From Devriesea agamarum (GTDB lineage Bacteria > Actinomycetota > Actinomycetes > Actinomycetales > Dermabacteraceae): DNA of 64,000 bases. Below, in pieces: positions 1 through 64,000 of the stretch. The notes beneath the pieces are model-generated. The model was not told where the DNA came from. It did not search any database and saw nothing but the letters and a program-made list of their open reading frames with translations. The stretch lies in contig NZ_LN849456.1 of the NCBI RefSeq assembly GCF_900070355.1, positions 558,001-622,000 of the forward strand. Reading direction: 5' to 3'. Position 1 is the first letter of the stretch, and each line of letters starts with the position of its first letter. A program made the translations under genes and the position numbers.

Positions 1-1
1 C

Positions 2-760
2 TTCTCGGGGCGAGGTTTAGCCGCGACTGGTCAGTTCGGCTTCATCGGGGTATCTGACCCCTCCGTGAACTTGCATGAGTCACTCGGTTTGGCCTGGTAT
101 GCGGGCAATAAATACGGTCCCTTCCAGGACCAGCTCACCCGCATTTTCCAGCGCCTCGCAGATGTCTCCGGATCTGAACTGCTTTTCATCGGCGGATCCG
201 GTGGCGGGTTTGCGTCCCTCTACTACGGACATCGCCTCGCAGAGAAGGCATCCGTGCTGGTGTGGAATCCTCAAACTGATGTTCTGCGCTATAACCCGCA
301 GTTCGTGAAAAATTATCTGAGCCGGGCGTTCGATCTTGACCTCCCGCAGCATGGCTGGGAACCGGCGGCGCTGGCGGGCACGCAAGGGGTTGACCTATCC
401 ATTGCACAATCCAGACCCCGCAGATTGCTTTATATGCAAAATGCCTCCGACTGGCATGTGCAAAGCCACACTGCGCCGTTCCTCGCCAGCGGATATGAAC
501 ACTGCGGGCGAGGGGTCTTCGAGTCAGACCCTCATCACGTGGTTCAGATCGCTGATTACGGAGAAGGACACGCAGCCCTTCCCGACACGGTGCTGCTGAG
601 CGCCATAGAGTGCTTCAAAGACACAGCGGTCACAGCCTCGGCAGTCTCAGATCGACTCGTGGCCCGCCGTGGGCAGGGCTGGCATGAGCCCAGTGATCCC
701 TCCCCCGCATTATGCAACCTGCTTGGCCCTGATCGAACCATATGCAGTTTCAGGTCTTAG
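2..760 (+). CDS. Alpha/beta-hydrolase-like protein, 5' end outside window
   Basis: The reading frame is already open at base 2 and continues into the GTG at 65, so the gene almost certainly starts left of the window and only its last ~250 codons are seen. A glycine-rich GGSGGG turn followed by a helix (codons near 190-215 bp) looks like the nucleophile elbow of an alpha/beta hydrolase with the serine in the middle. The C-terminal part has a conserved-looking HHVVQIADYGEGHA stretch that could supply the catalytic His. The substrate cannot be told; proteins with this shape occur in surface-polysaccharide and glycosylation clusters, but no such neighbour is visible. No frameshift is seen. Confidence 0.6.
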   Translation, partial: FSGRGLAATGQFGFIGVSDPSVNLHESLGLAWYAGNKYGPFQDQLTRIFQRLADVSGSELLFIGGSGGGFASLYYGHRLAEKASVLVWNPQTDVLRYNPQFVKNYLSRAFDLDLPQHGWEPAALAGTQGVDLSIAQSRPRRLLYMQNASDWHVQSHTAPFLASGYEHCGRGVFESDPHHVVQIADYGEGHAALPDTVLLSAIECFKDTAVTASAVSDRLVARRGQGWHEPSDPSPALCNLLGPDRTICSFRS

Positions 761-853
761 ACTGCGTCGCCTCAAAAATATCCGAACCGATACCCGCGAT
801 ATCACCGGGCGCGACCTCTATGGCGCGTGCCCTCATAAGTTCGCTACCTCATT

Positions 854-1690
854 GTGAAAGACCGATCGTTGATCATCCTGCTTCCACCCTCTGAAACTAA
901 ACGCCGTCCTGCCACCAGCAGTTCACTAGGACAGTCCCCCGATGTCTCCCGGCCCCAGCTCGCTGAGGCCAGAGCCAAAATCAGGGCCGCTGTGAGCAGG
1001 ACCTTAGAAGACGTTGATGCACCCGAGCGGATCGGCATCCCAGCCACCCGGATCGATCTGTTAGACGCCATGCATTTTCTCGACGATGAGCCCGTGGCGC
1101 CTGCGCTGGAGGTGTACACGGGGGTTTTGTATGACGCCCTCGACGTTCCCACGCTCCCGCCCGGTGCTTTGGGAAGCGGGGGACGGGATGGTCATCCAGA
1201 CGGTCAGCCTGGGGTGAGGGTGCTGATTGCATCGGCTCTGTTTGGAGTGCTCTCTCACGACGATCTGATCCCGGCCTACCGTCTGTCCTGTTCCAGCAAA
1301 TTGGCTGGAATCGGAACGGTGGGGATCTGGTGGAAAAAACATCTCGCCTCGGAAACGGAGGCACTGCGCGATGAGTTCGTCCTCGATTGCCGTTCAGGTG
1401 GCTACCAGGGAATGCCTCCGCTTCGCCACGCTATCGGGGTGCGAGCCGAACGCGATGTGCGGGGTCGTCGCAAGGTCATTAGCCACGCTGCCAAGCGTTA
1501 CCGCGGGTTGGTCACTCGGATTCTGCTCGCCTCGGGTGCCAGGCCGACGGATCTCGAGGATGTAGCCCAGATCGTCGTCGACGGTATTGATGCGGGTGCG
1601 TTTACTGCAACTGGAGCGAGCGCGGATACCCCTCTCGACCTAGCGGTGGAGACCAACGGAGGCGTCCTGACCATCGTGGATCGTAGTTAG
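854..1690 (+). CDS. yaaA: YaaA family peroxide-stress/DNA-binding protein
   Basis: A 278-residue protein with the family hallmarks: LLPPSETK at residues 10-17, YTGVLYDALD near residue 89, and a central LFGVLSHDDLIPAYRLSCSSKL segment matching the usual 'YGVLrplDlI.pYRl' block. VLDCRSGGYQ follows near residue 175. In Escherichia coli, YaaA limits free iron and DNA damage during peroxide stress; the actinobacterial versions are uncharacterised. The GTG at 854 is the first start giving the full N-terminal beta strand. It stands alone, convergent with the nif3-sufU-sufS operon, so its closeness to Fe-S genes may be meaningful or chance. Confidence 0.85.
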   Translation: MKDRSLIILLPPSETKRRPATSSSLGQSPDVSRPQLAEARAKIRAAVSRTLEDVDAPERIGIPATRIDLLDAMHFLDDEPVAPALEVYTGVLYDALDVPTLPPGALGSGGRDGHPDGQPGVRVLIASALFGVLSHDDLIPAYRLSCSSKLAGIGTVGIWWKKHLASETEALRDEFVLDCRSGGYQGMPPLRHAIGVRAERDVRGRRKVISHAAKRYRGLVTRILLASGARPTDLEDVAQIVVDGIDAGAFTATGASADTPLDLAVETNGGVLTIVDRS

Positions 1691-1752
1691 CGAGCGGACT
1701 AACTTTCTGGCTAGCCCGAACCAGCGCTTTATCCGAATTTCGCACCGGTTTT

Positions 1753-2607
1753 CTAGCCGAGTTCGGCGCCCGTCCACGGGTCGGTCAACAGCTCGCTGAC
1801 CTCCACGGGGCAGCTCAACCCGCGCTCAGCCATGAATGCCGCCAGGGATGCCTTGGCACCCGGTAGCCACATCCACTCACTTGCGAAGTGCGGAACGTCG
1901 ATCAGGGCAGGAACCTTACCCCCACCGCAGCTTTCCAAATGTTCAAGCGCGGGGTGATGCCGCAGGTCAGAAGTAATATAAACGTCGCAACCGGTGTGAG
2001 TTGCGGTCTCAAGCAGCGAGTCACCCGCACCGGAACATAGGGCAACCCGTCGGGCAATGCGGTGAGGATCGCCCGTATATTTAGCACCTTGGACCGTGCG
2101 TGGCAGCGCTTCGGCGAGCCGGGCTGCCAGAGACTGGACGGACTGTGCAACCCTGAGATCGCCGACGAGTCCGAGGCCCACGAGTCCTGTGTCCTCAGAC
2201 CGGGGAGGCTGCAGTGGCGAGGTGTTGTGCAGGTCGAGCAGATCGCCGAGCGCGGCATTAGTTCCCTGCGCGCTGCGATCAACATTGGTGTGCCCGCACC
2301 ACAGGGCGCACTGCGCAGACAGCAACCGCGTAATCACCGCTCCTTTGCCGGTCAGCGGAGTCACCGCGTGAATACCGCGCAGAAGCAACGGGTGATGGGT
2401 AATGAGCAGGGTCCCGGGAACACTAGCGGCCTGCTCGGCGACGGCAATCGTCGGGTCAACGGCGAGCAGAACCCTTTGAACCTGCGCGTGCGGATCACCA
2501 ACCGCCAGTCCCACCTGATCCCAGTCTTCGGCCCAGGCCAAGGGGTGGGTCCCTTCTAAAAACTCGATGACGTCAGCGACCGTTAGCTCGCCTGGGCCGT
2601 TCATCAC
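1753..2607 (-). CDS. Nif3-like dinuclear metal-centre protein
   Basis: A 284-residue member of the Nif3/YbgI family. It shows the metal-binding THHPLLLRG segment (about residues 70-78), CGHTNVDRS near residue 104, and a C-terminal HFASEWMWL (a usual H..SE motif). Family members bind two metals in a hexameric ring and are annotated as GTP cyclohydrolase I type 2 homologues, but the cellular role is unclear. The start ATG overlaps the stop of sufU by four bases (ATGA), so translation is probably coupled and the gene is the last of the sufS-sufU-nif3 operon. Confidence 0.88.
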   Translation of the reverse strand: MMNGPGELTVADVIEFLEGTHPLAWAEDWDQVGLAVGDPHAQVQRVLLAVDPTIAVAEQAASVPGTLLITHHPLLLRGIHAVTPLTGKGAVITRLLSAQCALWCGHTNVDRSAQGTNAALGDLLDLHNTSPLQPPRSEDTGLVGLGLVGDLRVAQSVQSLAARLAEALPRTVQGAKYTGDPHRIARRVALCSGAGDSLLETATHTGCDVYITSDLRHHPALEHLESCGGGKVPALIDVPHFASEWMWLPGAKASLAAFMAERGLSCPVEVSELLTDPWTGAELG

Positions 2608-3095
2608 GAAACCTGATTCTGGTCGCGCTCTGACCGTGCTAAAACCGCCTGGGCCTCAACCTGAAGGGCCTCAAAAGCTTTCCACGCGAGCAAGACGCAC
2701 TTCACCCGGCCGGGAAACTTTGATGCCCCCACCAGCGCGATACCGTCACCGATCATGTCCTCATCTCCCGGATCTTGCCCTCGGGAGGCCATCGCGGTGG
2801 CGAAACTGTCGTAAATTTTTTGCGCTTGTTCCAGGGTTTGCCCGATCAGAAGATCACTCATAATCGACGCGGAGGCTCGCGACATAGAGCAGCCCACGGC
2901 GTCGTAACTAATATCTTCGATGATGGCCTGCGGCCCCTCCCCTGACAGGTGCAAACGCATGGTGAGCTCGTCACCGCAGGTCGGGTTCACATGGTGAACC
3001 TCCGACTCGTACGGTTCGCGCAGTCCCGCGTTTTGCGGTCTGCGATCGTGTTCAAAAACGATCGAGGAGTACAGGGAGTTCAGATTCGCCGACAC
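2604..3095 (-). CDS. sufU: SufU Fe-S cluster assembly sulfurtransferase
   Basis: A 163-residue NifU-like protein. It has the three conserved cysteines of the SufU family in NPTCGDE (near residue 40), VGCSMSRASAS (near residue 67) and GRVKCVLLAW (near residue 130), plus the conserved Asp after the first Cys. SufU takes persulfide sulfur from SufS (a zinc-dependent swap in Bacillus) for Fe-S cluster assembly. It begins two bases after the sufS stop, so the two are transcribed together. The other suf genes (sufB, sufC, sufD) are not in the window and must lie elsewhere. Confidence 0.93.
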   Translation of the reverse strand: MSANLNSLYSSIVFEHDRRPQNAGLREPYESEVHHVNPTCGDELTMRLHLSGEGPQAIIEDISYDAVGCSMSRASASIMSDLLIGQTLEQAQKIYDSFATAMASRGQDPGDEDMIGDGIALVGASKFPGRVKCVLLAWKAFEALQVEAQAVLARSERDQNQVS

Positions 3096-3097
3096 GC

Positions 3098-4486
<1,389 letters not shown>

Positions 4487-4673
4487 TTAGCGCACGTCAC
4501 GGCGCCACCCAGTATAGGGACGCCATACCGATTGCCCGAGAAGGTCGTGAGACACACGACACGAAAGACGCTTGCTCCTCGCCGGTCGTGAAAATTTTGT
4601 CCGCGCCTACGTGCTCTGCCTCTCCCAGAGACGGCACTATTCCAGCTACCTTTGAAACCCACGACGTATTAGC

Positions 4674-5879
4674 GTGGTTCCATCCCTGTCCCTGCGTTCG
4701 TTCGAGGTCCATGTGCGTTCCTGGATGCGAGTCCAGTTTTTCGTTTTCTACTTCAGCTGGGTGACCTTCCTGTCCTATTGGGGTATTTACCTCAACGCCC
4801 GAGGTTTCAATCCCACTGAAATCGGCATGTCCATCACTGCTTCGCTCGTGACCCGAGGGTTAGCAGTCGCCGTACTGTTCCCTCTCGTCAACCGGCACGT
4901 CGGCATTTTGCGGTTAACGCGCGCGCTCGGATGGTTGAGCCTTGCCTGCGGAATTCTGTTCGTCCCCGATATGGGGTATGTATCGCTGATCGTGGTCTCC
5001 TCCGCCTTCGGCATTTTGTATCCGACCATGATGCCTGTGCTTGAGACCATCGGGACGCTCGGCGCCCAGCGTGGCCATTTTGCGTACGGCCCGACTCGTC
5101 TGTTCGGTTCAGCAGGGTTTGTGATCGGCACAATTGTCAACGCATTGGTGTCCGAATACTTCGGCAATGAAAGTCTGATCTGGCTGTTTTTATTCGGGTG
5201 CGCCGCGATGTCTGTGCTGGCGCTGCGCCCGCTGCGTGATGAGGTGCTCGCGCAGCAAACGTCTGGGCCACTCGGTTCGTGGGGTGAACTCGTCGGCAGG
5301 CGCCTTTTCTGGGTGGTTTTGATCATCGTGATCGTGACCCAAAGCGCGCACGGCGCGTATTACGCCTTCGGCGCCTTGCGGCTTCAGGATCTTGGGATTA
5401 GTGACCAGCTCATCGGCATCACGCTCATTGTGGCGCCGATTAGCGAAATGGTGGTCTTTCAGTTATCGGGTCGAAAAGCCGATTCCATGTCCATCCCCTG
5501 GCTGCTGGGCGTTGCCGCGGCCGCAGGTGTTCTGAGGTGGCTAGTGTGGGCCTTCAGCACCAATGCTGGTCTGCTTCTGGCTTCCCAGACGCTCCACGGG
5601 CTCACATTCGCTCTCATGCAAATTGGGTTCCTTCAGTTCCTGCGTCGCCATGTTCCGCCACATTTGGTCACGCCCGCTCAAAGTGCCTACGCCGCACTAG
5701 GCACCGGTATAGGAACCGCCGCAGCCACCGCTCTGGCCGGAGTATTTTTCCAAACTTCCCCCACGCTGACCTTCGTACTCATGGCCGGGATCTCCGCCCT
5801 TGGAGTTATTGCGTCCCCGTTCCTTATCTCTCCGCTGCGCACCGCCACGCATCAGGAGCTGTCTTTACCCGAAAGGTAG
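4674..5879 (+). CDS. MFS transporter, HcaT/NagP-like
   Basis: A 401-residue hydrophobic protein with about 12 membrane segments. The N-terminal block FVFYFSWVTFLSYWGIYLN and the regularly spaced Gly/Pro-rich helices match the MFS_1-like group that includes E. coli HcaT (3-phenylpropionate transporter). The substrate is unknown. The GTG at 4674 gives a 16-residue lead before the first helix; a GTG or ATG inside the next 50 bases is an equally possible start. It is divergent from sufS, sharing a ~200 bp upstream region. Confidence 0.82.
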   Translation: MVPSLSLRSFEVHVRSWMRVQFFVFYFSWVTFLSYWGIYLNARGFNPTEIGMSITASLVTRGLAVAVLFPLVNRHVGILRLTRALGWLSLACGILFVPDMGYVSLIVVSSAFGILYPTMMPVLETIGTLGAQRGHFAYGPTRLFGSAGFVIGTIVNALVSEYFGNESLIWLFLFGCAAMSVLALRPLRDEVLAQQTSGPLGSWGELVGRRLFWVVLIIVIVTQSAHGAYYAFGALRLQDLGISDQLIGITLIVAPISEMVVFQLSGRKADSMSIPWLLGVAAAAGVLRWLVWAFSTNAGLLLASQTLHGLTFALMQIGFLQFLRRHVPPHLVTPAQSAYAALGTGIGTAAATALAGVFFQTSPTLTFVLMAGISALGVIASPFLISPLRTATHQELSLPER

Positions 5880-5922
5880 GGGCGGTCAGTCCCATCACTA
5901 GGGTCTTTTACACTAAGGTCTT

Positions 5923-6912
5923 TTAGTTATTGGATGGTTCGTCCTTTGACGGTTTTCGCGAACGTTTAAGTAGTAAAGATCGTCCACGCGCGGGCGAACC
6001 CGTTCCGCGCATACCCGCGGCGACCGCTACGACGTTAGCAACGCTAATGAGGGCAAGTCCCGTCAGATCGGCGGGTGTGAGCTTTTCCCCCAAGATGATG
6101 GCACCGGCCAGGGCCGCGCAGGCGGGGTGCAGGCTCATTAAGGTTGATGCGATGCCGAGCGGTAATCTGCGCAACGCCAGTACATCCGCTGCGTACGGAA
6201 TCGCCGAGGACAGTAACCCCGCGAGCAGTGCTAGCGCCATGATGGGCACGGTAACCGCTCCAAAATCCATGGTGGCTAACGCGATCGGACCGAATAGCGC
6301 GGTGGTGCAGACCGCGGCGATGGCAGACGGGGCAAGACCCTCTAAGCGCCGGCCGGCAGACCGTGCTGCCGCCAGATAGAGTGCCCAGCACAGCGCTGCC
6401 AGCAAGGCGAAGAACGCTCCGGCGGGCGTCGCGGACCCCTGGGGCCCGGTGACCAGAATCATTCCGGCAAAACCTGCGCCGGCGCATAGAACGCCGATCA
6501 GATTGCGGGTGGCGATCACCGCTAAAATAAGCGGTCCCAAAAACTCCAGCGTCACCGCAAGACCCACTCCGATCTCAGCGATGGCGGCATATATCGCCGT
6601 GTTCATGCCTGCGAGTGGCAAAGCCACCAGCACTCCCCAGGCCAAGTCGCGAGATCTTGCCCTGCGGAGATACCTCCATGCAAGCGGCACATGCATCAGA
6701 GACATCACGAGCTGCCGGATAGCGACGACCGCGGGAATACCCAGCGGCGCTATCACCATGGCGGCGCAGGCTGCCCCGATCTGCGTCGACGCAGCTCCGG
6801 TGGTCAACAGAGCCACCCCAGCGCCCGGACGGTACTGCGGGCCGTGTGAGCTGGATGGCGCCGGGCCGACCGGGGTGGTTTCCGCCGAGTGGGAGGGGCG
6901 AGAAGACATCAC
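5923..6912 (-). CDS. EamA family (RhtA-like) metabolite exporter
   Basis: A 329-residue membrane protein with two EamA repeats and about ten helices. ATLEFLGPL-type text (VTLEFLGPLILAV near residue 122) and the second-half SAIPYAADVLALRRLP segment resemble the RhtA threonine/homoserine exporter family. The N-terminal 30 residues are Ser/Pro-rich and cytoplasmic by appearance. It ends just past the convergent MFS gene with only a 43-base gap. Substrate is not readable from sequence. Confidence 0.82.
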   Translation of the reverse strand: MMSSRPSHSAETTPVGPAPSSSHGPQYRPGAGVALLTTGAASTQIGAACAAMVIAPLGIPAVVAIRQLVMSLMHVPLAWRYLRRARSRDLAWGVLVALPLAGMNTAIYAAIAEIGVGLAVTLEFLGPLILAVIATRNLIGVLCAGAGFAGMILVTGPQGSATPAGAFFALLAALCWALYLAAARSAGRRLEGLAPSAIAAVCTTALFGPIALATMDFGAVTVPIMALALLAGLLSSAIPYAADVLALRRLPLGIASTLMSLHPACAALAGAIILGEKLTPADLTGLALISVANVVAVAAGMRGTGSPARGRSLLLKRSRKPSKDEPSNN

Positions 6913-6936
6913 CCTGGCGAGCCTACGACATATGCG

Positions 6937-8835
6937 CTACGAAGCTCGGGTATCTCCATGTCGCGATATCTGCGACAGCGTGAGCGAGGCCCCCGAGATG
7001 TGTGAGATCAAGGCGATTACGCCCACCAAGACGAATGCTAAAGCCGTCACCGGAGCCGCTGAGGCAAGCGCTGTGAGAACCGAGGTTCCGTTGGCAGTTG
7101 CGAATCTAGATCCCAGGGCGATGAGCACCGTAGCGATCAGAAGACCTGCGGTGACCTGGATTATTAGCACTTCCGTTCCCATCGTGACAAGAATCCGTCG
7201 CCCACCGACGCCGAGGCTTTTCAGCACGGAAAACTCGCGGCGCCGCGCCAGGTTCCCGCTGATTGCTGACTGAATCAAGCTGAGCACGCTCATCACATAA
7301 ATCGTGCCAAATATTCCGATATTAGAACGATAGGTATTGGCAGAACGCGTCTGTTCTAGCTGCTGAATATATTCAGATTTATTCATGACGTCGGCTTGAA
7401 TATGTGCAGCGTGTAGCGTGTTGAGGGCCCGTTGAGGAGTGATCGGGGCTGCAAATACTGTCACGGGCAGCGTAGCCGGGTTAGGGACGAACCTGGATAC
7501 TTGGGACCAGTCCATAAAGACCCCTTCCAGCCACGAGTCGTTCATCACCGCAACTACCCGCAGGGTGACCGTCCCACCTTCGTTATTACGGATCGTAAGA
7601 GAGTCACCAATTTTGGCGCCACTCACACTGGTAGCCACATTGGTTCCACCGACGGCTCCCAGATCGCCCGCGACCACCTGCTGCTTTTGCAGTGTTGCCA
7701 CATGGGTAGGGTCGGCAAAGTACACCCTTCTAGTTTTTCCGGAGACATCGCGCTGCACAGACGCTAACCGAGCAATGCGGTCACTTTTCGATTTTAGGGC
7801 TTGAAATGCTCGATCAGCCTGAGGTGCCCCCATCACCGATGTGATGGCGCTCGAACTTATCCTCTGCCGATAGATATCTTCTCGAATCTGCTGGTCAGGA
7901 GCATTCGCGACCAGAAAACCGCCAAAGATACCCACGGCAACGATGACCGGAGTTGCCATGCGGGCAAAACGGATTCGATCTTTGCTCGCTCGTTGCGCAG
8001 CAAGGAGGCCAGGACCGGGCGCCACCGCTCCAACGCATCGCCCAATAATCCACGCACCCACCGGGATGATGAGCGGAGCAATAGCGAACAACGGCACAAC
8101 TGCTAAAAGTGGCAGAGCGATGATCAGCGACGAACCAAAAGCGTCCGCGCTCCCGAGCACTACGCAAAGCAATCCGGCAACGACGATGACGATCCGGATG
8201 GATACGCCCCACCAGGATGGGCGCGGAGCTAGCGCATTCATCGAGCCAAGAAGATCTCCGCGAGTCATGCTGCGAACAGCAACCAGCCCGGCTATTCCTG
8301 TCGTCAGCGTCGCAGCCACCGTCACAATCAGCGCCGCCGCAAGAGAAAAACCAAACTGTACCTGCACCCCAGAGCCGAAGAATCCAATGGCTTGAAGCCC
8401 TGCAAAGAGCGGACCGGCTAGCAAAACTCCGACAACCGATGATGGCAGTGCTACCGCGAAGCCCATGACCAGGCATTCCAAAAACACCATCCGCGATAAG
8501 CGCCAACGGTTCGCCCCAACCAGGCGCATCAGAGCGAACTCGCGTTGCCGGAACCCCACCACCTGTTTCACAGCAGAGCACATGAGGAATCCACTAATCA
8601 CGATGACCAAACCACTTAAAACTGAGAGAAGTCCCCTAAATGAGGTCAGCTGAATCGCAACATCTTGCGGCGACACGCCCGCAACGTGAACGTTATGAGG
8701 GTGGGAGAAGGCATCAACGAGGCCCGCTTGAGCCGACGCGATGAGGACCGTGAAGCAGAGAGTGACGATGCATCCCGTATACAACGCAATGTGTTTGCGA
8801 AGGAGCCTAATAGATAGCCGCATTATTTCGAGCAT
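6937..8835 (-). CDS. ABC transporter permease with two FtsX domains
   Basis: A 632-residue permease. An N-terminal membrane helix (about 15-35) precedes a first FtsX-type block of helices (about 60-200, with the QVVGFRQREFALMRLVGANRWRL-type coupling region) and further helices to ~285. A large extracellular part (about 300-500) follows, then a final FtsX block (about 515-625) with SVLKSLGVGGRRI as the second coupling helix. This is the layout of BceB-type peptide-sensing or detoxifying exporters. No two-component system lies next to it, so that role is not shown. The start overlaps the end of the ATPase gene by 13 bases. Confidence 0.85.
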   Translation of the reverse strand: MLEIMRLSIRLLRKHIALYTGCIVTLCFTVLIASAQAGLVDAFSHPHNVHVAGVSPQDVAIQLTSFRGLLSVLSGLVIVISGFLMCSAVKQVVGFRQREFALMRLVGANRWRLSRMVFLECLVMGFAVALPSSVVGVLLAGPLFAGLQAIGFFGSGVQVQFGFSLAAALIVTVAATLTTGIAGLVAVRSMTRGDLLGSMNALAPRPSWWGVSIRIVIVVAGLLCVVLGSADAFGSSLIIALPLLAVVPLFAIAPLIIPVGAWIIGRCVGAVAPGPGLLAAQRASKDRIRFARMATPVIVAVGIFGGFLVANAPDQQIREDIYRQRISSSAITSVMGAPQADRAFQALKSKSDRIARLASVQRDVSGKTRRVYFADPTHVATLQKQQVVAGDLGAVGGTNVATSVSGAKIGDSLTIRNNEGGTVTLRVVAVMNDSWLEGVFMDWSQVSRFVPNPATLPVTVFAAPITPQRALNTLHAAHIQADVMNKSEYIQQLEQTRSANTYRSNIGIFGTIYVMSVLSLIQSAISGNLARRREFSVLKSLGVGGRRILVTMGTEVLIIQVTAGLLIATVLIALGSRFATANGTSVLTALASAAPVTALAFVLVGVIALISHISGASLTLSQISRHGDTRAS

Positions 8836-9548
8836 GACCGCGCCTCCAGATCTGCGAGGCGTTCCGAAATATCGCGCGATGAGAGCCCAGATTCGTCAGC
8901 AGCGACGGCTCCGTCGTACAGAAACAGTACCCTGGATGCCTGGGCAGCGACCGTGGGGTCGTGAGTTACGAGGATGACCGTGCTGCCACTTTCGGGCAGA
9001 GTCCCGAGATTATTCATCACCTCACGGCGTGACTCGCTATCCAATGCGCCCGTCGGTTCATCAGCAAAAACGATGTCTCGCTGGCTGGCTAAGGCGCGAG
9101 CAATCGCAACCCTTTGCCGCTGACCACCGGATAGTTGATCGGGGTATCGCTTTTCGAGCCCTGCGAGCCCAACTCGACGTAACGCCTGTTTCGCCGACTC
9201 ATCCGACATGCGCTTACCGTCAAATAGCGCGGGCAGCTTCACATTTTGGATCGCCGTCAGCGCATCGATTAAGTTGTACGACTGGAAAATAAAACCCCAA
9301 GCTATCCTCCGCAATTTATCGAGCTTAGCGGCGCTCAGGGTAGCTAGATCAGAATTGCGATACAGGATCCGCCCTTGAGTAGGTCTCAGCAAACCTGCCA
9401 CACAGTTTAGAAACGTGGACTTACCAGAACCGGACGGCCCCATCACCGCCGTCATCGTCGCCGGCTCAAAATCAACTGTGATTCCACACAGTACATCTGG
9501 GGACTTTCCATAGCGGTGATGCAAGTTATCGACACTCAGAACAGGCAT
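8823..9548 (-). CDS. ABC transporter ATP-binding protein (MacB/LolD/BceA type)
   Basis: A 241-residue ATPase with Walker A GPSGSGKST (residues ~37-45), a Q-loop in FIFQSYNL, the signature LSGGQRQRVAIARALA, Walker B IVFADEPTGALD, and a switch VTHD. This subfamily always pairs with an FtsX-type permease, here the overlapping downstream gene. Together they would form an efflux or peptide-detoxification pump in the cytoplasmic membrane. The ATG at 9548 follows an AGAAAG-like site. Confidence 0.92.
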   Translation of the reverse strand: MPVLSVDNLHHRYGKSPDVLCGITVDFEPATMTAVMGPSGSGKSTFLNCVAGLLRPTQGRILYRNSDLATLSAAKLDKLRRIAWGFIFQSYNLIDALTAIQNVKLPALFDGKRMSDESAKQALRRVGLAGLEKRYPDQLSGGQRQRVAIARALASQRDIVFADEPTGALDSESRREVMNNLGTLPESGSTVILVTHDPTVAAQASRVLFLYDGAVAADESGLSSRDISERLADLEARSCSK

Positions 9549-10059
9549 GATATTTCTTTCTGTGAGCGGTCTGACGTGGGAAATATTGGGCCGTCGATGG
9601 CATAGTTTTTCGATAACACCGAGGGGTATTTTGATAATACTCGGGTTTCTTTTACTGACTCTAAACGGTCTGCTCTATGCAACGAAAAATAGTTATTTCT
9701 TAATGTCATTGTGAATCAGCCTGTAAATCCTATATATCGAGATACCTTTAATACTGCTCTTGCCGTGCTGCCGCAAAGACCTCGCAGAACAGACATCAGC
9801 TAGGAATACGATACGCCTGATCGACCACGAATCTGACAAAAACTGGGGGCAGGCCCGTCGCTACCATGTCTCTGCCGCGACGTAGACGCGATATCACCCA
9901 GGTTCACAGCCCAACTGCTGATCGACGACCGGTAAAAACCTAAGCAACCAAGCCTTCTACCGGCACGCCCTCATCGCCGACGATGAAAAGCGACGATCCC
10001 TCACCACGCTTACACCCAACGATTTCAGGTGTTCTAGCGCTTCTAATTGAGTGGACCTC
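9549..10059. other. Gene-free stretch upstream of the ABC operon
   Basis: The first ~250 bases are clearly richer in A and T than the flanks and probably hold the promoter of the minus-strand ABC operon; no single -35/-10 pair stands out enough to call. From about 9780 the composition becomes GC-rich again. The sequence there reads like decayed coding DNA, but I recognise no family. This is the likely left boundary of the acquired island. Confidence 0.5.
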
Positions 10060-10334
10060 CGTAGAGGTTTGAGAACCCCTGCCCACCGCTGAAAACCTGT
10101 CTTTGCGTCGGCGCGTTCCAGCAGGCCACAGCACGATGAGGTGGAGCCAGCCGGGGCCACCGAGCCAGAGCAGATGCTGGTGATCAGGAAGTACGGAGGC
10201 GCGATCAGCATCGCGGATATCCCCCACTTGAGTCCGCGCCGGGTGCGGATATCCGCGAGCAGTCGATTGCTCGGCATGTAGCGGTGCAGGTAGTCGCGGA
10301 CGCGAACGCTGAGCGTCGAGATAAGGCGGAACAT
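10060..10334 (-). pseudogene. Decayed small membrane protein
   Basis: From the ATG at 10334 the frame reads MFRLISTLSVRVRDYLHRY, then an RTRRGLKWGISAMLI block and a hydrophobic helix. The helix is typical of a small two-helix membrane protein common on actinobacterial mobile elements. Near 10165-10185 the reading has to move to another frame to continue with GGPGWLHLIVL and back again for LLERADAK, so at least one insertion or deletion pair has broken it. Function of the family is not established. Its presence supports the view that 9.8-18.9 kb came in with mobile DNA. Confidence 0.5.
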
Positions 10335-10534
10335 GACGGGCCCCTCGTCACACGTGTTACTCCGTCGAGGAGACAGAACGTGTGTGAGCGCCCGAAGGCC
10401 GTCCCGGAGGACCCGCAATATAAGGAGAACCCGCCTAACTATCCACTGTACGCCGGGGTCGGCGTTCATAGAACCCGCGCTCGCCGTCGCTTCGCCGCGC
10501 GCACCTTTCCGTGTAGGAGTGAGAGGACCCGACG

Positions 10535-11143
10535 ATGACGAACCTGAGCCAGGCAGTCCAGGACGAGCGCACGGCGCGAATGGTGCTGTCGATGGTCGTC
10601 GAACCATACGACGCCGTGACCAGTCGTCTACTGGCCAAGCTCGGTGTGCTTGAACTGTTTCGGCTCGCCGAGAGTAGTGAGTCGATGCCGGACCTCAGAA
10701 CCGTCGATACTCAGGTCTGGCGTTCCCAGTTCGAGCGCTCAGACGCTCGGACGCTTGAGCAGAACGTCGTCAAAGCCCTGTGCGCTGGTATCGGCGCGAG
10801 GGCCTCGACCTCCTACAGCGAGCATGTGGCCGCGGAGTTGGCCTCTGACCTCGTCAACGCGGACCGGGTAGTCTTGGCCGGTGGCACGTATGGAATCGAA
10901 GGTGCTGCTCATCGAGCGACCTTGGCGTCTGGTGCCGACATGATCGCGGTCATGGCCAACGGCGTTGATCGGCTCTGCCCGATGGGTCACCGTGAGCTAC
11001 TTGAGCGGATGGCCGACCTCGGCCTCCTTGTCAGTGAGGTCCCGCCAGGCGCGGTAGCAACGCGCCATCGCTTCATCGCTCGGACGCGGCTGATGGCCGC
11101 GCTCTCCGCAGCGACCGCCGTTGTCGAGGCTGGCGTTCGCTGA
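10535..11143 (+). CDS. DprA/Smf-like protein, C-terminally truncated
   Basis: A 202-residue protein resembling the Rossmann-like core of DprA (single-strand DNA-binding RecA loader). It has VVLAGGTYGIEGAAHRATL, VMANGVDRLCPMGHRELLERM and LVSEVPPG, then RHRFIARTRLMAALSAATAVVEAG. The frame ends right after the VVEAG motif, where intact proteins go on with a serine/glycine loop and a C-terminal part, so the gene looks cut. Another frame continues with different text (AEELTQNQQITALGNG), suggesting a deletion joint near 11139. A GAGAGGA site lies ahead of the ATG. It may be a plasmid or defence-island type DprA rather than the chromosomal competence gene. Confidence 0.7.
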   Translation: MTNLSQAVQDERTARMVLSMVVEPYDAVTSRLLAKLGVLELFRLAESSESMPDLRTVDTQVWRSQFERSDARTLEQNVVKALCAGIGARASTSYSEHVAAELASDLVNADRVVLAGGTYGIEGAAHRATLASGADMIAVMANGVDRLCPMGHRELLERMADLGLLVSEVPPGAVATRHRFIARTRLMAALSAATAVVEAGVR

Positions 11144-11241
11144 GGAACTGACGCAGAACCAGCAGATCACCGCGCTCGGCAACGGAGTGCTAACTCTCCG
11201 GGCCGCGTTAGCACTATCGCTGCTCGTCGCCTGAACGTGAG

Positions 11242-12669
11242 CTACGAGAGAGTCGCGTCCTCCAGTGCGCGCGGCGTTGTTCCCAGAGCGGAGAGTAGGC
11301 GGGCCCTGATTCGCTGCTTGCGCTCCTCGAAGAACGACGCGAAGTCCGCCAAATCAAGCGGAAGGCCGTCGAGCTCGTTCTCGACAAGGTACGTGGCTCG
11401 CTTGTCCTCGCTCGGGAAGGCGGTGTCGGTCCACTCCGCGGGCAGGCCGTCCTGCTTCTCGATGTTGGCGGTTCCGGCACGCAGCTGAAGGTTGTTTGCT
11501 AGGAGGTTCACGGCTGCCAGGTAGTCGTCGATGCTGTCGAGCGGGACGCCGGCGTCGAGTAGCTTCTTCGTGGTGAACCGGGACTTGGGGAACATGTGGT
11601 CTTCATGCAACTTCTTGCTCAGGTCCGGCCCCGAGTACAGGATCGAGAGAACGGAGAACGTCCGCTAGCCGGCGTACTTGAGGTTGAGCAGCTCGTCGAT
11701 CTCGGCGGCGTCGAACGCGAGACTCTTGCCAACGGCCGCCATCGCCTCCTCGACCGCCGCGACCGGGAAGCCGTTCGTCGAGTTGGTGCGGAGGACATCG
11801 CGGATGCGGGTGAGGAGAGTGTCGAGGCCCGACCCCCAGATGCCGCGCTTGACCAGAGAGCGGACCTCCTCGCGGGCATCCAGCTCTTGCCGCTGGTTCG
11901 TCGCCATCGACAGCAGCAGGTCGGAGTAGGAGAGGGTGGTGCCGCCGCTATTGACGGGGACGAAGACTTCGAGCACCTTGTCGGCGTCCTGATCGGTGAC
12001 CAGGAAGTAGTTCATCAGCTTGAGAACCCGCACCGCCTCGTATAGGTCGTAGAGTCGCTGGAACGCGTCGGCCGATCCGGCGATGCCCCGTTGCTCCAAC
12101 TCGCGCACGATCGCAGGGCCGGCGTTGGCGAGATCGAGGACCACACATACCCAGAACCACTTGTCTGCCTTGCCGTCTGCCGGGAAGCTTCCCGGTTGGG
12201 GAGGAACCACATGTCGTACTTGGTGCCGAGTTCCTCGTCGTCGGGCTCGTAGACGAGGTTGAGATAGAGGCGCTTGACGGCGAACGCATCCGCGCTGTTC
12301 CACCGCGCGTACTTCTTCTCCGCGATGCTGCCGTACAGCGCGATGTTCAACGAGGTGAGGCGCTGCTGCCCGTCAAGGACCGCCGTGGTGCCACTCCCGG
12401 AGGGAACCGCTGCCTTGTCCGTATAGGGGTTGTCGCACTCATGATGTTTCGTTAGGAACCCGTAGAACGTGTACGACTACACCGTTTCAGGCTTGACGTC
12501 CCAAAGCAGTAAGGACCCGACTGGTATCCGCGCATGAGAGACTGCCGACGAGCTTGATGATCTGGTCGGCGCCCCAGACGAACTCGCGCTGGATCGCCAG
12601 CATCAGGTACTCGCGCTTGAGGAAAGCGGTCAGCATCTCCTCGATGCTGCGCGGAGTCTGGACCGACAT
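11242..12669 (-). pseudogene. DUF262-DUF1524 (GmrSD-like) protein, broken
   Basis: The pieces on one strand add up to a single protein. The N-terminus is MSVQTPRSIEEMLTAFLKRE with the DUF262 QREFVWGADQIIKL block. Then come a shifted frame with AVLDGQQRLTSLNIALYG, a further frame with SGGTTLSYSDLLLSMAT, and at the end HEDHMFPKSRF, an HNH-type H-x-D-H motif of DUF1524. The breaks are a frameshift about 12480-12540, more shifts about 12430-12450, one near 12185, and an in-frame TAG at 11665-11667 inside NLKYAG[stop]RTFSVLS. DUF262/DUF1524 proteins such as GmrSD are nucleotide-dependent nucleases against modified DNA. It follows the helicase gene by 30 bases and was the last gene of the operon. 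Confidence 0.85.
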
Positions 12670-12699
12670 GCGAATTCTCTCGGTAGGGTTGGCAAGTGG

Positions 12700-15270
12700 T
12701 CAGGCGATGGCGTCGTCATATACGGCCACCACGGTGTCGTAGAGGCCGTAGTGACGCAGCCCCTTGTGGGACTCGATGCCGGTGTAGGACAGGGAGGAGT
12801 CCTCGTAGCGCCGGAAGGCGAAGACGGCCTGGTTCATATGGGTGGCGTTGAAGACGCCGAGGTTCACGAGAAGGTGGAAGTCCTCTACGGCCAGTCCAGT
12901 GACGGTGCGGAACAGGCCCGGTTCGAGTTTGGTGATGACATCCTGGAGGGTGTTCTCGCGGAAGTCGGTGAGGTACATGAACGCCGGGATTCGGGTAGCG
13001 AACTTGACCAGCTTCTCCTGAATCTGCTTCCGCTTGGACTTGTACTCCTTCTCTTCCGCTGTGAGCTCCTTCTTCTCCGCTGGCGTGATGTCCTCGCCCT
13101 TCTCCTTCTTCGCCTTCTTCACGGCGTCGCTCTTGTTCACGACGGTCTCGAAGATGTCGTTGCCGAGTGCGCGGAAGCCTTCGATGTTCATGACAGCGTT
13201 GAGGGCGTCAGGGTTGTTCATGATCTTGCGCAGGGTGTCGTTGTCAACGTTGACGAGGATCGCGGACTCCCACTTGCGGGCCAGGAGGGTCGCAGAGGTG
13301 CCCGACATCGCGATGTCGAGGATGCCGCCGGCATCGACCTGGGTCATGTTCGACCCGTCATACGCCAACACGGGTAGGAACTTCACGAGCTCCCCGACGG
13401 CCTGCTCGGGGTTGGGCGTTTCCGGCGAGAGACCGGCACCGTAGTCGGCGATCTGGCGCAGCGCGCGGGTGGGCGCGAAGTCGAACACGAAGCTCACCGG
13501 CTTGAGAACGGCTTCGGCGCTCGGGTCGTCCCCATCGGGGTTCTTGATCGACCACGGTGACTGCACGCGGAACGCTGCCTGGAAGTAGGTCTCGGGCGAG
13601 TTGAGGTTTCGCAGCATCAGGATCGAGGACCACTGCTTGACGGTGACGCCCGTCGTGAGCTTCCCGCAAGACAGCGTGATCGTCTTCGTATCGTGGCCGT
13701 CGCCGATCACCGCGCGCACCGGTGGGAGGGCATCCAGTCCGATACCTGCGCCGGGGCCCGCGACGACGAGGACCTGGTAGTCGTGCCAGAACACGTTCTG
13801 CTTCTCCGCGAGTAGGTTCGCCATTGCCTGGCATGCAGCGACATTGGGTAGGAACCAGAACGAGTGCTGTAAATAGGGCAAGAGCCGGACATCGGAGTAT
13901 GGGAATGGAGGGCGGCTGCCCATCCGCATGACGTCGACTTGCGTGGGCAGGTGAGCGCCACGGATGAGGTCAAGCCACTTCTGAACGTCGGACTTGTGCG
14001 TGAACTCCGCGTCGTTACCGAAACCCTTCGCCTCGAAGAACTCGTTGAGGTCGAACTCGTCGAACTCGCCTTGGTTCGCGACAGCAATGAGTTCGTCAGG
14101 CATCTGGTAGGTGAACAGGCGCATCTCCGGGAGCGCCCCGTACGGGTTCCATGCATTCGGGTGCGCGACGGCGTACTCGGCCTTGGCGCGCTGCTCGTCT
14201 GTGTAGGTCCAGTTGAAGATTTGCTCCTCGATGAACTCACCGGTTGCCAGTGCCTTGAACGGCGTGCCGGACAGGTACAGGTAGGCGCGGGTGGTTATCG
14301 GCAGGAAGTCGTCCTCGTCGTTGCCGAGCTCGTCAAGCTCCTCGTCGAAGGCGACGAGGCCGTCGTTGTATTCCGCTTCCATTTCCTTCTGCTTGACCTT
14401 CTCGTCCTCGCCCTCGAACAGCTCCTTGGCGGACTCTCGCCAGGCACCGAAGTGGTATTCGTCGAAGATGACCAGGTCCCAGTTGGTGGTGTGGACCCAC
14501 TCGTTCTTCGCTTTGATGAGTCCGGTCTTCCGGTCGCGCCCGAGTAGGTCCTGGAACGAGCCGAAGTAGACCAGCGGTCTCGTCTTATCGGCGTCGTCTG
14601 GGCTACCTCCGGTCGCTGAGGAAAGGTACTGCCAGCCGTCGAAGTCGGCGTGAGACTCCAGGTCGGTCTGCCAGGCGTCCTCCACTGCGGGCTTGAAGGT
14701 GACCACGAGGATGCGTTTGGCGCCGAGCCGTTTGGCGAGTTGGTAGGATGCGAAGGTCTTTCCGAAGCGCATCTTGGCGTTCCAAAGGAACCGCGGCACC
14801 GCCTGAGAATCCTCAGCCCAGATGGACTCGAAGTAGCCCTCGGCCTTATCCACGGCGCTGGCTTGCTCCGGGCGCATCGGGAACGTCTCGTGGTGGGTAC
14901 CGCTAAGTTTCACGCCGGTGCGAAGCTCAGTAATCGCCGTGCGCACATCGTCCGGGGTACAACGCATCCACTCCCGCGCTGAGCCGAAGATCGGGTTCTC
15001 GAAGCCCTTGTCGATCAACCGTTGGCGCACATCTGAATCGCGAAACACCGACCCGTCGTCACGCTCGGCGAGTTCATCAACATGCAACGTATAGACCTGC
15101 TGCATCTGCCCCTGAGACTCGCGGATGCGCGCGTTCACGTCGGCCTTCGTCGTCTGTCCCACCTTGAGGAGTCCCGCGTATCCGGCCGGCGGATCGTTGG
15201 GCGACCACGCGTAGATGCGCAGCCGAGCCTCCGGCTTCTTAGGGAGGAGCTCGTCGATCTCCTGCTTCAC
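12700..15270 (-). CDS. SF2 helicase with N-terminal GIY-YIG-like domain
   Basis: An 856-residue protein. Residues ~15-110 carry [10 protein letters not shown] and a nearby Arg (ARIRES), like the T5orf172/MUG113 branch of GIY-YIG nucleases. An SF2 motor follows: Walker A variant KMRFGKT (residues 166-172), DEYH (270-273), a motif [13 protein letters not shown], and motif V/VI text [12 protein letters not shown] and [10 protein letters not shown]. Residues ~700-770 are charged and coiled. Type I and III restriction motors look like this. The start overlaps the methylase stop (ATGA) so translation is coupled. It would be the DNA-translocating, possibly cutting, subunit of the system. Confidence 0.85.
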
Positions 15271-16934
15271 TCGTCCGCCTCCATCGGTCGAACGATCCGC
15301 TCGACGAAAGCGATCTCGTCTTCCGAAAGGCCGTACTTCTCGTAGAGGTCGCTATCATTCCAATCCCGCGTCCAGGCCTGCGTTGGAACAAAGGTGTAGA
15401 CCTTCCGGGTGGTGTCCTGCGAGGGTTTGTGAAGGAGGATGAGAAAACGCGTCAGTCGGCAGCGGAGGTACGACAGCGCGCTCTCCGCCTCTTCTCGTGT
15501 GTCGAAGGTTCCGATGCAGAGATACGTCTCGGAGGAGATGCTCCCGCTCTCACCAAGGAAGGGCGTGCTGATGATCCGATGGGGATAGGTGTCCTTGTTT
15601 CCTGTGCCGGGAGCGGCGCGCCCAACATAGATCTTCCAGCCATCGATTAGGTGAGCGCCCGAGGGGATCGATTCTCGAGCCACATACCCAGTCCCACCGT
15701 TTTGATAGATGAGAACGTCGCCAGGTGCCTTTGACGTCCTGCCTTTGAACGTGGTCTCTAGACCAAAAGGCTTACGAGAGCTGACCAGCCTTTCGAAGCG
15801 TTTTCCTTCGGGCAGTGCCAGCGAGTGCTCTTGCCCGGTCTCGATGGCAATTACCTTACGCAAGATTGACAGAGCCTCGTTGAACCGGATGAAGACGTCC
15901 GCACCTGGTTCGAGCAAGAGGCGAGAGGCCGTGGTCTTCGGCCAATCCTTGAAGTGGGTGGTGACCTCGCAGAGTCCGGGATGGTCGCGTTCCCAGAGGA
16001 AGTAGCACACACCGCCCTTGAGTCCCACCCCTGGGAACACATCCGAAGCGCTCAGGTAATCGTTGATTGCCCGCACACGGCTGTCGGTCAGCATTGACTC
16101 CCTGAACTCATCGAGGCCTTTTCCTCCCGCGAACCAGCGGGAGGGAACGATCATGGATAAAAAGCGCGGGCCGAGCTTCTTAGCCTGCTCTACGAAGAGT
16201 TGATAGATCGGGGCGGCACTGGTCCCATGCCCGCCATCGCTGAGCTGATAGGGCGGATTGCCGATGATGACGTCGAACTGCATGTTGTCTCCAAACAGCT
16301 CCGCGATGCGAGCTTTGATGTCGTCGGTATGGATGAAGGCGTAGGCGTGAGTCTCAAGTTCGTCGCCCCGTGCGTAGTCGTCCTCGCCCGCCCCGCAGTA
16401 GAGGCACTTGCGGTTGGTATAGACCGCAATCTCCTCACCCGTGAGGGGATCGAAGCGGAACTCGCGCTTACCGCCGCCCCAGGTGTGCTCAGTGCGCTCG
16501 AACCAAATGTTGCCGTCCTCGGTGGCGAAGGACTTGGCGATGGAGTGCGGGCCGTTGGCGAACTTCGAGCAGTAGACGCTCCGGCGCGCCAGCAGCGCAG
16601 TGAGCTGGGTGATCCCGATGCCGAACACCTGACGGGTCAGGATGTGATCGACGCGCTCGGAGAGATCGGGGATCGCCAGGATCAGTCCGTCGGTGAGCCG
16701 ACGCACGATCTCACGTAGGAACACCCCGGACTTGGTGAACGGGTCGAGGAACGTGACATCGGCGTTGGCCCACATGTCCGCGCCGTCGTTGGCGTCCGCC
16801 CACGCGGTCGCGAGCGTGTCGAGCATCTGGTTCGCGAACTCTGGCGGGGTGAAGACCTCATCGTTGGAGAGGTTCGCGATGCAGGTCAAGACATCCGGGT
16901 TGTGCCCTCGGAGAGTAAAAGGTGCAAGGGTCAC
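15267..16934 (-). CDS. N6-adenine DNA methyltransferase (Eco57I-like)
   Basis: A 555-residue protein. [13 protein letters not shown] (residues 26-38) is the usual entry to gamma-class N6-adenine methylases. Motif I is degenerate, [11 protein letters not shown] (62-72, with Lys for a Gly), and the catalytic motif IV is intact as IGNPPYQLS (224-232). A short CLYCGAG sits at 178-183. The C-terminal ~250 residues would be the target-recognition part. It overlaps the upstream methylase-like gene and the downstream helicase by four bases each. It is likely the modification (and recognition) subunit of the operon. Confidence 0.88.
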
Positions 16935-17575
16935 GCGGCGGCCTCGGCGATCTGATGGACCGTCATCGTCGGGTAGGTCTTGGCGGGGACGAAGAGATCG
17001 TCGTCGTCGAGTTCGCCGAACAGGGTTCCCTCGTACGAGGCGCGCTGGGTGAGGTCGTCATAGCGGAAGTCGCGGCGCTGGAACTTTCCTTTGCCGAGGT
17101 AGCCCCATTCAGGGAAGGTGATCGGCTGGCCGCTTGGCACGGCCATGGTCAAGGCATCGCCCTGGACGATGTTCACGGATAGGACTACGCGCGCCGCTTG
17201 TGCCCACTGGTCATCGTTACTGATGCCCAGGAAGGTATTGAAAACCTCGGCGAGATTGTCGCGGCACTCTTCGGCGTTGTCGCCGAGGAGCTCGATCCCG
17301 TAAGTACACATCAGTGCGAACAGTGCGTAGTGGCGCTTCTCGAACTCGCTCTTGCCGTGGCGACGCTGAACGGTGACGAGCTTGCGGGCCAAGACGGGGA
17401 CAAGGAAATTGCCGGAGCCACAAGCCGGTTCGAGCACACGAGAGTCGATCCGCTCGGACTCGTGCTTAACGAGATCGAGCATGTCCTCGACCATCCACGC
17501 GGGCGTGAACACCTCACCGTGTTCCGAAACGCGTTGCTTGGACTTCACCAAGCGTTGGGCGTCCTTCAGGTTCAC
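16931..17575 (-). CDS. Methyltransferase-like protein without NPPY motif
   Basis: A 214-residue protein. [16 protein letters not shown] (residues 21-36) and a textbook motif [12 protein letters not shown] (47-57), show an SAM-binding fold of the N6-adenine methylase type; a GDAL motif follows near 157. The catalytic NPPY/DPPY is absent: where it should be, the text is [18 protein letters not shown]. The protein then ends and a complete second methylase starts, so this is not a simple frameshift. It may be a SAM-binding partner or regulatory subunit. It starts two bases after the HTH gene stop. Confidence 0.8.
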
Positions 17576-17577
17576 CT

Positions 17578-17832
17578 TTAGCCTTCCCCGTGCTCGTCGT
17601 TGTCATGAGCGTAGGAGCGACCACTGACACCGGGATGGGCTACGGGGAGCTCTTGGTCACTGGCCGCTGCACCCGCGCGCACCCAGTCGTCGATCTCGCT
17701 GGCTTGGAACTTCCAGAGGCGAACGACCCTGTGGGCGGGCATGGTCTTCTCGGCGATCCAGGTGTAGACGGTGTCTTTGGTGACCCCGAGGTGGACGGCA
17801 ATATCGTCTGCGGACAGCCATGGCTCAGCCAC
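17578..17832 (-). CDS. Excisionase-like HTH protein, first gene of methylase operon
   Basis: An 84-residue protein with a MerR/excisionase-type helix-turn-helix, LSADDIAVHLGVTKDTVYTWI then KFQASEIDDWV (residues 6-51), followed by a flexible hydrophilic tail. Proteins like this often open restriction-modification or mobile-element operons and may bind the promoter to set expression. The stop is two bases before the start of the methylase-like gene, so they are co-translated. No integrase stands next to it, so a role as an excision factor is unlikely here. Confidence 0.8.
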   Translation of the reverse strand: MAEPWLSADDIAVHLGVTKDTVYTWIAEKTMPAHRVVRLWKFQASEIDDWVRAGAAASDQELPVAHPGVSGRSYAHDNDEHGEG

Positions 17833-17879
17833 GTTGGTCCTCCCTCGCTCAACGGCCCAGTCGGGCCAACACCCACAAT

Positions 17880-18190
17880 GATACCGGCGGAGGGATGAGG
17901 ACGGGTGAGTCGAGGACGAGCGCGGTGATCAGCCCCTCGTGTCGCGAGTGGTCGGCGAGTTAGAGGTCGATGGCGGCTCCCATCGACCAGCCGAAGAGCA
18001 CGATCCGCTGGGCCCCTCGTCGGATGGCGTATCCGATGGCTTCGTCAACGTCGGTGGTCTCGGTGTGGCCGAGGGTCGTTCGGCCGGTCCCGACGCGTGG
18101 CCCTTCTGCGGTGTTGCGGTAGCTGAGGATCAGGGAGGCGTAGCCGAGCTCGGTTGCGGTAAGGACTCCGCGGAGAGTGCCGGCGCCCAT
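17880..18190 (-). pseudogene. Alpha/beta hydrolase fragment
   Basis: From about 18190 the minus strand reads an internal part of a BAAT/Abhydrolase-type protein: TATELGYASLILSYRN, DVDEAIGYAIRRGAQRIVLFGWSMGAAIDL with the GWSMG nucleophile elbow. A TAA at 17960-17962 interrupts it, and beyond the stop the same frame continues recognisably as LADHSRHEGLITALVLDSPVL. The N-terminal half is missing: at ~18185 the sequence switches abruptly to a recombinase fragment on the other strand. This is an insertion or deletion scar. Confidence 0.65.
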
Positions 18191-18780
18191 CGGATATCTG
18201 AACGTCCGCAAGCGCGACGAACTCGGCCGCGAGGTTCGCACCATCGAGCTCGATCCTGAACGAGCACCGATGATCGAGTGGGCGTTCAAGGCCTACGCCT
18301 CGGGCAACTGGAGCATCAGTCAACTCCATGACGAACTCACCTACATAGCGCGGGCTGCGCAGCCTGCACACGCCGAAGAGGCCAGCGAAGCCGCTGGCGG
18401 CATCCACCATCCACCGGCTCCTGACCAACCCGTACTACAAGGGCAATGTCATCTACCGAGGCATCCGCTACAAGGGCAACCACCCGGCGCTCGTTCCTGC
18501 CGAGGTCTGGTACCAGCTCCAGCCCGAGCTCACCGCGCACCAGTGCGCCGTCGAGGCAACCCAAGTCCACGGCCACTACCTCAAAGGCACCATTCACTGT
18601 GGCCAGTGCGGATCCCGGCTCATCGTCTCCAATGCGAAGAACCACCAGGACAACGAGCTGCGCGTCGAGCACAACCGGCCCTTCGAGATGCTCCTCGATC
18701 CGCAGGTCAATGCCAACGCTCTGACCTGGGCCGCAGACGCGAACAAGGCCCGAACCTCGACCAACGTTTCCGTTAGCAAG
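18183..18780 (+). pseudogene. Serine recombinase C-terminal fragment, frameshifted
   Basis: The plus strand reads APIGYLNVRKRDELGREVRT and ERAPMIEWAFKAYASGNWSI, then after a frameshift near 18341-18350 RPAKPLAASTIHRLLTNPYY, GIRYKGNHPALVPAEVW and HCGQCGSRLIVSNAKN. This is the 'recombinase' domain, Arg-rich linker and zinc-ribbon region of a large serine integrase. The catalytic N-terminal resolvase domain is absent and the frame runs into the tRNA-Val gene. The order hydrolase scar - recombinase scar - tRNA points to an old integrated element whose ends were lost. Confidence 0.75.
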
Positions 18781-18801
18781 GGTTCGACCCTTGGCTCGGG
18801 G

Positions 18802-18875
18802 TGGGCCGTGAGGGACTCGAACCCCCGACATCCACGGTGTAAACGTGGCGCTCTAACCAACTGAGCTAACGGCCC
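18802..18875 (-). tRNA. tRNA-Val(UAC)
   Basis: The minus strand folds as a full tRNA: acceptor GGGCCGT/ACGGCCC, D-arm GCTC...GAGC, anticodon arm CCACG-TTTACAC-CGTGG with anticodon TAC, variable loop of five, T-arm GGGGG-TTCGAGT-CCCTC. The discriminator base is A and CCA is not encoded. It lies at the right edge of the 9.5-18.9 kb island and could be an integration target. Confidence 0.95.
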
Positions 18876-18973
18876 GTGCTTGCTCGACGCAACTCATGCT
18901 GACGTGAGCAGACCACATCGTTGCAGATGATGCGGGCTCGAGCAAATTGAACAAGCCCGCATACACCGCGACA

Positions 18974-19390
18974 TCAACGGCTTCGAGCTCCAAGCCGAGT
19001 CGCTGACCAGTCAGGCGCTGCGCTGACAGAGCTCATCGCTTTGAGCCCCGCAAGGTCAGCAGATTCCTCGATGATGGCAGGTTCCACATGGCCGGGGCGG
19101 CCAGCTTTGGGCACGAGCAGCCAGATCGGTGCGCCGGGCGCGAGCGGAGCGAGGGCGTCCACCAGCTGATCGACTAGGTCCCCGTCGTCGTCTCGCCACC
19201 AGATGATGACGGCGTCGACAATCTCCTGAGTGTCCTCGTCTTCTAAATCGGAGTCGATCGTATCCTCAATCGCATCGCGTAAATCGAGGTCGACGTCTGC
19301 GTCATAACCGATCTCCTGGACAATCTGCCCCACGGTGAATCCGAAGAGCTGGGCCGATGCGCTCGTGGCGGCGTCGGGCGACGGTGCCAA
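18974..19390 (-). CDS. DUF3052 family protein
   Basis: A 138-residue acidic protein with the family text LFGFTVGQIVQEIGYDADVD, DLEDEDTQEIVDAVIIWWRD and a C-terminal APIWLLVPKAGRPGHVEPA. DUF3052 proteins are restricted to Actinobacteria and are commonly encoded divergently from aceE, as here. Function is unknown. The apparent start is TTG at 19390 behind an AAGGAGT site. The ~260 bases between this start and aceE must hold both promoters. Confidence 0.85.
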   Translation of the reverse strand: MAPSPDAATSASAQLFGFTVGQIVQEIGYDADVDLDLRDAIEDTIDSDLEDEDTQEIVDAVIIWWRDDDGDLVDQLVDALAPLAPGAPIWLLVPKAGRPGHVEPAIIEESADLAGLKAMSSVSAAPDWSATRLGARSR

Positions 19391-19652
19391 GGAAAGACTC
19401 CTTCATGTCGGTGAAATGTCGTGGATACCAGGGGCTTAGCGGCCTTCTGGTAGCTGTCGGCTCTGAGTCTAGCTAACTGTGTTTTTCATGTCACTTGGCT
19501 TTGCTGCGCAGGTTCAACACCTCCGTCAGCGTAATCTGGAAATCCGCACGGACTCGGAGCGGTCGAGCCGGTCATGAGCCTTTAGGGCATTGATATGTCG
19601 CCGCCGACCCGACCCCGTCGCCCCTGTCGGAGCACCGAGAGAAGAGGACAGC

Positions 19653-22397
19653 GTGACTTCACGAGACAGCAACGGTCCCATCATCAACGGCGTCTACTCC
19701 CCTGCCCCGGACCCCGATCCGCAGGAGACCCAGGAGTGGATTGAGTCGTTTGACGGCGTCGTCGATGAGCGAGGGGGCGCTCGAGCGCGGCAGATCATGT
19801 TGAATCTACTGCGTCGAGCCCGGGACCGTCACGTCAGTGTCCCGAGCACCAACTCCACCGACTACATCAACACGATTTCGGTTGAGGATGAACCGTATTA
19901 CCCCGGCGATGACAGCCTGGAACGAGAGATCCGCGCTGCGGTGCGCTGGAACGCAGCGATGCTGGTGCATCGTGCCCAGCGGCCAGGAATTGGCGTCGGT
20001 GGCCACCTGTCGAGCTATGCCTCGGTGGCCACCATGTACGAGGTTGGCTTTAACCACTTCTTCCGTGGGAAAGACCATCCCGGCGGTGGTGACCAGATCT
20101 TCTTCCAGGGGCATGCTTCCCCCGGGATCTACTCGCGTGCTTTCATGATGGATCGTCTGAGCGAGGATGTTCTCAACGGTTTTCGCCAGGAAAAGTCACA
20201 TCCTCATGGCATCCCGTCCTACCCACATCCGCGCGCTATGCCGGATTTCTGGGAGTTCCCGACGGTGTCCATGGGCATCGGCCCGGTTAACGCCATCGAG
20301 CAGGCGTCATTTAACAAATACCTGCATAACCGGGGTTTGAAAGACACGTCCCAGCAGCATGTGTGGGCGTTCCTCGGCGACGGCGAAATGGATGAGGTCG
20401 AATCGCGCGGTGCGCTGCACATACCGGCGATGGAAGGTCTGGACAATCTGACCTTCGTCGTCAACTGCAACCTGCAGCGCCTGGACGGCCCGGTGCGCGG
20501 TAACGGCAAAATCATCCAGGAGCTGGAAGCCCAGTTCCGCGGTGCCGGCTGGAACGTCATCAAAGTGATTTGGGGGCGCGGATGGGATCCGCTGCTGGCA
20601 AGCGATTACGATGGCGCGCTGGTCAACCTCATGAACAACACCCCTGATGGCGACTACCAGACCTACCGTGCCGAATCCGGTGGCTTTATTCGCGATAATT
20701 TCTTCGGGCGCGATCCGCGCACCAAGGCCATGGTCGAAGGAATGAGCGATGACGACATCTGGTGGAAGCTGAACCGTGGTGGCCACGATCCGCACAAGGT
20801 GTATGCGGCATACAAAGCCGCGATGGAGCACACCGGCCAGCCGACGGTGATTTTGGCTCACACCATTAAGGGCTTCAAGCTCGGTAAGTCCTTTGCAGGC
20901 CGCAACGCGACGCATCAGATGAAGAAGTTCACGCTGGACGACATTAAGACGTTCCGTGACACCCTGCGCATTCCGATCAGCGACGCTGAACTTGAGAAGG
21001 ATCTGTACGGGGCGCCGTACTACCGCCCGGATCCAAACTCGGACGCTATGCAGTATCTGCATCAGCGGCGCCGGGAGCTCGGTGGCCCGATCCCCCATCG
21101 CGCCCACAAGAAGGTCTTCCTTCCCCAGCCCGCTGAGAAGGAATACAAGGTTGTTCAGCGCGGTTCAGGCAAGCAGGAAATCGCCACCACGATGGCGTTC
21201 GTGCGTCTGCTCAAGGACCTCATGCGGACGAAGGAAATTGGCGCCCACTTCGTGCCAATCATTCCGGATGAAGCCCGTACCTTCGGCATGGACTCCATGT
21301 TCCCGACGGCGAAGATTTACAACCCGCACGGGCAGAACTACATCTCCGTGGACCGCGATCTGCTGCTGGCCTATAAAGAGTCCGCCTCTGGCCAGATCAA
21401 GCACATGGGCATTAACGAAATCAGCTCGACCTCGGCGTTTACCGCTGCAGGAACGTCGTACGCAACCCATGAGTTACCGATGATCCCGGTCTACATCTTC
21501 TACTCGATGTTCGGTTTCCAGCGCACCGGTGATTTCTTCTGGGCGGCGGGTGACCAAATGGCTAAGGGCTTTGTCATCGGGGCCACGGCCGGAAAGACCA
21601 CCCTTGCGGGTGAAGGCCTACAGCATATGGACGGCCACAGCCCGATCCTGGCCTACACCAACCCCGGCACGGTCATCTACGACCCGGCATACGGATACGA
21701 AATCGGGCACATCGTGCGCGATGGCCTACAGCGTATGTACGGCGAGAACGAAACCCGTAACCAGGATGTCTTCTACTACCTCACGGTGTACAACGAGCCG
21801 ATCGTGCACCCGGCTGAGCCCGAAAACCTCGATGTTGACGGCCTGCTGAAGGGTATGTACCTGCTGAAGGCTGACGAAGGCGAGGGCCCCAAGGCCCAGC
21901 TGATGGCCTCCGGTGTGGCCGTGCCGTGGGCTCTGCACGCTCAGCAATTGCTGCGCGAAGACTGGGGAGTCTCCGCCGATGTGTGGTCAGTCACCTCATG
22001 GACGGAAATGCGGAAAGAAGCTCTGGAAGCAGAAGAACACAACTTCCTGCACCCGAGCGAAGAAGCGCGAACTCCGTGGATTACGCAGCGTCTGCACGAC
22101 GTGCAGGGTCCGTTCGTGGCGACCAGCGATTTCGATCATCTGCTGCCCGATATGATCCGCCAGTGGATTCCCGGACGCTACGGCGTTCTGGGTGCCGATG
22201 GCTGGGGCTTCTCGGACACGCGCCCGGCAGCTCGCCGCTTCCTGCACATTGACGCCCATTCGCTAGCCGTCCGCGCTTTGGCAGAGCTGGTTGCAGAAGG
22301 CAAGCTCGACCGGTCGGTTCTTCAGCAAGCCATCGACAAATACGATCTGTTGAACGTCAACGCAGGTCAGTCAGGCAGCGACGGAGGCGAGGCCTGA
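19653..22397 (+). CDS. aceE: Pyruvate dehydrogenase E1 component, homodimeric type
   Basis: A 914-residue thiamine-diphosphate enzyme that decarboxylates pyruvate and passes the acetyl group to the lipoyl E2. The ThDP-binding block [14 protein letters not shown]...[11 protein letters not shown] lies near residues 241-275, and the body is colinear with actinobacterial AceE along its length ([29 protein letters not shown]-like region, ERIVQQA-type end). I use the GTG at 19653, preceded by GAGAAGAGGA, rather than a TTG 63 bases upstream. E2 and E3 genes are not in the window. Confidence 0.96.
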
Positions 22398-22413
22398 CTC
22401 GCTGGTCACGACG

Positions 22414-22818
22414 ATGACTTCTCCGTCGATCTCGGATCTGCCCCCGCTCGTGGGCCTCAGCATCGAGGCCCACGGCGCGGTGGCGCCGGTCCACCAAATC
22501 TATGACGCTATTGCGTCCGCAATTCGTTCGGGTGAACTGGCTCCTGGTACTCGGTTACCCACTGTGAGGACGCTTGCGACGGACCTGCAGGTTGCGGTCA
22601 ACACCGTCGCTAAAGCGATTCGACGGCTTGAGGAATCCGGCCTGGTCATTACCAGGGGACGCGCAGGCACTGTGGTGGCTGCGCAAGATGCGCCCATGCG
22701 GGAACTATCCCAAGCCGCGGCGTACTTCGCCGAACTATCCAAGCGCTTAGGTATTGATCGTTCCCAAGCCGACGCCCTCTTGGATGCCGCCTTCGCCGAC
22801 AGCAATACCGGACCCTAG
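22414..22818 (+). CDS. Small GntR-type transcription regulator
   Basis: A 134-residue protein with a winged helix: VHQIYDAIASAIRSGELAPGTRLPTVRTLATDLQVAVNTVAKAIRRLEESGLV (split across about residues 25-80), then a short helical tail. The short length puts it in the YtrA-like group of GntR, which have no large effector domain. It starts 16 bases after aceE and precedes fabD by ~95 bases. It may link pyruvate dehydrogenase and fatty-acid-synthesis expression; many actinobacteria have a PucR-type regulator in this place instead. Confidence 0.88.
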   Translation: MTSPSISDLPPLVGLSIEAHGAVAPVHQIYDAIASAIRSGELAPGTRLPTVRTLATDLQVAVNTVAKAIRRLEESGLVITRGRAGTVVAAQDAPMRELSQAAAYFAELSKRLGIDRSQADALLDAAFADSNTGP

Positions 22819-22911
22819 GTGGGCTGCATACTCAAGGGCCGTTAATCTTTTCACTGTCGGTACAACCACTGTACGGCCGGACCGGCATCTCATCACAACT
22901 AGGAGAACCCC

Positions 22912-23916
22912 GTGCTCGTTATCGTTTGCCCCGGTCAGGGCGCGCAGAAACCGGGCTTCCTCGCACCTTGGCTCGACCTTCCGGGAATGCGCGATCTGCT
23001 CGGACAACTCGGTGACGCCTGTGACTGCGACCTGATAACCCACGGCACCGTCTCGGATGCTGACACCATCCGCGATACGGCCATTGCGCAGCCTCTTTTG
23101 GTCGCCGCCGGGATCATCGCTCACACCGCTCTCACACAGACGGTTGCCGCCGTATCTGCTGGCGCAACGTCAAATACTGAACCACCAGCTAGTAAAGAAC
23201 CTCTCCTCGCAGATCTGTTCGCCGGCCACAGCGTCGGAGAGGTGACCGCAGCGGCGCTGGCAGGCGTGCTAACCCCTGAGGCAGCCATGCGGTTTGTGTC
23301 CGCGAGGTCTCAGGCAATGGCCCGAGCTGCAGCCGCCACCCCCACCTCCATGTCTGCGGTCGTCGGTGGCCAGCGCGATGACGTCATGGCTCGGCTCGCT
23401 GAGTTAAAACTTGTAGCCGCCAACATTAACAGCGCGACCCAGATCGTTGCCGCTGGCGATCCTGGAGCTCTTGCCGCCCTTGCCGCAGAGCCTCCTCGCC
23501 GCGCGAGGGTCATCCCACTGTCAGTAGCCGGAGCATTCCATACCCCGTATATGGATTCCGCCCGTGAAGAACTGCGCGAAGCAGCGTTGCATTTTGAGCC
23601 CGCCCCGGCGACCACGCCGCTGGTCTCCAATGCACAGGGAGCACTGGTTCGCGATGGGAAGGTGTACATCGATTCACTGGTCACCCAGGTTGCAGCACCG
23701 GTGGATTGGGAAGCCTGCATGAAAACTTTTGCATCTCAACAGGTCGATGCGATGATCGAGCTCGCCCCGGCTGGAACACTCACCGGTCTCGCTAAGCGAG
23801 ATCTCAAAGAGGTGGAGCGAGTGAACCTAAACACGCCCGATGACCTTGCTCCAGCCCGCGATCTCGTCCTCGCCCATGCGGGCACCAACACCAACACTCC
23901 TGGAGGTAACGCGTGA
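22912..23916 (+). CDS. fabD: Malonyl-CoA:ACP transacylase
   Basis: A 334-residue FabD with PGQGAQKPGFL at the N-terminus (residues 7-17), the active-site GHSVGE (Ser107), and GAFHTPYMD with the catalytic His. It loads malonyl groups from CoA onto AcpP. The GTG start follows AGGAGAA with good spacing. The stop overlaps the fabH start (GTGA), so the fab genes are translationally coupled. Confidence 0.95.
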   Translation: MLVIVCPGQGAQKPGFLAPWLDLPGMRDLLGQLGDACDCDLITHGTVSDADTIRDTAIAQPLLVAAGIIAHTALTQTVAAVSAGATSNTEPPASKEPLLADLFAGHSVGEVTAAALAGVLTPEAAMRFVSARSQAMARAAAATPTSMSAVVGGQRDDVMARLAELKLVAANINSATQIVAAGDPGALAALAAEPPRRARVIPLSVAGAFHTPYMDSAREELREAALHFEPAPATTPLVSNAQGALVRDGKVYIDSLVTQVAAPVDWEACMKTFASQQVDAMIELAPAGTLTGLAKRDLKEVERVNLNTPDDLAPARDLVLAHAGTNTNTPGGNA

Positions 23917-24914
23917 GCGCGACTTTAACCCCGGCGACCACCGTGCCCGGTAGCCGCATCCTTGCTTATGGAGCTGCCCGCGGCGACGTCGTCGTTCCCA
24001 ATGACGATCTGGTCGGCCCCATCGATTCCTCTGACGAGTGGATCCGCCAGCGCACCGGCATCATTACTCGCCGTCGCGCCAGCGCCGAGATGTCAGTGCT
24101 CGACATGTCGCGTACGGCCTCTCAGGACGCCATCACCGCATCCGGTTTGAACGCGAGCGATATCGACACGGTGATCGTTGCTTCGATCTCGTTCCCCTAC
24201 CCGACGCCCTCACTCGCCACACTGCTGGCCCACGAGCTCGGCATTGACGACGCTGTCGCCTATGACATCTCGGCTGCCTGCGCCGGTTTCTGTTACGGGA
24301 TCGGGCAAGCAGATGCGCTCGTGCGAGCAGGAGCTGCCCGCAATGTTCTAGTCGTCGGGGCTGAAAAGCTCTCTGATTTCGTCTCCCCCACCGATCGCAG
24401 CATTTCATTCCTGCTCGGGGACGGGGCCGGAGCCGCCATTGTCACCGCGAGCGAAACCCCCAAGATCGGCCCGACGGTATGGGGCAGCGACGGTGGCAAT
24501 TGGCACACCATTCGGATGACGCACTCCTGGCTGCAGATGCGAGACGAGAATCTCGGCTGGCCCACCCTCGAACAGGACGGGCGAACCGTTTTCCGGTGGG
24601 CTGTGTGGCACACCGCAGACATCGTGCGTCGTACCCTTGAGCAGTCGGGACTGACCGTCGAGGATGTCGATGTTTTTGTGCCCCACCAAGCCAATATGCG
24701 GATCGTAGATGAGCTGGTGAAGCAGCTGAAACTGCCTGAATCAGTGACCATCGCCCGTGACATCGCGGATACCGGAAACACGTCCGCCGCATCCGTCCCG
24801 CTGGCAACCCATCGTCTGCTTGCCGAGGGCCAGGCAAAGTCCGGCGATGTCTGCGTGCAAATCGGCTTCGGGGCCGGACTCGCCTACGCGAGCCAAGTTG
24901 TCATCTTGCCCTGA
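23913..24914 (+). CDS. fabH: 3-oxoacyl-ACP synthase III
   Basis: A 333-residue condensing enzyme. The catalytic triad is visible as Cys123 in DISAACAGFCYG, His in VFVPHQANMRI and Asn in ADTGNTSAASVPLA. FabH starts each fatty-acid chain by condensing an acyl-CoA (branched or acetyl) with malonyl-ACP. It follows fabD with a four-base overlap and is followed after ~130 bases by acpP. Confidence 0.96.
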   Translation: MSATLTPATTVPGSRILAYGAARGDVVVPNDDLVGPIDSSDEWIRQRTGIITRRRASAEMSVLDMSRTASQDAITASGLNASDIDTVIVASISFPYPTPSLATLLAHELGIDDAVAYDISAACAGFCYGIGQADALVRAGAARNVLVVGAEKLSDFVSPTDRSISFLLGDGAGAAIVTASETPKIGPTVWGSDGGNWHTIRMTHSWLQMRDENLGWPTLEQDGRTVFRWAVWHTADIVRRTLEQSGLTVEDVDVFVPHQANMRIVDELVKQLKLPESVTIARDIADTGNTSAASVPLATHRLLAEGQAKSGDVCVQIGFGAGLAYASQVVILP

Positions 24915-25044
24915 TAACGTCACATGAGACCACCTTTGTCAGGTGTTCGACAACGCGTCGTTCCTGCAAGGTTCTGTGCTGGGCGGCCTCGCCCGGTAAT
25001 GTACTCACTGCCCAACGAACAAATATTCATCTAAGGAGCAACCC

Positions 25045-25293
25045 ATGGCACACTCGGAGAACGAGATCCTCGCCGGACTCGCAGAGATCGTGAACGAGGA
25101 GACCGGTGTCGCCACCGAGGACGTCCAGATGGACAAGTCCTTCACCGACGACCTCGACATCGACTCGATCTCGATGATGACCATCGTCGTCAATGCTGAG
25201 GAAAAGTTCGACGTGCGCATCCCCGACGATGAGGTGAAGAACCTCAACACCGTGGGAGACGCCGTCAAGTACATCAACTCGGCTCAGGCCTAA
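25045..25293 (+). CDS. acpP: Acyl carrier protein
   Basis: An 82-residue acidic protein with the phosphopantetheine site DLDIDSISMM (Ser41). Helical pattern and length match AcpP. It carries the growing acyl chain between FabD, FabH, FabF and the reductases. An AAGGAG site precedes the ATG. The 130-base gap from fabH may carry its own promoter, in keeping with the high level at which ACP is usually made. Confidence 0.96.
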   Translation: MAHSENEILAGLAEIVNEETGVATEDVQMDKSFTDDLDIDSISMMTIVVNAEEKFDVRIPDDEVKNLNTVGDAVKYINSAQA

Positions 25294-25300
25294 GACCTAG

Positions 25301-25373
25301 CCCGGGGCACACCTCCCCGGGAATAGCGGCATAGGCCGCAGTGGCGGCGGGGAGGCCTACGTCTTCCCGCCGC
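25301..25373 (+). promoter_or_regulatory. Two hairpins in acpP-fabF spacer
   Basis: CCCGGGG (25301-25307) pairs with CCCCGGG (25315-25321), and a second ten-pair stem joins 25344-25353 with 25364-25373. Neither is followed by a T-run, so they are more likely RNA-processing or attenuating structures that lower fabF relative to acpP than full terminators. Confidence 0.45.
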
Positions 25374-25441
25374 AAACGTATTAACCCCGCTTTCCCTCCC
25401 CGCCCCGGTGTGCGGGCGTCGCCTAGACACAGGAGCACCGA

Positions 25442-26683
25442 ATGACCACCACGCCCCGTCGAGTTGCTATCACCGGCCTCGGCACGTTCAATCCCCTCGG
25501 AACCGACGTTGATTCGACCTGGAAAGCCGCTCTGGCGGGAACCAGTGGCGCCCGGACGCTAGAGAACGACTGGACTGAGGCGTACGGCCTGTCCGTCAAC
25601 TTCGCCTGTTCTGTTGCGGGAGACCCCTTAACCGTTCTATCGCGACCGGAGTCAAAGAAGCTCGACCCCGTCGGGCAATACGCTCTCATCGCGGCTCGGG
25701 AAGCTTGGCGCGACGCCGGGACTCCTGACGTTGACCCCACCCGCCTGGGTGTTGTCGTCGGTAGCGGAATCGGCGGCGTATGGACCCTCCTCGATCAGTG
25801 GGATGTAGTCCGCGAAAAGGGTGCCCGTCGCGTAAATCCCTTTACCGTGCCGATGCTGATGGCGAACTCGTCCACCGCACACATTGAAATTGAATTCGGC
25901 GCTAAGGCGGGCGCACATACTCCGGTCTCAGCCTGTGCAACCGGCGCGGAAGCCGTCGCCCACGCTGCGGATATGATCCGTTCAGGCCGTGCTGACATGG
26001 TGATTTGCGGCGGCGCCGAAGCCTGCATCCATCCGCTGCCGCTGGCCGCATTCGCTAATATGCGGGCACTATCTACCCGTCGCGACGATCCGGCAACGGC
26101 ATCACGACCCTATGACCGCGATCGCGACGGCTTTGTCCTCGCGGAGGGCTCCGGCATTTTGGTTCTCGAATCCGAGGAACACGCCCAGGCTCGCGGGGCC
26201 CGTATGTACGCCTACGTCGCAGGCCGTGGTATGGCCTCAGATGCCTACCACATCGCCGCGCCCGATGAGGATGGCCAGGCACGCGCCATGCGGGAGGCAC
26301 TCGCTCTTGCCGATATCTCGCCGAAGGACGTCGTTCACGTGAACTCTCACGGAACCTCGACCCCTCTGGGCGATATTGGTGAACTCAACGCGATTCGCAC
26401 CGCTTTCGACGGGCAGACCGACCAGATTGTGGTGTCCTCCACGAAATCCATGACCGGCCACTTGCTCGGTGGCGCCGGCGCTTTAGAGACCATCTTCGCG
26501 GTGCTGGCGGCCCATCACCGGGTTGCTCCTCCGACGATCAATATCGAAAACCTCGACCCTGAGGTCCACATGGATATCGCCAACGGTGCACCGCGTGAGC
26601 TTCCATCGGGCGACATCGCCGTGCTGAACAATGCATTCGGTTTCGGCGGACATGATATCGCGCTGATTATGACTACTGCCTAA
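25442..26683 (+). CDS. fabF: 3-oxoacyl-ACP synthase II
   Basis: A 413-residue condensing enzyme with Cys165 in PVSACATGAEA, His in VNSHGTSTPLGD and His in KSMTGHLLGGAGALE. It extends acyl-ACP chains. An AGGAG site lies seven bases ahead of the ATG. It is the last gene of the fab cluster; a degenerate repeat block and two strong hairpins follow. Confidence 0.96.
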   Translation: MTTTPRRVAITGLGTFNPLGTDVDSTWKAALAGTSGARTLENDWTEAYGLSVNFACSVAGDPLTVLSRPESKKLDPVGQYALIAAREAWRDAGTPDVDPTRLGVVVGSGIGGVWTLLDQWDVVREKGARRVNPFTVPMLMANSSTAHIEIEFGAKAGAHTPVSACATGAEAVAHAADMIRSGRADMVICGGAEACIHPLPLAAFANMRALSTRRDDPATASRPYDRDRDGFVLAEGSGILVLESEEHAQARGARMYAYVAGRGMASDAYHIAAPDEDGQARAMREALALADISPKDVVHVNSHGTSTPLGDIGELNAIRTAFDGQTDQIVVSSTKSMTGHLLGGAGALETIFAVLAAHHRVAPPTINIENLDPEVHMDIANGAPRELPSGDIAVLNNAFGFGGHDIALIMTTA

Positions 26684-26696
26684 GCTCTAATTTCAG

Positions 26697-26801
26697 CTGG
26701 CTAGGGTCTAGTTCTACCTGTTTAAGGTCAACTTCCATCTGGTTAAGGGCTAGTTCTCCTGTTTAGGCTCCGGTTTTAGCTGGCCTCTTAGTCTCGATTG
26801 G
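26697..26801 (+). repeat. Five degenerate ~21-bp tandem repeats after fabF
   Basis: Five successive units begin at 26697, 26718, 26739, 26759 and 26780, each 20-22 bases and fitting CTGNTTAAGGTCTAGTTCTA loosely. Units 1 and 3 share GGGTCTAGTTCT / GGGCTAGTTCT; units 2 and 4 share CTGTTTA. They lie 14 bases past the fabF stop and contain no coding frame. Purpose unknown. Confidence 0.65.
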
Positions 26802-26841
26802 ACAGTTTAACCGGGCTGTTCTAGCCAGCCGGATCGTCTGG

Positions 26842-26866
26842 CTCGCGGGCTGTTAAGGCCCGCGAG
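26842..26866 (+). terminator. Hairpin downstream of fabF
   Basis: CTCGCGGGC (26842-26850) and GCCCGCGAG (26858-26866) form a perfect nine-pair stem with a seven-base loop. There is no T-run, but position and strength suit transcription ending of the fab operon. Confidence 0.55.
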
Positions 26867-26871
26867 GGCCA

Positions 26872-26918
26872 ATACATCGCGGAGCACCTCCATGAGAGGG
26901 GTGCTCCGCGATATGTAT
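26872..26918 (+). terminator. Second long hairpin downstream of fabF
   Basis: ATACATCGCGGAGCACC (from 26872) pairs with GGTGCTCCGCGATATGTAT (to 26918), a stem of about 16 pairs with one small bulge. No T-run follows. With the preceding hairpin it probably ends transcription from both sides. The next ~190 bases hold two copies of CATATAACGG and several GTATACCG-like words but no gene. Confidence 0.55.
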
Positions 26919-27107
26919 ATAGGGTTCGGCCATATAACGGATAACGTCATATAACGGGTGTGGCGCCATCGTATACCGGATACTGTCCGCTCATAGACCG
27001 AAGGCTATACGGTATACAGCAGATGATCGGGGGCCATAAATGCGGTCACCGATATCCCAGCAACCTTGAAAAGAGCGGAAAGCATGCCGGGGAGATTTAG
27101 CCAGCAA

Positions 27108-27599
27108 TTAGCCGACCCGATGCAGCCACCTCATGCGCACTCCGTCCCCAGCATGGCGATAAACTTCCAGTTCTTCATCCCACGGCGCCCCTAACGCGAG
27201 GTTCAAACGCTCGGTGAGTGAGAGCGGATCGCGTTTGCTGTGTTCGATACATGAGCGAACCTGGTCCTCAGTCAGCACCGTGTTTCCCGCACGGTCCATC
27301 GCCGCATAGAAAATACCGAGGTCGGGGGTATGACACCAACGGGCACCATCGGCGTGCATCGAGGGTTCCTGCGTCACCTCAAAACGAAGATCGTCCCAGC
27401 CGCGCAGAGCGCTGGCCAGGGCTGCCCCGGTCGTTTCCCGGCCTCGCCAGGACGTTTCGGCGTGCACCAGGCCATGTTCAATGGGCTGTTCGCGCCATAT
27501 CAGGCGTACAGGCACACCAAGTACTCCGCTGGCCGCCCAATCAATGTGCGGGGTGAGGGCACGCGGCGCGGAGTGGATATAGAGCATCCCCTGGGTCAT
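27108..27599 (-). CDS. DUF3145 family protein
   Basis: A 163-residue protein beginning MTQGMLYIHSAPRALTPHI, with ARWCHTPDLGIFYAAMD and ending HAGDGVRMRWLHRVG. DUF3145 is an actinobacterial family commonly found next to fab genes; its function is not known. I use the ATG at 27599, preceded by AGGAAGGG, not a start 33 bases upstream. It is convergent with fabF across the repeat/hairpin region. Confidence 0.85.
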   Translation of the reverse strand: MTQGMLYIHSAPRALTPHIDWAASGVLGVPVRLIWREQPIEHGLVHAETSWRGRETTGAALASALRGWDDLRFEVTQEPSMHADGARWCHTPDLGIFYAAMDRAGNTVLTEDQVRSCIEHSKRDPLSLTERLNLALGAPWDEELEVYRHAGDGVRMRWLHRVG

Positions 27600-27678
27600 G
27601 GTGTCCCTTCCTGTCCGATGCGTCTTCCCCAACGAATCGGTGCGGTGAAGGGCTATCCTTCCCAGGTTTAGATCAAGC

Positions 27679-28164
27679 CTAGAACTTTTCTCTAATGGCT
27701 CGCAACGCTTTCTTTTTCTGAGAGCGTTCTAATCGATCGATATATAGGAAACCGTCGAGATGGTCGCATTCATGCTGAATCAGTCGTGCGACGATCTCCT
27801 CTCCTTCCAGCACGACCTCTCGACCATCCAGGTCGACACCGATCGCACGCGCGTACTGGGCACGACGGGTGGGATACCAGAGCCCTGGCAAGGAAAGGCA
27901 TCCTTCTTCCCCATCTTGAATCTCATCAGATAGTTCGACGATGCGAGGGTTCAGGATATAGCCGATCTCCCCCGCGAGATTCCACGAAAAAGCTCTGAGA
28001 CCGACCCCAATTTGGTTGGCGGCTAAACCCGCTCGACCTTCATCGTCGACGTTCTCACACAGATCGCGGACCAGCTGCCGGACCCCCTCGGTGATGTCCG
28101 TAATCTCTTCGCATGGCGTGCGCAAAACAGGATCACCGATGATACGGATAGGGCGATGAGCCAC
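27679..28164 (-). CDS. def: Peptide deformylase
   Basis: A 161-residue metalloenzyme that removes the formyl group from new proteins. All three family motifs are intact: GLAANQIG (46-53), EGCLS (87-91) and QHECDHLDG (130-138), giving the Cys and two His metal ligands and the catalytic Glu. The ATG at 28164 follows AAGGAGAG. It stands upstream of DUF3145 with a ~80-base gap. Confidence 0.95.
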
Positions 28165-28751
28165 GTATGCTCTCCTTGCTGGAACTGGCCTGCGCTAGAC
28201 AGGTGATCTCTCGGTTCTATGCCGCATTCATATCTATCACGCAATATCCAGCTGCACTATGACTAGCGTCTCCCGAGGACCAGTCGGTGGACAAACACCC
28301 TCCTCATGAACACCTGCCAGGCTTAGAAGCTTCAATGAGCAGTCACGCTATGAGCTAGGCGGACATAGCATGGCTGCTACGCAAGCCCCCTCTTCTCAAC
28401 TAGCTTCACACACCATCGCGATCTTCCCGTATGCGACCCGCTGATCTTGGCGATACCCGCCCATTCGAGCGTGTTACGATATTTGACCCCTAGAGACGTT
28501 TGATACCATGATGTAGCGCTAACCGAGTTGCAGAAATAGTCACAGTCACCGAAACATTGAGATACTGACACCGGCATGTCGGTACAGCCATTTGCTACAT
28601 ACGGAAACTCTCACCCTTTTAAAATGCGTCATCAACGACACCAGGGAAATGACCAGCGTTTCAAGAGCCCGCACGCTAAACGATACCGGATACCAAAAAA
28701 CACATTCACCCATGCCAACAATGACTTCACGACACCAAAGACAGGAATATA
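28165..28751. other. Gene-free stretch between def and NUDIX gene
   Basis: About 590 bases with no convincing coding frame on either strand; the longest frames have no ribosome site and no recognisable content. Composition drops in GC towards the right. It should carry the def promoter (near 28190) and the NUDIX promoter (just before 28752). Confidence 0.5.
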
Positions 28752-29162
28752 ATGAACAACCCTACGATTAGAGTCCGAGCCGCTGGAATTCTCGCGACTA
28801 ACAACGGAATCCTCGTTCAAAGAAAAGTCAATGACCACCACTGGGCACTACCCGGCGGCCAGGTAGAGTTTGGGGAGTACGCTAAAGATGCACTGTGGCG
28901 AGAATTCAACGAAGAACTCGGAATTGATATCGAAGTCGGTGAACAGCTCACCGTTTTAGAGAACTTCTTCGAGCTCAACAGTGCCCCTTTCCACTCCATC
29001 GAATTCTATTTCAGAATAGGTGCTCCTCAAATCGGATCAGCCCCGCCCGCCAGTACGGAACCAGACCTCGAATTTCAATGGTGGATTCCGGGATGCGACC
29101 GAGAGTTTCGCCCCCATATTTTAGAGCCTCTGATCGTCGCTGAGCTTCAAAGGCTTAGCTAA
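28752..29162 (+). CDS. NUDIX hydrolase
   Basis: A 136-residue protein with a complete Nudix box: G36, E42, R50-E51, E54-E55 and G57 in the required spacing (WALPGGQVEFGE then WREFNEELG). It hydrolyses a nucleoside diphosphate linked to another group; the exact substrate cannot be told. A CAGGAAT site precedes the ATG. GC content is lower than in the fab region, so it may belong to the transferred zone that follows. Confidence 0.9.
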   Translation: MNNPTIRVRAAGILATNNGILVQRKVNDHHWALPGGQVEFGEYAKDALWREFNEELGIDIEVGEQLTVLENFFELNSAPFHSIEFYFRIGAPQIGSAPPASTEPDLEFQWWIPGCDREFRPHILEPLIVAELQRLS

Positions 29163-29888
29163 TGGCTTAGTGGCTGGAGTTCAGGCCTGGGATGCAGGCC
29201 CATATTCGTGGTGCCGCCGCGGGCATGGGCTTGTGTCGTCGATACTCACGCTGGTGCATCGACGCTCACTGACTGACGATGAACATAGAAACCCCGTCCT
29301 GTTGGACCGAACGGGGTTTCAATACTCCTACCACTCTGTGAAAGATATTAGTGAAACGGCTATAGGTATCTCGTGTCGGCAACTATTGAATACCATGCGC
29401 ACTAGCCGTTCTATGAGAGCATAGAAGCTGCATCACTAGGCGTCATATCAGGTGGACCGCCGAGCCAGAACCTGATAGTTGATATTACCTGTTAACCTAC
29501 GCCCACTCGCGTCTTGCGATACCATCATGCATTAGAAGCGTAGAGCCGATGCCATGTCACCACATGAGAAATGGTGATGATAGCTTCTAAAATTATGAAC
29601 TGATAAAACACTAAAATCCTCAACCGAAAGTCCATGAGATACACCGATCAAAATACACAAAAATTTAAGGCAAATTTACCTTTACCCAAGAAGAATTATA
29701 GTGAGAATAATCATCTTCACTAGGCTGTCTCTAAACCCTTTATTGAAGGGAATATTAAACAAGGATGTCTAATAAATCCATTTCTTGGGTTAGGATATAT
29801 CTAGCCATATCATTTTGATTAGCGGTATACTTTTACTCTCGACATTAACGCTTATCTATACCGATCCGCCTGTTCGCATTTATCAATT
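29163..29888. other. AT-rich gene-free stretch with one hairpin
   Basis: About 725 bases with no supported gene; from 29560 it becomes strongly AT-rich. GAAACCCCGT (29288-29297) and ACGGGGTTTC (29311-29320) form a perfect ten-pair stem, probably a terminator after the NUDIX gene although no T-run follows. The rest looks like decayed accessory DNA. Confidence 0.5.
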
Positions 29889-30050
29889 ATGTCCAGTCCG
29901 GCTCCTGCGCCAATCATAGATTACTACACAAAAAATAAACTTAAAGAAGATTCGATTTTGACAGATAATGAACTCTGCATTCTCATGTTCACTGACGGCG
30001 CCAACCATCACCAGTTTTGGCGCAAGTCTCTTTGTGAGAAGTGGCTCTAA
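29889..30050 (+). CDS. Possible 53-residue ORF
   Basis: ATG at 29889 opens a frame reading MSSPAPAPIIDYYTKNKLKE and ending FWRKSLCEKWL before TAA at 30048-30050. Amino-acid make-up is protein-like and the surrounding DNA is AT-rich, but there is no clear ribosome site and I recognise no family. It could be a fragment of a larger lost gene. Confidence 0.22.
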   Translation: MSSPAPAPIIDYYTKNKLKEDSILTDNELCILMFTDGANHHQFWRKSLCEKWL

Positions 30051-30199
30051 ACAACATCGTGCATTAGATCCAGGTTATCCTCGTCCGCATCCCCTGAACA
30101 GCAGCGAGTATCACCCGCTTGCTCGGGAGCCGATGAAACTTTAGCCATGCATCAACACTGCACAGGAACTGAGATATAGCATGTTTACCGCAAATTGCG

Positions 30200-30372
30200 T
30201 AAAATAGAATAGTCCAGTCAGATATCGATCAAGCGCAGAACTGTAGGGCTCTCGGCAAGGGCGACAAAACATGGCTCGCGCCAGCCAATGGTCCCGTACT
30301 GAAACGGGCATACATCGATGCGATGGGGACTGTTTCCTGACCTCACGAATAGACACTTCTCCCGACCTAATC
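30200..30372 (+). pseudogene. Degraded tyrosine integrase remnant
   Basis: Bases ~30235-30350 align by eye with the coding strand of the integrase at ~32583-32705. Shared words in the same order are CTCGGCAAGGG, AAAAC.(T/C)GGCTCG, TCCCGTACT.(A/G)AAC, GGGG.CTGTTTCCTG/GGTGGCTATTTCCTGG and CACTTCTCCCG/CACCTCTCCCC. No frame is open across it, and the C-terminal catalytic third is missing: the match jumps from there directly to the region upstream of the HTH gene. This is a decayed second copy of the phage-type integrase. Confidence 0.6.
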
Positions 30373-30374
30373 TC

Positions 30375-30655
30375 ACGCTATTCACACTTGCAGGAAATCA
30401 GATACATATCTGACATGTTTTATAGGGAATCTATCCAGTAAAGGGGTATACCTGAAATATACACTCCCACTATCCAACCAAGAACTGCCTGTGAATATGC
30501 GGAACCTGGACAGACGGAACTAGACATCAAAGCCGATATCTCGCCGGCTACCAGTGTCCCCGAGAACGGGCACAGCATCCCCGCCGGGAAGAGATAGAGA
30601 TTCGTAAAAGCGAGACACAGGGCATGAGCCATGTGCTACATGATGGTTACTTGTC
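30375..30655 (+). pseudogene. Degraded copy of HTH gene and its upstream region
   Basis: The block from CGCTATTCACACTTGCA (30373-) matches CGTTATTCACGCTTGCA ahead of the HTH gene at 33010. The match continues through its coding part: ACTGCCTGTGAATATGCGGA / GCGCGAGAGTATGCGGA, GGACAGACGGAACTAG / GGCAGACTGAACTAG, CCGAGAACGGGCACAGC in both. The frame has a TAA near codon 9 and lacks conserved helix residues. It is a decayed paralogue carried by an older element next to the present attachment site. Confidence 0.65.
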
Positions 30656-30709
30656 CCAGCTCTGACATGAGAGTATGCATACCACCATATAAAGCGACAA
30701 GGATGCGCT

Positions 30710-31270
30710 ATGAATAATCGACTCAAATCGGTAGGCTTCTGGGCACGAAACCATCTTAAAACCGCGTCCACGGTAGCTGGATGCCTCGGTTGCGGTGGCA
30801 CGCTCTTTGTTTCTATGTTCACACTGCTCCTCATCAGTGCGCTCCTAGTCCCGACACCGACCGCCTCCCCATCACCGACTGTATCCCCATCACCAATCGT
30901 CTCGCCATCACCGACCGTCTCGCCATCACCTGCACCCACGCCATTGGTAGAGACACCCGCGCCATCGACACCGACTCCCACACCATCAGTGGGCACTCCC
31001 CCACCACCGGTGTCGACTCTCCCACAGGAGGTCCCTGCTCCGATTGACCCGAAACCTAACCCTGGGCGAGCACCAGTTGCCCCGAGGCCCAATCCCGCAC
31101 CCAAGGAACCTACCGCGCCACACCCCAAACCTAGTCCGGATCGGTCCGAAAAAGTTTTCGTGAAGCCTGGAGCATTTTGCTCAGGCGGCGTCGGAGTCAC
31201 CAAGAAAGGGAAGCCTATGGTCTGCAAACCCGCAAAAGATGGGCGTCTGCGCTGGCAAAAGGTTGGTTAG
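30710..31270 (+). CDS. Membrane-anchored Ser/Pro/Thr-rich protein
   Basis: A 186-residue protein with a membrane helix at about 22-48, then a long Pro/Ser/Thr linker (SPSPTVSPSPIVSPSP and related) and a compact cationic C-terminal domain, FVKPGAFCSGGVGVTKKGK...VCKPAKDGRLRW (about 150-186) with two cysteines. It looks like a tethered surface protein whose linker may be glycosylated. The linker is encoded by an 18-base tandem repeat (four units from 30866). Similar C-terminal domains occur in actinobacterial and phage proteins of unknown role. It lies in the decayed zone but is itself intact. Confidence 0.7.
   Translation: MNNRLKSVGFWARNHLKTASTVAGCLGCGGTLFVSMFTLLLISALLVPTPTASPSPTVSPSPIVSPSPTVSPSPAPTPLVETPAPSTPTPTPSVGTPPPPVSTLPQEVPAPIDPKPNPGRAPVAPRPNPAPKEPTAPHPKPSPDRSEKVFVKPGAFCSGGVGVTKKGKPMVCKPAKDGRLRWQKVG
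30866..30937 (+). repeat. 18-bp tandem repeat, four units
   Basis: Units TC(C/G)CCATCACC followed by seven variable bases start at 30866, 30884, 30902 and 30920. They encode the SPSP(T/I)V linker of the protein above and could change in number by slippage. Confidence 0.8.
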
Positions 31271-31347
31271 AGTAACGGTCAAAGGGTGTCACTTACCTTT
31301 CAAAGGCGATGGAACATGACAAATTTCTAGATGGAGCCCCTAGAGAG

Positions 31348-31555
31348 GATTTTGATAGAGCTCAAGGGTGAGTTGCTGCACGGCGTGAATGGTCACCTTA
31401 AAGCGTTCGGCCATATCTTCCATACTCACCCTGTCGAATGTTGATAGGGAGCTTTCAACCCACACACATATAGGAGGTTCTGCGCTTCCTTGTGTGCCCG
31501 TTGGTAGGCAAGTTCAGCCGTATTCGCAACCACCTACCGCAAACTCGTAGCGCCT
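31348..31555 (-). pseudogene. Decayed coding fragment of unknown family
   Basis: On the minus strand three frame segments line up head to tail: RRRYEFAV, then ANTAELAYQRAHKEAQNLLY, then WVESSLSTFDRVSMEDMAERFKV-type text (split by shifts) and ending AVQQLTLELYQNPL. The last part looks like a helix-turn-helix-bearing C-terminus, as in phage immunity proteins, but I cannot assign a family. At least two frameshifts break it. Confidence 0.4.
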
Positions 31556-31740
31556 CCTCGTGGACACCGCAAGATATGGACATGGGGTCATCACTTAGTT
31601 CCCTCCGAAACGGGCGCTGCTACATCTTGCGCGGTCATGAATCTGTCGTGCGACAGCCTTTAGGCCACACTCCTACGCACGTAAGACTAAGTGGCAACGC
31701 CTTGCGAGTGCCGTTGATAATCGCTAAGCCTGGCGCATGA

Positions 31741-32121
31741 TTATCGATCCAGGGGAGTGGGGAATCCCCCGAATTTACGAAGGCAGACCGACTCCGCAAA
31801 GCACGTGAGTGTGCTGGACTTGAACAGGCTGAGCTTGCCGAAAGGCTAGGAGTGGCTCGCAACACTGTGAGCACTGCCGAGCGTGGGGTGAACTCCCCCA
31901 GGCGCATCATAGTGCGCGCGTGGGCATTAGCAACTGGTGTACCGCTGTACTGGATAGAAACAGGAAGGGTCCCGTCACCTGATGGCGACGGGACCCATAT
32001 GCTCCCGCGGTTGGACTCGAACCAACAACCGTTCGGTTACAAGTTCTTGCAGGTCAGACCGATAACGAAAAGATCACGATCATATGCAGCTCGACCGGTA
32101 AGGACTCCTGTCGCTGCATGA
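31741..32121 (+). pseudogene. HTH paralogue without start codon
   Basis: The frame after a TGA at 31738-31740 reads GESPEFTKADRLRKARECAG, ELAERLGVARNTVSTAERGV and WALATGVPLYWIETG, clearly the same family as the gene at 33866. No ATG, GTG or TTG lies upstream in frame, and at the 3' end the frame runs through the tRNA fragment (LPRLDSNQQP) without the stop its relatives have. It is best read as a remnant left of the attachment site, though an internal GTG at 31852 is possible. Confidence 0.65.
32001..32046 (-). other. tRNA 3'-half: probable left attachment site (attL)
   Basis: The minus strand reads from an anticodon-loop-like CTTGTAA into a perfect T-arm (GTTGG, TTCGAGT, CCAAC; plus-strand 32010-32026) and an acceptor 3' strand CGCGGGAG. 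No D-arm or 5' half follows at higher coordinates. The loop suggests tRNA-Thr(UGU). An orphan tRNA 3' half directly upstream of an integrase is the normal mark of a phage attachment site. Confidence 0.7.
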
Positions 32122-32128
32122 TCCCCAC

Positions 32129-32920
32129 ATGAATGAAAACTGGATAGATGCTGAGCGCCATTACGTCATTGCCCTCAGAGCAGCGGGCAGAGCAGACGGA
32201 ACGATCAGGATTCACCGACACTACCTAAGACAGATCCAGCGCCACGTCCGTAGTCCCTGGTCAGCGCAACATTCCGACCTTCTAAAGGTTCTCTCAAATC
32301 GGTTCTGGGAAGCGGAAACGCGCAAAAGTGCCCGATCCGTCATATGTTCATTTTACCGATGGGGGCACGGTACCGGACGGATCGAAACAGATCCAAGTGT
32401 GGGATTGCCCACAGTTCACGTTCCGCCGAGATGTGCCCGACCGACACCGGAGGACATCGTGCGCAAGGCTCTATCTCTCGCAGACCGGCGTCTAGACCTC
32501 ATGATCCGGGCAGGCGCTTACCACGGACTGAGGGCATGTGAGATATCCCGCATTCATCACAACGACCTCGAAGGCGAGGAGTTGCGAGTACTCGGCAAGG
32601 GAGGGAAAACGCGGCTCGTACCCATCAATGATCCCGTACTAGAACATGCGATACGCCGCTGCGAGGGGTGGCTATTTCCTGGTCGCACAGACGGGCACCT
32701 CTCCCCCGGCCACGTTACCAAACTCCTGAGCGAGGCCATCCCCGGAATCTGGACGGCCCACACCCTGCGCCATAGGTACGGTACGAAGGTCTATGAAGGT
32801 GCTGGGGACATTCTTGTGGTCGCGGAACTACTCGGCCACGCCCGGCTCGACACCACTAGGCGTTATGTGCGAATGTCGCGCGATAAGGTTCGCGAGGCCG
32901 CGCGGGCAGCGGCGGCCTAG
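32129..32920 (+). CDS. int: Prophage tyrosine integrase
   Basis: A 263-residue tyrosine recombinase, short for the family because the arm-type DNA-binding domain is minimal. Catalytic residues are all present: R135 (GLRACEI), K160 (GKGGKTR), H211 and R214 (HTLRHRYGT), H237 (LLGHARLDTT) and the nucleophile Y246 (RRYVRMS). It starts ~80 bases from the tRNA 3'-half and would integrate the prophage there. It is on the plus strand, opposite to the lytic genes. Confidence 0.93.
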   Translation: MNENWIDAERHYVIALRAAGRADGTIRIHRHYLRQIQRHVRSPWSAQHSDLLKVLSNRFWEAETRKSARSVICSFYRWGHGTGRIETDPSVGLPTVHVPPRCARPTPEDIVRKALSLADRRLDLMIRAGAYHGLRACEISRIHHNDLEGEELRVLGKGGKTRLVPINDPVLEHAIRRCEGWLFPGRTDGHLSPGHVTKLLSEAIPGIWTAHTLRHRYGTKVYEGAGDILVVAELLGHARLDTTRRYVRMSRDKVREAARAAAA

Positions 32921-33009
32921 ATGTATGGCGAACTCCACGCTCCTCCCCCACTCCAAGTCGAGCGTTATTCACGCTTGCATGAGATCAGACAAACGTCTAC
33001 CGTTTTTTC

Positions 33010-33255
33010 ATGGAAAATCTACCCGGGACAGGGGTTGTGCCCGAAATGAACACGCTCACGAATCGTTTGCGGGCAGCGCGAGAGTATGCGGACCTTGGGC
33101 AGACTGAACTAGCCATTAAGGCCGGTATCTCACGGGCCACCATCAGTGCCGCCGAGAACGGGCACAGCGCCCCATCTAGCGCAACGATCACAGTCTGGGC
33201 ATTGGCCTGTGGCGTTGATGCTTGTTGGTTAAGTACAGGGAGACTTAAGCCGTAG
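33010..33255 (+). CDS. Xre-type HTH protein, array copy 1
   Basis: An 81-residue Cro/CI-like protein: TNRLRAAREYADLGQTELAI and AGISRATISAAENGH form the helix-turn-helix (about residues 17-51), and WALACGVDACWLSTG is the conserved tail shared by the whole array. First of four tandem paralogues reading away from the integrase. It could be the immunity repressor or a relative of it. Its older, degraded copy is at 30.4-30.6 kb. Confidence 0.85.
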   Translation: MENLPGTGVVPEMNTLTNRLRAAREYADLGQTELAIKAGISRATISAAENGHSAPSSATITVWALACGVDACWLSTGRLKP

Positions 33256-33294
33256 CCAAGAGTTAGCTGACTCTACGAAGGATAGGAATAACAA

Positions 33295-33564
33295 GTGTCC
33301 GATGATCGAAACCGAGGAGTGATACCCCAGATCAACACTCTTCCAGTGCGCATACGTGCCGCGCGCGAGTACGCCGGATTGGAACAAGGTGAACTGGCCG
33401 ATAAGGCTGGGGTGGCACGAGGAACGCTAGGGGCGGCAGAGCGTGGCTACAGGACGCCGACTAAACGCACTCTCACCTTGATTGCCTGGGCCTGCGGCGT
33501 TGATTCGCATTGGCTTAGAACGGGCCGACCGCAACCCTGTAATGATGGTTTAAATCATAACTAG
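33295..33564 (+). CDS. Xre-type HTH protein, array copy 2
   Basis: An 89-residue protein with the same layout: PVRIRAAREYAGLEQGELAD, recognition region AGVARGTLGAAERGY, tail WACGVDSHWLRTG and a short extra C-terminus. GTG start behind AAGGATAGGA; gap of 39 bases from copy 1. The recognition helix differs from copy 1 in nearly every exposed position, so it should read a different operator. Confidence 0.85.
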   Translation: MSDDRNRGVIPQINTLPVRIRAAREYAGLEQGELADKAGVARGTLGAAERGYRTPTKRTLTLIAWACGVDSHWLRTGRPQPCNDGLNHN

Positions 33565-33592
33565 CTAAATTTCTACCAGATAGGACTATCGA

Positions 33593-33841
33593 GTGTTTGA
33601 CGACCGGAATAAGGGGGTAATCCTTCAGATTAATACACTCCCGATACGTCTGCGAGCGGCGCGCGAGTATGCAAATTTTAGCCAGGAAGGCCTTGCGGAG
33701 CGGGCTGGAATTGGCATGGCCACCGTAAGCCGTGCAGAACGGGGCGACGGAAGGCCGACGCGCGCAACCATCAGGTTGTGGGCGTGGGCCTGTGGAATTG
33801 ACGCAGAATGGCTCAGAACAGGAAAGCCAGAAATTGGTTAA
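33593..33841 (+). CDS. Xre-type HTH protein, array copy 3
   Basis: An 82-residue protein starting MFDDRNKGVILQINTLPIRL, close to copy 2 in its first 20 residues, then diverging: recognition region AGIGMATVSRAERGD, tail WACGIDAEWLRTG. GTG start behind a GATAGGA site; 28 bases after copy 2. The shared N-terminus and changed DNA-reading helix suggest duplication followed by selection for new specificity. Confidence 0.85.
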   Translation: MFDDRNKGVILQINTLPIRLRAAREYANFSQEGLAERAGIGMATVSRAERGDGRPTRATIRLWAWACGIDAEWLRTGKPEIG

Positions 33842-33865
33842 CCCTCTACGCGACAGGAACGTTGG

Positions 33866-34117
33866 GTGCCTAATAACCTCACCGAAGGGACGATCCCTAA
33901 CTTCACCAAGGCAGACCGGCTGCGCAAGGCGCGTGAACTCTTGGGGCTAGATCAAAGCGCCATGGCAATCCGCTTGGGTGTCTCGCGCGGAACCGTGAGC
34001 AATGCAGAGAGAGGGGCTGTTGAGCCTCGCCGAACTGTCGTGCTGGCGTGGGCGTTAGTTACCGGCGTTTCGTTGCACTGGCTTGAGACTGGCAAGGAAG
34101 CCCCAGAGGACGATTGA
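33866..34117 (+). CDS. Xre-type HTH protein, array copy 4
   Basis: An 83-residue protein: FTKADRLRKARELLGLDQSA, recognition region LGVSRGTVSNAERGA, tail WALVTGVSLHWLETG. It is closest to the start-less remnant at 31741. GTG start, 24 bases after copy 3. It closes the array; a bidirectional terminator follows at 34262. Confidence 0.85.
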   Translation: MPNNLTEGTIPNFTKADRLRKARELLGLDQSAMAIRLGVSRGTVSNAERGAVEPRRTVVLAWALVTGVSLHWLETGKEAPEDD

Positions 34118-34261
34118 CACGCTCCCTCATGCCACCACCCAACGATACTGCGCGCTAGACATGTCCTCGCTGAGGTCTACTGTCGAACGGGCGGCGTGAT
34201 GCTGGAACGTATTGCCCTGGCACTGGGTGAGGGTTTGGACTATCCATAGCGCAGCGTAAAC

Positions 34262-34305
34262 AAAAAGAACCCCCACGGTTACGTCTAACCGTAGGGGTTC
34301 TTTTT
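34262..34305. terminator. Bidirectional terminator, copy 1
   Basis: AAAAAGAACCCC and GGGGTTCTTTTT form the arms of a long stem with ACGGTT/AACCGT inside and a six-base loop. The A-run on one side and T-run on the other make it work both ways: for the HTH array (plus) and the fic gene (minus). A near-identical copy lies at 35641. Confidence 0.85.
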
Positions 34306-34313
34306 CAAGCCGT

Positions 34314-35504
34314 CTAGTTTGGCAGCTCTGGCGAATACTGCTGTAAAGGCATAAATGCATTCATAATAAACGCGCAAGGGATGTATCCGCCTTTGCGCTT
34401 TACGACAAGGCCAAGCTTCTCTAGCGCATTCAGGTCGCGAGCTATAGTGCGGTCTTCGCGCCCAGCGTACATCTCGGCTATTCGGGTAGTAAGATGCCGC
34501 ATTGATTTTTTAGGCGTCTCTTCATCGATTGGGAGCGCTAACACCAAATCTCGCCGACGCTCTTTGGTGGGCCCGGAAGGTTCGTTACGAAGACGCTCAT
34601 GTACATAGTTAATCCATGCGATACGAACCTGATGAGCCTTTACGGTGTCAATGTGTTCGCGAAGCATATCGACATACCCCTCAACCGCGTAGAGAATAAA
34701 GCCGTCCAGGTCGTTTTCTCGTGACGCCGCTGCAAGTCGTTCATAATAGCGGGTCCGGGTGCGATTATAGAAATCAGAAAGCAGATTCGACGCAATCCAG
34801 GGAACAACGCCTGAGTGCGCTAGAATCGCCACCTCAACAAGTCGGGCGGTGCGTCCGTTGCCATCTCCAAAGGGGTGAATCCATACAAGGTAAAGATGGG
34901 CAAGGAGGGCAGCGAACACGGCGTTATAGAATCGCATGTCATCCGACTGGGATTTATCTTGTGATGGAGCAATGAAAGCTTCATTAAGCCATGAACATAA
35001 CTTGCTCATGAGGAAATCAAGCTCTTCCGGCGGTGCCCCCCGATAAATGTTGCCGACAATTAAATTGGTGGTCGTGTACTCGCCAGGCGCTACATGACCA
35101 TCATGCTCAAGGCCCTGTAAGACGCTGGCATTTTGTTCTTTAATCCATGCTTCAGAGAGTCGGAATCCGTTCCCTTGTCGCCCCGATTCGTCAATGACTG
35201 CGAGTGCTTTAACGATATTTCGTATTTCGACTTCGAGATATTCCTGCGATGCAGGGAGCCTGTGCCCCCTATTGATAATTGCGTCGACATCCTCTTCGGA
35301 CAGAGCGTTTCCCTCAATCGCAGTAGTGGCTAGCGCACCTTTGGTGAGAACCACTGAGGCCAAAGCGTTTGCCAGTGCAGGGGGTAGCGGAATACCTGCG
35401 AGGTGCTGGTTCTTAGAGAACGCTTCGCCGAGCTTTGCCCACAACATGCTGACCTTCGGGGCGTACTGGAAGGTCAGCCATTGATGCGTTTCCATGTACC
35501 TCAT
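34314..35504 (-). CDS. Fic family protein with internal inhibitory helix and C-terminal wHTH
   Basis: About 396 residues from the ATG at 35504 (a longer frame opens at 35552, and a shorter start at 35495 has a GAGG site). The Fic motif HPFGDGNGRTAR is complete (226-237 in the long numbering), so it should transfer AMP from ATP to a protein target. TTAIEG (76-81) matches the [S/T]xxxE[G/N] inhibitory motif placed before the Fic core, meaning it restrains itself. The last ~90 residues look like a winged helix. It sits as a single gene between two copies of one terminator, like a phage accessory ('moron') gene. Confidence 0.9.
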   Translation of the reverse strand: MRYMETHQWLTFQYAPKVSMLWAKLGEAFSKNQHLAGIPLPPALANALASVVLTKGALATTAIEGNALSEEDVDAIINRGHRLPASQEYLEVEIRNIVKALAVIDESGRQGNGFRLSEAWIKEQNASVLQGLEHDGHVAPGEYTTTNLIVGNIYRGAPPEELDFLMSKLCSWLNEAFIAPSQDKSQSDDMRFYNAVFAALLAHLYLVWIHPFGDGNGRTARLVEVAILAHSGVVPWIASNLLSDFYNRTRTRYYERLAAASRENDLDGFILYAVEGYVDMLREHIDTVKAHQVRIAWINYVHERLRNEPSGPTKERRRDLVLALPIDEETPKKSMRHLTTRIAEMYAGREDRTIARDLNALEKLGLVVKRKGGYIPCAFIMNAFMPLQQYSPELPN

Positions 35505-35640
35505 GCAGCAAGAATATCCAACTTGGCCGAGTTTTGGCAATGCGTTTGGCATGTCAACACCGGCGGCCGAGGTCGCCTGCGTGCGGATTTCTGGCCGCCA
35601 AGATTGCGCTTACATATAAATCGCACCATTATGCAGACAC

Positions 35641-35684
35641 AAAAAGAACCCCCGCGGTTACGTCTAACCGTGGGGGAAACTTTT
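35641..35684. terminator. Terminator-like repeat, copy 2
   Basis: AAAAAGAACCCCC, then CGGTTACGTCTAACCG, then GGGGGAAACTTTT repeats the element at 34262 with few changes; the stem is still strong. It lies just upstream of fic and would end minus-strand transcripts from the gene at 35789. The pair brackets the fic gene. Confidence 0.75.
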
Positions 35685-35788
35685 GCGGAACCTGCTGGGC
35701 TGAGCGTCACTCTAGACTACTTTTAGGTCATTGTCACGTGACCATCTATCGGCCATGTTTCTACTTCTGAAAACAGAGCAGGGGTAGA

Positions 35789-36217
35789 TTAAGTCAGTGC
35801 AGGAACTTTCATATCGCCCCCGAAAGATACTCGGGGTGCGGCGAGGCGCGTATCCGTCAATCGGAAGCATTCCCACGACTTGTTGCGCTTAACTGCTTCA
35901 ATGAGCATGCCAATGCATGCATATCGAGACACATCTTGCATAGCCGCTCTATCCTTGGATGGGGTGGCGGTAATGATTTCCAGTTCCCCTGCATGGATCA
36001 TGGCTATCACGCATTTTTGTGCACCGCCGTGCTGGATGTGGCGATCTACACGCCGCATCACATCCCCGACCTGATCGTCATAGAGGACAGCAATCACAGG
36101 GGTTCGGGAGACGCATCCGTTGCGGGCGAGGTACTCCCTTCCCGCCGCCGTGGTGGTTAGCTTTGCGAACGTACGCGCCACGTCAAGCCGTTCGCGCCCA
36201 TCCTTCACTGCTTCCAC
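35789..36217 (-). CDS. Prophage accessory protein, unknown
   Basis: A 142-residue protein, not recognised. It has TPVIAVLYDDQVGDVMRRVD and QKCVIAMIHAGELEII, suggesting an alpha/beta fold without membrane segments or signal peptide. The start overlaps the end of the upstream gene by 13 bases, so the two are made together. It lies past the lysis genes, where temperate phages carry genes expressed from the prophage. Confidence 0.6.
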   Translation of the reverse strand: MEAVKDGRERLDVARTFAKLTTTAAGREYLARNGCVSRTPVIAVLYDDQVGDVMRRVDRHIQHGGAQKCVIAMIHAGELEIITATPSKDRAAMQDVSRYACIGMLIEAVKRNKSWECFRLTDTRLAAPRVSFGGDMKVPALT

Positions 36218-36591
36218 CTCCGAAAGTACTCGTGTGCGTGATCGAACATTTGATCTAACGCGTAATCGTACATAGAGTTAACCACGTCCCATTCAGTGCC
36301 GTCTACGTGGATATATTGTATAATATCCGTTTCGCCAGTATCTCCGATCCCTTCGCGCATGCGGTGACGATGCACAGCCCCGTGACAGGTGTCGATGCGC
36401 GACACCTCTGCAAGGCGTTCAGAACCATCGTCGTAGTAGAGCATAATGGCAAAGCGGACAACCTTCCCCCTATAGATGTGCTGGACAATCTCGATTTGTA
36501 GGTGGTCACCTATATCCACCAGGGTTGTCTCGACCGTACAGGCTGCTTGCGGTGGCGGGGTGTACTGTTCAGGTTTTGGTTTAGCCGTCAT
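36205..36591 (-). CDS. Prophage accessory protein, unknown (HRH-containing)
   Basis: About 128 residues from ATG 36591 (a GTG start at 36630 is possible). After a Pro-rich N-terminus it shows VVRFAIMLYYDDGSERLAEV and SRIDTCHGAVHRHRM, a pattern seen in small uncharacterised actinobacterial accessory proteins; the His cluster could bind metal. Operon with the gene at 35789. I do not assign a function. Confidence 0.6.
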   Translation of the reverse strand: MTAKPKPEQYTPPPQAACTVETTLVDIGDHLQIEIVQHIYRGKVVRFAIMLYYDDGSERLAEVSRIDTCHGAVHRHRMREGIGDTGETDIIQYIHVDGTEWDVVNSMYDYALDQMFDHAHEYFRRWKQ

Positions 36592-36805
36592 GTCGGCTAA
36601 ACCTTGCCCTGCGTGCCTGCGGGGAGTCACTCAAAGTCACCGGCACAGCACGTCATGGAACATGACCTGCTCGACAAGATGTCCCTAGCGTGCCTGCTAA
36701 CACCTGTTAGGGCTATGGGGTTACTCATCCCGTAATCATAGGCTGCACAACTTGCCCAAGGTGGGGCATTGGCGTCCAACCAACCCTGAGCTCATACATA
36801 AAAAT

Positions 36806-36841
36806 AGCGCCCCGCACCTCAATCTAGAGATGCGGGGCGCT
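36806..36841 (-). terminator. Terminator of prophage late operon
   Basis: AGCGCCCCGCA (36806-36816) and TGCGGGGCGCT (36831-36841) form a perfect 11-pair stem. On the minus strand it is followed by TATTTTTATG, a proper T-run. It lies six bases past the last lysis-region gene. Confidence 0.9.
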
Positions 36842-36846
36842 CGATG

Positions 36847-37188
36847 TCAGTTCTCCGGGTCCGGCTTCGGCGTGAGCGATCCAACCGGGCGAATCACATC
36901 ACCGTTCGGTACAGCCTCATTCGCTGGGCCTGCGATCACTTCACCGTCGCTGACGTGTTCGAGAACCTTGGAGTTCGGGGTGACGTACTTGCGGGCAACC
37001 ATCACGATGATCGGCGCGATCACGGCCACCAGGCCAAGGATTGCCACCTTCTGATCCTCGCTGATAGGGATACCAAACGCGATCAGAAGCGCAATGAGGG
37101 CGGCCACAATGGCGGTGATGGTCGCGGCCGAGATCACCGGCTCAGAGCGCAAAATATTTGTATCGTTCGCGACGTGCGTATTAGACAT
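36847..37188 (-). CDS. Holin-like small membrane protein
   Basis: A 113-residue protein with two hydrophobic helices (ISAATITAIVAALIALLIAF and ILGLVAVIAPIIVMVARKYV) around a short charged turn, and a hydrophilic C-terminus. Size, topology and place in the lysis region fit a holin. I start at ATG 37188, behind AAAGAAGG, not 18 bases upstream. Confidence 0.7.
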   Translation of the reverse strand: MSNTHVANDTNILRSEPVISAATITAIVAALIALLIAFGIPISEDQKVAILGLVAVIAPIIVMVARKYVTPNSKVLEHVSDGEVIAGPANEAVPNGDVIRPVGSLTPKPDPEN

Positions 37189-37262
37189 AGGTGTGCCTTC
37201 TTTCACTGTGTACGTAGAGCTTGCGCAGGCAGGCGCGTTATGCCGCGGTGCGCGAGATTGGT

Positions 37263-38319
<1,057 letters not shown>

Positions 38320-38320
38320 C

Positions 38321-39307
38321 TCACTCCGTCGCTACCTGAACGGTCAGATGATTTGCCACCTCTTCGGCGCTCACCTTGGCCGCGCCTTCGCGTGCGCCAC
38401 GCTCTGCGGCCTCCTCAATGGCCTTCATGTCAATGCTCTGACCGTTGATGAGCTGGCTAATAGCCTCACTTAGGCCTGCGATCTGTCCCCGCAAAGGGAG
38501 TAATTGCTGACGCACAATCCGGTCCGTCATCGACCCGAGCGTGGTCTCGGGGTACTCTGCGCCACCCTCATAGCGGCGGGCAATCATCGGGCCGCGCCAC
38601 ACCTTATTAGGCAGCTCGTCAAGCTTTCTGTTTATCTCATCAATTGCGCTCATAGCATCCTCCAAATATTTGCGTGTGTCAGGTCCGGGGATGCCGTCGG
38701 CAGCAATCCCCATATCGTGTTGAAAAGCGGTGGTCGCGGCGCGGGTGGCGGGGCCGATCACCCCATCGACGGCGAGATTTCCGTACCCAAGTTCGTTCAG
38801 TGCGCTCTGAGTCTTGGGTACATCCAGCACCCCGCCGCTAGAGCCATTAGTAGATGCGCCGGCGTAGATAGGGCGTACGGCGCCGTACAGGGTGGATGCG
38901 CGCCGGTACCGGTCGTGATAGACCCCGTCACCGTTGGCGCTGCCGTTATCGTTGGTGTTTCCGCCGATGCGTTCGATCCGTCCATCGGAGCCCACCCCGG
39001 ATAGGGCAAGCTCAATATGGTTCATGCCCTTACCAACGATCAGTAAATCGCCGCGTCGGACGTTGCTTGCCCCCTGGTAAAAACGTCCGTGCCGCTTGCC
39101 CCAGGTTACCGCGTCGGGTACGTAGCGGGAGTAGGGGAAGTTGGCCTCAGGGATGCCGACCTTGCGGGCTCCCCAGGATAGGAAGTCATAACACCAGTAA
39201 TCAGCGGGAAACCCCAACTCACGGGAATACTTATTGGCGTTTCCCCGGCCTTCGCGGTAACCGGTTTCGCGGACCAGGGTGGCTATATAGTCCTCAAGTT
39301 GACTCAT
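38321..39307 (-). CDS. Endolysin: CHAP-like peptidase and peptidoglycan-binding domain
   Basis: A 328-residue protein. The N-terminal ~150 residues have WCYDFLSWGARKVG with the catalytic Cys and GKGMNHIELALS with the His, plus IGGNTND, a CHAP-type NlpC/P60 fold. Residues ~165-215 (TQSALNELGYGNLAVDGVIG and FQHDMGIAADGIPG) are a PG_binding_1 domain. The remaining ~110 residues are helical and probably multimerise. It cuts the cell wall at the end of the lytic cycle. Confidence 0.88.
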   Translation of the reverse strand: MSQLEDYIATLVRETGYREGRGNANKYSRELGFPADYWCYDFLSWGARKVGIPEANFPYSRYVPDAVTWGKRHGRFYQGASNVRRGDLLIVGKGMNHIELALSGVGSDGRIERIGGNTNDNGSANGDGVYHDRYRRASTLYGAVRPIYAGASTNGSSGGVLDVPKTQSALNELGYGNLAVDGVIGPATRAATTAFQHDMGIAADGIPGPDTRKYLEDAMSAIDEINRKLDELPNKVWRGPMIARRYEGGAEYPETTLGSMTDRIVRQQLLPLRGQIAGLSEAISQLINGQSIDMKAIEEAAERGAREGAAKVSAEEVANHLTVQVATE

Positions 39308-39579
39308 ACGGGGTTGTCCTTATCTCGTAGAGAGACATCGGCGGTCTCGGGGTTGCGGGCAGTGTTAATCACGCCGGCGGCTTCCATTTCGGTGGGCGCA
39401 ATAGCGTCCTTGACGGTTTCAAGCAGGGCGTCCGGGTGGGCCCCTGCTGCTACGGCCTCGCGCACCAGTCCGGCAATCTGCTCGGGTAGTTCGTTAGCTC
39501 GTGCGCGGCGCTCTTGCTCGGTCAGCACCTCAATGCGTAAAGCATCTAGCTGTTCATCGTCGTAGTTTGTGAAGTCCAT
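39304..39579 (-). CDS. Small acidic prophage protein
   Basis: A 91-residue helical, acidic protein (MDFTNYDDEQLDALRIEVL, then LVREAVAAGAHPDAL). It sits between the tail-fibre gene and the endolysin and overlaps the endolysin start (ATGA). An AAGGAGAA site precedes the ATG. Function unknown. Confidence 0.65.
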   Translation of the reverse strand: MDFTNYDDEQLDALRIEVLTEQERRARANELPEQIAGLVREAVAAGAHPDALLETVKDAIAPTEMEAAGVINTARNPETADVSLRDKDNPV

Positions 39580-39591
39580 ACAGTTCTCCTT

Positions 39592-40734
39592 TTAGGCAGG
39601 GGTGCCAGGCATGCTGGTGGGCCAGGGGTCGCGGGTGGTGAACCAACTCGTGCCGCGCACATTGGTTTTAGCTGTGATCGACCACGCCGTCACGCCGTTC
39701 GTCCAGGCATCAAAACGGGCCTCAGTGGTGGGGCCGAGAGTGTCGATTTCACCGGCGGCCTGTTCGAGTCGGAACCCGTTGGGAAGACTCCAACGCAGAC
39801 CGCTTAAGGCGTCGGTTTGTTCGCCATGCAGGCTGATCCCGACCATGACACCGACCCGTCTGATCTTGATGGTCGGTTTCCATTGAGTCGAGGCTGTCCT
39901 TGCGATGCTGGAGATATCGCGCCACCCGGTATCAGGCAGTGTGGCCGATAGCCCGTCAATGCGTTGCCACGGTGACCACAGTTCGGTTGTTGCCGACTTA
40001 TAGAACGCGCGTTGATACACCTCGCGATAAGTCCCGTAGGTTTCGTAGGTTTGCCAGATGAAGTTGCCGTTAGGTGCCGAGGTGGCCGTGAGTAGGCCGG
40101 CCAGGTTGCGCGGATACCCCATCTCGGGGGTTGCGTACTGGGATGCCACCTGCACCCATGTCCCGCTCCGCACAGAGTCAAGGTGTTGAGCAAGCTCGAG
40201 AACACGTACAGAGTGTTCACCCTGGAGAGTTTTCAGACTGTTCTCCAGTGCAGCGATGCGGGCAGCTTGAGCGTCAATCACTTCCGAGACGGCGGGCGTC
40301 CACGGCGTCGAATCGCTCAGCTTTTCGACCTGGAATAGGTCAATATGTTTATTTGCCGGCAACTTGAAGCTGATATCGGGAATGCTGAGGCGTTTGCCTT
40401 CGCTGTTGCTTCTTTGGAGGGCGATATTAAATTTCGCAGTCCACCACCAGGTGCCGCCGATATCCGTAGAGACCAGTCTGGTCGGCGTGTTCGAGCCGTC
40501 CGGGGCAATCATGTGGCCCGCGCGCACATCGCACAGGACCGGACAGAGGAATCTAAAACCTTTCGCGCTGGGGATACGCGAGTGCGAAGGATGTAGCTCG
40601 ATAGTGCCGGTAATATTTTTCGATTGATCGGGATAAAAATCCTCGTCCCCGCCATCTCCGAGGATAACGGCAAAGTTTGCGCCGACCGTTCCGAACGTGA
40701 TGCCCTCAGAAGTGGCCCAGGCTGGTGTGCTCAT
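39592..40734 (-). CDS. Tail fibre / receptor-binding-type protein
   Basis: A 380-residue protein. The middle has a coiled region (AARIAALENSLKTLQGEHSV, about 160-180) followed by a block like a pyocin-knob domain: NFIWQTYETYGTYREVYQRA and ELWSPWQRI (about 215-260). The C-terminal ~110 residues would be the tip. Its place behind the tail-tip genes fits a receptor-binding fibre. The start overlaps the preceding gene by four bases. Confidence 0.7.
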   Translation of the reverse strand: MSTPAWATSEGITFGTVGANFAVILGDGGDEDFYPDQSKNITGTIELHPSHSRIPSAKGFRFLCPVLCDVRAGHMIAPDGSNTPTRLVSTDIGGTWWWTAKFNIALQRSNSEGKRLSIPDISFKLPANKHIDLFQVEKLSDSTPWTPAVSEVIDAQAARIAALENSLKTLQGEHSVRVLELAQHLDSVRSGTWVQVASQYATPEMGYPRNLAGLLTATSAPNGNFIWQTYETYGTYREVYQRAFYKSATTELWSPWQRIDGLSATLPDTGWRDISSIARTASTQWKPTIKIRRVGVMVGISLHGEQTDALSGLRWSLPNGFRLEQAAGEIDTLGPTTEARFDAWTNGVTAWSITAKTNVRGTSWFTTRDPWPTSMPGTPA

Positions 40735-41675
40735 TCCTCACCCCGCGTTGTCCACATTGCGCTAAATGCCCACGCGTCACCGACGCGCGTCACGGTCGAT
40801 CCAGAGGTCAGGCGGCACGAAATCTGCCCGGATCCAAGATGCAACTTATATAAGCCTGGATTTCCTGCCAGGGCAGCAAATCCATGTAATTCAAGATCGG
40901 TGCTCGGGTCACATAACTCGTCCGGGATGAGCTTGCCGTGCACCATAAAGTCAGAGCCTTGAGTGAAAGCTTCGGCGGTGCGGCGCAACCACACCTGCAT
41001 CTGACATAGCCTGCGCCCGTCATCGGTGTGCGAGACGATGATCCCGCCGGAAAACATGTCAGGAGACCACCCATTCATAGCGTGCGGCGCAACTCGCCAC
41101 GGCGCATTAGCAGGCTTCCACCCACCATCAGTGGCCCTCCACACCGTGGAGGTGGAAAAGTCAGTAACGAGTGTCCCGCGCAGCACACTGGTGGCAGGTG
41201 GAAGATTGCTCTTATTCTCCACCGTGAGGGTGGGCGAGATGTAAGCGCGTCGCGATACCCGAGAAGCATCAGTGAGCAGCTGGTTCGGAAGGCGGCGCAC
41301 CTCCCATAGCGGTAGATATACCTTGCCTGACCCGCCGGGGATTGCGGTCGTGGCCGTGACGGCTACCGGGCCAGATGCTCGGGCGTGCTGAGTTGGATCA
41401 TATGTTAATCCGATATAGTAGGTTGTTGCTTTCGTGACGGCGGGCAGGGCGAAGCTGTAGACGGCATCTAGGCGATGCTGAAAGCCGTACACAATGGCTT
41501 TTGCCATGCCGTTAGCGCCGACGGTGAGGCGTCCCTGATTTGAGGTGTTGTCGACCGTGAGGTTGTAGGGGTCGCCACCCTCAGACAGGATGCCGTTGCC
41601 AAGTCCAAGCGTAACCTGCCCCCACTGCTGGTCAGTCAGCGGCTTTTCCAGGACTGGGAAGCTTGTTTGCGCCAT
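40731..41675 (-). CDS. Minor tail protein
   Basis: A 314-residue protein, beginning MAQTSFPVLEKPLTDQQWGQ, which is a typical opening of siphovirus baseplate/tail-tip upper proteins. I use the ATG at 41675, which overlaps the TAA of the preceding gene (TAATG) and lies behind AGAGGTGA, rather than a start 57 bases upstream. Mostly beta by appearance. Confidence 0.7.
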   Translation of the reverse strand: MAQTSFPVLEKPLTDQQWGQVTLGLGNGILSEGGDPYNLTVDNTSNQGRLTVGANGMAKAIVYGFQHRLDAVYSFALPAVTKATTYYIGLTYDPTQHARASGPVAVTATTAIPGGSGKVYLPLWEVRRLPNQLLTDASRVSRRAYISPTLTVENKSNLPPATSVLRGTLVTDFSTSTVWRATDGGWKPANAPWRVAPHAMNGWSPDMFSGGIIVSHTDDGRRLCQMQVWLRRTAEAFTQGSDFMVHGKLIPDELCDPSTDLELHGFAALAGNPGLYKLHLGSGQISCRLTSGSTVTRVGDAWAFSAMWTTRGEE

Positions 41676-42763
41676 TAGATCACCTCTAATTCTGTGGTGC
41701 GGGCTTTGAGTGATTTCACTTCGCTCACCCACGCTGGTTGCTTGTTATCCGCCTGGTCGTGATCACCAACCGATATTTCTGCGTTTCGTCCAGTGGGGGT
41801 CCAAGTCAGATGAACCTCACGGACCGGTTTGGCAAGGGTGCTGTTGCCAAGGTGGACGCTGACGATGTCGCCGAGCTGGTAGTCAACCCCGTACGTCAGT
41901 CCGGGCACTTCGGCGAGAGAAAAGTTTGCGGTTGCCGATTCTGCGCCGTCGTCCAATTGCTTTTCCCCAGATTTATCTAAGTCCTCAGCTTTATCCGTGT
42001 CGCGTTGGTCTTTAAAGGTTTCGATACGGCCCCAGGTTGAGGTGCGGATGTATTCCTTGAGGGTGCGTGATGCCCCTTCGCCCTGTCCGCCCACGACTAC
42101 AGCTGTGGTTGTCGGTGCGCTCAGGCTCCAGGATGCATTTTTGAGCCCGCCTTTTTTCCCGCCAAATCGAACCTGTCGCGAGAGGTCTTTTGGAGTCCGT
42201 ACAACAAACTCGATACGGTCGCCAACCCAGGTAGCATCAAAGGTGACGCCGCCTTCTCGCGCGAGGTGACGGCATTCATCCAGCAGGTTTTTAAGCCGGG
42301 TCCGTACGGTCACAACATTGCCCTGCGCTTTAGATGGGGGCAGCGTCAAGAACTGGGTACGACGATCTTCGCGCGCACTTGGTCCAGCGTTGAGGTCAAC
42401 AAGACTGCGGATAGCTGTTTCTGCGCGGCCTGTCGCCCGGTAATAGTCGGTTCTCTGGGCATCTGGGGCGCGCAGCGGGTCGGGCAGTGTGACACGGTGG
42501 GCAAGGCATGCCAATTCAGATACGCCGGTCCATGTCACTTTTACGAAATTCTGTGTCACGTCAGTGCTAATAGAGCGAATCGGCCCCGAGGTGACGCCAG
42601 GAATAAGTAGACGCCATCCGGGACCGACTGCGGCGGTGCGCTCTGTCAAAACGGCAGATATTTGATAGGTGCCAAGCCCGGCGTCACGCAGCACCGCGTC
42701 ACCCGATAGTGCTTCAACCTGTCCGCGTCGAATGCCTTGAGGGTCGATCAGCCAGGGCTTCAC
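41675..42763 (-). CDS. Tail-tip protein, ReqiPepy6 Gp37-like
   Basis: A 362-residue protein. It has the pattern of siphovirus Gp37/tail-hub proteins: ISTDVTQNFVKVTWTGVSEL, DYYRATGRAETAIRSLVDLN, LLDECRHLAREGGVTFDATW, YGVDYQLGDIVSVHLG. It probably forms part of the tail hub that follows the distal tail protein. It starts directly after that gene. Confidence 0.75.
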   Translation of the reverse strand: MKPWLIDPQGIRRGQVEALSGDAVLRDAGLGTYQISAVLTERTAAVGPGWRLLIPGVTSGPIRSISTDVTQNFVKVTWTGVSELACLAHRVTLPDPLRAPDAQRTDYYRATGRAETAIRSLVDLNAGPSAREDRRTQFLTLPPSKAQGNVVTVRTRLKNLLDECRHLAREGGVTFDATWVGDRIEFVVRTPKDLSRQVRFGGKKGGLKNASWSLSAPTTTAVVVGGQGEGASRTLKEYIRTSTWGRIETFKDQRDTDKAEDLDKSGEKQLDDGAESATANFSLAEVPGLTYGVDYQLGDIVSVHLGNSTLAKPVREVHLTWTPTGRNAEISVGDHDQADNKQPAWVSEVKSLKARTTELEVI

Positions 42764-43633
42764 TTACATCCCTCCCAGATAGCGTTCACGGTATGTCAAT
42801 CGCACCAGGGATTCCGGCCCAGCGTCGGTCAGGGTGACAGTTAGGCGGTTTAGGCCCGGCGAGAGGGGAAAGATGGTGGAGTTCACGTCAACATCAGCCC
42901 AGCGATCTGGGGTAATGTCATCAGTGCGGCCATCAAAACGCACCACCTGGCCAGCTGGAAATGCGCCCTTGACGGTGAGGTGGTCGCTACCGTTAGAGAT
43001 CACCAGGTCGCGTCCAGGGCCGATCACCTCCCAGACGGGGTTGATCGGGCCATCGCCGTCGATGGTGACATCAAAGCGACCCAACACGGTTGAGGCCGCC
43101 AAAAGGACCGGGAAGAACGGCGAGGTTGTGGAGATAAACGGTTTGCGACTTGGGGTAACTGAGAATGTTTGCAGTCGCTCCGGCCCTTGCCACCACGGAT
43201 CGGGACAGCGAAACGTGAGCCCGAGTGTCTGCCAGTTGCCGTGAAAGTTTTGCCCGAAATCCCCTTCAAGACCAGAGTCTAGATACCCACTAATGTAGCG
43301 TTGACGGTCTGTGGCCGGGTCGTAAATATGAATATCAACGGGCCCAAGATGTGGGGCTAAAAGCGCATAGAGTTCGCCTCGCCACCCGGTAAGGCCACCT
43401 TCGCCGTCGAATTGGGCGAAGATCGGAATAAACAGTTTACGTTCGGTGTAACGCTGACCGACCACAACTGATCCGTGATCGGCCAGGCGTTCAACGGTCT
43501 CTAAATGAGAGGGAGCAAGGCCCAGACCAGTAGACCCGTAGATATGTAGCACGGGATCCTCTGGGCCCCTCCCCAAGGTGAGGGTCTGTCCGGCACGAGA
43601 AAATGACACGATTGGATAATCTTTGCGCGCCAC
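42764..43633 (-). CDS. Distal tail protein (Dit)
   Basis: A 289-residue protein with the Dit/siphotail layout: an N-terminal half with VVVGQRYTERKLFIPIF and GWRGELYALLAPH, the hallmark ISGYLDSGLEGDFGQ and LTFRCPDPWW, and a C-terminal beta galectin-like domain. It forms the ring that joins the tail tube to the tip. It follows the tape measure gene by 11 bases. Confidence 0.8.
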   Translation of the reverse strand: MARKDYPIVSFSRAGQTLTLGRGPEDPVLHIYGSTGLGLAPSHLETVERLADHGSVVVGQRYTERKLFIPIFAQFDGEGGLTGWRGELYALLAPHLGPVDIHIYDPATDRQRYISGYLDSGLEGDFGQNFHGNWQTLGLTFRCPDPWWQGPERLQTFSVTPSRKPFISTTSPFFPVLLAASTVLGRFDVTIDGDGPINPVWEVIGPGRDLVISNGSDHLTVKGAFPAGQVVRFDGRTDDITPDRWADVDVNSTIFPLSPGLNRLTVTLTDAGPESLVRLTYRERYLGGM

Positions 43634-43644
43634 ACTTAACCCCT

Positions 43645-46600
43645 TTATACCACTAGCAGCGCCTCACGTTTGCGACGCTGATCCTCAATTTCTTTAGCCA
43701 CGTCCTGCGCTGAGTGGCCGTAAATATCGCCAGTGTTCACCACAAGACCGGCCTGGGTGCTTGCGGGTCGGTCCGCAATACGCATCAGCGCTTCAGACTC
43801 AGCAGGCGGAAGGATCGTCTCAGGACGGTTAGTCAAATTTGTCACGAGATGAGTACCGGGCCCTAAGCGACCTCCCTGGTCATACAACTTTGGAATGATG
43901 CCGCCACGAGCAAAACCAACGTGCACGTGGTTGTAGTGCGTACGGACTGTGGCCGGATTATTGGGAACCCCCATACGTCCCGAGGAGTTCCATTGCCGCG
44001 CACCCGCCGGAGAGTACAGCAACTCAGTCGGCTTCAGCGGCCACATGGCGTTAAAGAACTTCATCATGAGGGCGGGCGGTCCCGCGTAGTCGCGTGCACG
44101 GTTTTGCGCATGCAACGACCGATATCCCGACAAGGTGCGCGCACCAGGTCGATACCCAGATGTCACCGCTAGACCCATGGATGTTGCCAGGCGTGTGGAG
44201 TAGTCCAGGGATCGCGTGCCACCGGGTGGCGGCGTAGCCAAGGCGGCCACGCTACCTATGGCGGCACGTGCGAGATTATCCCCGATGAGGGAGGCAATCT
44301 TCATGGGGATCGCCTTTGCGATCTCCAAGATCATGCCAGCGCCGGGAATGCTGCCAATCAAAGACGAGGCAACTTTCTTGAGCGCCGCACCCGGATCGGC
44401 GATAGCGTCAGAAACAAAGTCCCACACGCCCTTAGCGGCATCCCACACGTCGCCGCCAATATCTTTCACCTTGTCCACAATGCCGCCGAGCGAGAACCCG
44501 GTTTGGAATCGGGTAAGCGACTGGCCGGACATGGCGGCCCGATTGACCGCATATAGACGCGCACGCTCGTACGGGTCGCGCATGGCTTCAGAGACGTAGA
44601 CACCTTCACCGCGACGCATGGGGACAAGCTGATCATCGCCATTGCGCCAGGACGAAGTACCGGGCAGGATACCGCCCCGAGCAAAACCGACCGTAAATTG
44701 TTTGGGGTCGATTTCCTTAACGCCAAACGTGCTTGCGATTTTATTGAAGTTCTTCACGATCCCATCGCGCACGATGGTCTCAATCACGAACTTAATCGGT
44801 ACTTTTGCGGCGTCTTTGATGGCCTCCCAGGCCTTAGAGACAGCATCCTTGGTTGTGTTAAACCCTGATTTGATGCCGTTCAAAACTTTATCAAAGATCG
44901 GTTTAACGGTATCGCGGAACCAGGTGACAACCGGCGAAATGATGGTGTTTTGAATGACCGACCAAACAACCGATAGCCGCTCTTTTAGGATGGTGAACGC
45001 GGTGCCAACGAGGGTTGCGACCAGTTGCAGCCTAGGCCAAACATTGGCCATAAACCAGTCCACGACAGCGCCGACGAGAACCATGATCCCGTTCCAGACT
45101 GGCAGAAAAATATTCTGATACAGCCAGGTTGCGGTAGCGCCGATAGCCGCAAAAGCGAGCTGTAACGCAGGCCAAGCGGTCCCGGTAAACCAGTCAGCCA
45201 CCACGGCTACCGCGGCCTGGATACCTTTCCAGGCGGGAGTGAATACATTGATCCACAGCCACATTGCCGCCACAGCAATGGCGTCCCATGCCGACTTCAG
45301 TGCAGGCCACGCGGTGCTCGCAAACCAATCAACGACCGCACCGATGGCCGCCTTAATCCCGTTCCAGACGGGCAAGATGACATTTTGGTACAGCCAGATC
45401 ATGACCGGGGCGACGATTTCGCGAAATGCCGCCACCCAGATATCTATAATGGTCATGATGACCGCGATAACCAGGACAATCGCGCTCTTAATGCCCTGCC
45501 AAACGGGAATATAGACGTTTTTCCACAGCCACATAGCGGCTGTTGCCATGGCGTCCCAGACGGCCTTAAGTGCAGGCCAAGCGGTATCAACAAGCCAACC
45601 CACGACCGCAGCAACGGCGATCTTGATGCCGTCCCACACTGGGGCGAGTATGGTGCGCCACAGCCACATGGCGGCGGCGGCAATACCGTCCCACGCCGTT
45701 TTCAAAGCGGGCCAGGCGGTATTAGTAAACCAGTCCACCGTTGCGGCAATGGCGACCTTGATGCCTTGCCACATGGCAGCGAAAATCTTTTTACCGATTT
45801 CCGTTTTGGTGAAAAACCAGGTCAGCGCAGAGATGAGCAGACCAATAAGGACAATTATTTTTCCAACAACAGGTAGCGACGTGATACCGAGCTTAATAGC
45901 GCTAAAAACACCTGTAATAGATGTCGCGAAGGAGGCTAAGGAAGTAGTTAATGCGACAAATGCTGGAGATGCGACATAGGCAGATGTTCCAACGATCCCA
46001 ATCGATGCAGCAAGCGGGGTGAGCCACTGCCAGTTATCGGCGGTGAAGCGGGCAAGCTTAACGAACCCGTCGATCATCTTCCCGAAAATCGGGAGGAACT
46101 TATCAATCATGGGGGTTCCCTTTTCAGAGAACCAGGAGAACATCTTGGACAGCACGGGCATGAGGCGTTCACCCAGCGCTACCTTGAAGTCCTCCATCTT
46201 GGCCTTCATGACCTGCTGCTTGTGGGCGTAGGTGTCGGCCTCGCGAGCGAAGTTGCCCAGAGAGTCGGCAGCCTGCTCATTGAGTAGCGCCATGGTGATA
46301 AGCTGTTTTTGGTGGGGGGTAAACGCCCCGCCAGTCTTCTTAATGCCCATCTCTAGGCCCTTGGCCTTTAAAGTGGCGTCATTGAGCGAAATGCCATATC
46401 GCTCAATAGGGTCCATTTCGCCGCGCAGCGCTGAGGCGATCGCGTCAATGGCGTCCTTGGTGCTTCCCCCGAACTGTGAAGATAGGTCGGCGCCCAGCGT
46501 GATAAGCCAGTTCGTTTTATTAGCGAGCTCACTCATGGGCGTGCCCGCATTTTTCAGCGAAGCCCCCAACACGGTCGCGAGCTCGTTGTACTGGTTTTTC

Positions 46601-47580
46601 GACAGGCCAACCGTCGTAGAGGCAGCGTTTGACCACTGCATCATCTGGGCAGAGGACTGCTTGAAAACGTTGTTGACGGCCCCGATGGACTGTTCGAGGT
46701 CACCGGCAGCATCGGCCCACCCTTTAAAGGTGTTGACACTTGCCACGGCCCCTACGGCGGCTAGCGCTGTGACCGACAGAGACTTCAGACCTCGGCTAAG
46801 AGTGGATCCGAACCCTAGCCCGGCCCGTGTTCCAGCAGTTTCAAACTCGCGAGCCACCCGGCGCGCCGATTGCCCAGCCTGAGTCTCTACTTTGGCAAAC
46901 GGGCTCCGAAAGGCCCCCGAAAAAGCGGCCTTCATCCGCGCGCCAAGGCTGGAGAATGCCCCGCCCGCCCGCTCAGTGGACGCAGCCGCGCGGTTGGCAG
47001 CTTCGCGGGCCTGGTTGAGCTGAGAGTTAGCCTGACGCTGCTCTATGGCATAGCGCGAGACGGTCTCGGCGGCGGTGCGCGAGACGTCGGTGTACTTGTT
47101 TTTCGCCTTGGTGAGGCGATCTTCAGCCGCAAGGTCAGCAGCGGTTGGCTTGACGGCATCGCGAGCAGCGGCCAGGCGTTTTTCTGCCGCCGCCACCGCG
47201 TCTGGTGATCCCGCTTTACGTGCGGCAGCGAGTTCTTTCTCGGCAGCCTTAACGTCTGCATCTCGCGCGATAGAGGTTTTGCGAACCTCTAAAACGCGCC
47301 TTTCGGCGATTTCGATCTGCCGAGCGGCATCGGCGCGCTGGCGTGCCGCGCGTTTGGCAGATTCTTTAACGCGCTCGTCTGCCTTTTCGGCGTTGGCGGC
47401 CAGCTTGTCAAAGTCTGGGCCTTTTTCTTGGCTAAACGCCTTGCCCATGGAGCGGCCCATAGATCGGCCCGCAGCGGCGGCGATACGGTCCCCGCTAGAA
47501 AAGGCACGCCCAATCTCGCGGGCGATCTGTGAGCTCTCAACGGTTAGAGTGACATAGGCGGTTGATAATTCGTAGGCCAT
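43645..47580 (-). CDS. Tape measure protein with C-terminal M15-like peptidase domain
   Basis: A 1311-residue protein, the largest in the window. The first ~230 residues are coiled coil rich in Ala/Arg/Glu; a TP901/PhageMin-type core follows (about 290-480). About residues 600-860 hold six degenerate ~45-residue repeats built on [27 protein letters not shown]. Near the C-terminus [28 protein letters not shown] and [10 protein letters not shown] give the His/Asp layout of a D,D-carboxypeptidase/M15-like domain, probably used to cut the wall during infection. Its length sets the tail length. Confidence 0.9.
44990..45775 (-). repeat. ~135-bp repeats inside the tape measure gene
   Basis: The DNA encoding the six ~45-residue Trp-rich repeats; words such as CATTTTGGTACAGCCA, GGCCAAGCGGT and CCACAGCCACAT recur on the plus strand at this spacing. 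Copy 3 is the most divergent. Confidence 0.65.
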
Positions 47581-47630
47581 GACACCCCCTATTTAGTTAT
47601 GTTCTGTTAAATGGTGTGCGGCTAATCTTC

Positions 47631-48373
47631 TCAATCATCGGTTTCAAAGTCGCCGTTTAGCCAGTCGTCTAGTTCAGAAATTGGGATTGGGTCCGAACCA
47701 ACCTTATTTGATTCTTCAGTAATCTCCCACGGGCGGGCGAGATGCACGAAGTCTTTAGATGTGGCTTTAGACTGATTCCCGCGTTGCACATTGGCGTTAA
47801 TCGTCGCTTCGGCAATGTGCATGAGGAGGTCTCGTTGCGGATCGCCCCATTCCCAGTTTTTCAGGGTCTTCCTGTAGGGAGAGTCCCAGGGAAGGTTTCC
47901 CATGGCCGGAACGATGTCTTGCCATGCCTGCAGGCGGCGGCGGGGGTTTGGATGTTCGGTCTCCCGCCACCGAAGCCCTGCATAGATGAGCGACGCTTCT
48001 ACTTCGGAAGGGTGCTCATCGTGCGCCTTGATTACTGCGAGGATTTTCCCAAATCTACCTGAGATGCGTCAGTCCACAGCGTGGCAAACTTTTCCATTTC
48101 GCTAATCGACAGGTCGGATACTGCGTCAATCATAGCCTTATCGACATTTGCGGCCTTCAAAAGATCAATAAGTACCGGGAGGTCGCCGTTGATGAGCTTA
48201 GATAGCTCAACTGCTGACAACGATGCCTGATTTGGGATAGCAAAAACAGCATCTCCGTACACCTCGGGATAGGTGAAGTATACGAGCGGGTACCTTTTAG
48301 GGGTTACGCGCTTAAAGTCGCACCGCTCCGGGGACTTGTTCTGCTGCTTTTTCTTCTTTTTCTTATTCGACAC
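47631..48373 (-). CDS. Tail assembly chaperone, -1 frameshift form (gpGT-like)
   Basis: After a -1 slip on G-GGA-AAA (48044-48050), codon 110 is followed by ILAVIKAHDEHPSEVEASLI in the other frame. That frame stays open through YAGLRWRETEHPNPRRRL, MGNLPWDSPY (the internal ATG at 47903) and ends DDWLNGDFETDD at 47631. This gives a ~247-residue fusion. The second frame has no good start of its own at its beginning, so fusion explains it best. Such fusions guide tail-tube and tape-measure assembly. Confidence 0.8.
48032..48373 (-). CDS. Tail assembly chaperone, short form (gpG-like)
   Basis: A 113-residue protein with a very basic start (MSNKKKKKKQQNKSPE) and a helical C-terminal half (AIDAVSDLSISEMEKFATLW-type). 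It lies between the major tail and tape measure genes, the fixed place of the gpG/gpGT pair. The heptamer GGGAAAA at 48044-48050 ends in codon 110, three codons before the stop, placing a -1 slip site exactly where the long form needs it. Confidence 0.82.
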   Translation of the reverse strand: MSNKKKKKKQQNKSPERCDFKRVTPKRYPLVYFTYPEVYGDAVFAIPNQASLSAVELSKLINGDLPVLIDLLKAANVDKAMIDAVSDLSISEMEKFATLWTDASQVDLGKSSQ

Positions 48374-48405
48374 GAGACATAGTCCTTAATTAGAGGGGTG
48401 GGCGA

Positions 48406-49023
48406 TCAGGAGGCGGGGGCCGGGTTCGGCGTGGGGGTCGGGGTCGGCTTAGGGTCAGCCTTACGCTTGACGGCGCGGCCAGACATAGCCTTATTCTTAG
48501 CCCCGTTACTATTCGGGAACGTTTCAATAGTGACTTCATAGGCGATGATGTCGGAGTGAACGTAATTAACATCGCCCGCTAAAGATACGCGACCGTTATA
48601 AATGCATTCACGAACCTTATAGTCGCCGTCCTTCATATCTAACCCAAATGCACGATTAACGGAAACATTACTTCGTACTTCAACAGTGATATCGTCAAAC
48701 TCGTTGTTCGAGACGATGACGTTTTCTTCACCGAACAACAGTTTCAGGGTGTCAGCATTGCGGGACTCTAAGAAGGTAAGCTTATACGTGAGCGAGTGTT
48801 CTTTGGTGACAACTTTTACAACGTCCCCACCCCACGCCTTGATCTTCTCGTCAGATTTGTCGATGGTGCGGGTGACGCCATCCTCGCCGACATATCCACC
48901 TTTCTTGAAGGCGGCATCCCATGGGTCGCGCACGTTATCAGGGAAAGGGGTTCCGACAGGGGCGTGAACTAGGCCCCCCGTCGCGGTGACGGGGCCGCCG
49001 GTGAGAATATTGTTAATGGACAT
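48406..49023 (-). CDS. Major tail tube protein
   Basis: A 205-residue protein from MSINNILTGGPVTATGGLVH, with beta-rich text such as TLKLLFGEENVIVSNNEFDD and VEVRSNVSVNRAFGLDMKDG, typical of siphovirus tail tubes, and a Pro/Thr-rich tail (KPTPTPTPNPAP). Position between the tail completion genes and the chaperones supports the call. Its AAGGAG ribosome site follows directly after a terminator hairpin. Confidence 0.82.
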   Translation of the reverse strand: MSINNILTGGPVTATGGLVHAPVGTPFPDNVRDPWDAAFKKGGYVGEDGVTRTIDKSDEKIKAWGGDVVKVVTKEHSLTYKLTFLESRNADTLKLLFGEENVIVSNNEFDDITVEVRSNVSVNRAFGLDMKDGDYKVRECIYNGRVSLAGDVNYVHSDIIAYEVTIETFPNSNGAKNKAMSGRAVKRKADPKPTPTPTPNPAPAS

Positions 49024-49041
49024 AGTTACTCCTTAGGAAGG

Positions 49042-49070
49042 GCATAAAAAAACACCCATTAATGGGTGTT
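49042..49070 (-). terminator. Terminator before the tail tube gene
   Basis: AACACCCATT (49051-49060) and AATGGGTGTT (49061-49070) make a perfect ten-pair inverted repeat. On the minus strand seven T follow, then ATGCCC. It sits between the tail completion genes and the tail tube gene, so part of the late transcript may stop here or a new promoter may lie close by. Confidence 0.8.
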
Positions 49071-49088
49071 CATGAACGGAAACCCTGA

Positions 49089-49466
49089 TTAGGGTGTAGG
49101 GACTTCTTGCCCTCTAAACCTGAGGGTGTGGGTCAGTTGAAAAATAGGGATGCGCAGGTCAGGGTCAGGCGTATATCGCGGGCGGCTCATCACATTGAGC
49201 CAGCGACCCTCTTGAGCACCCCATTCCCGCAGTAATGCGTCTACGGTGCGGGCGGCAAGGGAAGCGGCATCGGCGTCTTCATGTGAGCACTCCACGGTGA
49301 TGCGCACATCGTCGAAGACCTGCTCATATAGTGTCCCGCCGCTATCGACCACGCTGATATAGAGTCCGCGAAAGTCGTCCGGCCTAGGGTCTTGGGAGTA
49401 CTGCGCGTCAAGGTGCTGAGACAGGTAGGAGATGACGATGGCTACCGGGTCGGGGAAGATGATCAC
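49089..49466 (-). CDS. Tail terminator/completion-type protein
   Basis: A 125-residue protein (VAIVISYLSQHLDAQYSQDP, VRITVECSHEDADAASLAAR). Size, position and the DVRITVECSHED stretch match tail terminator (gpU/gp17-like) proteins of siphoviruses. It overlaps the preceding gene by four bases. Confidence 0.65.
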   Translation of the reverse strand: MIIFPDPVAIVISYLSQHLDAQYSQDPRPDDFRGLYISVVDSGGTLYEQVFDDVRITVECSHEDADAASLAARTVDALLREWGAQEGRWLNVMSRPRYTPDPDLRIPIFQLTHTLRFRGQEVPTP

Positions 49467-49714
49467 CGTCCGGCCTCCAAGGAGCGCAAAAGCCGGTTGT
49501 GTTTGCGGTTATCGCGCATCGCGGGTCCCGTTGCCATCACAGAGACAGCGCCGCGTGGCACTTCGAGCACCAGGTCAGTGACGATATAGCCGTGTACTTT
49601 GCCGTCTTGGGATGCCTCTTTCTGAATCCGCTCAGCGCGCTCCATGAGGTCTTTTTTGATACGCGGGTCGTTGCGTAGCTGCTCAAACCCTTCGCGGTGA
49701 AAAATGATCTTCAT
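49463..49714 (-). CDS. Neck protein, gp10-like
   Basis: An 83-residue protein (MKIIFHREGFEQLRNDPRIK, ending HNRLLRSLEAGR). It has the short helix-strand layout of HK97 gp10-type tail-completion proteins. Starts inside the end of the preceding gene (four-base overlap) in a string of coupled head-tail genes. Confidence 0.6.
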   Translation of the reverse strand: MKIIFHREGFEQLRNDPRIKKDLMERAERIQKEASQDGKVHGYIVTDLVLEVPRGAVSVMATGPAMRDNRKHNRLLRSLEAGR

Positions 49715-50034
49715 TCGCTCACCCTTCGCGCGAGAACTTCAGTGCGAAATGGCCGGACGGTGAACATGTTGACTAACGGTTCGCCGGGCTCTTCGACTGC
49801 GCATTCATGGCCGCGCACAATGAGCTTGTCGCGCGCTGAGATGGTGGTCCCGGGCGGGAAGTACAGCCTGTAGTCGTAGCGCACGTTGAGCGTTATGCCA
49901 TCGCGTGGTTCTGATGTGTCAGGGATGTCGACACCAACGCCGGTCACAGCAACCTGCGGCCCCCAGGTGTCGATCAGTTGGCCGCGAGCGTTCTTCGTTG
50001 TTCCGGCGTGACGGATGATGGTGACGGTCTCCAT
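49711..50034 (-). CDS. Head-tail stopper-type protein
   Basis: A 107-residue protein: METVTIIRHAGTTKNARGQL, YDYRLYFPPGTTI, RDKLIVRGHECAVE. This beta-barrel pattern matches head closure/stopper proteins (gp16-like). I use ATG 50034, which overlaps the previous stop (TAATG), not a GTG six bases upstream. Confidence 0.65.
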   Translation of the reverse strand: METVTIIRHAGTTKNARGQLIDTWGPQVAVTGVGVDIPDTSEPRDGITLNVRYDYRLYFPPGTTISARDKLIVRGHECAVEEPGEPLVNMFTVRPFRTEVLARRVSE

Positions 50035-50522
50035 TAACACCCCCAGGTCAGGCGATACGGTTCCAGTGCGTAGCGCTCAGCTTCAAGCAGGCAGCCGCCG
50101 CCAGAGCCGCGCGGCCCCCAGGTCACCGATTGCGTACCGGCGCGCTGTGAGACCACGCTTCCGGTGCGGTCGGCGCGGATGCGTTCAGTAACGGCCTGGG
50201 CGATACCAACCAATGCCCCGACGTCGGAAAATCCGTGCGTGATGGTGAGGGAGATTGATCGGTAGCGCTTCGGCCATAAACCATTGCGCCTGCGCACAAT
50301 GCCAGCCTCTGACCATTCGTATGCGGACAGGTCGAGCGGCTCGTCGAGAACCTTCAGGTCTTTAAGGTCGATGACTCGACGGGACGGGAGTAATAGGGTG
50401 TCTGTTCCCGTCCCGTCGAGTATTAGTGTTTCCGTTGTGATGGGGGCGATATGCCAGCCACAAAAATCCCGAATGGCCTGAACGGCTTGATCTTCGGGAG
50501 ACGCGTTGGTGTCGGTGAACAT
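50034..50522 (-). CDS. Head-tail adaptor/connector protein
   Basis: A 162-residue protein. Helical N-terminus (ASPEDQAVQAIRDFCGWHIA), then LLLPSRRVIDLKDLKVLDEP and SLTITHGFSDVGALVGIAQA, the usual pattern of gp6/gp15-like connectors bound to the portal. It is followed by three coupled neck and tail-completion genes. Confidence 0.65.
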   Translation of the reverse strand: MFTDTNASPEDQAVQAIRDFCGWHIAPITTETLILDGTGTDTLLLPSRRVIDLKDLKVLDEPLDLSAYEWSEAGIVRRRNGLWPKRYRSISLTITHGFSDVGALVGIAQAVTERIRADRTGSVVSQRAGTQSVTWGPRGSGGGCLLEAERYALEPYRLTWGC

Positions 50523-50537
50523 TTCGCCCCCTTCCTG

Positions 50538-50705
50538 TTACTTCTTGGCCGGTCGGCCCCTCTTATTGCGGGGTTTGTAGGCGCTTGCTTCGTCAGCCTC
50601 TAGAGATTCGGTGTCCTCGGCGCTGAGGCCAAGGGTCTTCGCATCCTCGTCAGAGAGCTGAACGGTTAGCTCAGCGCCTCGGTGGCGGATGCGGTAGACC
50701 CTCAC
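50538..50705 (-). CDS. 55-residue protein after the capsid gene
   Basis: GTG at 50705 overlaps the capsid stop by four bases (GTGA) and opens a frame reading MRVYRIRHRGAELTVQLSDE, with a short acidic middle and a basic end KRGRPAKK, stopping at 50538. Coupled start, protein-like content and filled gap make it real despite its size. Small proteins with a KRGRP tail are common next to capsid genes of actinophages; function unknown. Confidence 0.65.
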   Translation of the reverse strand: MRVYRIRHRGAELTVQLSDEDAKTLGLSAEDTESLEADEASAYKPRNKRGRPAKK

Positions 50706-51997
50706 GCGCCACCACCGCTAGCGGGCGGCGTCGGCGTCGAGGCGGGGGTCGGAGTGGTGCCAGCTAGCGATACCTTCACGAAGGCGGCCGGGTAACGCAC
50801 CGCTAGAAGCTCACGCATTTCTGCCAGGATGGTGAAGCGGTTGAAGGTGAAGTCCTCGCCGTCAATATTGGAGGCCTCAACCCGGATGCCACCCTTGCGG
50901 TAAACCGTGGCGGCCTGCTTACCCGCGCCCACGAGCACGGTGCCCGGATTCACTGCGGTCGTGACGATGGGGGTCTTAGCCCAGATCGGCGGCTCCATGG
51001 CGACCCCGCCTTGGCCGTACTGCCCCATGAAGGGGCCTCCGCCAAGGTACTGGCCGTTAGCATCCTTAGATAGGCGCAGAGTCTCATAATCAAGCGGGTT
51101 CATGACCACGCCGTCAGGCATCAGGCCGGTCCCCACCTTGACCTTAGTGAGGGCGCGGTAAATAGCATCCAGGTTGTCCGCCTTGCCGGCAGATTTCTCC
51201 GTCTGAATGCCGGACCGGTTAAAGATGCCGGTGATGGTATCGCCCTTGCCGGTGCCGTTGAGAAGCTGATCTTCCTCATACATCATCAACTGGTAGAGCA
51301 GGCGGGTATTGATCTCCGAGACGATGTACGGGATATCTTCTGCCATCTCGTCGCTCAGCTTGATCCATCCGGCGATCTTGTGCAGCGACTCTGTCACTTC
51401 GTCATAGCCGGGGAAGTTCAGGCCAGGCTTGCGAGTGTTCTCAGCAACGTAGTTGAAGTTTCCGCCGGTCTTGGGATCGAACGGCTTTTCTACGAAGTAC
51501 TTCAGCATGGAGGACGTGATGGATGCCGAGCCGAGCCAGGAGGCGATAGTGGGTCGCTCAACGTACTGGTGAACGATGTTCGTATCAACCTGCGGCTGCT
51601 CGATCCCTGCGCCGGTGGTCGTTGTCGTATGAGCATCACCGGCAGCCTTGGATAAAGGAAATTCGGGGGCGTCTGCGGTTGCACCCTTGCGACGTCCCTT
51701 GATCCGCATCAGCGCTGGGGATAGATGCTTGATGGAGTGCTCACCCAGAGACCGGGCATTTCCCTCTTTAGCCGCCTTCTCTTCGGCCACAGACTGCGGC
51801 GCATCCAGCGAGGCAAGAAGGTCAGAGGCAGACTTCGCAAGCCGAATCTTCTCGTTCAACTCCTCAATCTCCGCACCCTTAGCATTGATTTCTTTAGCCT
51901 CTTCGGGCGTAAGGTCACGGTTTTCGTTCGCAGCCTTTCCGGCAATGTCGCGCGCCTGCTTTAAAATCAAGTCGCGCTGTTCGGTATATGTAGGCAT
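50702..51997 (-). CDS. HK97-type major capsid protein
   Basis: A 431-residue protein. The first ~100 residues are a charged coiled coil (the delta/scaffold part removed by the protease: NENRDLTPEEAKEINAKGAE). Then comes the HK97 fold, with VERPTIASWLGSASITSSML, ISDEMAEDIPYIV-like text, the loop LLNGTGKGDTITGIFNRSGI, and the C-terminal GIRVEASNIDGEDFTFNRFT. A Pro/Thr/Ala-rich tail ends the protein. Confidence 0.92.
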   Translation of the reverse strand: MPTYTEQRDLILKQARDIAGKAANENRDLTPEEAKEINAKGAEIEELNEKIRLAKSASDLLASLDAPQSVAEEKAAKEGNARSLGEHSIKHLSPALMRIKGRRKGATADAPEFPLSKAAGDAHTTTTTGAGIEQPQVDTNIVHQYVERPTIASWLGSASITSSMLKYFVEKPFDPKTGGNFNYVAENTRKPGLNFPGYDEVTESLHKIAGWIKLSDEMAEDIPYIVSEINTRLLYQLMMYEEDQLLNGTGKGDTITGIFNRSGIQTEKSAGKADNLDAIYRALTKVKVGTGLMPDGVVMNPLDYETLRLSKDANGQYLGGGPFMGQYGQGGVAMEPPIWAKTPIVTTAVNPGTVLVGAGKQAATVYRKGGIRVEASNIDGEDFTFNRFTILAEMRELLAVRYPAAFVKVSLAGTTPTPASTPTPPASGGGA

Positions 51998-52002
51998 AGG
52001 GG

Positions 52003-52791
52003 TTAGACCTCTTTCATGTAAATGGATGTGACGGCGGCGAGGGCGATGAGGGGGTTGCCGCCTGTTTTCCCCCCGTCACAAGGCGTCGTGATGGGCGGGG
52101 ATTCGGTGGCCGGTTCGGCGGGTGTTTCTACGTCTTTGGCTTTTTTGCCGTCACCGTTGTTGTCATCGTCCTCGTCGTCGATATCCGGCTTAGGGTCTGA
52201 ATCGAGAGAGGTCAGAACGCTTTCAATAAGCTTGATTGCTTCGCGTAGTTGAGACTCGTTCGACGAAGACAATGCACGTCCGGCTTTTGCTAGCGCGTGT
52301 CGTTCTTTGACGCCCAAGATTTCGGTTTCCTGATTGGCTCCGACTTGCACGACAGAGACTTCATATAGGTCAAGCCTGCGTAGCTCTAGGTAGTCGTCAT
52401 GCTCTTTACTCTCCACCCATGCGTAATCAACAACGTCGAACGCGAACGACATTTGATTCACAAGTCCGGCCTTCATAAGCCGGTGGACTTGTATCGCCTT
52501 GGGGTTATCTAGGTCTAGCTTCACTTTGACGAACAGGCCGTGTTCATCTTCGCGGGCTTCGAGGGTTGCGCCAATGCACATGTCCGGGTCAGACATCTGG
52601 TGTGACCAGTAGCAAGGGATGCCAGAGCCGCCGGGACCGTACTTGGTGAGCGTCTGCTCGAAAGCGCCCTTAACGATCATGTCGCCGTAGGAATCAATGT
52701 TGTCGAAGACGGCGGCATAGCCTGTAAATTGACCATTTTCCAGGTTGTCAGACGACGGGTTGATTAGGATGTCTAACTGCTTTTTGTGCAC
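52003..52791 (-). CDS. HK97-type prohead protease
   Basis: About 262 residues from GTG 52791, behind AAAGGGG (a longer frame opens at 52836). GYAAVFDNIDSYGDMIVKGAF and PCYWSHQMSDPD (catalytic His) then LVNQMSFAFDV (catalytic Ser) match the S78 protease family. A long acidic, disordered C-terminus (DDEDDDNNGDGKKAKDVETP) follows. It trims the capsid protein during head assembly and sits directly upstream of it. Confidence 0.9.
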   Translation of the reverse strand: MHKKQLDILINPSSDNLENGQFTGYAAVFDNIDSYGDMIVKGAFEQTLTKYGPGGSGIPCYWSHQMSDPDMCIGATLEAREDEHGLFVKVKLDLDNPKAIQVHRLMKAGLVNQMSFAFDVVDYAWVESKEHDDYLELRRLDLYEVSVVQVGANQETEILGVKERHALAKAGRALSSSNESQLREAIKLIESVLTSLDSDPKPDIDDEDDDNNGDGKKAKDVETPAEPATESPPITTPCDGGKTGGNPLIALAAVTSIYMKEV

Positions 52792-52857
52792 AAAAAAGCC
52801 CCTTTCATGAAGTTCATTAATTGACGTGCCGCACATGAAGGGGCGGCTAAAATGATG

Positions 52858-52884
52858 GCGGCATTACATGATTGTTAATGCCGC
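52858..52884 (-). terminator. Hairpin between portal and protease genes
   Basis: GCGGCATTA (52858-52866) and TAATGCCGC (52876-52884) pair perfectly. On the minus strand a weak ATTTT follows. It could partly end transcription or protect the RNA end. Confidence 0.45.
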
Positions 52885-52895
52885 GGTGGCATGTA

Positions 52896-54164
52896 TTAAC
52901 TACCTGGTGGTCTTCCGTCGCCGCCGTCTTGCGGGGATGCTTGTCCACCCACCGTGACATTGAGCGGAGTCACAAGTTCATCGCCGCCAGGAACGGGAGG
53001 AAGCTCGAAGCGGGCACGACCTTCATTTGTTGACATCCACGACTTGCCGATAGCGGTCGAGAGGAATGATGCTTGTTCTTCAAACGAGCCGCGCAGCATA
53101 GATTCAACATTGAGCTTGATGTATTGATTGTCTGGGGCGTCAAGAAGTGGAAGAACGAACGTCGATACTCGATCTTCAATAGATCTGATATCAGGGCCAA
53201 GTGAGGTGCGATACAGCGCCCGGTTGAACTCCTGCATGTTCGAGTAATTTGTGTTATCGAGCGCGCCCACCATGGCGGGGTTGACTTGATAGACCTGCGC
53301 CACGGTCTCCAGGGAGAGCTTGACGGATTCGGCCCATTGTTCATCTGCGGACGAAAATGATAGGCGCTTAAGTTCGGTGCCGTCTTCAAGGAGTGGGATA
53401 CCGTCTGCGCGGGGTCCTTTATCGCCAACAAAGGCTTCAAGCATGTCGTAAAAGCGGCGGCGGGCGGTGTTGTCCCAGGTGGGGGCATTGACGGGCCGGG
53501 ATGCATATGCGCCCACACGCCCGTTGCGTTTCCATAGTTGGAGGCGGTGCTTGCGGCTTGAATATTGCTCTTCCAGCACCATGCGCAGCGTTTCTACCGG
53601 GGATGAGGTGCTCAGCGAGGGTGTGGGGGTCCATCCGCGAAACTCCACGACGCTACCCTCAGGAAGGTCGATATATCGGTCACTTCCCGGCGGCTGAAGT
53701 CGGAAGGTGCGCTCGGAGAAGTGACTATCGGCCATTGGAGTCACCCATGGCGGTGGGAACGGGTGAATGACATAGCCGCTATCTGCGGGCGCAATAAACC
53801 AGTAGGCCGTGTCATACAGGCTCTTGGTAGCCACCAGGTCATATAGCAGCTCATACCCAGTCATATATGGGTTGGGTTTGCGCAAAATGGTAGCGACGGG
53901 GTTATCGCGCACCCGGCGGCGCTCCTCGCCATTGGCCTCAAACAGCTGCATTCCAAGTTGAGCGATGTTGCGGGCGCGAAAGTCGATGACAGTACGCAGG
54001 TGCGGCTGGGTGGCCCACAGATCCTCTACAGACATATTCGACGGGTCGGACGTGGGTAGGTCGTGGGCAAAGATGTCGACCTCGCGACCCATGAAAGTGG
54101 TGCGCGCTCGGATCGTGCGGCCAGCACGTAAAACCGATTGCATGAGGTTGCCAAAAAAGGACAC
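52896..54164 (-). CDS. Phage portal protein
   Basis: About 422 residues from GTG 54164, which overlaps the terminase stop (TAGTG) behind GAGGTGG; a longer frame begins at 54182. MSVEDLWATQPHLRTVIDFR, LRKPNPYMTGYELLYDLVAT, AQVYQVNPAMVGALDNTNYS and NMQEFNRALYRTSLGP are standard HK97-type portal motifs. It forms the ring through which DNA enters the head. Confidence 0.9.
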   Translation of the reverse strand: MSFFGNLMQSVLRAGRTIRARTTFMGREVDIFAHDLPTSDPSNMSVEDLWATQPHLRTVIDFRARNIAQLGMQLFEANGEERRRVRDNPVATILRKPNPYMTGYELLYDLVATKSLYDTAYWFIAPADSGYVIHPFPPPWVTPMADSHFSERTFRLQPPGSDRYIDLPEGSVVEFRGWTPTPSLSTSSPVETLRMVLEEQYSSRKHRLQLWKRNGRVGAYASRPVNAPTWDNTARRRFYDMLEAFVGDKGPRADGIPLLEDGTELKRLSFSSADEQWAESVKLSLETVAQVYQVNPAMVGALDNTNYSNMQEFNRALYRTSLGPDIRSIEDRVSTFVLPLLDAPDNQYIKLNVESMLRGSFEEQASFLSTAIGKSWMSTNEGRARFELPPVPGGDELVTPLNVTVGGQASPQDGGDGRPPGS

Positions 54165-55849
54165 TAGGCCCACCACCTCCACTCCTTGTCATCATCCGTA
54201 CTGTCGGCGGCGTCGCTATTGGCCGTATCCTTGGCGACTGTTTCGCTATCCACCGCAGGGGCGTTATCTGCTTTCGGCTCCTCTTCCCACCACGCGCCAT
54301 ACCCGTCGGCATATGCGGATTGCTTAGGCTCTAGGTCCAGGTTTGCCAGACCCCACCGCGCCAACGTGACAGCACACAAGGGGGCGGCATCCACGGAGGA
54401 GTTTTGCCGATCCAATAGCGCCACCTCGCCGAGCTTGCGGCGCTGTGTGTGCTTCATGGCGCTCAGGAGCGCAGGCTGTGGACGGAAGGACACCTCGCCG
54501 GCAGCCATCGCGTCATCAAGCTGGGATAGAGAGTTAGTCAGTTCCGTGCCCTCGCAGGTGCGGATGTCAAAGCCTTCTTTTTCAAGCCACGTAATCAGTG
54601 AGGAGGCGGGAGCGCCGCGACCTTGGACCACGATGGGTCCAGGGTCTTTCAAGGTGCCGAGGTATTCGGCAATCCAGTGCGTGCCAATCCTCTTAGTAAT
54701 GACCTCAACATGGATTTTTTTGTCTTCGCGATATCCGGCGACGGCCACCCAGGAGGCTGTGCGGTCTTTGGAGACGTCCACGGCGTACACCAGGGGCGAG
54801 TCATCGGCAATGCGAGAGGTGGGATCGGTGCACTTTTCGACCTGCTCGGTGGGGAATGTAGGCTCTGCACTCACGGTCACCCATTGACACATCACCTCGG
54901 TGCGGAACTTGTGCTCTGGCATACCGTCGTTGGCGGTCTTGCCGATTCGTGAAGCCTGAGAGAGTAAGTCATCAGAGGTCACGAAGGTTCGGCCATTGCA
55001 GGTACGGTTCATGGCCGGATTAGCTTGGGCTAGAGCGCGAAGGTCTCGAACGTCTGCGCCTTCAGGTGCGGACCATTCGAGAATGCAGATGGTTTTATCG
55101 CCATCCCAACCGTCTGCGGTGCCATGCTCATCAATCCAGGCGCGCAGGGAGTTTGCTTCGCGAATGGCGTCGTTTCGTAGGCCGCGCAACACGGTGGACT
55201 TTGCCTCACCGGCGTTAGAAACAGCGATAACCTGCGACGAATAGATTGAGTTTGTCGTGTTTTGAACGGCTGACCAGGCGTCATAGTTTCGTTGCTGGCG
55301 CAGCTCATCGAAAAAGACGTCAGTAATGGACTGAGAGCGCCCGGCATCGTCGGTAGCGGCGGCAGTGGACCATTTAGAGCCATTATCGAGCCGGACAAAC
55401 TTGTTGCCGTTGGTGTTACATACCTGCTGGATACGGCCTCGGGTGGCATCGCAGGCACGCAGGGTGCGAATAGCGCGATCAAGGATATCCTCGGCAGGAG
55501 TGAGCTTATGGGCAAGCCCGAGAATCTCCGGTGGCGGCGGTTTCTCACCCGGTGCTTGCCACATGAGCATCCGCCATAAAGCACGGGCTGTAGTCCCATA
55601 GGTTTTACCGTTTTGACGAGCCATGAGCTTGAGGACATACCGGAAACGCAGCCTAGGAAACTCATCCGCCGTGGTACTACCCGGCATGAGCTCAAGGGAC
55701 CTAATCAGGTCTTCTTCTTGATGAGGCAGCAGCTCTAAGCCAAGGATGTCTTTCCACATGGCGATAGCTTCAAATCCAAGGCTCGTCTCCGGTGTGAGGG
55801 GTCGCAGCTCGGGCGTATAGATTCTGGGCATGCGTGAGCCAAGAATCAT
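54164..55849 (-). CDS. Terminase large subunit
   Basis: A 561-residue packaging motor. ATPase: Walker A-like ARQNGKT (77-83) and DVFFDELRQQ (Walker B plus catalytic Glu). Nuclease: VYAVDVSKDRTASWVAVAGY and a later acidic site near AYADGYGAWWEE. The ATG at 55849 overlaps the TAA of the small subunit. The last ~40 residues are acidic and unstructured. Confidence 0.92.
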   Translation of the reverse strand: MILGSRMPRIYTPELRPLTPETSLGFEAIAMWKDILGLELLPHQEEDLIRSLELMPGSTTADEFPRLRFRYVLKLMARQNGKTYGTTARALWRMLMWQAPGEKPPPPEILGLAHKLTPAEDILDRAIRTLRACDATRGRIQQVCNTNGNKFVRLDNGSKWSTAAATDDAGRSQSITDVFFDELRQQRNYDAWSAVQNTTNSIYSSQVIAVSNAGEAKSTVLRGLRNDAIREANSLRAWIDEHGTADGWDGDKTICILEWSAPEGADVRDLRALAQANPAMNRTCNGRTFVTSDDLLSQASRIGKTANDGMPEHKFRTEVMCQWVTVSAEPTFPTEQVEKCTDPTSRIADDSPLVYAVDVSKDRTASWVAVAGYREDKKIHVEVITKRIGTHWIAEYLGTLKDPGPIVVQGRGAPASSLITWLEKEGFDIRTCEGTELTNSLSQLDDAMAAGEVSFRPQPALLSAMKHTQRRKLGEVALLDRQNSSVDAAPLCAVTLARWGLANLDLEPKQSAYADGYGAWWEEEPKADNAPAVDSETVAKDTANSDAADSTDDDKEWRWWA

Positions 55850-56202
55850 TACGCCTCCTTTGACGACCTCTTCTCTGCTTTGAGCCGGCGTTTGCGCAGC
55901 TCTTCAAACGGGTCGGCCTGTTTTTCTCCATCGCCACGCACCGCGCCACGTGCGGCAGGAGTCAGGCCGAGAGAGACGAGGGTCTTGTGCAGGTTCGGGC
56001 CGGAAATTGCCATTGCCTTCTTGATGGCTTCGTCGTCATCAGAGGCAACAGCGCTATCGAGGTAGCCAGCGTAGTAACGTGCGAGCTCAATCGCAGCACC
56101 ATCGGTGGTATCATTGAGCCAATACGCGCTTTCAAGGGCTTCGTCCACAACTTCTCGCAGTGGCCGTAAGTTACCGACTTTGGCGCTAAAAATTTGGGTC
56201 AT
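55849..56202 (-). CDS. Terminase small subunit
   Basis: A 117-residue helical protein (LREVVDEALESAYWLNDTTD, ELARYYAGYLDSAVASDDDE) with a basic C-terminus (LRKRRLKAEKRSSKEA). Position between the HNH gene and the large subunit, and the pattern, match small terminase subunits of actinophages, which bind the packaging site. An AAGGAAGG site precedes the ATG. Confidence 0.8.
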   Translation of the reverse strand: MTQIFSAKVGNLRPLREVVDEALESAYWLNDTTDGAAIELARYYAGYLDSAVASDDDEAIKKAMAISGPNLHKTLVSLGLTPAARGAVRGDGEKQADPFEELRKRRLKAEKRSSKEA

Positions 56203-56336
56203 AATCAGCCTTCCTTATGCCCTTCTCACGCGCGCGCGTGCCCGTCCTCGGGGGGAGAGGAAGCTGCCCCCTGAAAAATCGGGCGTTTCGGACATAATAG
56301 TGATTTTAACGCCCCTATTCCTACCTCAATGTCCGT

Positions 56337-56642
56337 TTAATTCCCTGAAAAATCAGCCCATTCACGCGACGTTTCACCCACCTCATTGACAAACATTCTG
56401 TTTCCTCTGGACACATTGCACCTTTTGTGCGATGCCCGGAAGTTACCGGGATCTAACGTGAGCTCGGGATGCGTGGACCGTGGATAGTAGTGGTCAAGCT
56501 CGAACGCTTCGGGGTCACGCGCACCTAGCCGGTAGTCAATGCCTTGGCCGCACATCCAGCACGGCGCGTCCTCAGCCTTGCATCGGGCGAAGAACTCTGC
56601 GCGCAGCTTTCGATAGCGCCGACTTCCAAGATCAGATGACAT
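56337..56642 (-). CDS. HNH endonuclease next to terminase
   Basis: A 101-residue protein with CWMCG and CNVS cysteine pairs, FELDHYYPRS (the HNH His) and LDPGNFRASHKRCN. An HNH gene directly before the small terminase is typical of cos-type HK97-like phages, where it takes part in cutting DNA for packaging. The cos site itself probably lies in 56643-56830 but I cannot point to it. Confidence 0.88.
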   Translation of the reverse strand: MSSDLGSRRYRKLRAEFFARCKAEDAPCWMCGQGIDYRLGARDPEAFELDHYYPRSTHPELTLDPGNFRASHKRCNVSRGNRMFVNEVGETSREWADFSGN

Positions 56643-56834
56643 CCCATACTCCTTACGTCTTCGTTATGTATGGAATGTGCAATACCGGGCCGCCTGGATG
56701 GTCGGCACAGACGGCCCGGCATGTGGCAGTGGGTGCGCCTAGACATCCCGCAAGAAAGGAAGCCAAAGAACCGGAATGCCTAGGCGGCGTATGGCTCACC
56801 TGGCAGCGTTGTCTCTCGCGCTAAGTGAGGGCAT

Positions 56835-56863
56835 AAAAAAACCCCGACCAATCCGGGTCGAGG
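56835..56863 (-). terminator. Terminator between early and packaging genes
   Basis: Bases 56842-56849 (CCCCGACC) pair with 56856-56863 (GGTCGAGG) in an eight-pair stem with one G-T pair. On the minus strand a run of seven T follows, then ATGCCC. It ends the early (replication) transcript. Confidence 0.85.
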
Positions 56864-56888
56864 TACAAAAAATTCAATCAATCACAGA

Positions 56889-57569
56889 TTAGTGGGCACC
56901 CTTCTCACCTGCAAGTCCTATAGGTAACATTTTGATAACAGAACAGGAGATGGTGGGTGGCGCACCTTCCGCCTGTAGCTCACCGCGCTCAATCATCCGT
57001 CCAATCGTGCGGCGAGACACCCCTAACAGTTTCGATGTCTGGGCGATGGTCAAGCGCTTACTATCGGCATCTTGTGCATGCTCAGCCACCTTCGACTCAT
57101 GCCCCGCCCTGCATCGCACGATCCACCCGTCATCAGGGTAGACCCACTGTTGCGCACCACATCCGCACGGAGTGGGAACAAGCGTGCGGCGCGGGAGTGT
57201 GCCAAGCATCCCCTCAGCCATATGGGCATGATCCCTGAGCTCTAGCACCATGTCCTCAGTCCACGCCTGGACAGCTATCCAGGTGGCGTGACGGCGCAGG
57301 TATAGCCCGAGCTCTTCGGTGTCATCGCGCGGGAGCGTGCTCCCATACTCCTCCTCAACGATCCTGGCCCATCCCTGCAGGCAGTAGTGGATCATCTCTG
57401 CCTGATCGAACAGGTTTAAATCAATCGGCGCACTAGATTCGTACGTCGTGCCATTCACCCTTTCTCCGATCATTTTGCGCTTACTGCGGGCGGCATCCCG
57501 CAAGGTCAGCGCGCATTCTTCGGCCCGTACGATCACCTTGATGATGTGCTGTGCATCGATTTCGGACAT
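56889..57569 (-). CDS. Prophage HTH protein with zinc-ribbon-like middle
   Basis: About 226 residues from ATG 57569 (GGGAGGA site). Helical N-terminal half, a CGCGAQQWVYPDDGWIVRCR cysteine pair region near 140-160, and a C-terminal helix-turn-helix LTIAQTSKLLGVSRRTIGRM followed by ERGELQ. It is the last gene of the early operon and may control the switch to late genes. Similar proteins are common in actinophages without a known role. Confidence 0.7.
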   Translation of the reverse strand: MSEIDAQHIIKVIVRAEECALTLRDAARSKRKMIGERVNGTTYESSAPIDLNLFDQAEMIHYCLQGWARIVEEEYGSTLPRDDTEELGLYLRRHATWIAVQAWTEDMVLELRDHAHMAEGMLGTLPRRTLVPTPCGCGAQQWVYPDDGWIVRCRAGHESKVAEHAQDADSKRLTIAQTSKLLGVSRRTIGRMIERGELQAEGAPPTISCSVIKMLPIGLAGEKGAH

Positions 57570-57696
57570 GGGTCCTCCCAAACGTCTAGGGCTGGATGTG
57601 TGGTCTCAGCCCCGCAGATTCCGCTTCTGCGCGTGGTGACGCTGGTGTGGGGTTACTTCTTATGCCTTCAGGGCTGCTGGAGCGCCCTGTAAGCGC

Positions 57697-58983
57697 CTAA
57701 TAGTGGTCTGGGTATGGTTCTGTCGGCTCGGGCGGGCTCGAGGGGCTGTAGCGGTAGTTTTCTGGCGTCCATGGGTAGTAATTGCCCGCATAGAGCGAGT
57801 CGGGAAATGCCCGCTCGTCCCGATCCCCGCGCCACCTCTTAAGGTCAACCTTCCGATAGTGTTTGTTCGCCTCATAGGGCGGATAAGACGGGTCAAGCTG
57901 GAGCCCGATCCCAAACTCAGGCCAGCCCAAAAGCGCAGACGAACCGCGCGGCCTTAGCTCGCGAATCCCGCCGCTAGATTGCGCGTGCCCGGCGTGGGCT
58001 TCCATGACAAGCGCGGCCCCTTTTGATCGCAGTGAATCAAGTGCTGCAAGCAAGGGAGCCGCGTCGTCGTCAGACTGGATTGCCCTCGGCGTGAGGCGGT
58101 ACAGCGGGCCGATAAACAGCACATCCGGATTATGCTCATCCATCAAGTCATGCAGGGCCGATAGATCACGCTCGGACGTGATGTTCAGTCGGGGAACGCA
58201 TGCTAGCGGAACCAGCTTGCCAACATCCATCCCCTGCTCTTGGGACGTGTTGGCAACCAGCGTACGAGTTGCCCGCCGCCACTGTTTTTCCGAGTTCTCG
58301 GCATCGACGACCAGTATCCGAACAGGCTGAATGCGCTCGAAAGTAAACGGGTTGATGCCCGCCGCTGAGCATACAGCCATCTGGCGCACCAGTGTCGATT
58401 TACCTGCACCTTCGCCACCTGTCAGCACAAGCCGATCACGGCGTTCAAGAATGCCTGGTATCACCCAATCGTAGGCGTCAGTCTCTTGAAGGATGTCCGA
58501 GAGCATGCGCGCCTGAAGGGCCCGAGAGTGTGGGGACCCGATATTTTCCAGGTCAGATTTAGCGATAGCGATAGCGTCGGCCAGATCGGCTTCTAGGGCG
58601 TTTTGTTGAGCCCTGACGGCCATCTGAACCAAACGTCGACGCTTAGCTCCTTCCGCGACCTGTTCGGCCCAGAACCCCACTGACCCGCCAATGGGTGCCG
58701 CGTTCGTCAGGTCGAACAGCTCTGCCGAGTTGAACCCCTTAACTTCCCGCCGCACGACGGCTTCCATTGACACGACATCAGTCGGTTCGCCGTTTTTCCA
58801 TCGGGTATGCAGCAGGTCCCAGATATTACCTAATCGCGTGGCGAGAAAATCATCGGCGCAAATATGCTCACTTGCCCAGCGAATTGCTGAACTGTCAAAC
58901 AAGCATGCGCCAATAATTGCCTTCTCAGCATCAATCGTGTCGGCCGATCCAAGATTAGCGTTAAGAAACTCCGGGCTATCCAC
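57697..58983 (-). CDS. DnaB/RepA-like replicative helicase
   Basis: A 428-residue protein. Residues ~15-120 resemble the DnaB N-terminal domain (DAEKAIIGACLFDSSAIRWA, FLATRLGNIWDLLHTRW). Residues ~185-390 are a RecA-like AAA_25 core with Walker A TGGEGAGKST and Walker B RILVVDAEN plus PDVLFIGPLYRL. It should unwind DNA at the prophage origin. Its start overlaps the end of the iteron-bearing gene by eight bases. Confidence 0.85.
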   Translation of the reverse strand: MDSPEFLNANLGSADTIDAEKAIIGACLFDSSAIRWASEHICADDFLATRLGNIWDLLHTRWKNGEPTDVVSMEAVVRREVKGFNSAELFDLTNAAPIGGSVGFWAEQVAEGAKRRRLVQMAVRAQQNALEADLADAIAIAKSDLENIGSPHSRALQARMLSDILQETDAYDWVIPGILERRDRLVLTGGEGAGKSTLVRQMAVCSAAGINPFTFERIQPVRILVVDAENSEKQWRRATRTLVANTSQEQGMDVGKLVPLACVPRLNITSERDLSALHDLMDEHNPDVLFIGPLYRLTPRAIQSDDDAAPLLAALDSLRSKGAALVMEAHAGHAQSSGGIRELRPRGSSALLGWPEFGIGLQLDPSYPPYEANKHYRKVDLKRWRGDRDERAFPDSLYAGNYYPWTPENYRYSPSSPPEPTEPYPDHY

Positions 58984-59974
58984 GAAGTTCCCATTCTTCT
59001 AATTGCCTACCCGAGGAAGAATGCGCTGCTAGCTTCGGGCCGAAGTTGCCGCGTTCAAACTCTTTGCGCATCCAGACTCGCCACGCCTGAATCCAATCAG
59101 ACTTTTTAGCGTTCTTTGTCTCTGCGCTCTTCCAGTAGTCACAAAATGCTCCGGTGTGCCACTGGATGTTCAGGCCAGGAACTGTTCGTGAGGCCCACTC
59201 TAGCATGGATTCGTTGATCGCAAAATCCTCAGGGATGCGCGTCGCCTCACGCGCACGTGTACGGGTACGCGCGCGCCCGCGCGCACCCTCTCTCTTATTA
59301 TTACTACTAGTTATGTAGAGAGGCGCTTTTTCTTCCGCGTCGACTTCCACCCCTCTTTCCACCCCTCTTTCCGCGCGGAATTGGGGGTGGAATTGGGGGT
59401 GGAATGCTTCAGCCTCATCGAACAAGGAGCTCTGCTCATCCCCACATCGGGGGCTCTGGTCGGCCTTCGGACTCCGCTCCGCGGGGGCATCAGCTTCATC
59501 ATTTTTACTGGTCACAGCTTTTTTTCTCGCCCGATCCTTGGCGCGTTTGCGCTCGATCTGTTCGCCACTCTCGTTCCATTTGAGCCATCCGCAGATGCGA
59601 TAGCCGTCGCCGTCGCGAACGATCAGGCGCGCCTTTTCGAGACGTTCGGCTCTGCTCATCGGGTCGCTTCCGCTGACCTTCCACCCCTCTTTCCACCCCT
59701 CTTTCCGCGCGGAATTGGGGGTGGAATTGGGGGTGGAATTGGGGGTGGAATTGGGGGTGGAACTCGCGCCTGGTGCCGCGCGCTTAGCCGCGACGCCTAG
59801 TCGAGAGGTTAGCTCCGAGTCCGATATCCACCCATCCCGCCCCGGGTAACGTTTCGCATAGGCCAGCATGCGGATGTACATCAGTTCGGCTTCTTCGTCT
59901 AAGCCGATCATCTTTTCGTCATCCATATAAAAGGCATGCAGCGGAACGCAGTCCATGTTTTTTCGGATAGCCAT
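58976..59974 (-). CDS. Replication initiator-like protein containing DNA repeats
   Basis: A 332-residue protein: N-terminal winged-helix-like domain (residues ~1-65, HAFYMDDEKMIGLDEEAELM, then WISDSELTSRLGVA), a long disordered, repeat-coded middle (STPNSTPNS and FHPQFHPQF stretches) and a C-terminal domain like phage DnaD/replisome-organiser proteins (NIQWHTGAFCDYWKSAETKN then WIQAWRVWMRKE). The two repeat blocks inside the gene look like origin iterons, as in the lambda O gene. It pairs with the downstream helicase. Confidence 0.75.
   Translation of the reverse strand: MAIRKNMDCVPLHAFYMDDEKMIGLDEEAELMYIRMLAYAKRYPGRDGWISDSELTSRLGVAAKRAAPGASSTPNSTPNSTPNSTPNSARKEGWKEGWKVSGSDPMSRAERLEKARLIVRDGDGYRICGWLKWNESGEQIERKRAKDRARKKAVTSKNDEADAPAERSPKADQSPRCGDEQSSLFDEAEAFHPQFHPQFRAERGVERGVEVDAEEKAPLYITSSNNKREGARGRARTRTRAREATRIPEDFAINESMLEWASRTVPGLNIQWHTGAFCDYWKSAETKNAKKSDWIQAWRVWMRKEFERGNFGPKLAAHSSSGRQLEEWELRG
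59345..59404. repeat. Iteron/palindrome block A in the initiator-like gene
   Basis: Plus strand: two TTCCACCCCTC-type units, the palindrome TTCCGCGCGGAA, then two GGAATTGGGGGT-type units. All 60 bases recur in block B. On the minus strand it is translated as FHPQFHPQF and ERGVERGVE. Confidence 0.9.
59679..59762. repeat. Iteron/palindrome block B in the initiator-like gene
   Basis: The same architecture as block A with four instead of two GGAATTGGGGGT units (84 bases). On the minus strand it is read in another frame (STPNSTPNS and KEGWKEGWK). The two blocks are ~275 bases apart. This is the best candidate for the prophage replication origin. Confidence 0.9.
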
Positions 59975-60044
59975 AGATTCCCCTCGTAAATAGATTCAAA
60001 ATGAAATGTAAGTAGGCAGAAATAAAGGGTAAACCGCCTCCCCG

Positions 60045-60503
60045 CTATAACGGAAAAACGGGCCGACAATAGTCGTCCAGGATGACATTGGCCCTTAAGT
60101 GTTTATCTGGGATCATGGTATCTACGCCCTCGTGCCATAGCCATGGACCGTTCACGTAGTTGTAGTTATCCTCGTCGAGTATTTTCATGGTGACTAGCTC
60201 ATCAATGCACCCTTTAAAGGTGTCAGACAAGTTCACCGGGTCGTATATTCTGCGCGTGCGTTTCGTAATCCCTACCCAGATGGTCGCGCGACTGCACGAC
60301 TGTAGGTGACGCGCTGCAACCCTCGTGAGCGCGCGCATAGCGTCTTTCACCTTGGTGCGCTTCCACGTCTGTGCGGCGCGGTTGCTTGTAATGGTGAGGT
60401 CTAGCGGAATGGTTAGGGTGAAGGTCTGGGGCGTGAATGGATAGTCGGCATCACGCGGGGTCCATGACGGGTCCGTGTAGTCCCATGTATCGGGACCGTG
60501 CAT
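60045..60503 (-). CDS. RusA-like Holliday-junction resolvase
   Basis: A 152-residue protein. FTLTIPLDLTITSNRAAQTW and VKDAMRALTRVAARHLQSCS precede the acidic run RIYDPVNLSDTFKGCIDELV and ILDEDNYNYVNGP, which has the Asp spacing of RusA-type resolvases. These cut branched DNA made in phage replication. ATG at 60503 follows GGAGGAGG. Confidence 0.65.
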   Translation of the reverse strand: MHGPDTWDYTDPSWTPRDADYPFTPQTFTLTIPLDLTITSNRAAQTWKRTKVKDAMRALTRVAARHLQSCSRATIWVGITKRTRRIYDPVNLSDTFKGCIDELVTMKILDEDNYNYVNGPWLWHEGVDTMIPDKHLRANVILDDYCRPVFPL

Positions 60504-60557
60504 GAAACCTCCTCCATGGGTCTAGATAGGGTCGGGAAGCTGTTTGGTGGGCATGGA

Positions 60558-60594
60558 TAAGCCCCTGCCGCTGGTGGGGTGCAGCAGGGGCTTA
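60558..60594. terminator. Strong intergenic hairpin
   Basis: TAAGCCCCTGC (60558-60568) and GCAGGGGCTTA (60584-60594) form a perfect 11-pair stem with a 15-base loop. No T-run follows on either strand. It fills the 180-base space between two early genes; a tiny frame (MSAD) that starts in the end of the upstream gene stops at once. Confidence 0.5.
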
Positions 60595-60684
60595 CGGGTG
60601 GGGTTCGCGCGAGACGAAGCGGCTAGGCATCACTCTTGTCACCCTGAGGCGATTCCGGGACGGCGTTTTCTATTCAGTCAGCAC

Positions 60685-61302
60685 TCATGGCCTACCTTTC
60701 TCGTACCTGTCTAACTCTATTTGCCAAACATCTTGAAGATGGCTATCCCACATAGAAATGAACTTATTCCAGCGAATCCCGTCAACCTCGAGCCATATCG
60801 ACTCGCCACAGGCACACTTAAACTCAGCCTCGACAAGATCAGGATAATCTCGATCCCAATGCTCCCTGACGCCATCGGTAAGCCGATGCCCACAGCAAGA
60901 TGTATCCACAAGCCCTTGCGTCCTGAGGGTATGGGAATACGGCACCTCAGATAGATCGATCACGACAGAATCAAGGCTATCGGAGCAGGCCGAAACCTGC
61001 CGACTATTACTAAAGTCGCAGTTCAGGTGATCCAGCTTGGCGGACGCTATCCGAATGAATCCCTTATTGAGTGTGTAAGCGTTTAGGTCTGTCGGCGATG
61101 CTTTGGCGATGCGGAGGAGGCGCTTAGCGTTATCCCATGCCAGCGTGACGTATGCGGGATCATTCAGCATCCTCAGTACAGTGCGATTGAGGTAGATGTG
61201 GACGCGAGAACCGCGCTTGTGGCTTGGGAATTGAGTGATCGTCACGACGGGAGACGGGGCTTGGTTGGGTCGATCCGACCTGCTAATCGCTTGAAAGACC
61301 AT
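60685..61302 (-). CDS. Prophage protein, unknown, with Cys/His cluster
   Basis: A 205-residue protein from ATG 61302 (AAAGGAT site). RVHIYLNRTVLRMLNDPAYV and YTLNKGFIRIASAKLDHLNC look like a beta-rich DNA-related fold; VDTSCCGHRLTDG and EFKCACGESIWLEV give a possible zinc ribbon near the C-terminus. A terminator hairpin lies in its leader. I do not recognise the family. Confidence 0.6.
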   Translation of the reverse strand: MVFQAISRSDRPNQAPSPVVTITQFPSHKRGSRVHIYLNRTVLRMLNDPAYVTLAWDNAKRLLRIAKASPTDLNAYTLNKGFIRIASAKLDHLNCDFSNSRQVSACSDSLDSVVIDLSEVPYSHTLRTQGLVDTSCCGHRLTDGVREHWDRDYPDLVEAEFKCACGESIWLEVDGIRWNKFISMWDSHLQDVWQIELDRYEKGRP

Positions 61303-61329
61303 GATTTTATCCTTTCTTGGGCATAAAAA

Positions 61330-61349
61330 AGCCCGGATCATTCCGGGCT
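61330..61349 (-). terminator. Terminator/attenuator ahead of the gene at 61302
   Basis: AGCCCGGA (61330-61337) pairs with TCCGGGCT (61342-61349). On the minus strand six T follow, then ATGCCC. It sits in front of an early gene, so it may attenuate rather than end the transcript. Confidence 0.8.
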
Positions 61350-61378
61350 GTTGAGGTGGGGTTGGTTGACGTTAAGGT

Positions 61379-61621
61379 CTAATGGACTTCTTGCCAATAT
61401 GGTTCTTGTTGGCCACGCTCCCATAGTCTGAGACGACGGGTTCCTCGCCATTCCTGAATTTCTACAAAATCCATCCGATAGCGGTAGTCCGCTTTTTTCA
61501 ATAACACCTTCATGGCTTCCTTGGCCTCATCTAGTCAACCAAAGACGCCTAAAATTTCATCAGTCTCACCCTCGTACGAAGCTGATGCTACAGCTACATA
61601 GGCCACAAATTCATTCTTCAC
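61379..61621 (-). pseudogene. Paralogue of next gene with in-frame TGA
   Basis: GTG at 61621, behind GAAAGGAAAAGAA, reads VKNEFVAYVAVASASYEGET then DEILGVFG, a TGA (61535-61537), and continues LDEAKEAMKVLLKKADYR...FVEIQEWRGTRRLRLWE to a TAG at 61379. The neighbour at 61641 has DEILGVYGSLRAAKYAAR and LEIQEWQGPQLHKTW at the same places, where Ser replaces the stop; TCA to TGA explains it. So one point mutation broke the gene, or the two halves are now separate peptides. Confidence 0.75.
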
Positions 61622-61640
61622 TTCTTTTCCTTTCGTAGCT

Positions 61641-61913
61641 TTACCGGCCGCTTTCTTTTACTTCACTCCATTTCTTTGTGTACGGCGAATAATCCCACGT
61701 CTTGTGAAGCTGAGGACCCTGCCATTCCTGAATTTCTAGGTGCCTATTGCCGTATTCTGTGTAGTAAGGCGCAATGCGGTGGCATTTGCGGCGGACAGCT
61801 CGAGCGGCATACTTTGCCGCCCTTAACGAGCCGTATACACCTAGAATCTCGTCGCTTTCTTCATAATCCTGGACAGGGTCGAGGACCACAAATACGCTAG
61901 GGAATGCGTTCAT
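61641..61913 (-). CDS. Small prophage protein (EILGVxG family)
   Basis: A 90-residue protein from ATG 61913 (GAAAGGA site). FVVLDPVQDYEESDEILGVY and the C-terminal HLEIQEWQGPQLHKTWDYSP mark a small family also present as a broken copy next door. Probably a beta-alpha-beta unit; function unknown. Lies between SSB and replication genes. Confidence 0.65.
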   Translation of the reverse strand: MNAFPSVFVVLDPVQDYEESDEILGVYGSLRAAKYAARAVRRKCHRIAPYYTEYGNRHLEIQEWQGPQLHKTWDYSPYTKKWSEVKESGR

Positions 61914-61936
61914 GATATTTCCTTTCATAGGGTCCT

Positions 61937-62479
61937 TTAAAACGGCAGCTCGTTCGTCCCGCTAGCCCACGGGTTCACCTGTTGCGGTACCGCCTGCGCC
62001 TGGGGTGCGGGCATAGGTGCAGGTGTTGGGGTGTAGGCCTGCTGCTGAGCCGTCCAGTTTTGTGCGGGGGCTGCTTGCTGAGCCCCGAACGGTGCCAAGC
62101 CGCCCTGCTGTCCGCGCTGGACCTTGACCGGCTTAGCTGTGGCGTAACGCAGTGACGGGCCAATCTCATCCACGTCGAGGCTGATAATGGTGCGCTTATT
62201 GCCTTCGTGATCGTCGTAGGACCGCTGCTTCAGTCGACCCTGGACGATTACGCGCATGCCTTTTTCTAGGGACTCGGCCATGTTCTCAGCCGCTCCATGC
62301 CAGAGCGTGCACCGCATGAATAGCGCTTCGCCGTCCTCCCATTGGCCGGTCTGACGATTGAAGGTGCGCGGGGTGGATGCGACCGTGAACAGGGCGTACG
62401 GGGTGCCAGTTTGGGTGAACTTCAGGTCGGGGTTGGCGGTCAGGTTGCCGACCACAGTGATAATGGTGTCTCCGGCCAT
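61937..62479 (-). CDS. ssb: Single-stranded DNA-binding protein
   Basis: A 180-residue SSB. OB-fold text: [20 protein letters not shown], then [40 protein letters not shown] and [21 protein letters not shown] Gln/Pro-rich linker ends in the acidic tip GTNELPF that recruits partner proteins. It follows the annealing-protein gene by three bases. Confidence 0.93.
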
Positions 62480-62482
62480 GGT

Positions 62483-63343
62483 TTATTGCTCCTTAGGGGC
62501 TGGGGTGAATGAATCTGATATACGCGCGACCTCATCAGCGGTCAGTTCAGAGCGTGAGGCGATATCGCGGCCAAGAATGCTCGAGACGTAGCCAAGTGCT
62601 TCATCTCGTCCGATCAACCCGTTCTCATTGAGAATGGCGAACATTCGCTTAAATGCAGCCTCAGATGGCTGATCACCCACCGGCGCTGACTGACCTGCAT
62701 TGTTGTGTGGCGGCGGCGCTTCCTGATCAGAGGAATCGTCGGGCGTCGGCGTCGTCTTGGGCTTGGTTTTGCGTGAGACCTTGCGAGTAGGGGCACTCGA
62801 GACGACCTCAACCGTTGCTGGAACGTCTACAAAGTCGCCGCCGATCTCATCGGGCGTATACTTCGCAGACCCTAAGACTTCTGGGCAGGCAAGGCGGCAG
62901 CATTCGGATATTGCGCGCGCCCTCAGCATGGAACTGGGGAACTTTTTCCACGTCGCATTTCCGGTAATTCCTGCCGTGCGGGCACGCTCAAGGGTCCAGG
63001 TGACTTTGTGTTCATACCCCGGGTCATCGCGTCGCCAAATGGATGCGGTGGCCGATTGGTCATCTGCCGTTACACGCACCCGGTGCCCCGCCTCGAGGGC
63101 TCTGCGGTGCATCATGGCAGCCGACATGGACGGGCGGCCATTGACGACGTAAATATCAGTAAGGGCCGTGATTGGGGCTTCACTGAGCGCTTGAGCATAT
63201 CCGATGGCGACCAGGATGTTAGCCGGTGCCTGCTGGTATTCGCGAGGAATAATCGACGCGGCAGCTAAGGCCTTACTGTATTCCATCTGCTCACTGAGGT
63301 TCATCGCGTGGGATGAAGACTGATGTGGAACGAGTTCGTTCAT
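62483..63343 (-). CDS. RecT-like single-strand annealing protein
   Basis: A 286-residue protein. EQMEYSKALAAASIIPREYQ, ALSEAPITALTDIYVVNGRP, MSAAMMHRRALEAGHRVRVT and SSMLRARAISECCRLACPEV then KYTPDEIGGDF follow the pattern of the actinophage RecT/ERF-type annealing proteins. The C-terminal third is a linker and a small domain. It works with the nuclease encoded just upstream (four-base overlap) and with SSB. Confidence 0.78.
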   Translation of the reverse strand: MNELVPHQSSSHAMNLSEQMEYSKALAAASIIPREYQQAPANILVAIGYAQALSEAPITALTDIYVVNGRPSMSAAMMHRRALEAGHRVRVTADDQSATASIWRRDDPGYEHKVTWTLERARTAGITGNATWKKFPSSMLRARAISECCRLACPEVLGSAKYTPDEIGGDFVDVPATVEVVSSAPTRKVSRKTKPKTTPTPDDSSDQEAPPPHNNAGQSAPVGDQPSEAAFKRMFAILNENGLIGRDEALGYVSSILGRDIASRSELTADEVARISDSFTPAPKEQ

Positions 63344-64000
63344 GAGGTGATCTCCTTAAGGTTTTTAGGGTTCCATCGGGTGTAAACGGTGCGTGCCGCC
63401 TTGAAAACTCGGTAGGCACGATTAATCTCTCGACGGTTCGCGCATAGCTCGTACAGGCGCGTCCCCTCATCTGTCACGTGCGCGACATACGTGGCCGCTA
63501 CGTTGGGTAGCGGGTGCTCGGTCTCGGGGTCGTCATCGTTGACATAAAACTCTGCCCACGCATAAGCGGCAGTCTGTAAAGCGGTGTCGGCGTAGACGCC
63601 TGAGCTGGTCTTGATGTCAATTTCGATAGGCTGACCGTCGCGAATGCTGGGTATGCTCGCGATGAGGTCGAACCGGCCCACCCACCAATCCCGCCGATTG
63701 GCTACTGACCTCTCGGTTAGAATTGGGGTGACATTCCATTTATCCAGAAAGTTGGCGTACCCAGTGACGTACGGCACAAGTTGATCTGGCACGTCAATTT
63801 CATCGCCATACACCAGGCCTTCCGCGATTTTATGGACTGCGGTTCCGCGTATCGCGGCTTTATCGCGCTTTCTAATCGGCGCTTTGCGCCATTCATCGTA
63901 CAAAGCGTCAGAGTTGACGTTTTCAAGCACCCACATAGGGTCAGGGGTTGCCAGGGTGTCGGAAATCCACTGTGTGGCAGCTTTCGCGGCCTGGTTGGCT
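63340..64000 (-). CDS. PD-(D/E)XK exonuclease, 5' end outside window
   Basis: The frame is open up to the right edge (ANQAAKAATQWISDT precedes the first Met at 63936), so the start lies beyond the window. RGTAVHKIAEGLVYGDEIDV, WWVGRFDLIASIPSI and IEIDIKTSSGVY give the His, Asp and E-x-K motifs of Cas4/RecB-like phage exonucleases. With the RecT-like protein it forms a recombination pair. Confidence 0.8.
   Translation of the reverse strand, partial: ANQAAKAATQWISDTLATPDPMWVLENVNSDALYDEWRKAPIRKRDKAAIRGTAVHKIAEGLVYGDEIDVPDQLVPYVTGYANFLDKWNVTPILTERSVANRRDWWVGRFDLIASIPSIRDGQPIEIDIKTSSGVYADTALQTAAYAWAEFYVNDDDPETEHPLPNVAATYVAHVTDEGTRLYELCANRREINRAYRVFKAARTVYTRWNPKNLKEITS

Follow-up and report, generated by a model that had tools for sequence, protein, structure and literature searches.

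What are four small HTH proteins doing head to tail behind the integrase of a single prophage, when the textbook rule is one repressor per temperate phage? The array lies in a 64,000-nucleotide stretch of the complete 2.96 Mb genome of Devriesea agamarum (G000:C1:558001-622000), the whole of which is called the window here. It stands just inside attL of a prophage integrated at tRNA-Asn and directly follows the tyrosine integrase. The 85 bp direct repeat at the two ends of this element (Table 1) gives it a length of about 42 kb, and no further att core is present in the window or in the fetched right flank. The answer favoured below is that the four genes, H1 to H4, probably form a bank of stable repressors, whose predicted expression and DNA binding would provide immunity to several heteroimmune phages. 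The anatomy, family, constraint and nearest relatives of these genes are legible in the DNA itself and are taken up before this answer is weighed.

Table 1. Features of the array, its prophage and the neighbouring remnants (window positions)
Feature	Position	Strand	Description
Decayed integrase C-terminal part and H1 with upstream region	30203-30585	+	Earlier element, same site
R0, repressor remnant of earlier element	31744-31950	+	Without usual start codon; frame runs through core into resident tag
attL core	31951-32035		85 bp identical to attR
3' remnant of virion-form R1 gene	32036-32121	+	Codes ...SYAARPVRTPVAA (stop); putative ssrA-like degradation tag, split from R1 by integration
Tyrosine integrase	32129-32920	+	263 aa, C-terminus RAAAA; PF00589 E 1e-16
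Candidate array promoter TTGCAT-17-TACCGT	32975-33009	+	Putative, read by eye; ends at H1 ATG (leaderless)
H1	33010-33255	+	81 aa; tail-less BPs-family repressor; HTH_3 E 8e-10, phrog_2328 E 3e-19
H2	33295-33564	+	89 aa; closest relative is repressor of another tRNA-Asn phage (L079/L182)
H3	33593-33841	+	82 aa; predicted contact residues G-M-A-R
H4	33866-34117	+	83 aa; closest relative is repressor of prophage G025
Hairpin with T runs, probable terminator for H4 and Fic gene	34262-34305		Near-copy at 35639-35676
R1, the prophage's own repressor, fifth paralogue	extrapolated 73793-74095, attR end beyond window	+	3' end contains att core
attR core	extrapolated 74006-74090, beyond window		Inside 3' end of R1; holds 3' end of intact tRNA-Asn

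The four reading frames are as an earlier note on this DNA had described them: 81-89 aa HTH proteins, head to tail and all on the + strand, with gaps of 39, 28 and 24 bp. Each lies above the HTH_3 cut-off in a profile search (E 8e-10 to 1e-11), and the best phage family for each is phrog_2328, 'transcriptional repressor' (E 7e-17 to 2e-23), an assignment far beyond chance. By sequence profile (E 1e-7) they have the same small HTH fold as CI and Cro of phage 434 (1r69, 2cro), which, in contrast, has one CI and one Cro and no att-coupled switch. Their recognition helices diverge just as the earlier note quoted them. The shared tail that it reported, WA.(A/V)CGVD..WL.TG, is found in H1 to H3 (with CGID in H3) but not in H4, which carries WALVTGVSLHWLETG and groups with R0 and R1. 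AGGA motifs resembling ribosome-binding sites accompany the four intact, closely spaced genes, and the candidate promoter before H1 has a recognisable counterpart in the conserved upstream region of the decayed copy at 30.38 kb.

R1 lies outside the window and so beyond the view of the earlier reader, who saw the window only. R1 shares phrog_2328 with H1-H4, is divergent from a small HTH_17 protein placed where related phages have xis/cro, and has a reading frame that enters the attachment core, so that the 85 bp core overlaps its 3' end at attR. The lysogen form is 100 aa long and ends ...PRLDSNQQPFD (stop). Joining the left part of R1 to the right part of attL reconstructs a virion form of 127 aa that ends ...RPVRTPVAA (stop), and in this reconstructed circle the integrase starts 7 bp past that end. 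The separated 3' remnant is now in frame with R0. In 30 related virion-form repressors upstream of an integrase, the last two residues are AA in 20 and the last residue is A in 26.

A precedent exists in mycobacteriophage BPs (genes rep 33, int 32 and 34), where an ssrA-like tag leads to degradation of the 136 aa virion repressor gp33 and the prophage form, at 103 aa, is stable (PMC4557955). R1 belongs to the same repressor family and has the core inside its 3' end, a longer, AA-ending virion form, the integrase downstream and a small divergent HTH gene upstream. The anatomy of the prophage and R1 is thus that of BPs-type integration-dependent immunity, with tag degradation and repression of the early promoter predicted. 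The nearest integrases and repressors in the phage collection likewise belong to the BPs group and to Gordonia phages with a BPs-type layout. These relatives have one repressor and nothing similar after int, whereas the Devriesea prophage has four tail-less paralogues there.

How these paralogues differ from R1 is seen at their ends. H1-H4 begin as full-length repressors do but end 4-12 residues past a W(I/L)xTG motif, before the att-derived segment and tag would begin. Core and tag are absent from the 3' ends of all four, and no core lies near any of them. Because they lack both, they are best described from sequence as relatives of the switch repressor rather than switch repressors themselves, and they resemble a permanently fixed version of the short, stable prophage form.

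Comparison with 105 distinct repressor sequences from public loci places two members of the array beside repressors of two different phages. For H2 the nearest is the att-tailed repressor on IMG/VR contigs 3300045244_000020 and 3300048934_000040, at 78% identity against 60% for its best sibling, H3. The H2 recognition segment VARGTLGAAERG is identical to that of the L079 phage repressor, which also enters a tRNA-Asn-like core (GCTCCCGCGGCTGGACTTGAACCAGCAACCGTTCG); the integrase of that phage is the closest found to the prophage's own (58%). H4 shares 71% of its residues with the repressor of prophage G025 (IMG/VR 2866054653), 67% with R0 and 60% with R1; the identity between R0 and R1 is 73%. 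None of the same 105 sequences resembles H1 or H3 clearly more than their siblings do (58-63%), and single searches of viral contigs with H1, H3 and H4, as well as alignment A4 against genome contigs, returned no closer relatives. The suggestion that each copy is closest to a different phage's repressor is therefore borne out for H2 and H4 and, for want of relatives, may or may not extend to H1 and H3, while its opposite, that all copies are closest to each other, is excluded.

In the tree, H2 pairs with the L182 phage repressor (100/87) within the H1-H3 group, H4 with the G025 repressor (99/68) and R0 with R1 (91/87). By AU test, monophyly of H1-H4 is borderline rejected (p 0.047), while a clade of H1-H3 that leaves out L182 is compatible with the data (p 0.42), so these three may be in-place duplicates. 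A simple, recent tandem duplication of one gene was considered and discarded: synonymous sites are saturated between members, and H4 falls with R0, R1 and G025 rather than with H1-H3. The H2 and L079 repressors differ by a dN of 0.16 and a dS of about 1.8, the H4 and G025 repressors by 0.23 and about 2.7, and synonymous sites are saturated in most of the remaining pairs. This pattern indicates array genes that are old and maintained as proteins, which argues for the bank.

The residues that would read DNA, at positions which we take to correspond to those of 434 repressor, are predicted to be SRAA in H1, ARGA in H2, GMAR in H3, SRGN in H4, SRRS in R1 and ARNT in R0. Since they differ, a shared operator is not expected, and by this analogy H1-H4, R1 and R0 should have separate operators. 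H4 has the same four predicted residues as the G025 repressor. In a control with pairs of phage repressors, all four residues were common in 7% of pairs at about 60% identity and in half at about 75-76%. The contact-residue match of H2 is therefore expected from its identity level, and that of H4 is more telling.

A predicted operator could be defined for H2. The repressor-xis region of the L079 phage contains TCAAGGTTGA, TCAACCTTGA and TCTAGGTTGA, and a further exact copy of the dyad lies about 58 bp before the gene starting at 7324. The dyad, TCAASSTTGA, thus occurs at 3 exact sites in 8.5 kb of this phage, against 0.01 expected, and H2 should, from sequence, bind it. The array-bearing prophage contains no exact copy, and one-mismatch matches in the window are near chance. 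H2 therefore probably acts on invaders, an argument that applies to H2 only. Palindrome scans for the operators of R1, G025 and H1 produced nothing convincing, the candidates for R1 and G025 being weak; TCCCYTAGGA occurs twice in the R1-xis region, once within the xis promoter spacer, which is roughly chance level. Such a scan is insensitive when a single site exists, as in the BPs group. The 10-mer CGCTTGCATG is common to the -35 region of the candidate H1 promoter (32972-32981) and the G025 repressor-xis region (L069:2943-2952), with about 0.02 such sharings expected by chance on our own estimate; it is possibly an H4 site or a coincidence.

The site also preserves traces of earlier occupants. 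The remnants to which the earlier note pointed, at 30.4 and 31.7 kb, are both real. The former consists of an integrase piece at 30.20-30.36 kb followed by H1 with its upstream region at 30.38-30.58 kb (about 71% DNA identity), from which it follows that the earlier element had the same int-H1 order. A related element with this order would therefore once have occupied the site, and R0, abutting the core, together with the older int-H1 remnant, is compatible with repeated integration here. Between the decayed int-H1 and R0 lies a gene on the + strand (30710-31270) for a proline-rich protein of 186 aa that has a hydrophobic stretch at its N-terminus and matches no Pfam family.

A comparable arrangement is known from the tandem prophages of M. 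abscessus T36, where several elements with such a switch share one tRNA and repressor remnants and tags lie at the att junctions (PMC9934374). In that strain both prophages are complete and their repressors are unrelated and lie in different frames, whereas here one complete prophage adjoins decayed neighbours and R0 is in frame with the resident tag. The authors of that study argue that, since the att core is common to both elements, tandem events need repressors whose frames differ (PMC9934374). R0 appears to show the in-frame outcome, next to an element that has already decayed. Repeated integration followed by deletion could move a repressor behind int, and a wider scheme can be sketched from this: each entering integration-dependent phage leaves its repressor by the tRNA-Asn core, a deletion strips it of att and tag and leaves it behind int, and stable repressors against past competitors accumulate in the prophage lineage as an inherited and growing collection. 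Such an accretive memory of immunity is conceivable and rather doubtful.

The arrangement of these elements suggests how the bank would work. R1 would control the prophage: its virion form would carry the degradation tag at the C-terminus, and stability would be confined to the form that integration has shortened. H1-H4, free of att and tag, would be stable regardless of integration, would be expressed in the lysogen from the promoter after int and would bind the operators of other phages that use this type of switch, giving immunity to heteroimmune phages. The att-side position, R0 and the decayed int-H1 suggest that they were gathered by repeated integration and deletion at tRNA-Asn. Several facts speak for this reading, in which expression, binding, immunity and the route of acquisition are inferred: the matches of H2 and H4 to repressors of two different phages, the agreement of R1 and its tag change with the 103 and 136 aa forms of BPs gp33 in a family whose members H1-H4 are all cut before the att segment, the older int-H1 element beside the array, and an adjoining SoFic-like defence gene. 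Against it count the want of a matching foreign phage for H1 and H3, the AU result for H1-H3 and the presence of the array in one genome. The adjoining gene (34314-35552, - strand) encodes a Fic/DOC protein resembling the SoFic defence model (PADLOC E 2e-53) and lies between two near-identical hairpin terminators at 34260-34297 and 35639-35676, as would a cargo gene inserted beside the array.

Other functions for H1-H4 have to be set against this one. They may be internal regulators, secondary or Cro-like, acting on promoters of their own prophage or on int and the array itself. They do sit in the prophage beside int, the BPs repressor binds five regions of its own genome (PMC4557955), and CGCTTGCATG would fit H4 acting on the array promoter. 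The predicted H2 operator, however, is without an exact copy in the prophage, and the closest relatives of H2 and H4 are master repressors from other phages rather than regulators in the same place. Related phages, moreover, do without such genes: in 80 related integrase loci on viral contigs, int is never followed by a same-strand gene of the repressor family. Internal regulation is accordingly unlikely.

It is quite improbable that H1-H4 are passengers, leftover repressors of earlier elements at the tRNA with no present function. Their neighbours R0 and the 30.4 kb copy are indeed decayed leftovers of the same kind, but leftovers that old should be broken, as R0 and the decayed H1 are, and the array consists of four intact, close-spaced genes with AGGA motifs and a dN far below dS. 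A back-up of self-immunity, in which H1-H4 help R1 to hold the prophage or to set up lysogeny before integration, would exploit the virion-form order R1-int-H1-H4, which makes early production of the copies possible, and the copies might outlast the anti-repressor that the prophage encodes (ANT E 2e-33). The predicted contact residues of H1-H4 are all unlike the SRRS of R1, which makes the same operator unlikely, and a stable early repressor of the phage's own operators would defeat an integration-dependent switch; this explanation is very hard to credit.

The heterotypic bank, if that is what the array is, has no close parallel in the material searched. At strict thresholds, and with only the best candidates per genome scored in the large samples, no second strong match appeared in any other genome of the family (47), order (396) or class (395) samples or of two further family samples (400 and 213), and the array is known from one genome. 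A description of several repressors behind one integrase was not found in the literature searched, a scope mostly outside subscription journals. Genes 43/44 of the Gordonia phage CarolAnn resemble the array in being linked to the lysogen, next to the repressor and able to stop other phages, but they are Rex-like and work through a membrane protein and a sensor (PMC6426606), whereas the candidates here are DNA-binding repressors. A more distant prophage in the same family, G044, has a tail-less 85 aa HTH gene 0.7 kb from its att-tailed repressor (L075:3694-3951 and 4671-5036), possibly a version of the arrangement with a single member, located at the opposite end of the prophage.

The Devriesea prophage thus seems to keep repressors of other phages in a form that is stable without integration, a little-studied route by which a lysogen could be immune to several heteroimmune phages. 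If this is true, it would be possible to read immunity spectra from sequence, and arrays of this kind would record phages that shared an attachment site. The predicted H2 operator is a defined dyad of 10 bp, and the phage sequence that contains it is known.

Several other features of the host and prophage were observed. The host genome encodes another integrase of this family, 37% identical, on the - strand (L073:4074-4910; G000:C1:902103-902858), with no close repressor relative near it. A 399 aa reading frame near attR, at first taken for a second integrase, spans four repeats resembling sRNA-Xcc1 and is not such a gene. These are four tandem structured-RNA copies on the - strand between xis and the early genes (L009:8318-9340; extrapolated window 72318-73340), with a period of about 360 bp. 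They score 41-52 bits (E 1e-5 to 4e-8), just below the Rfam sRNA-Xcc1 gathering cut-off of 53, and one copy folds with a z of -3.9. The early region also holds, on the - strand, a bank of small proteins, several of them Bro-N-like by eye (L009:891-6053; extrapolated window 64.9-70.1 kb); two of these have no PHROG match. The same region contains the full Bro-N/KilAC anti-repressor (L009:3886-4737), and the several repressors and several possible anti-repressors of this one phage may belong together.
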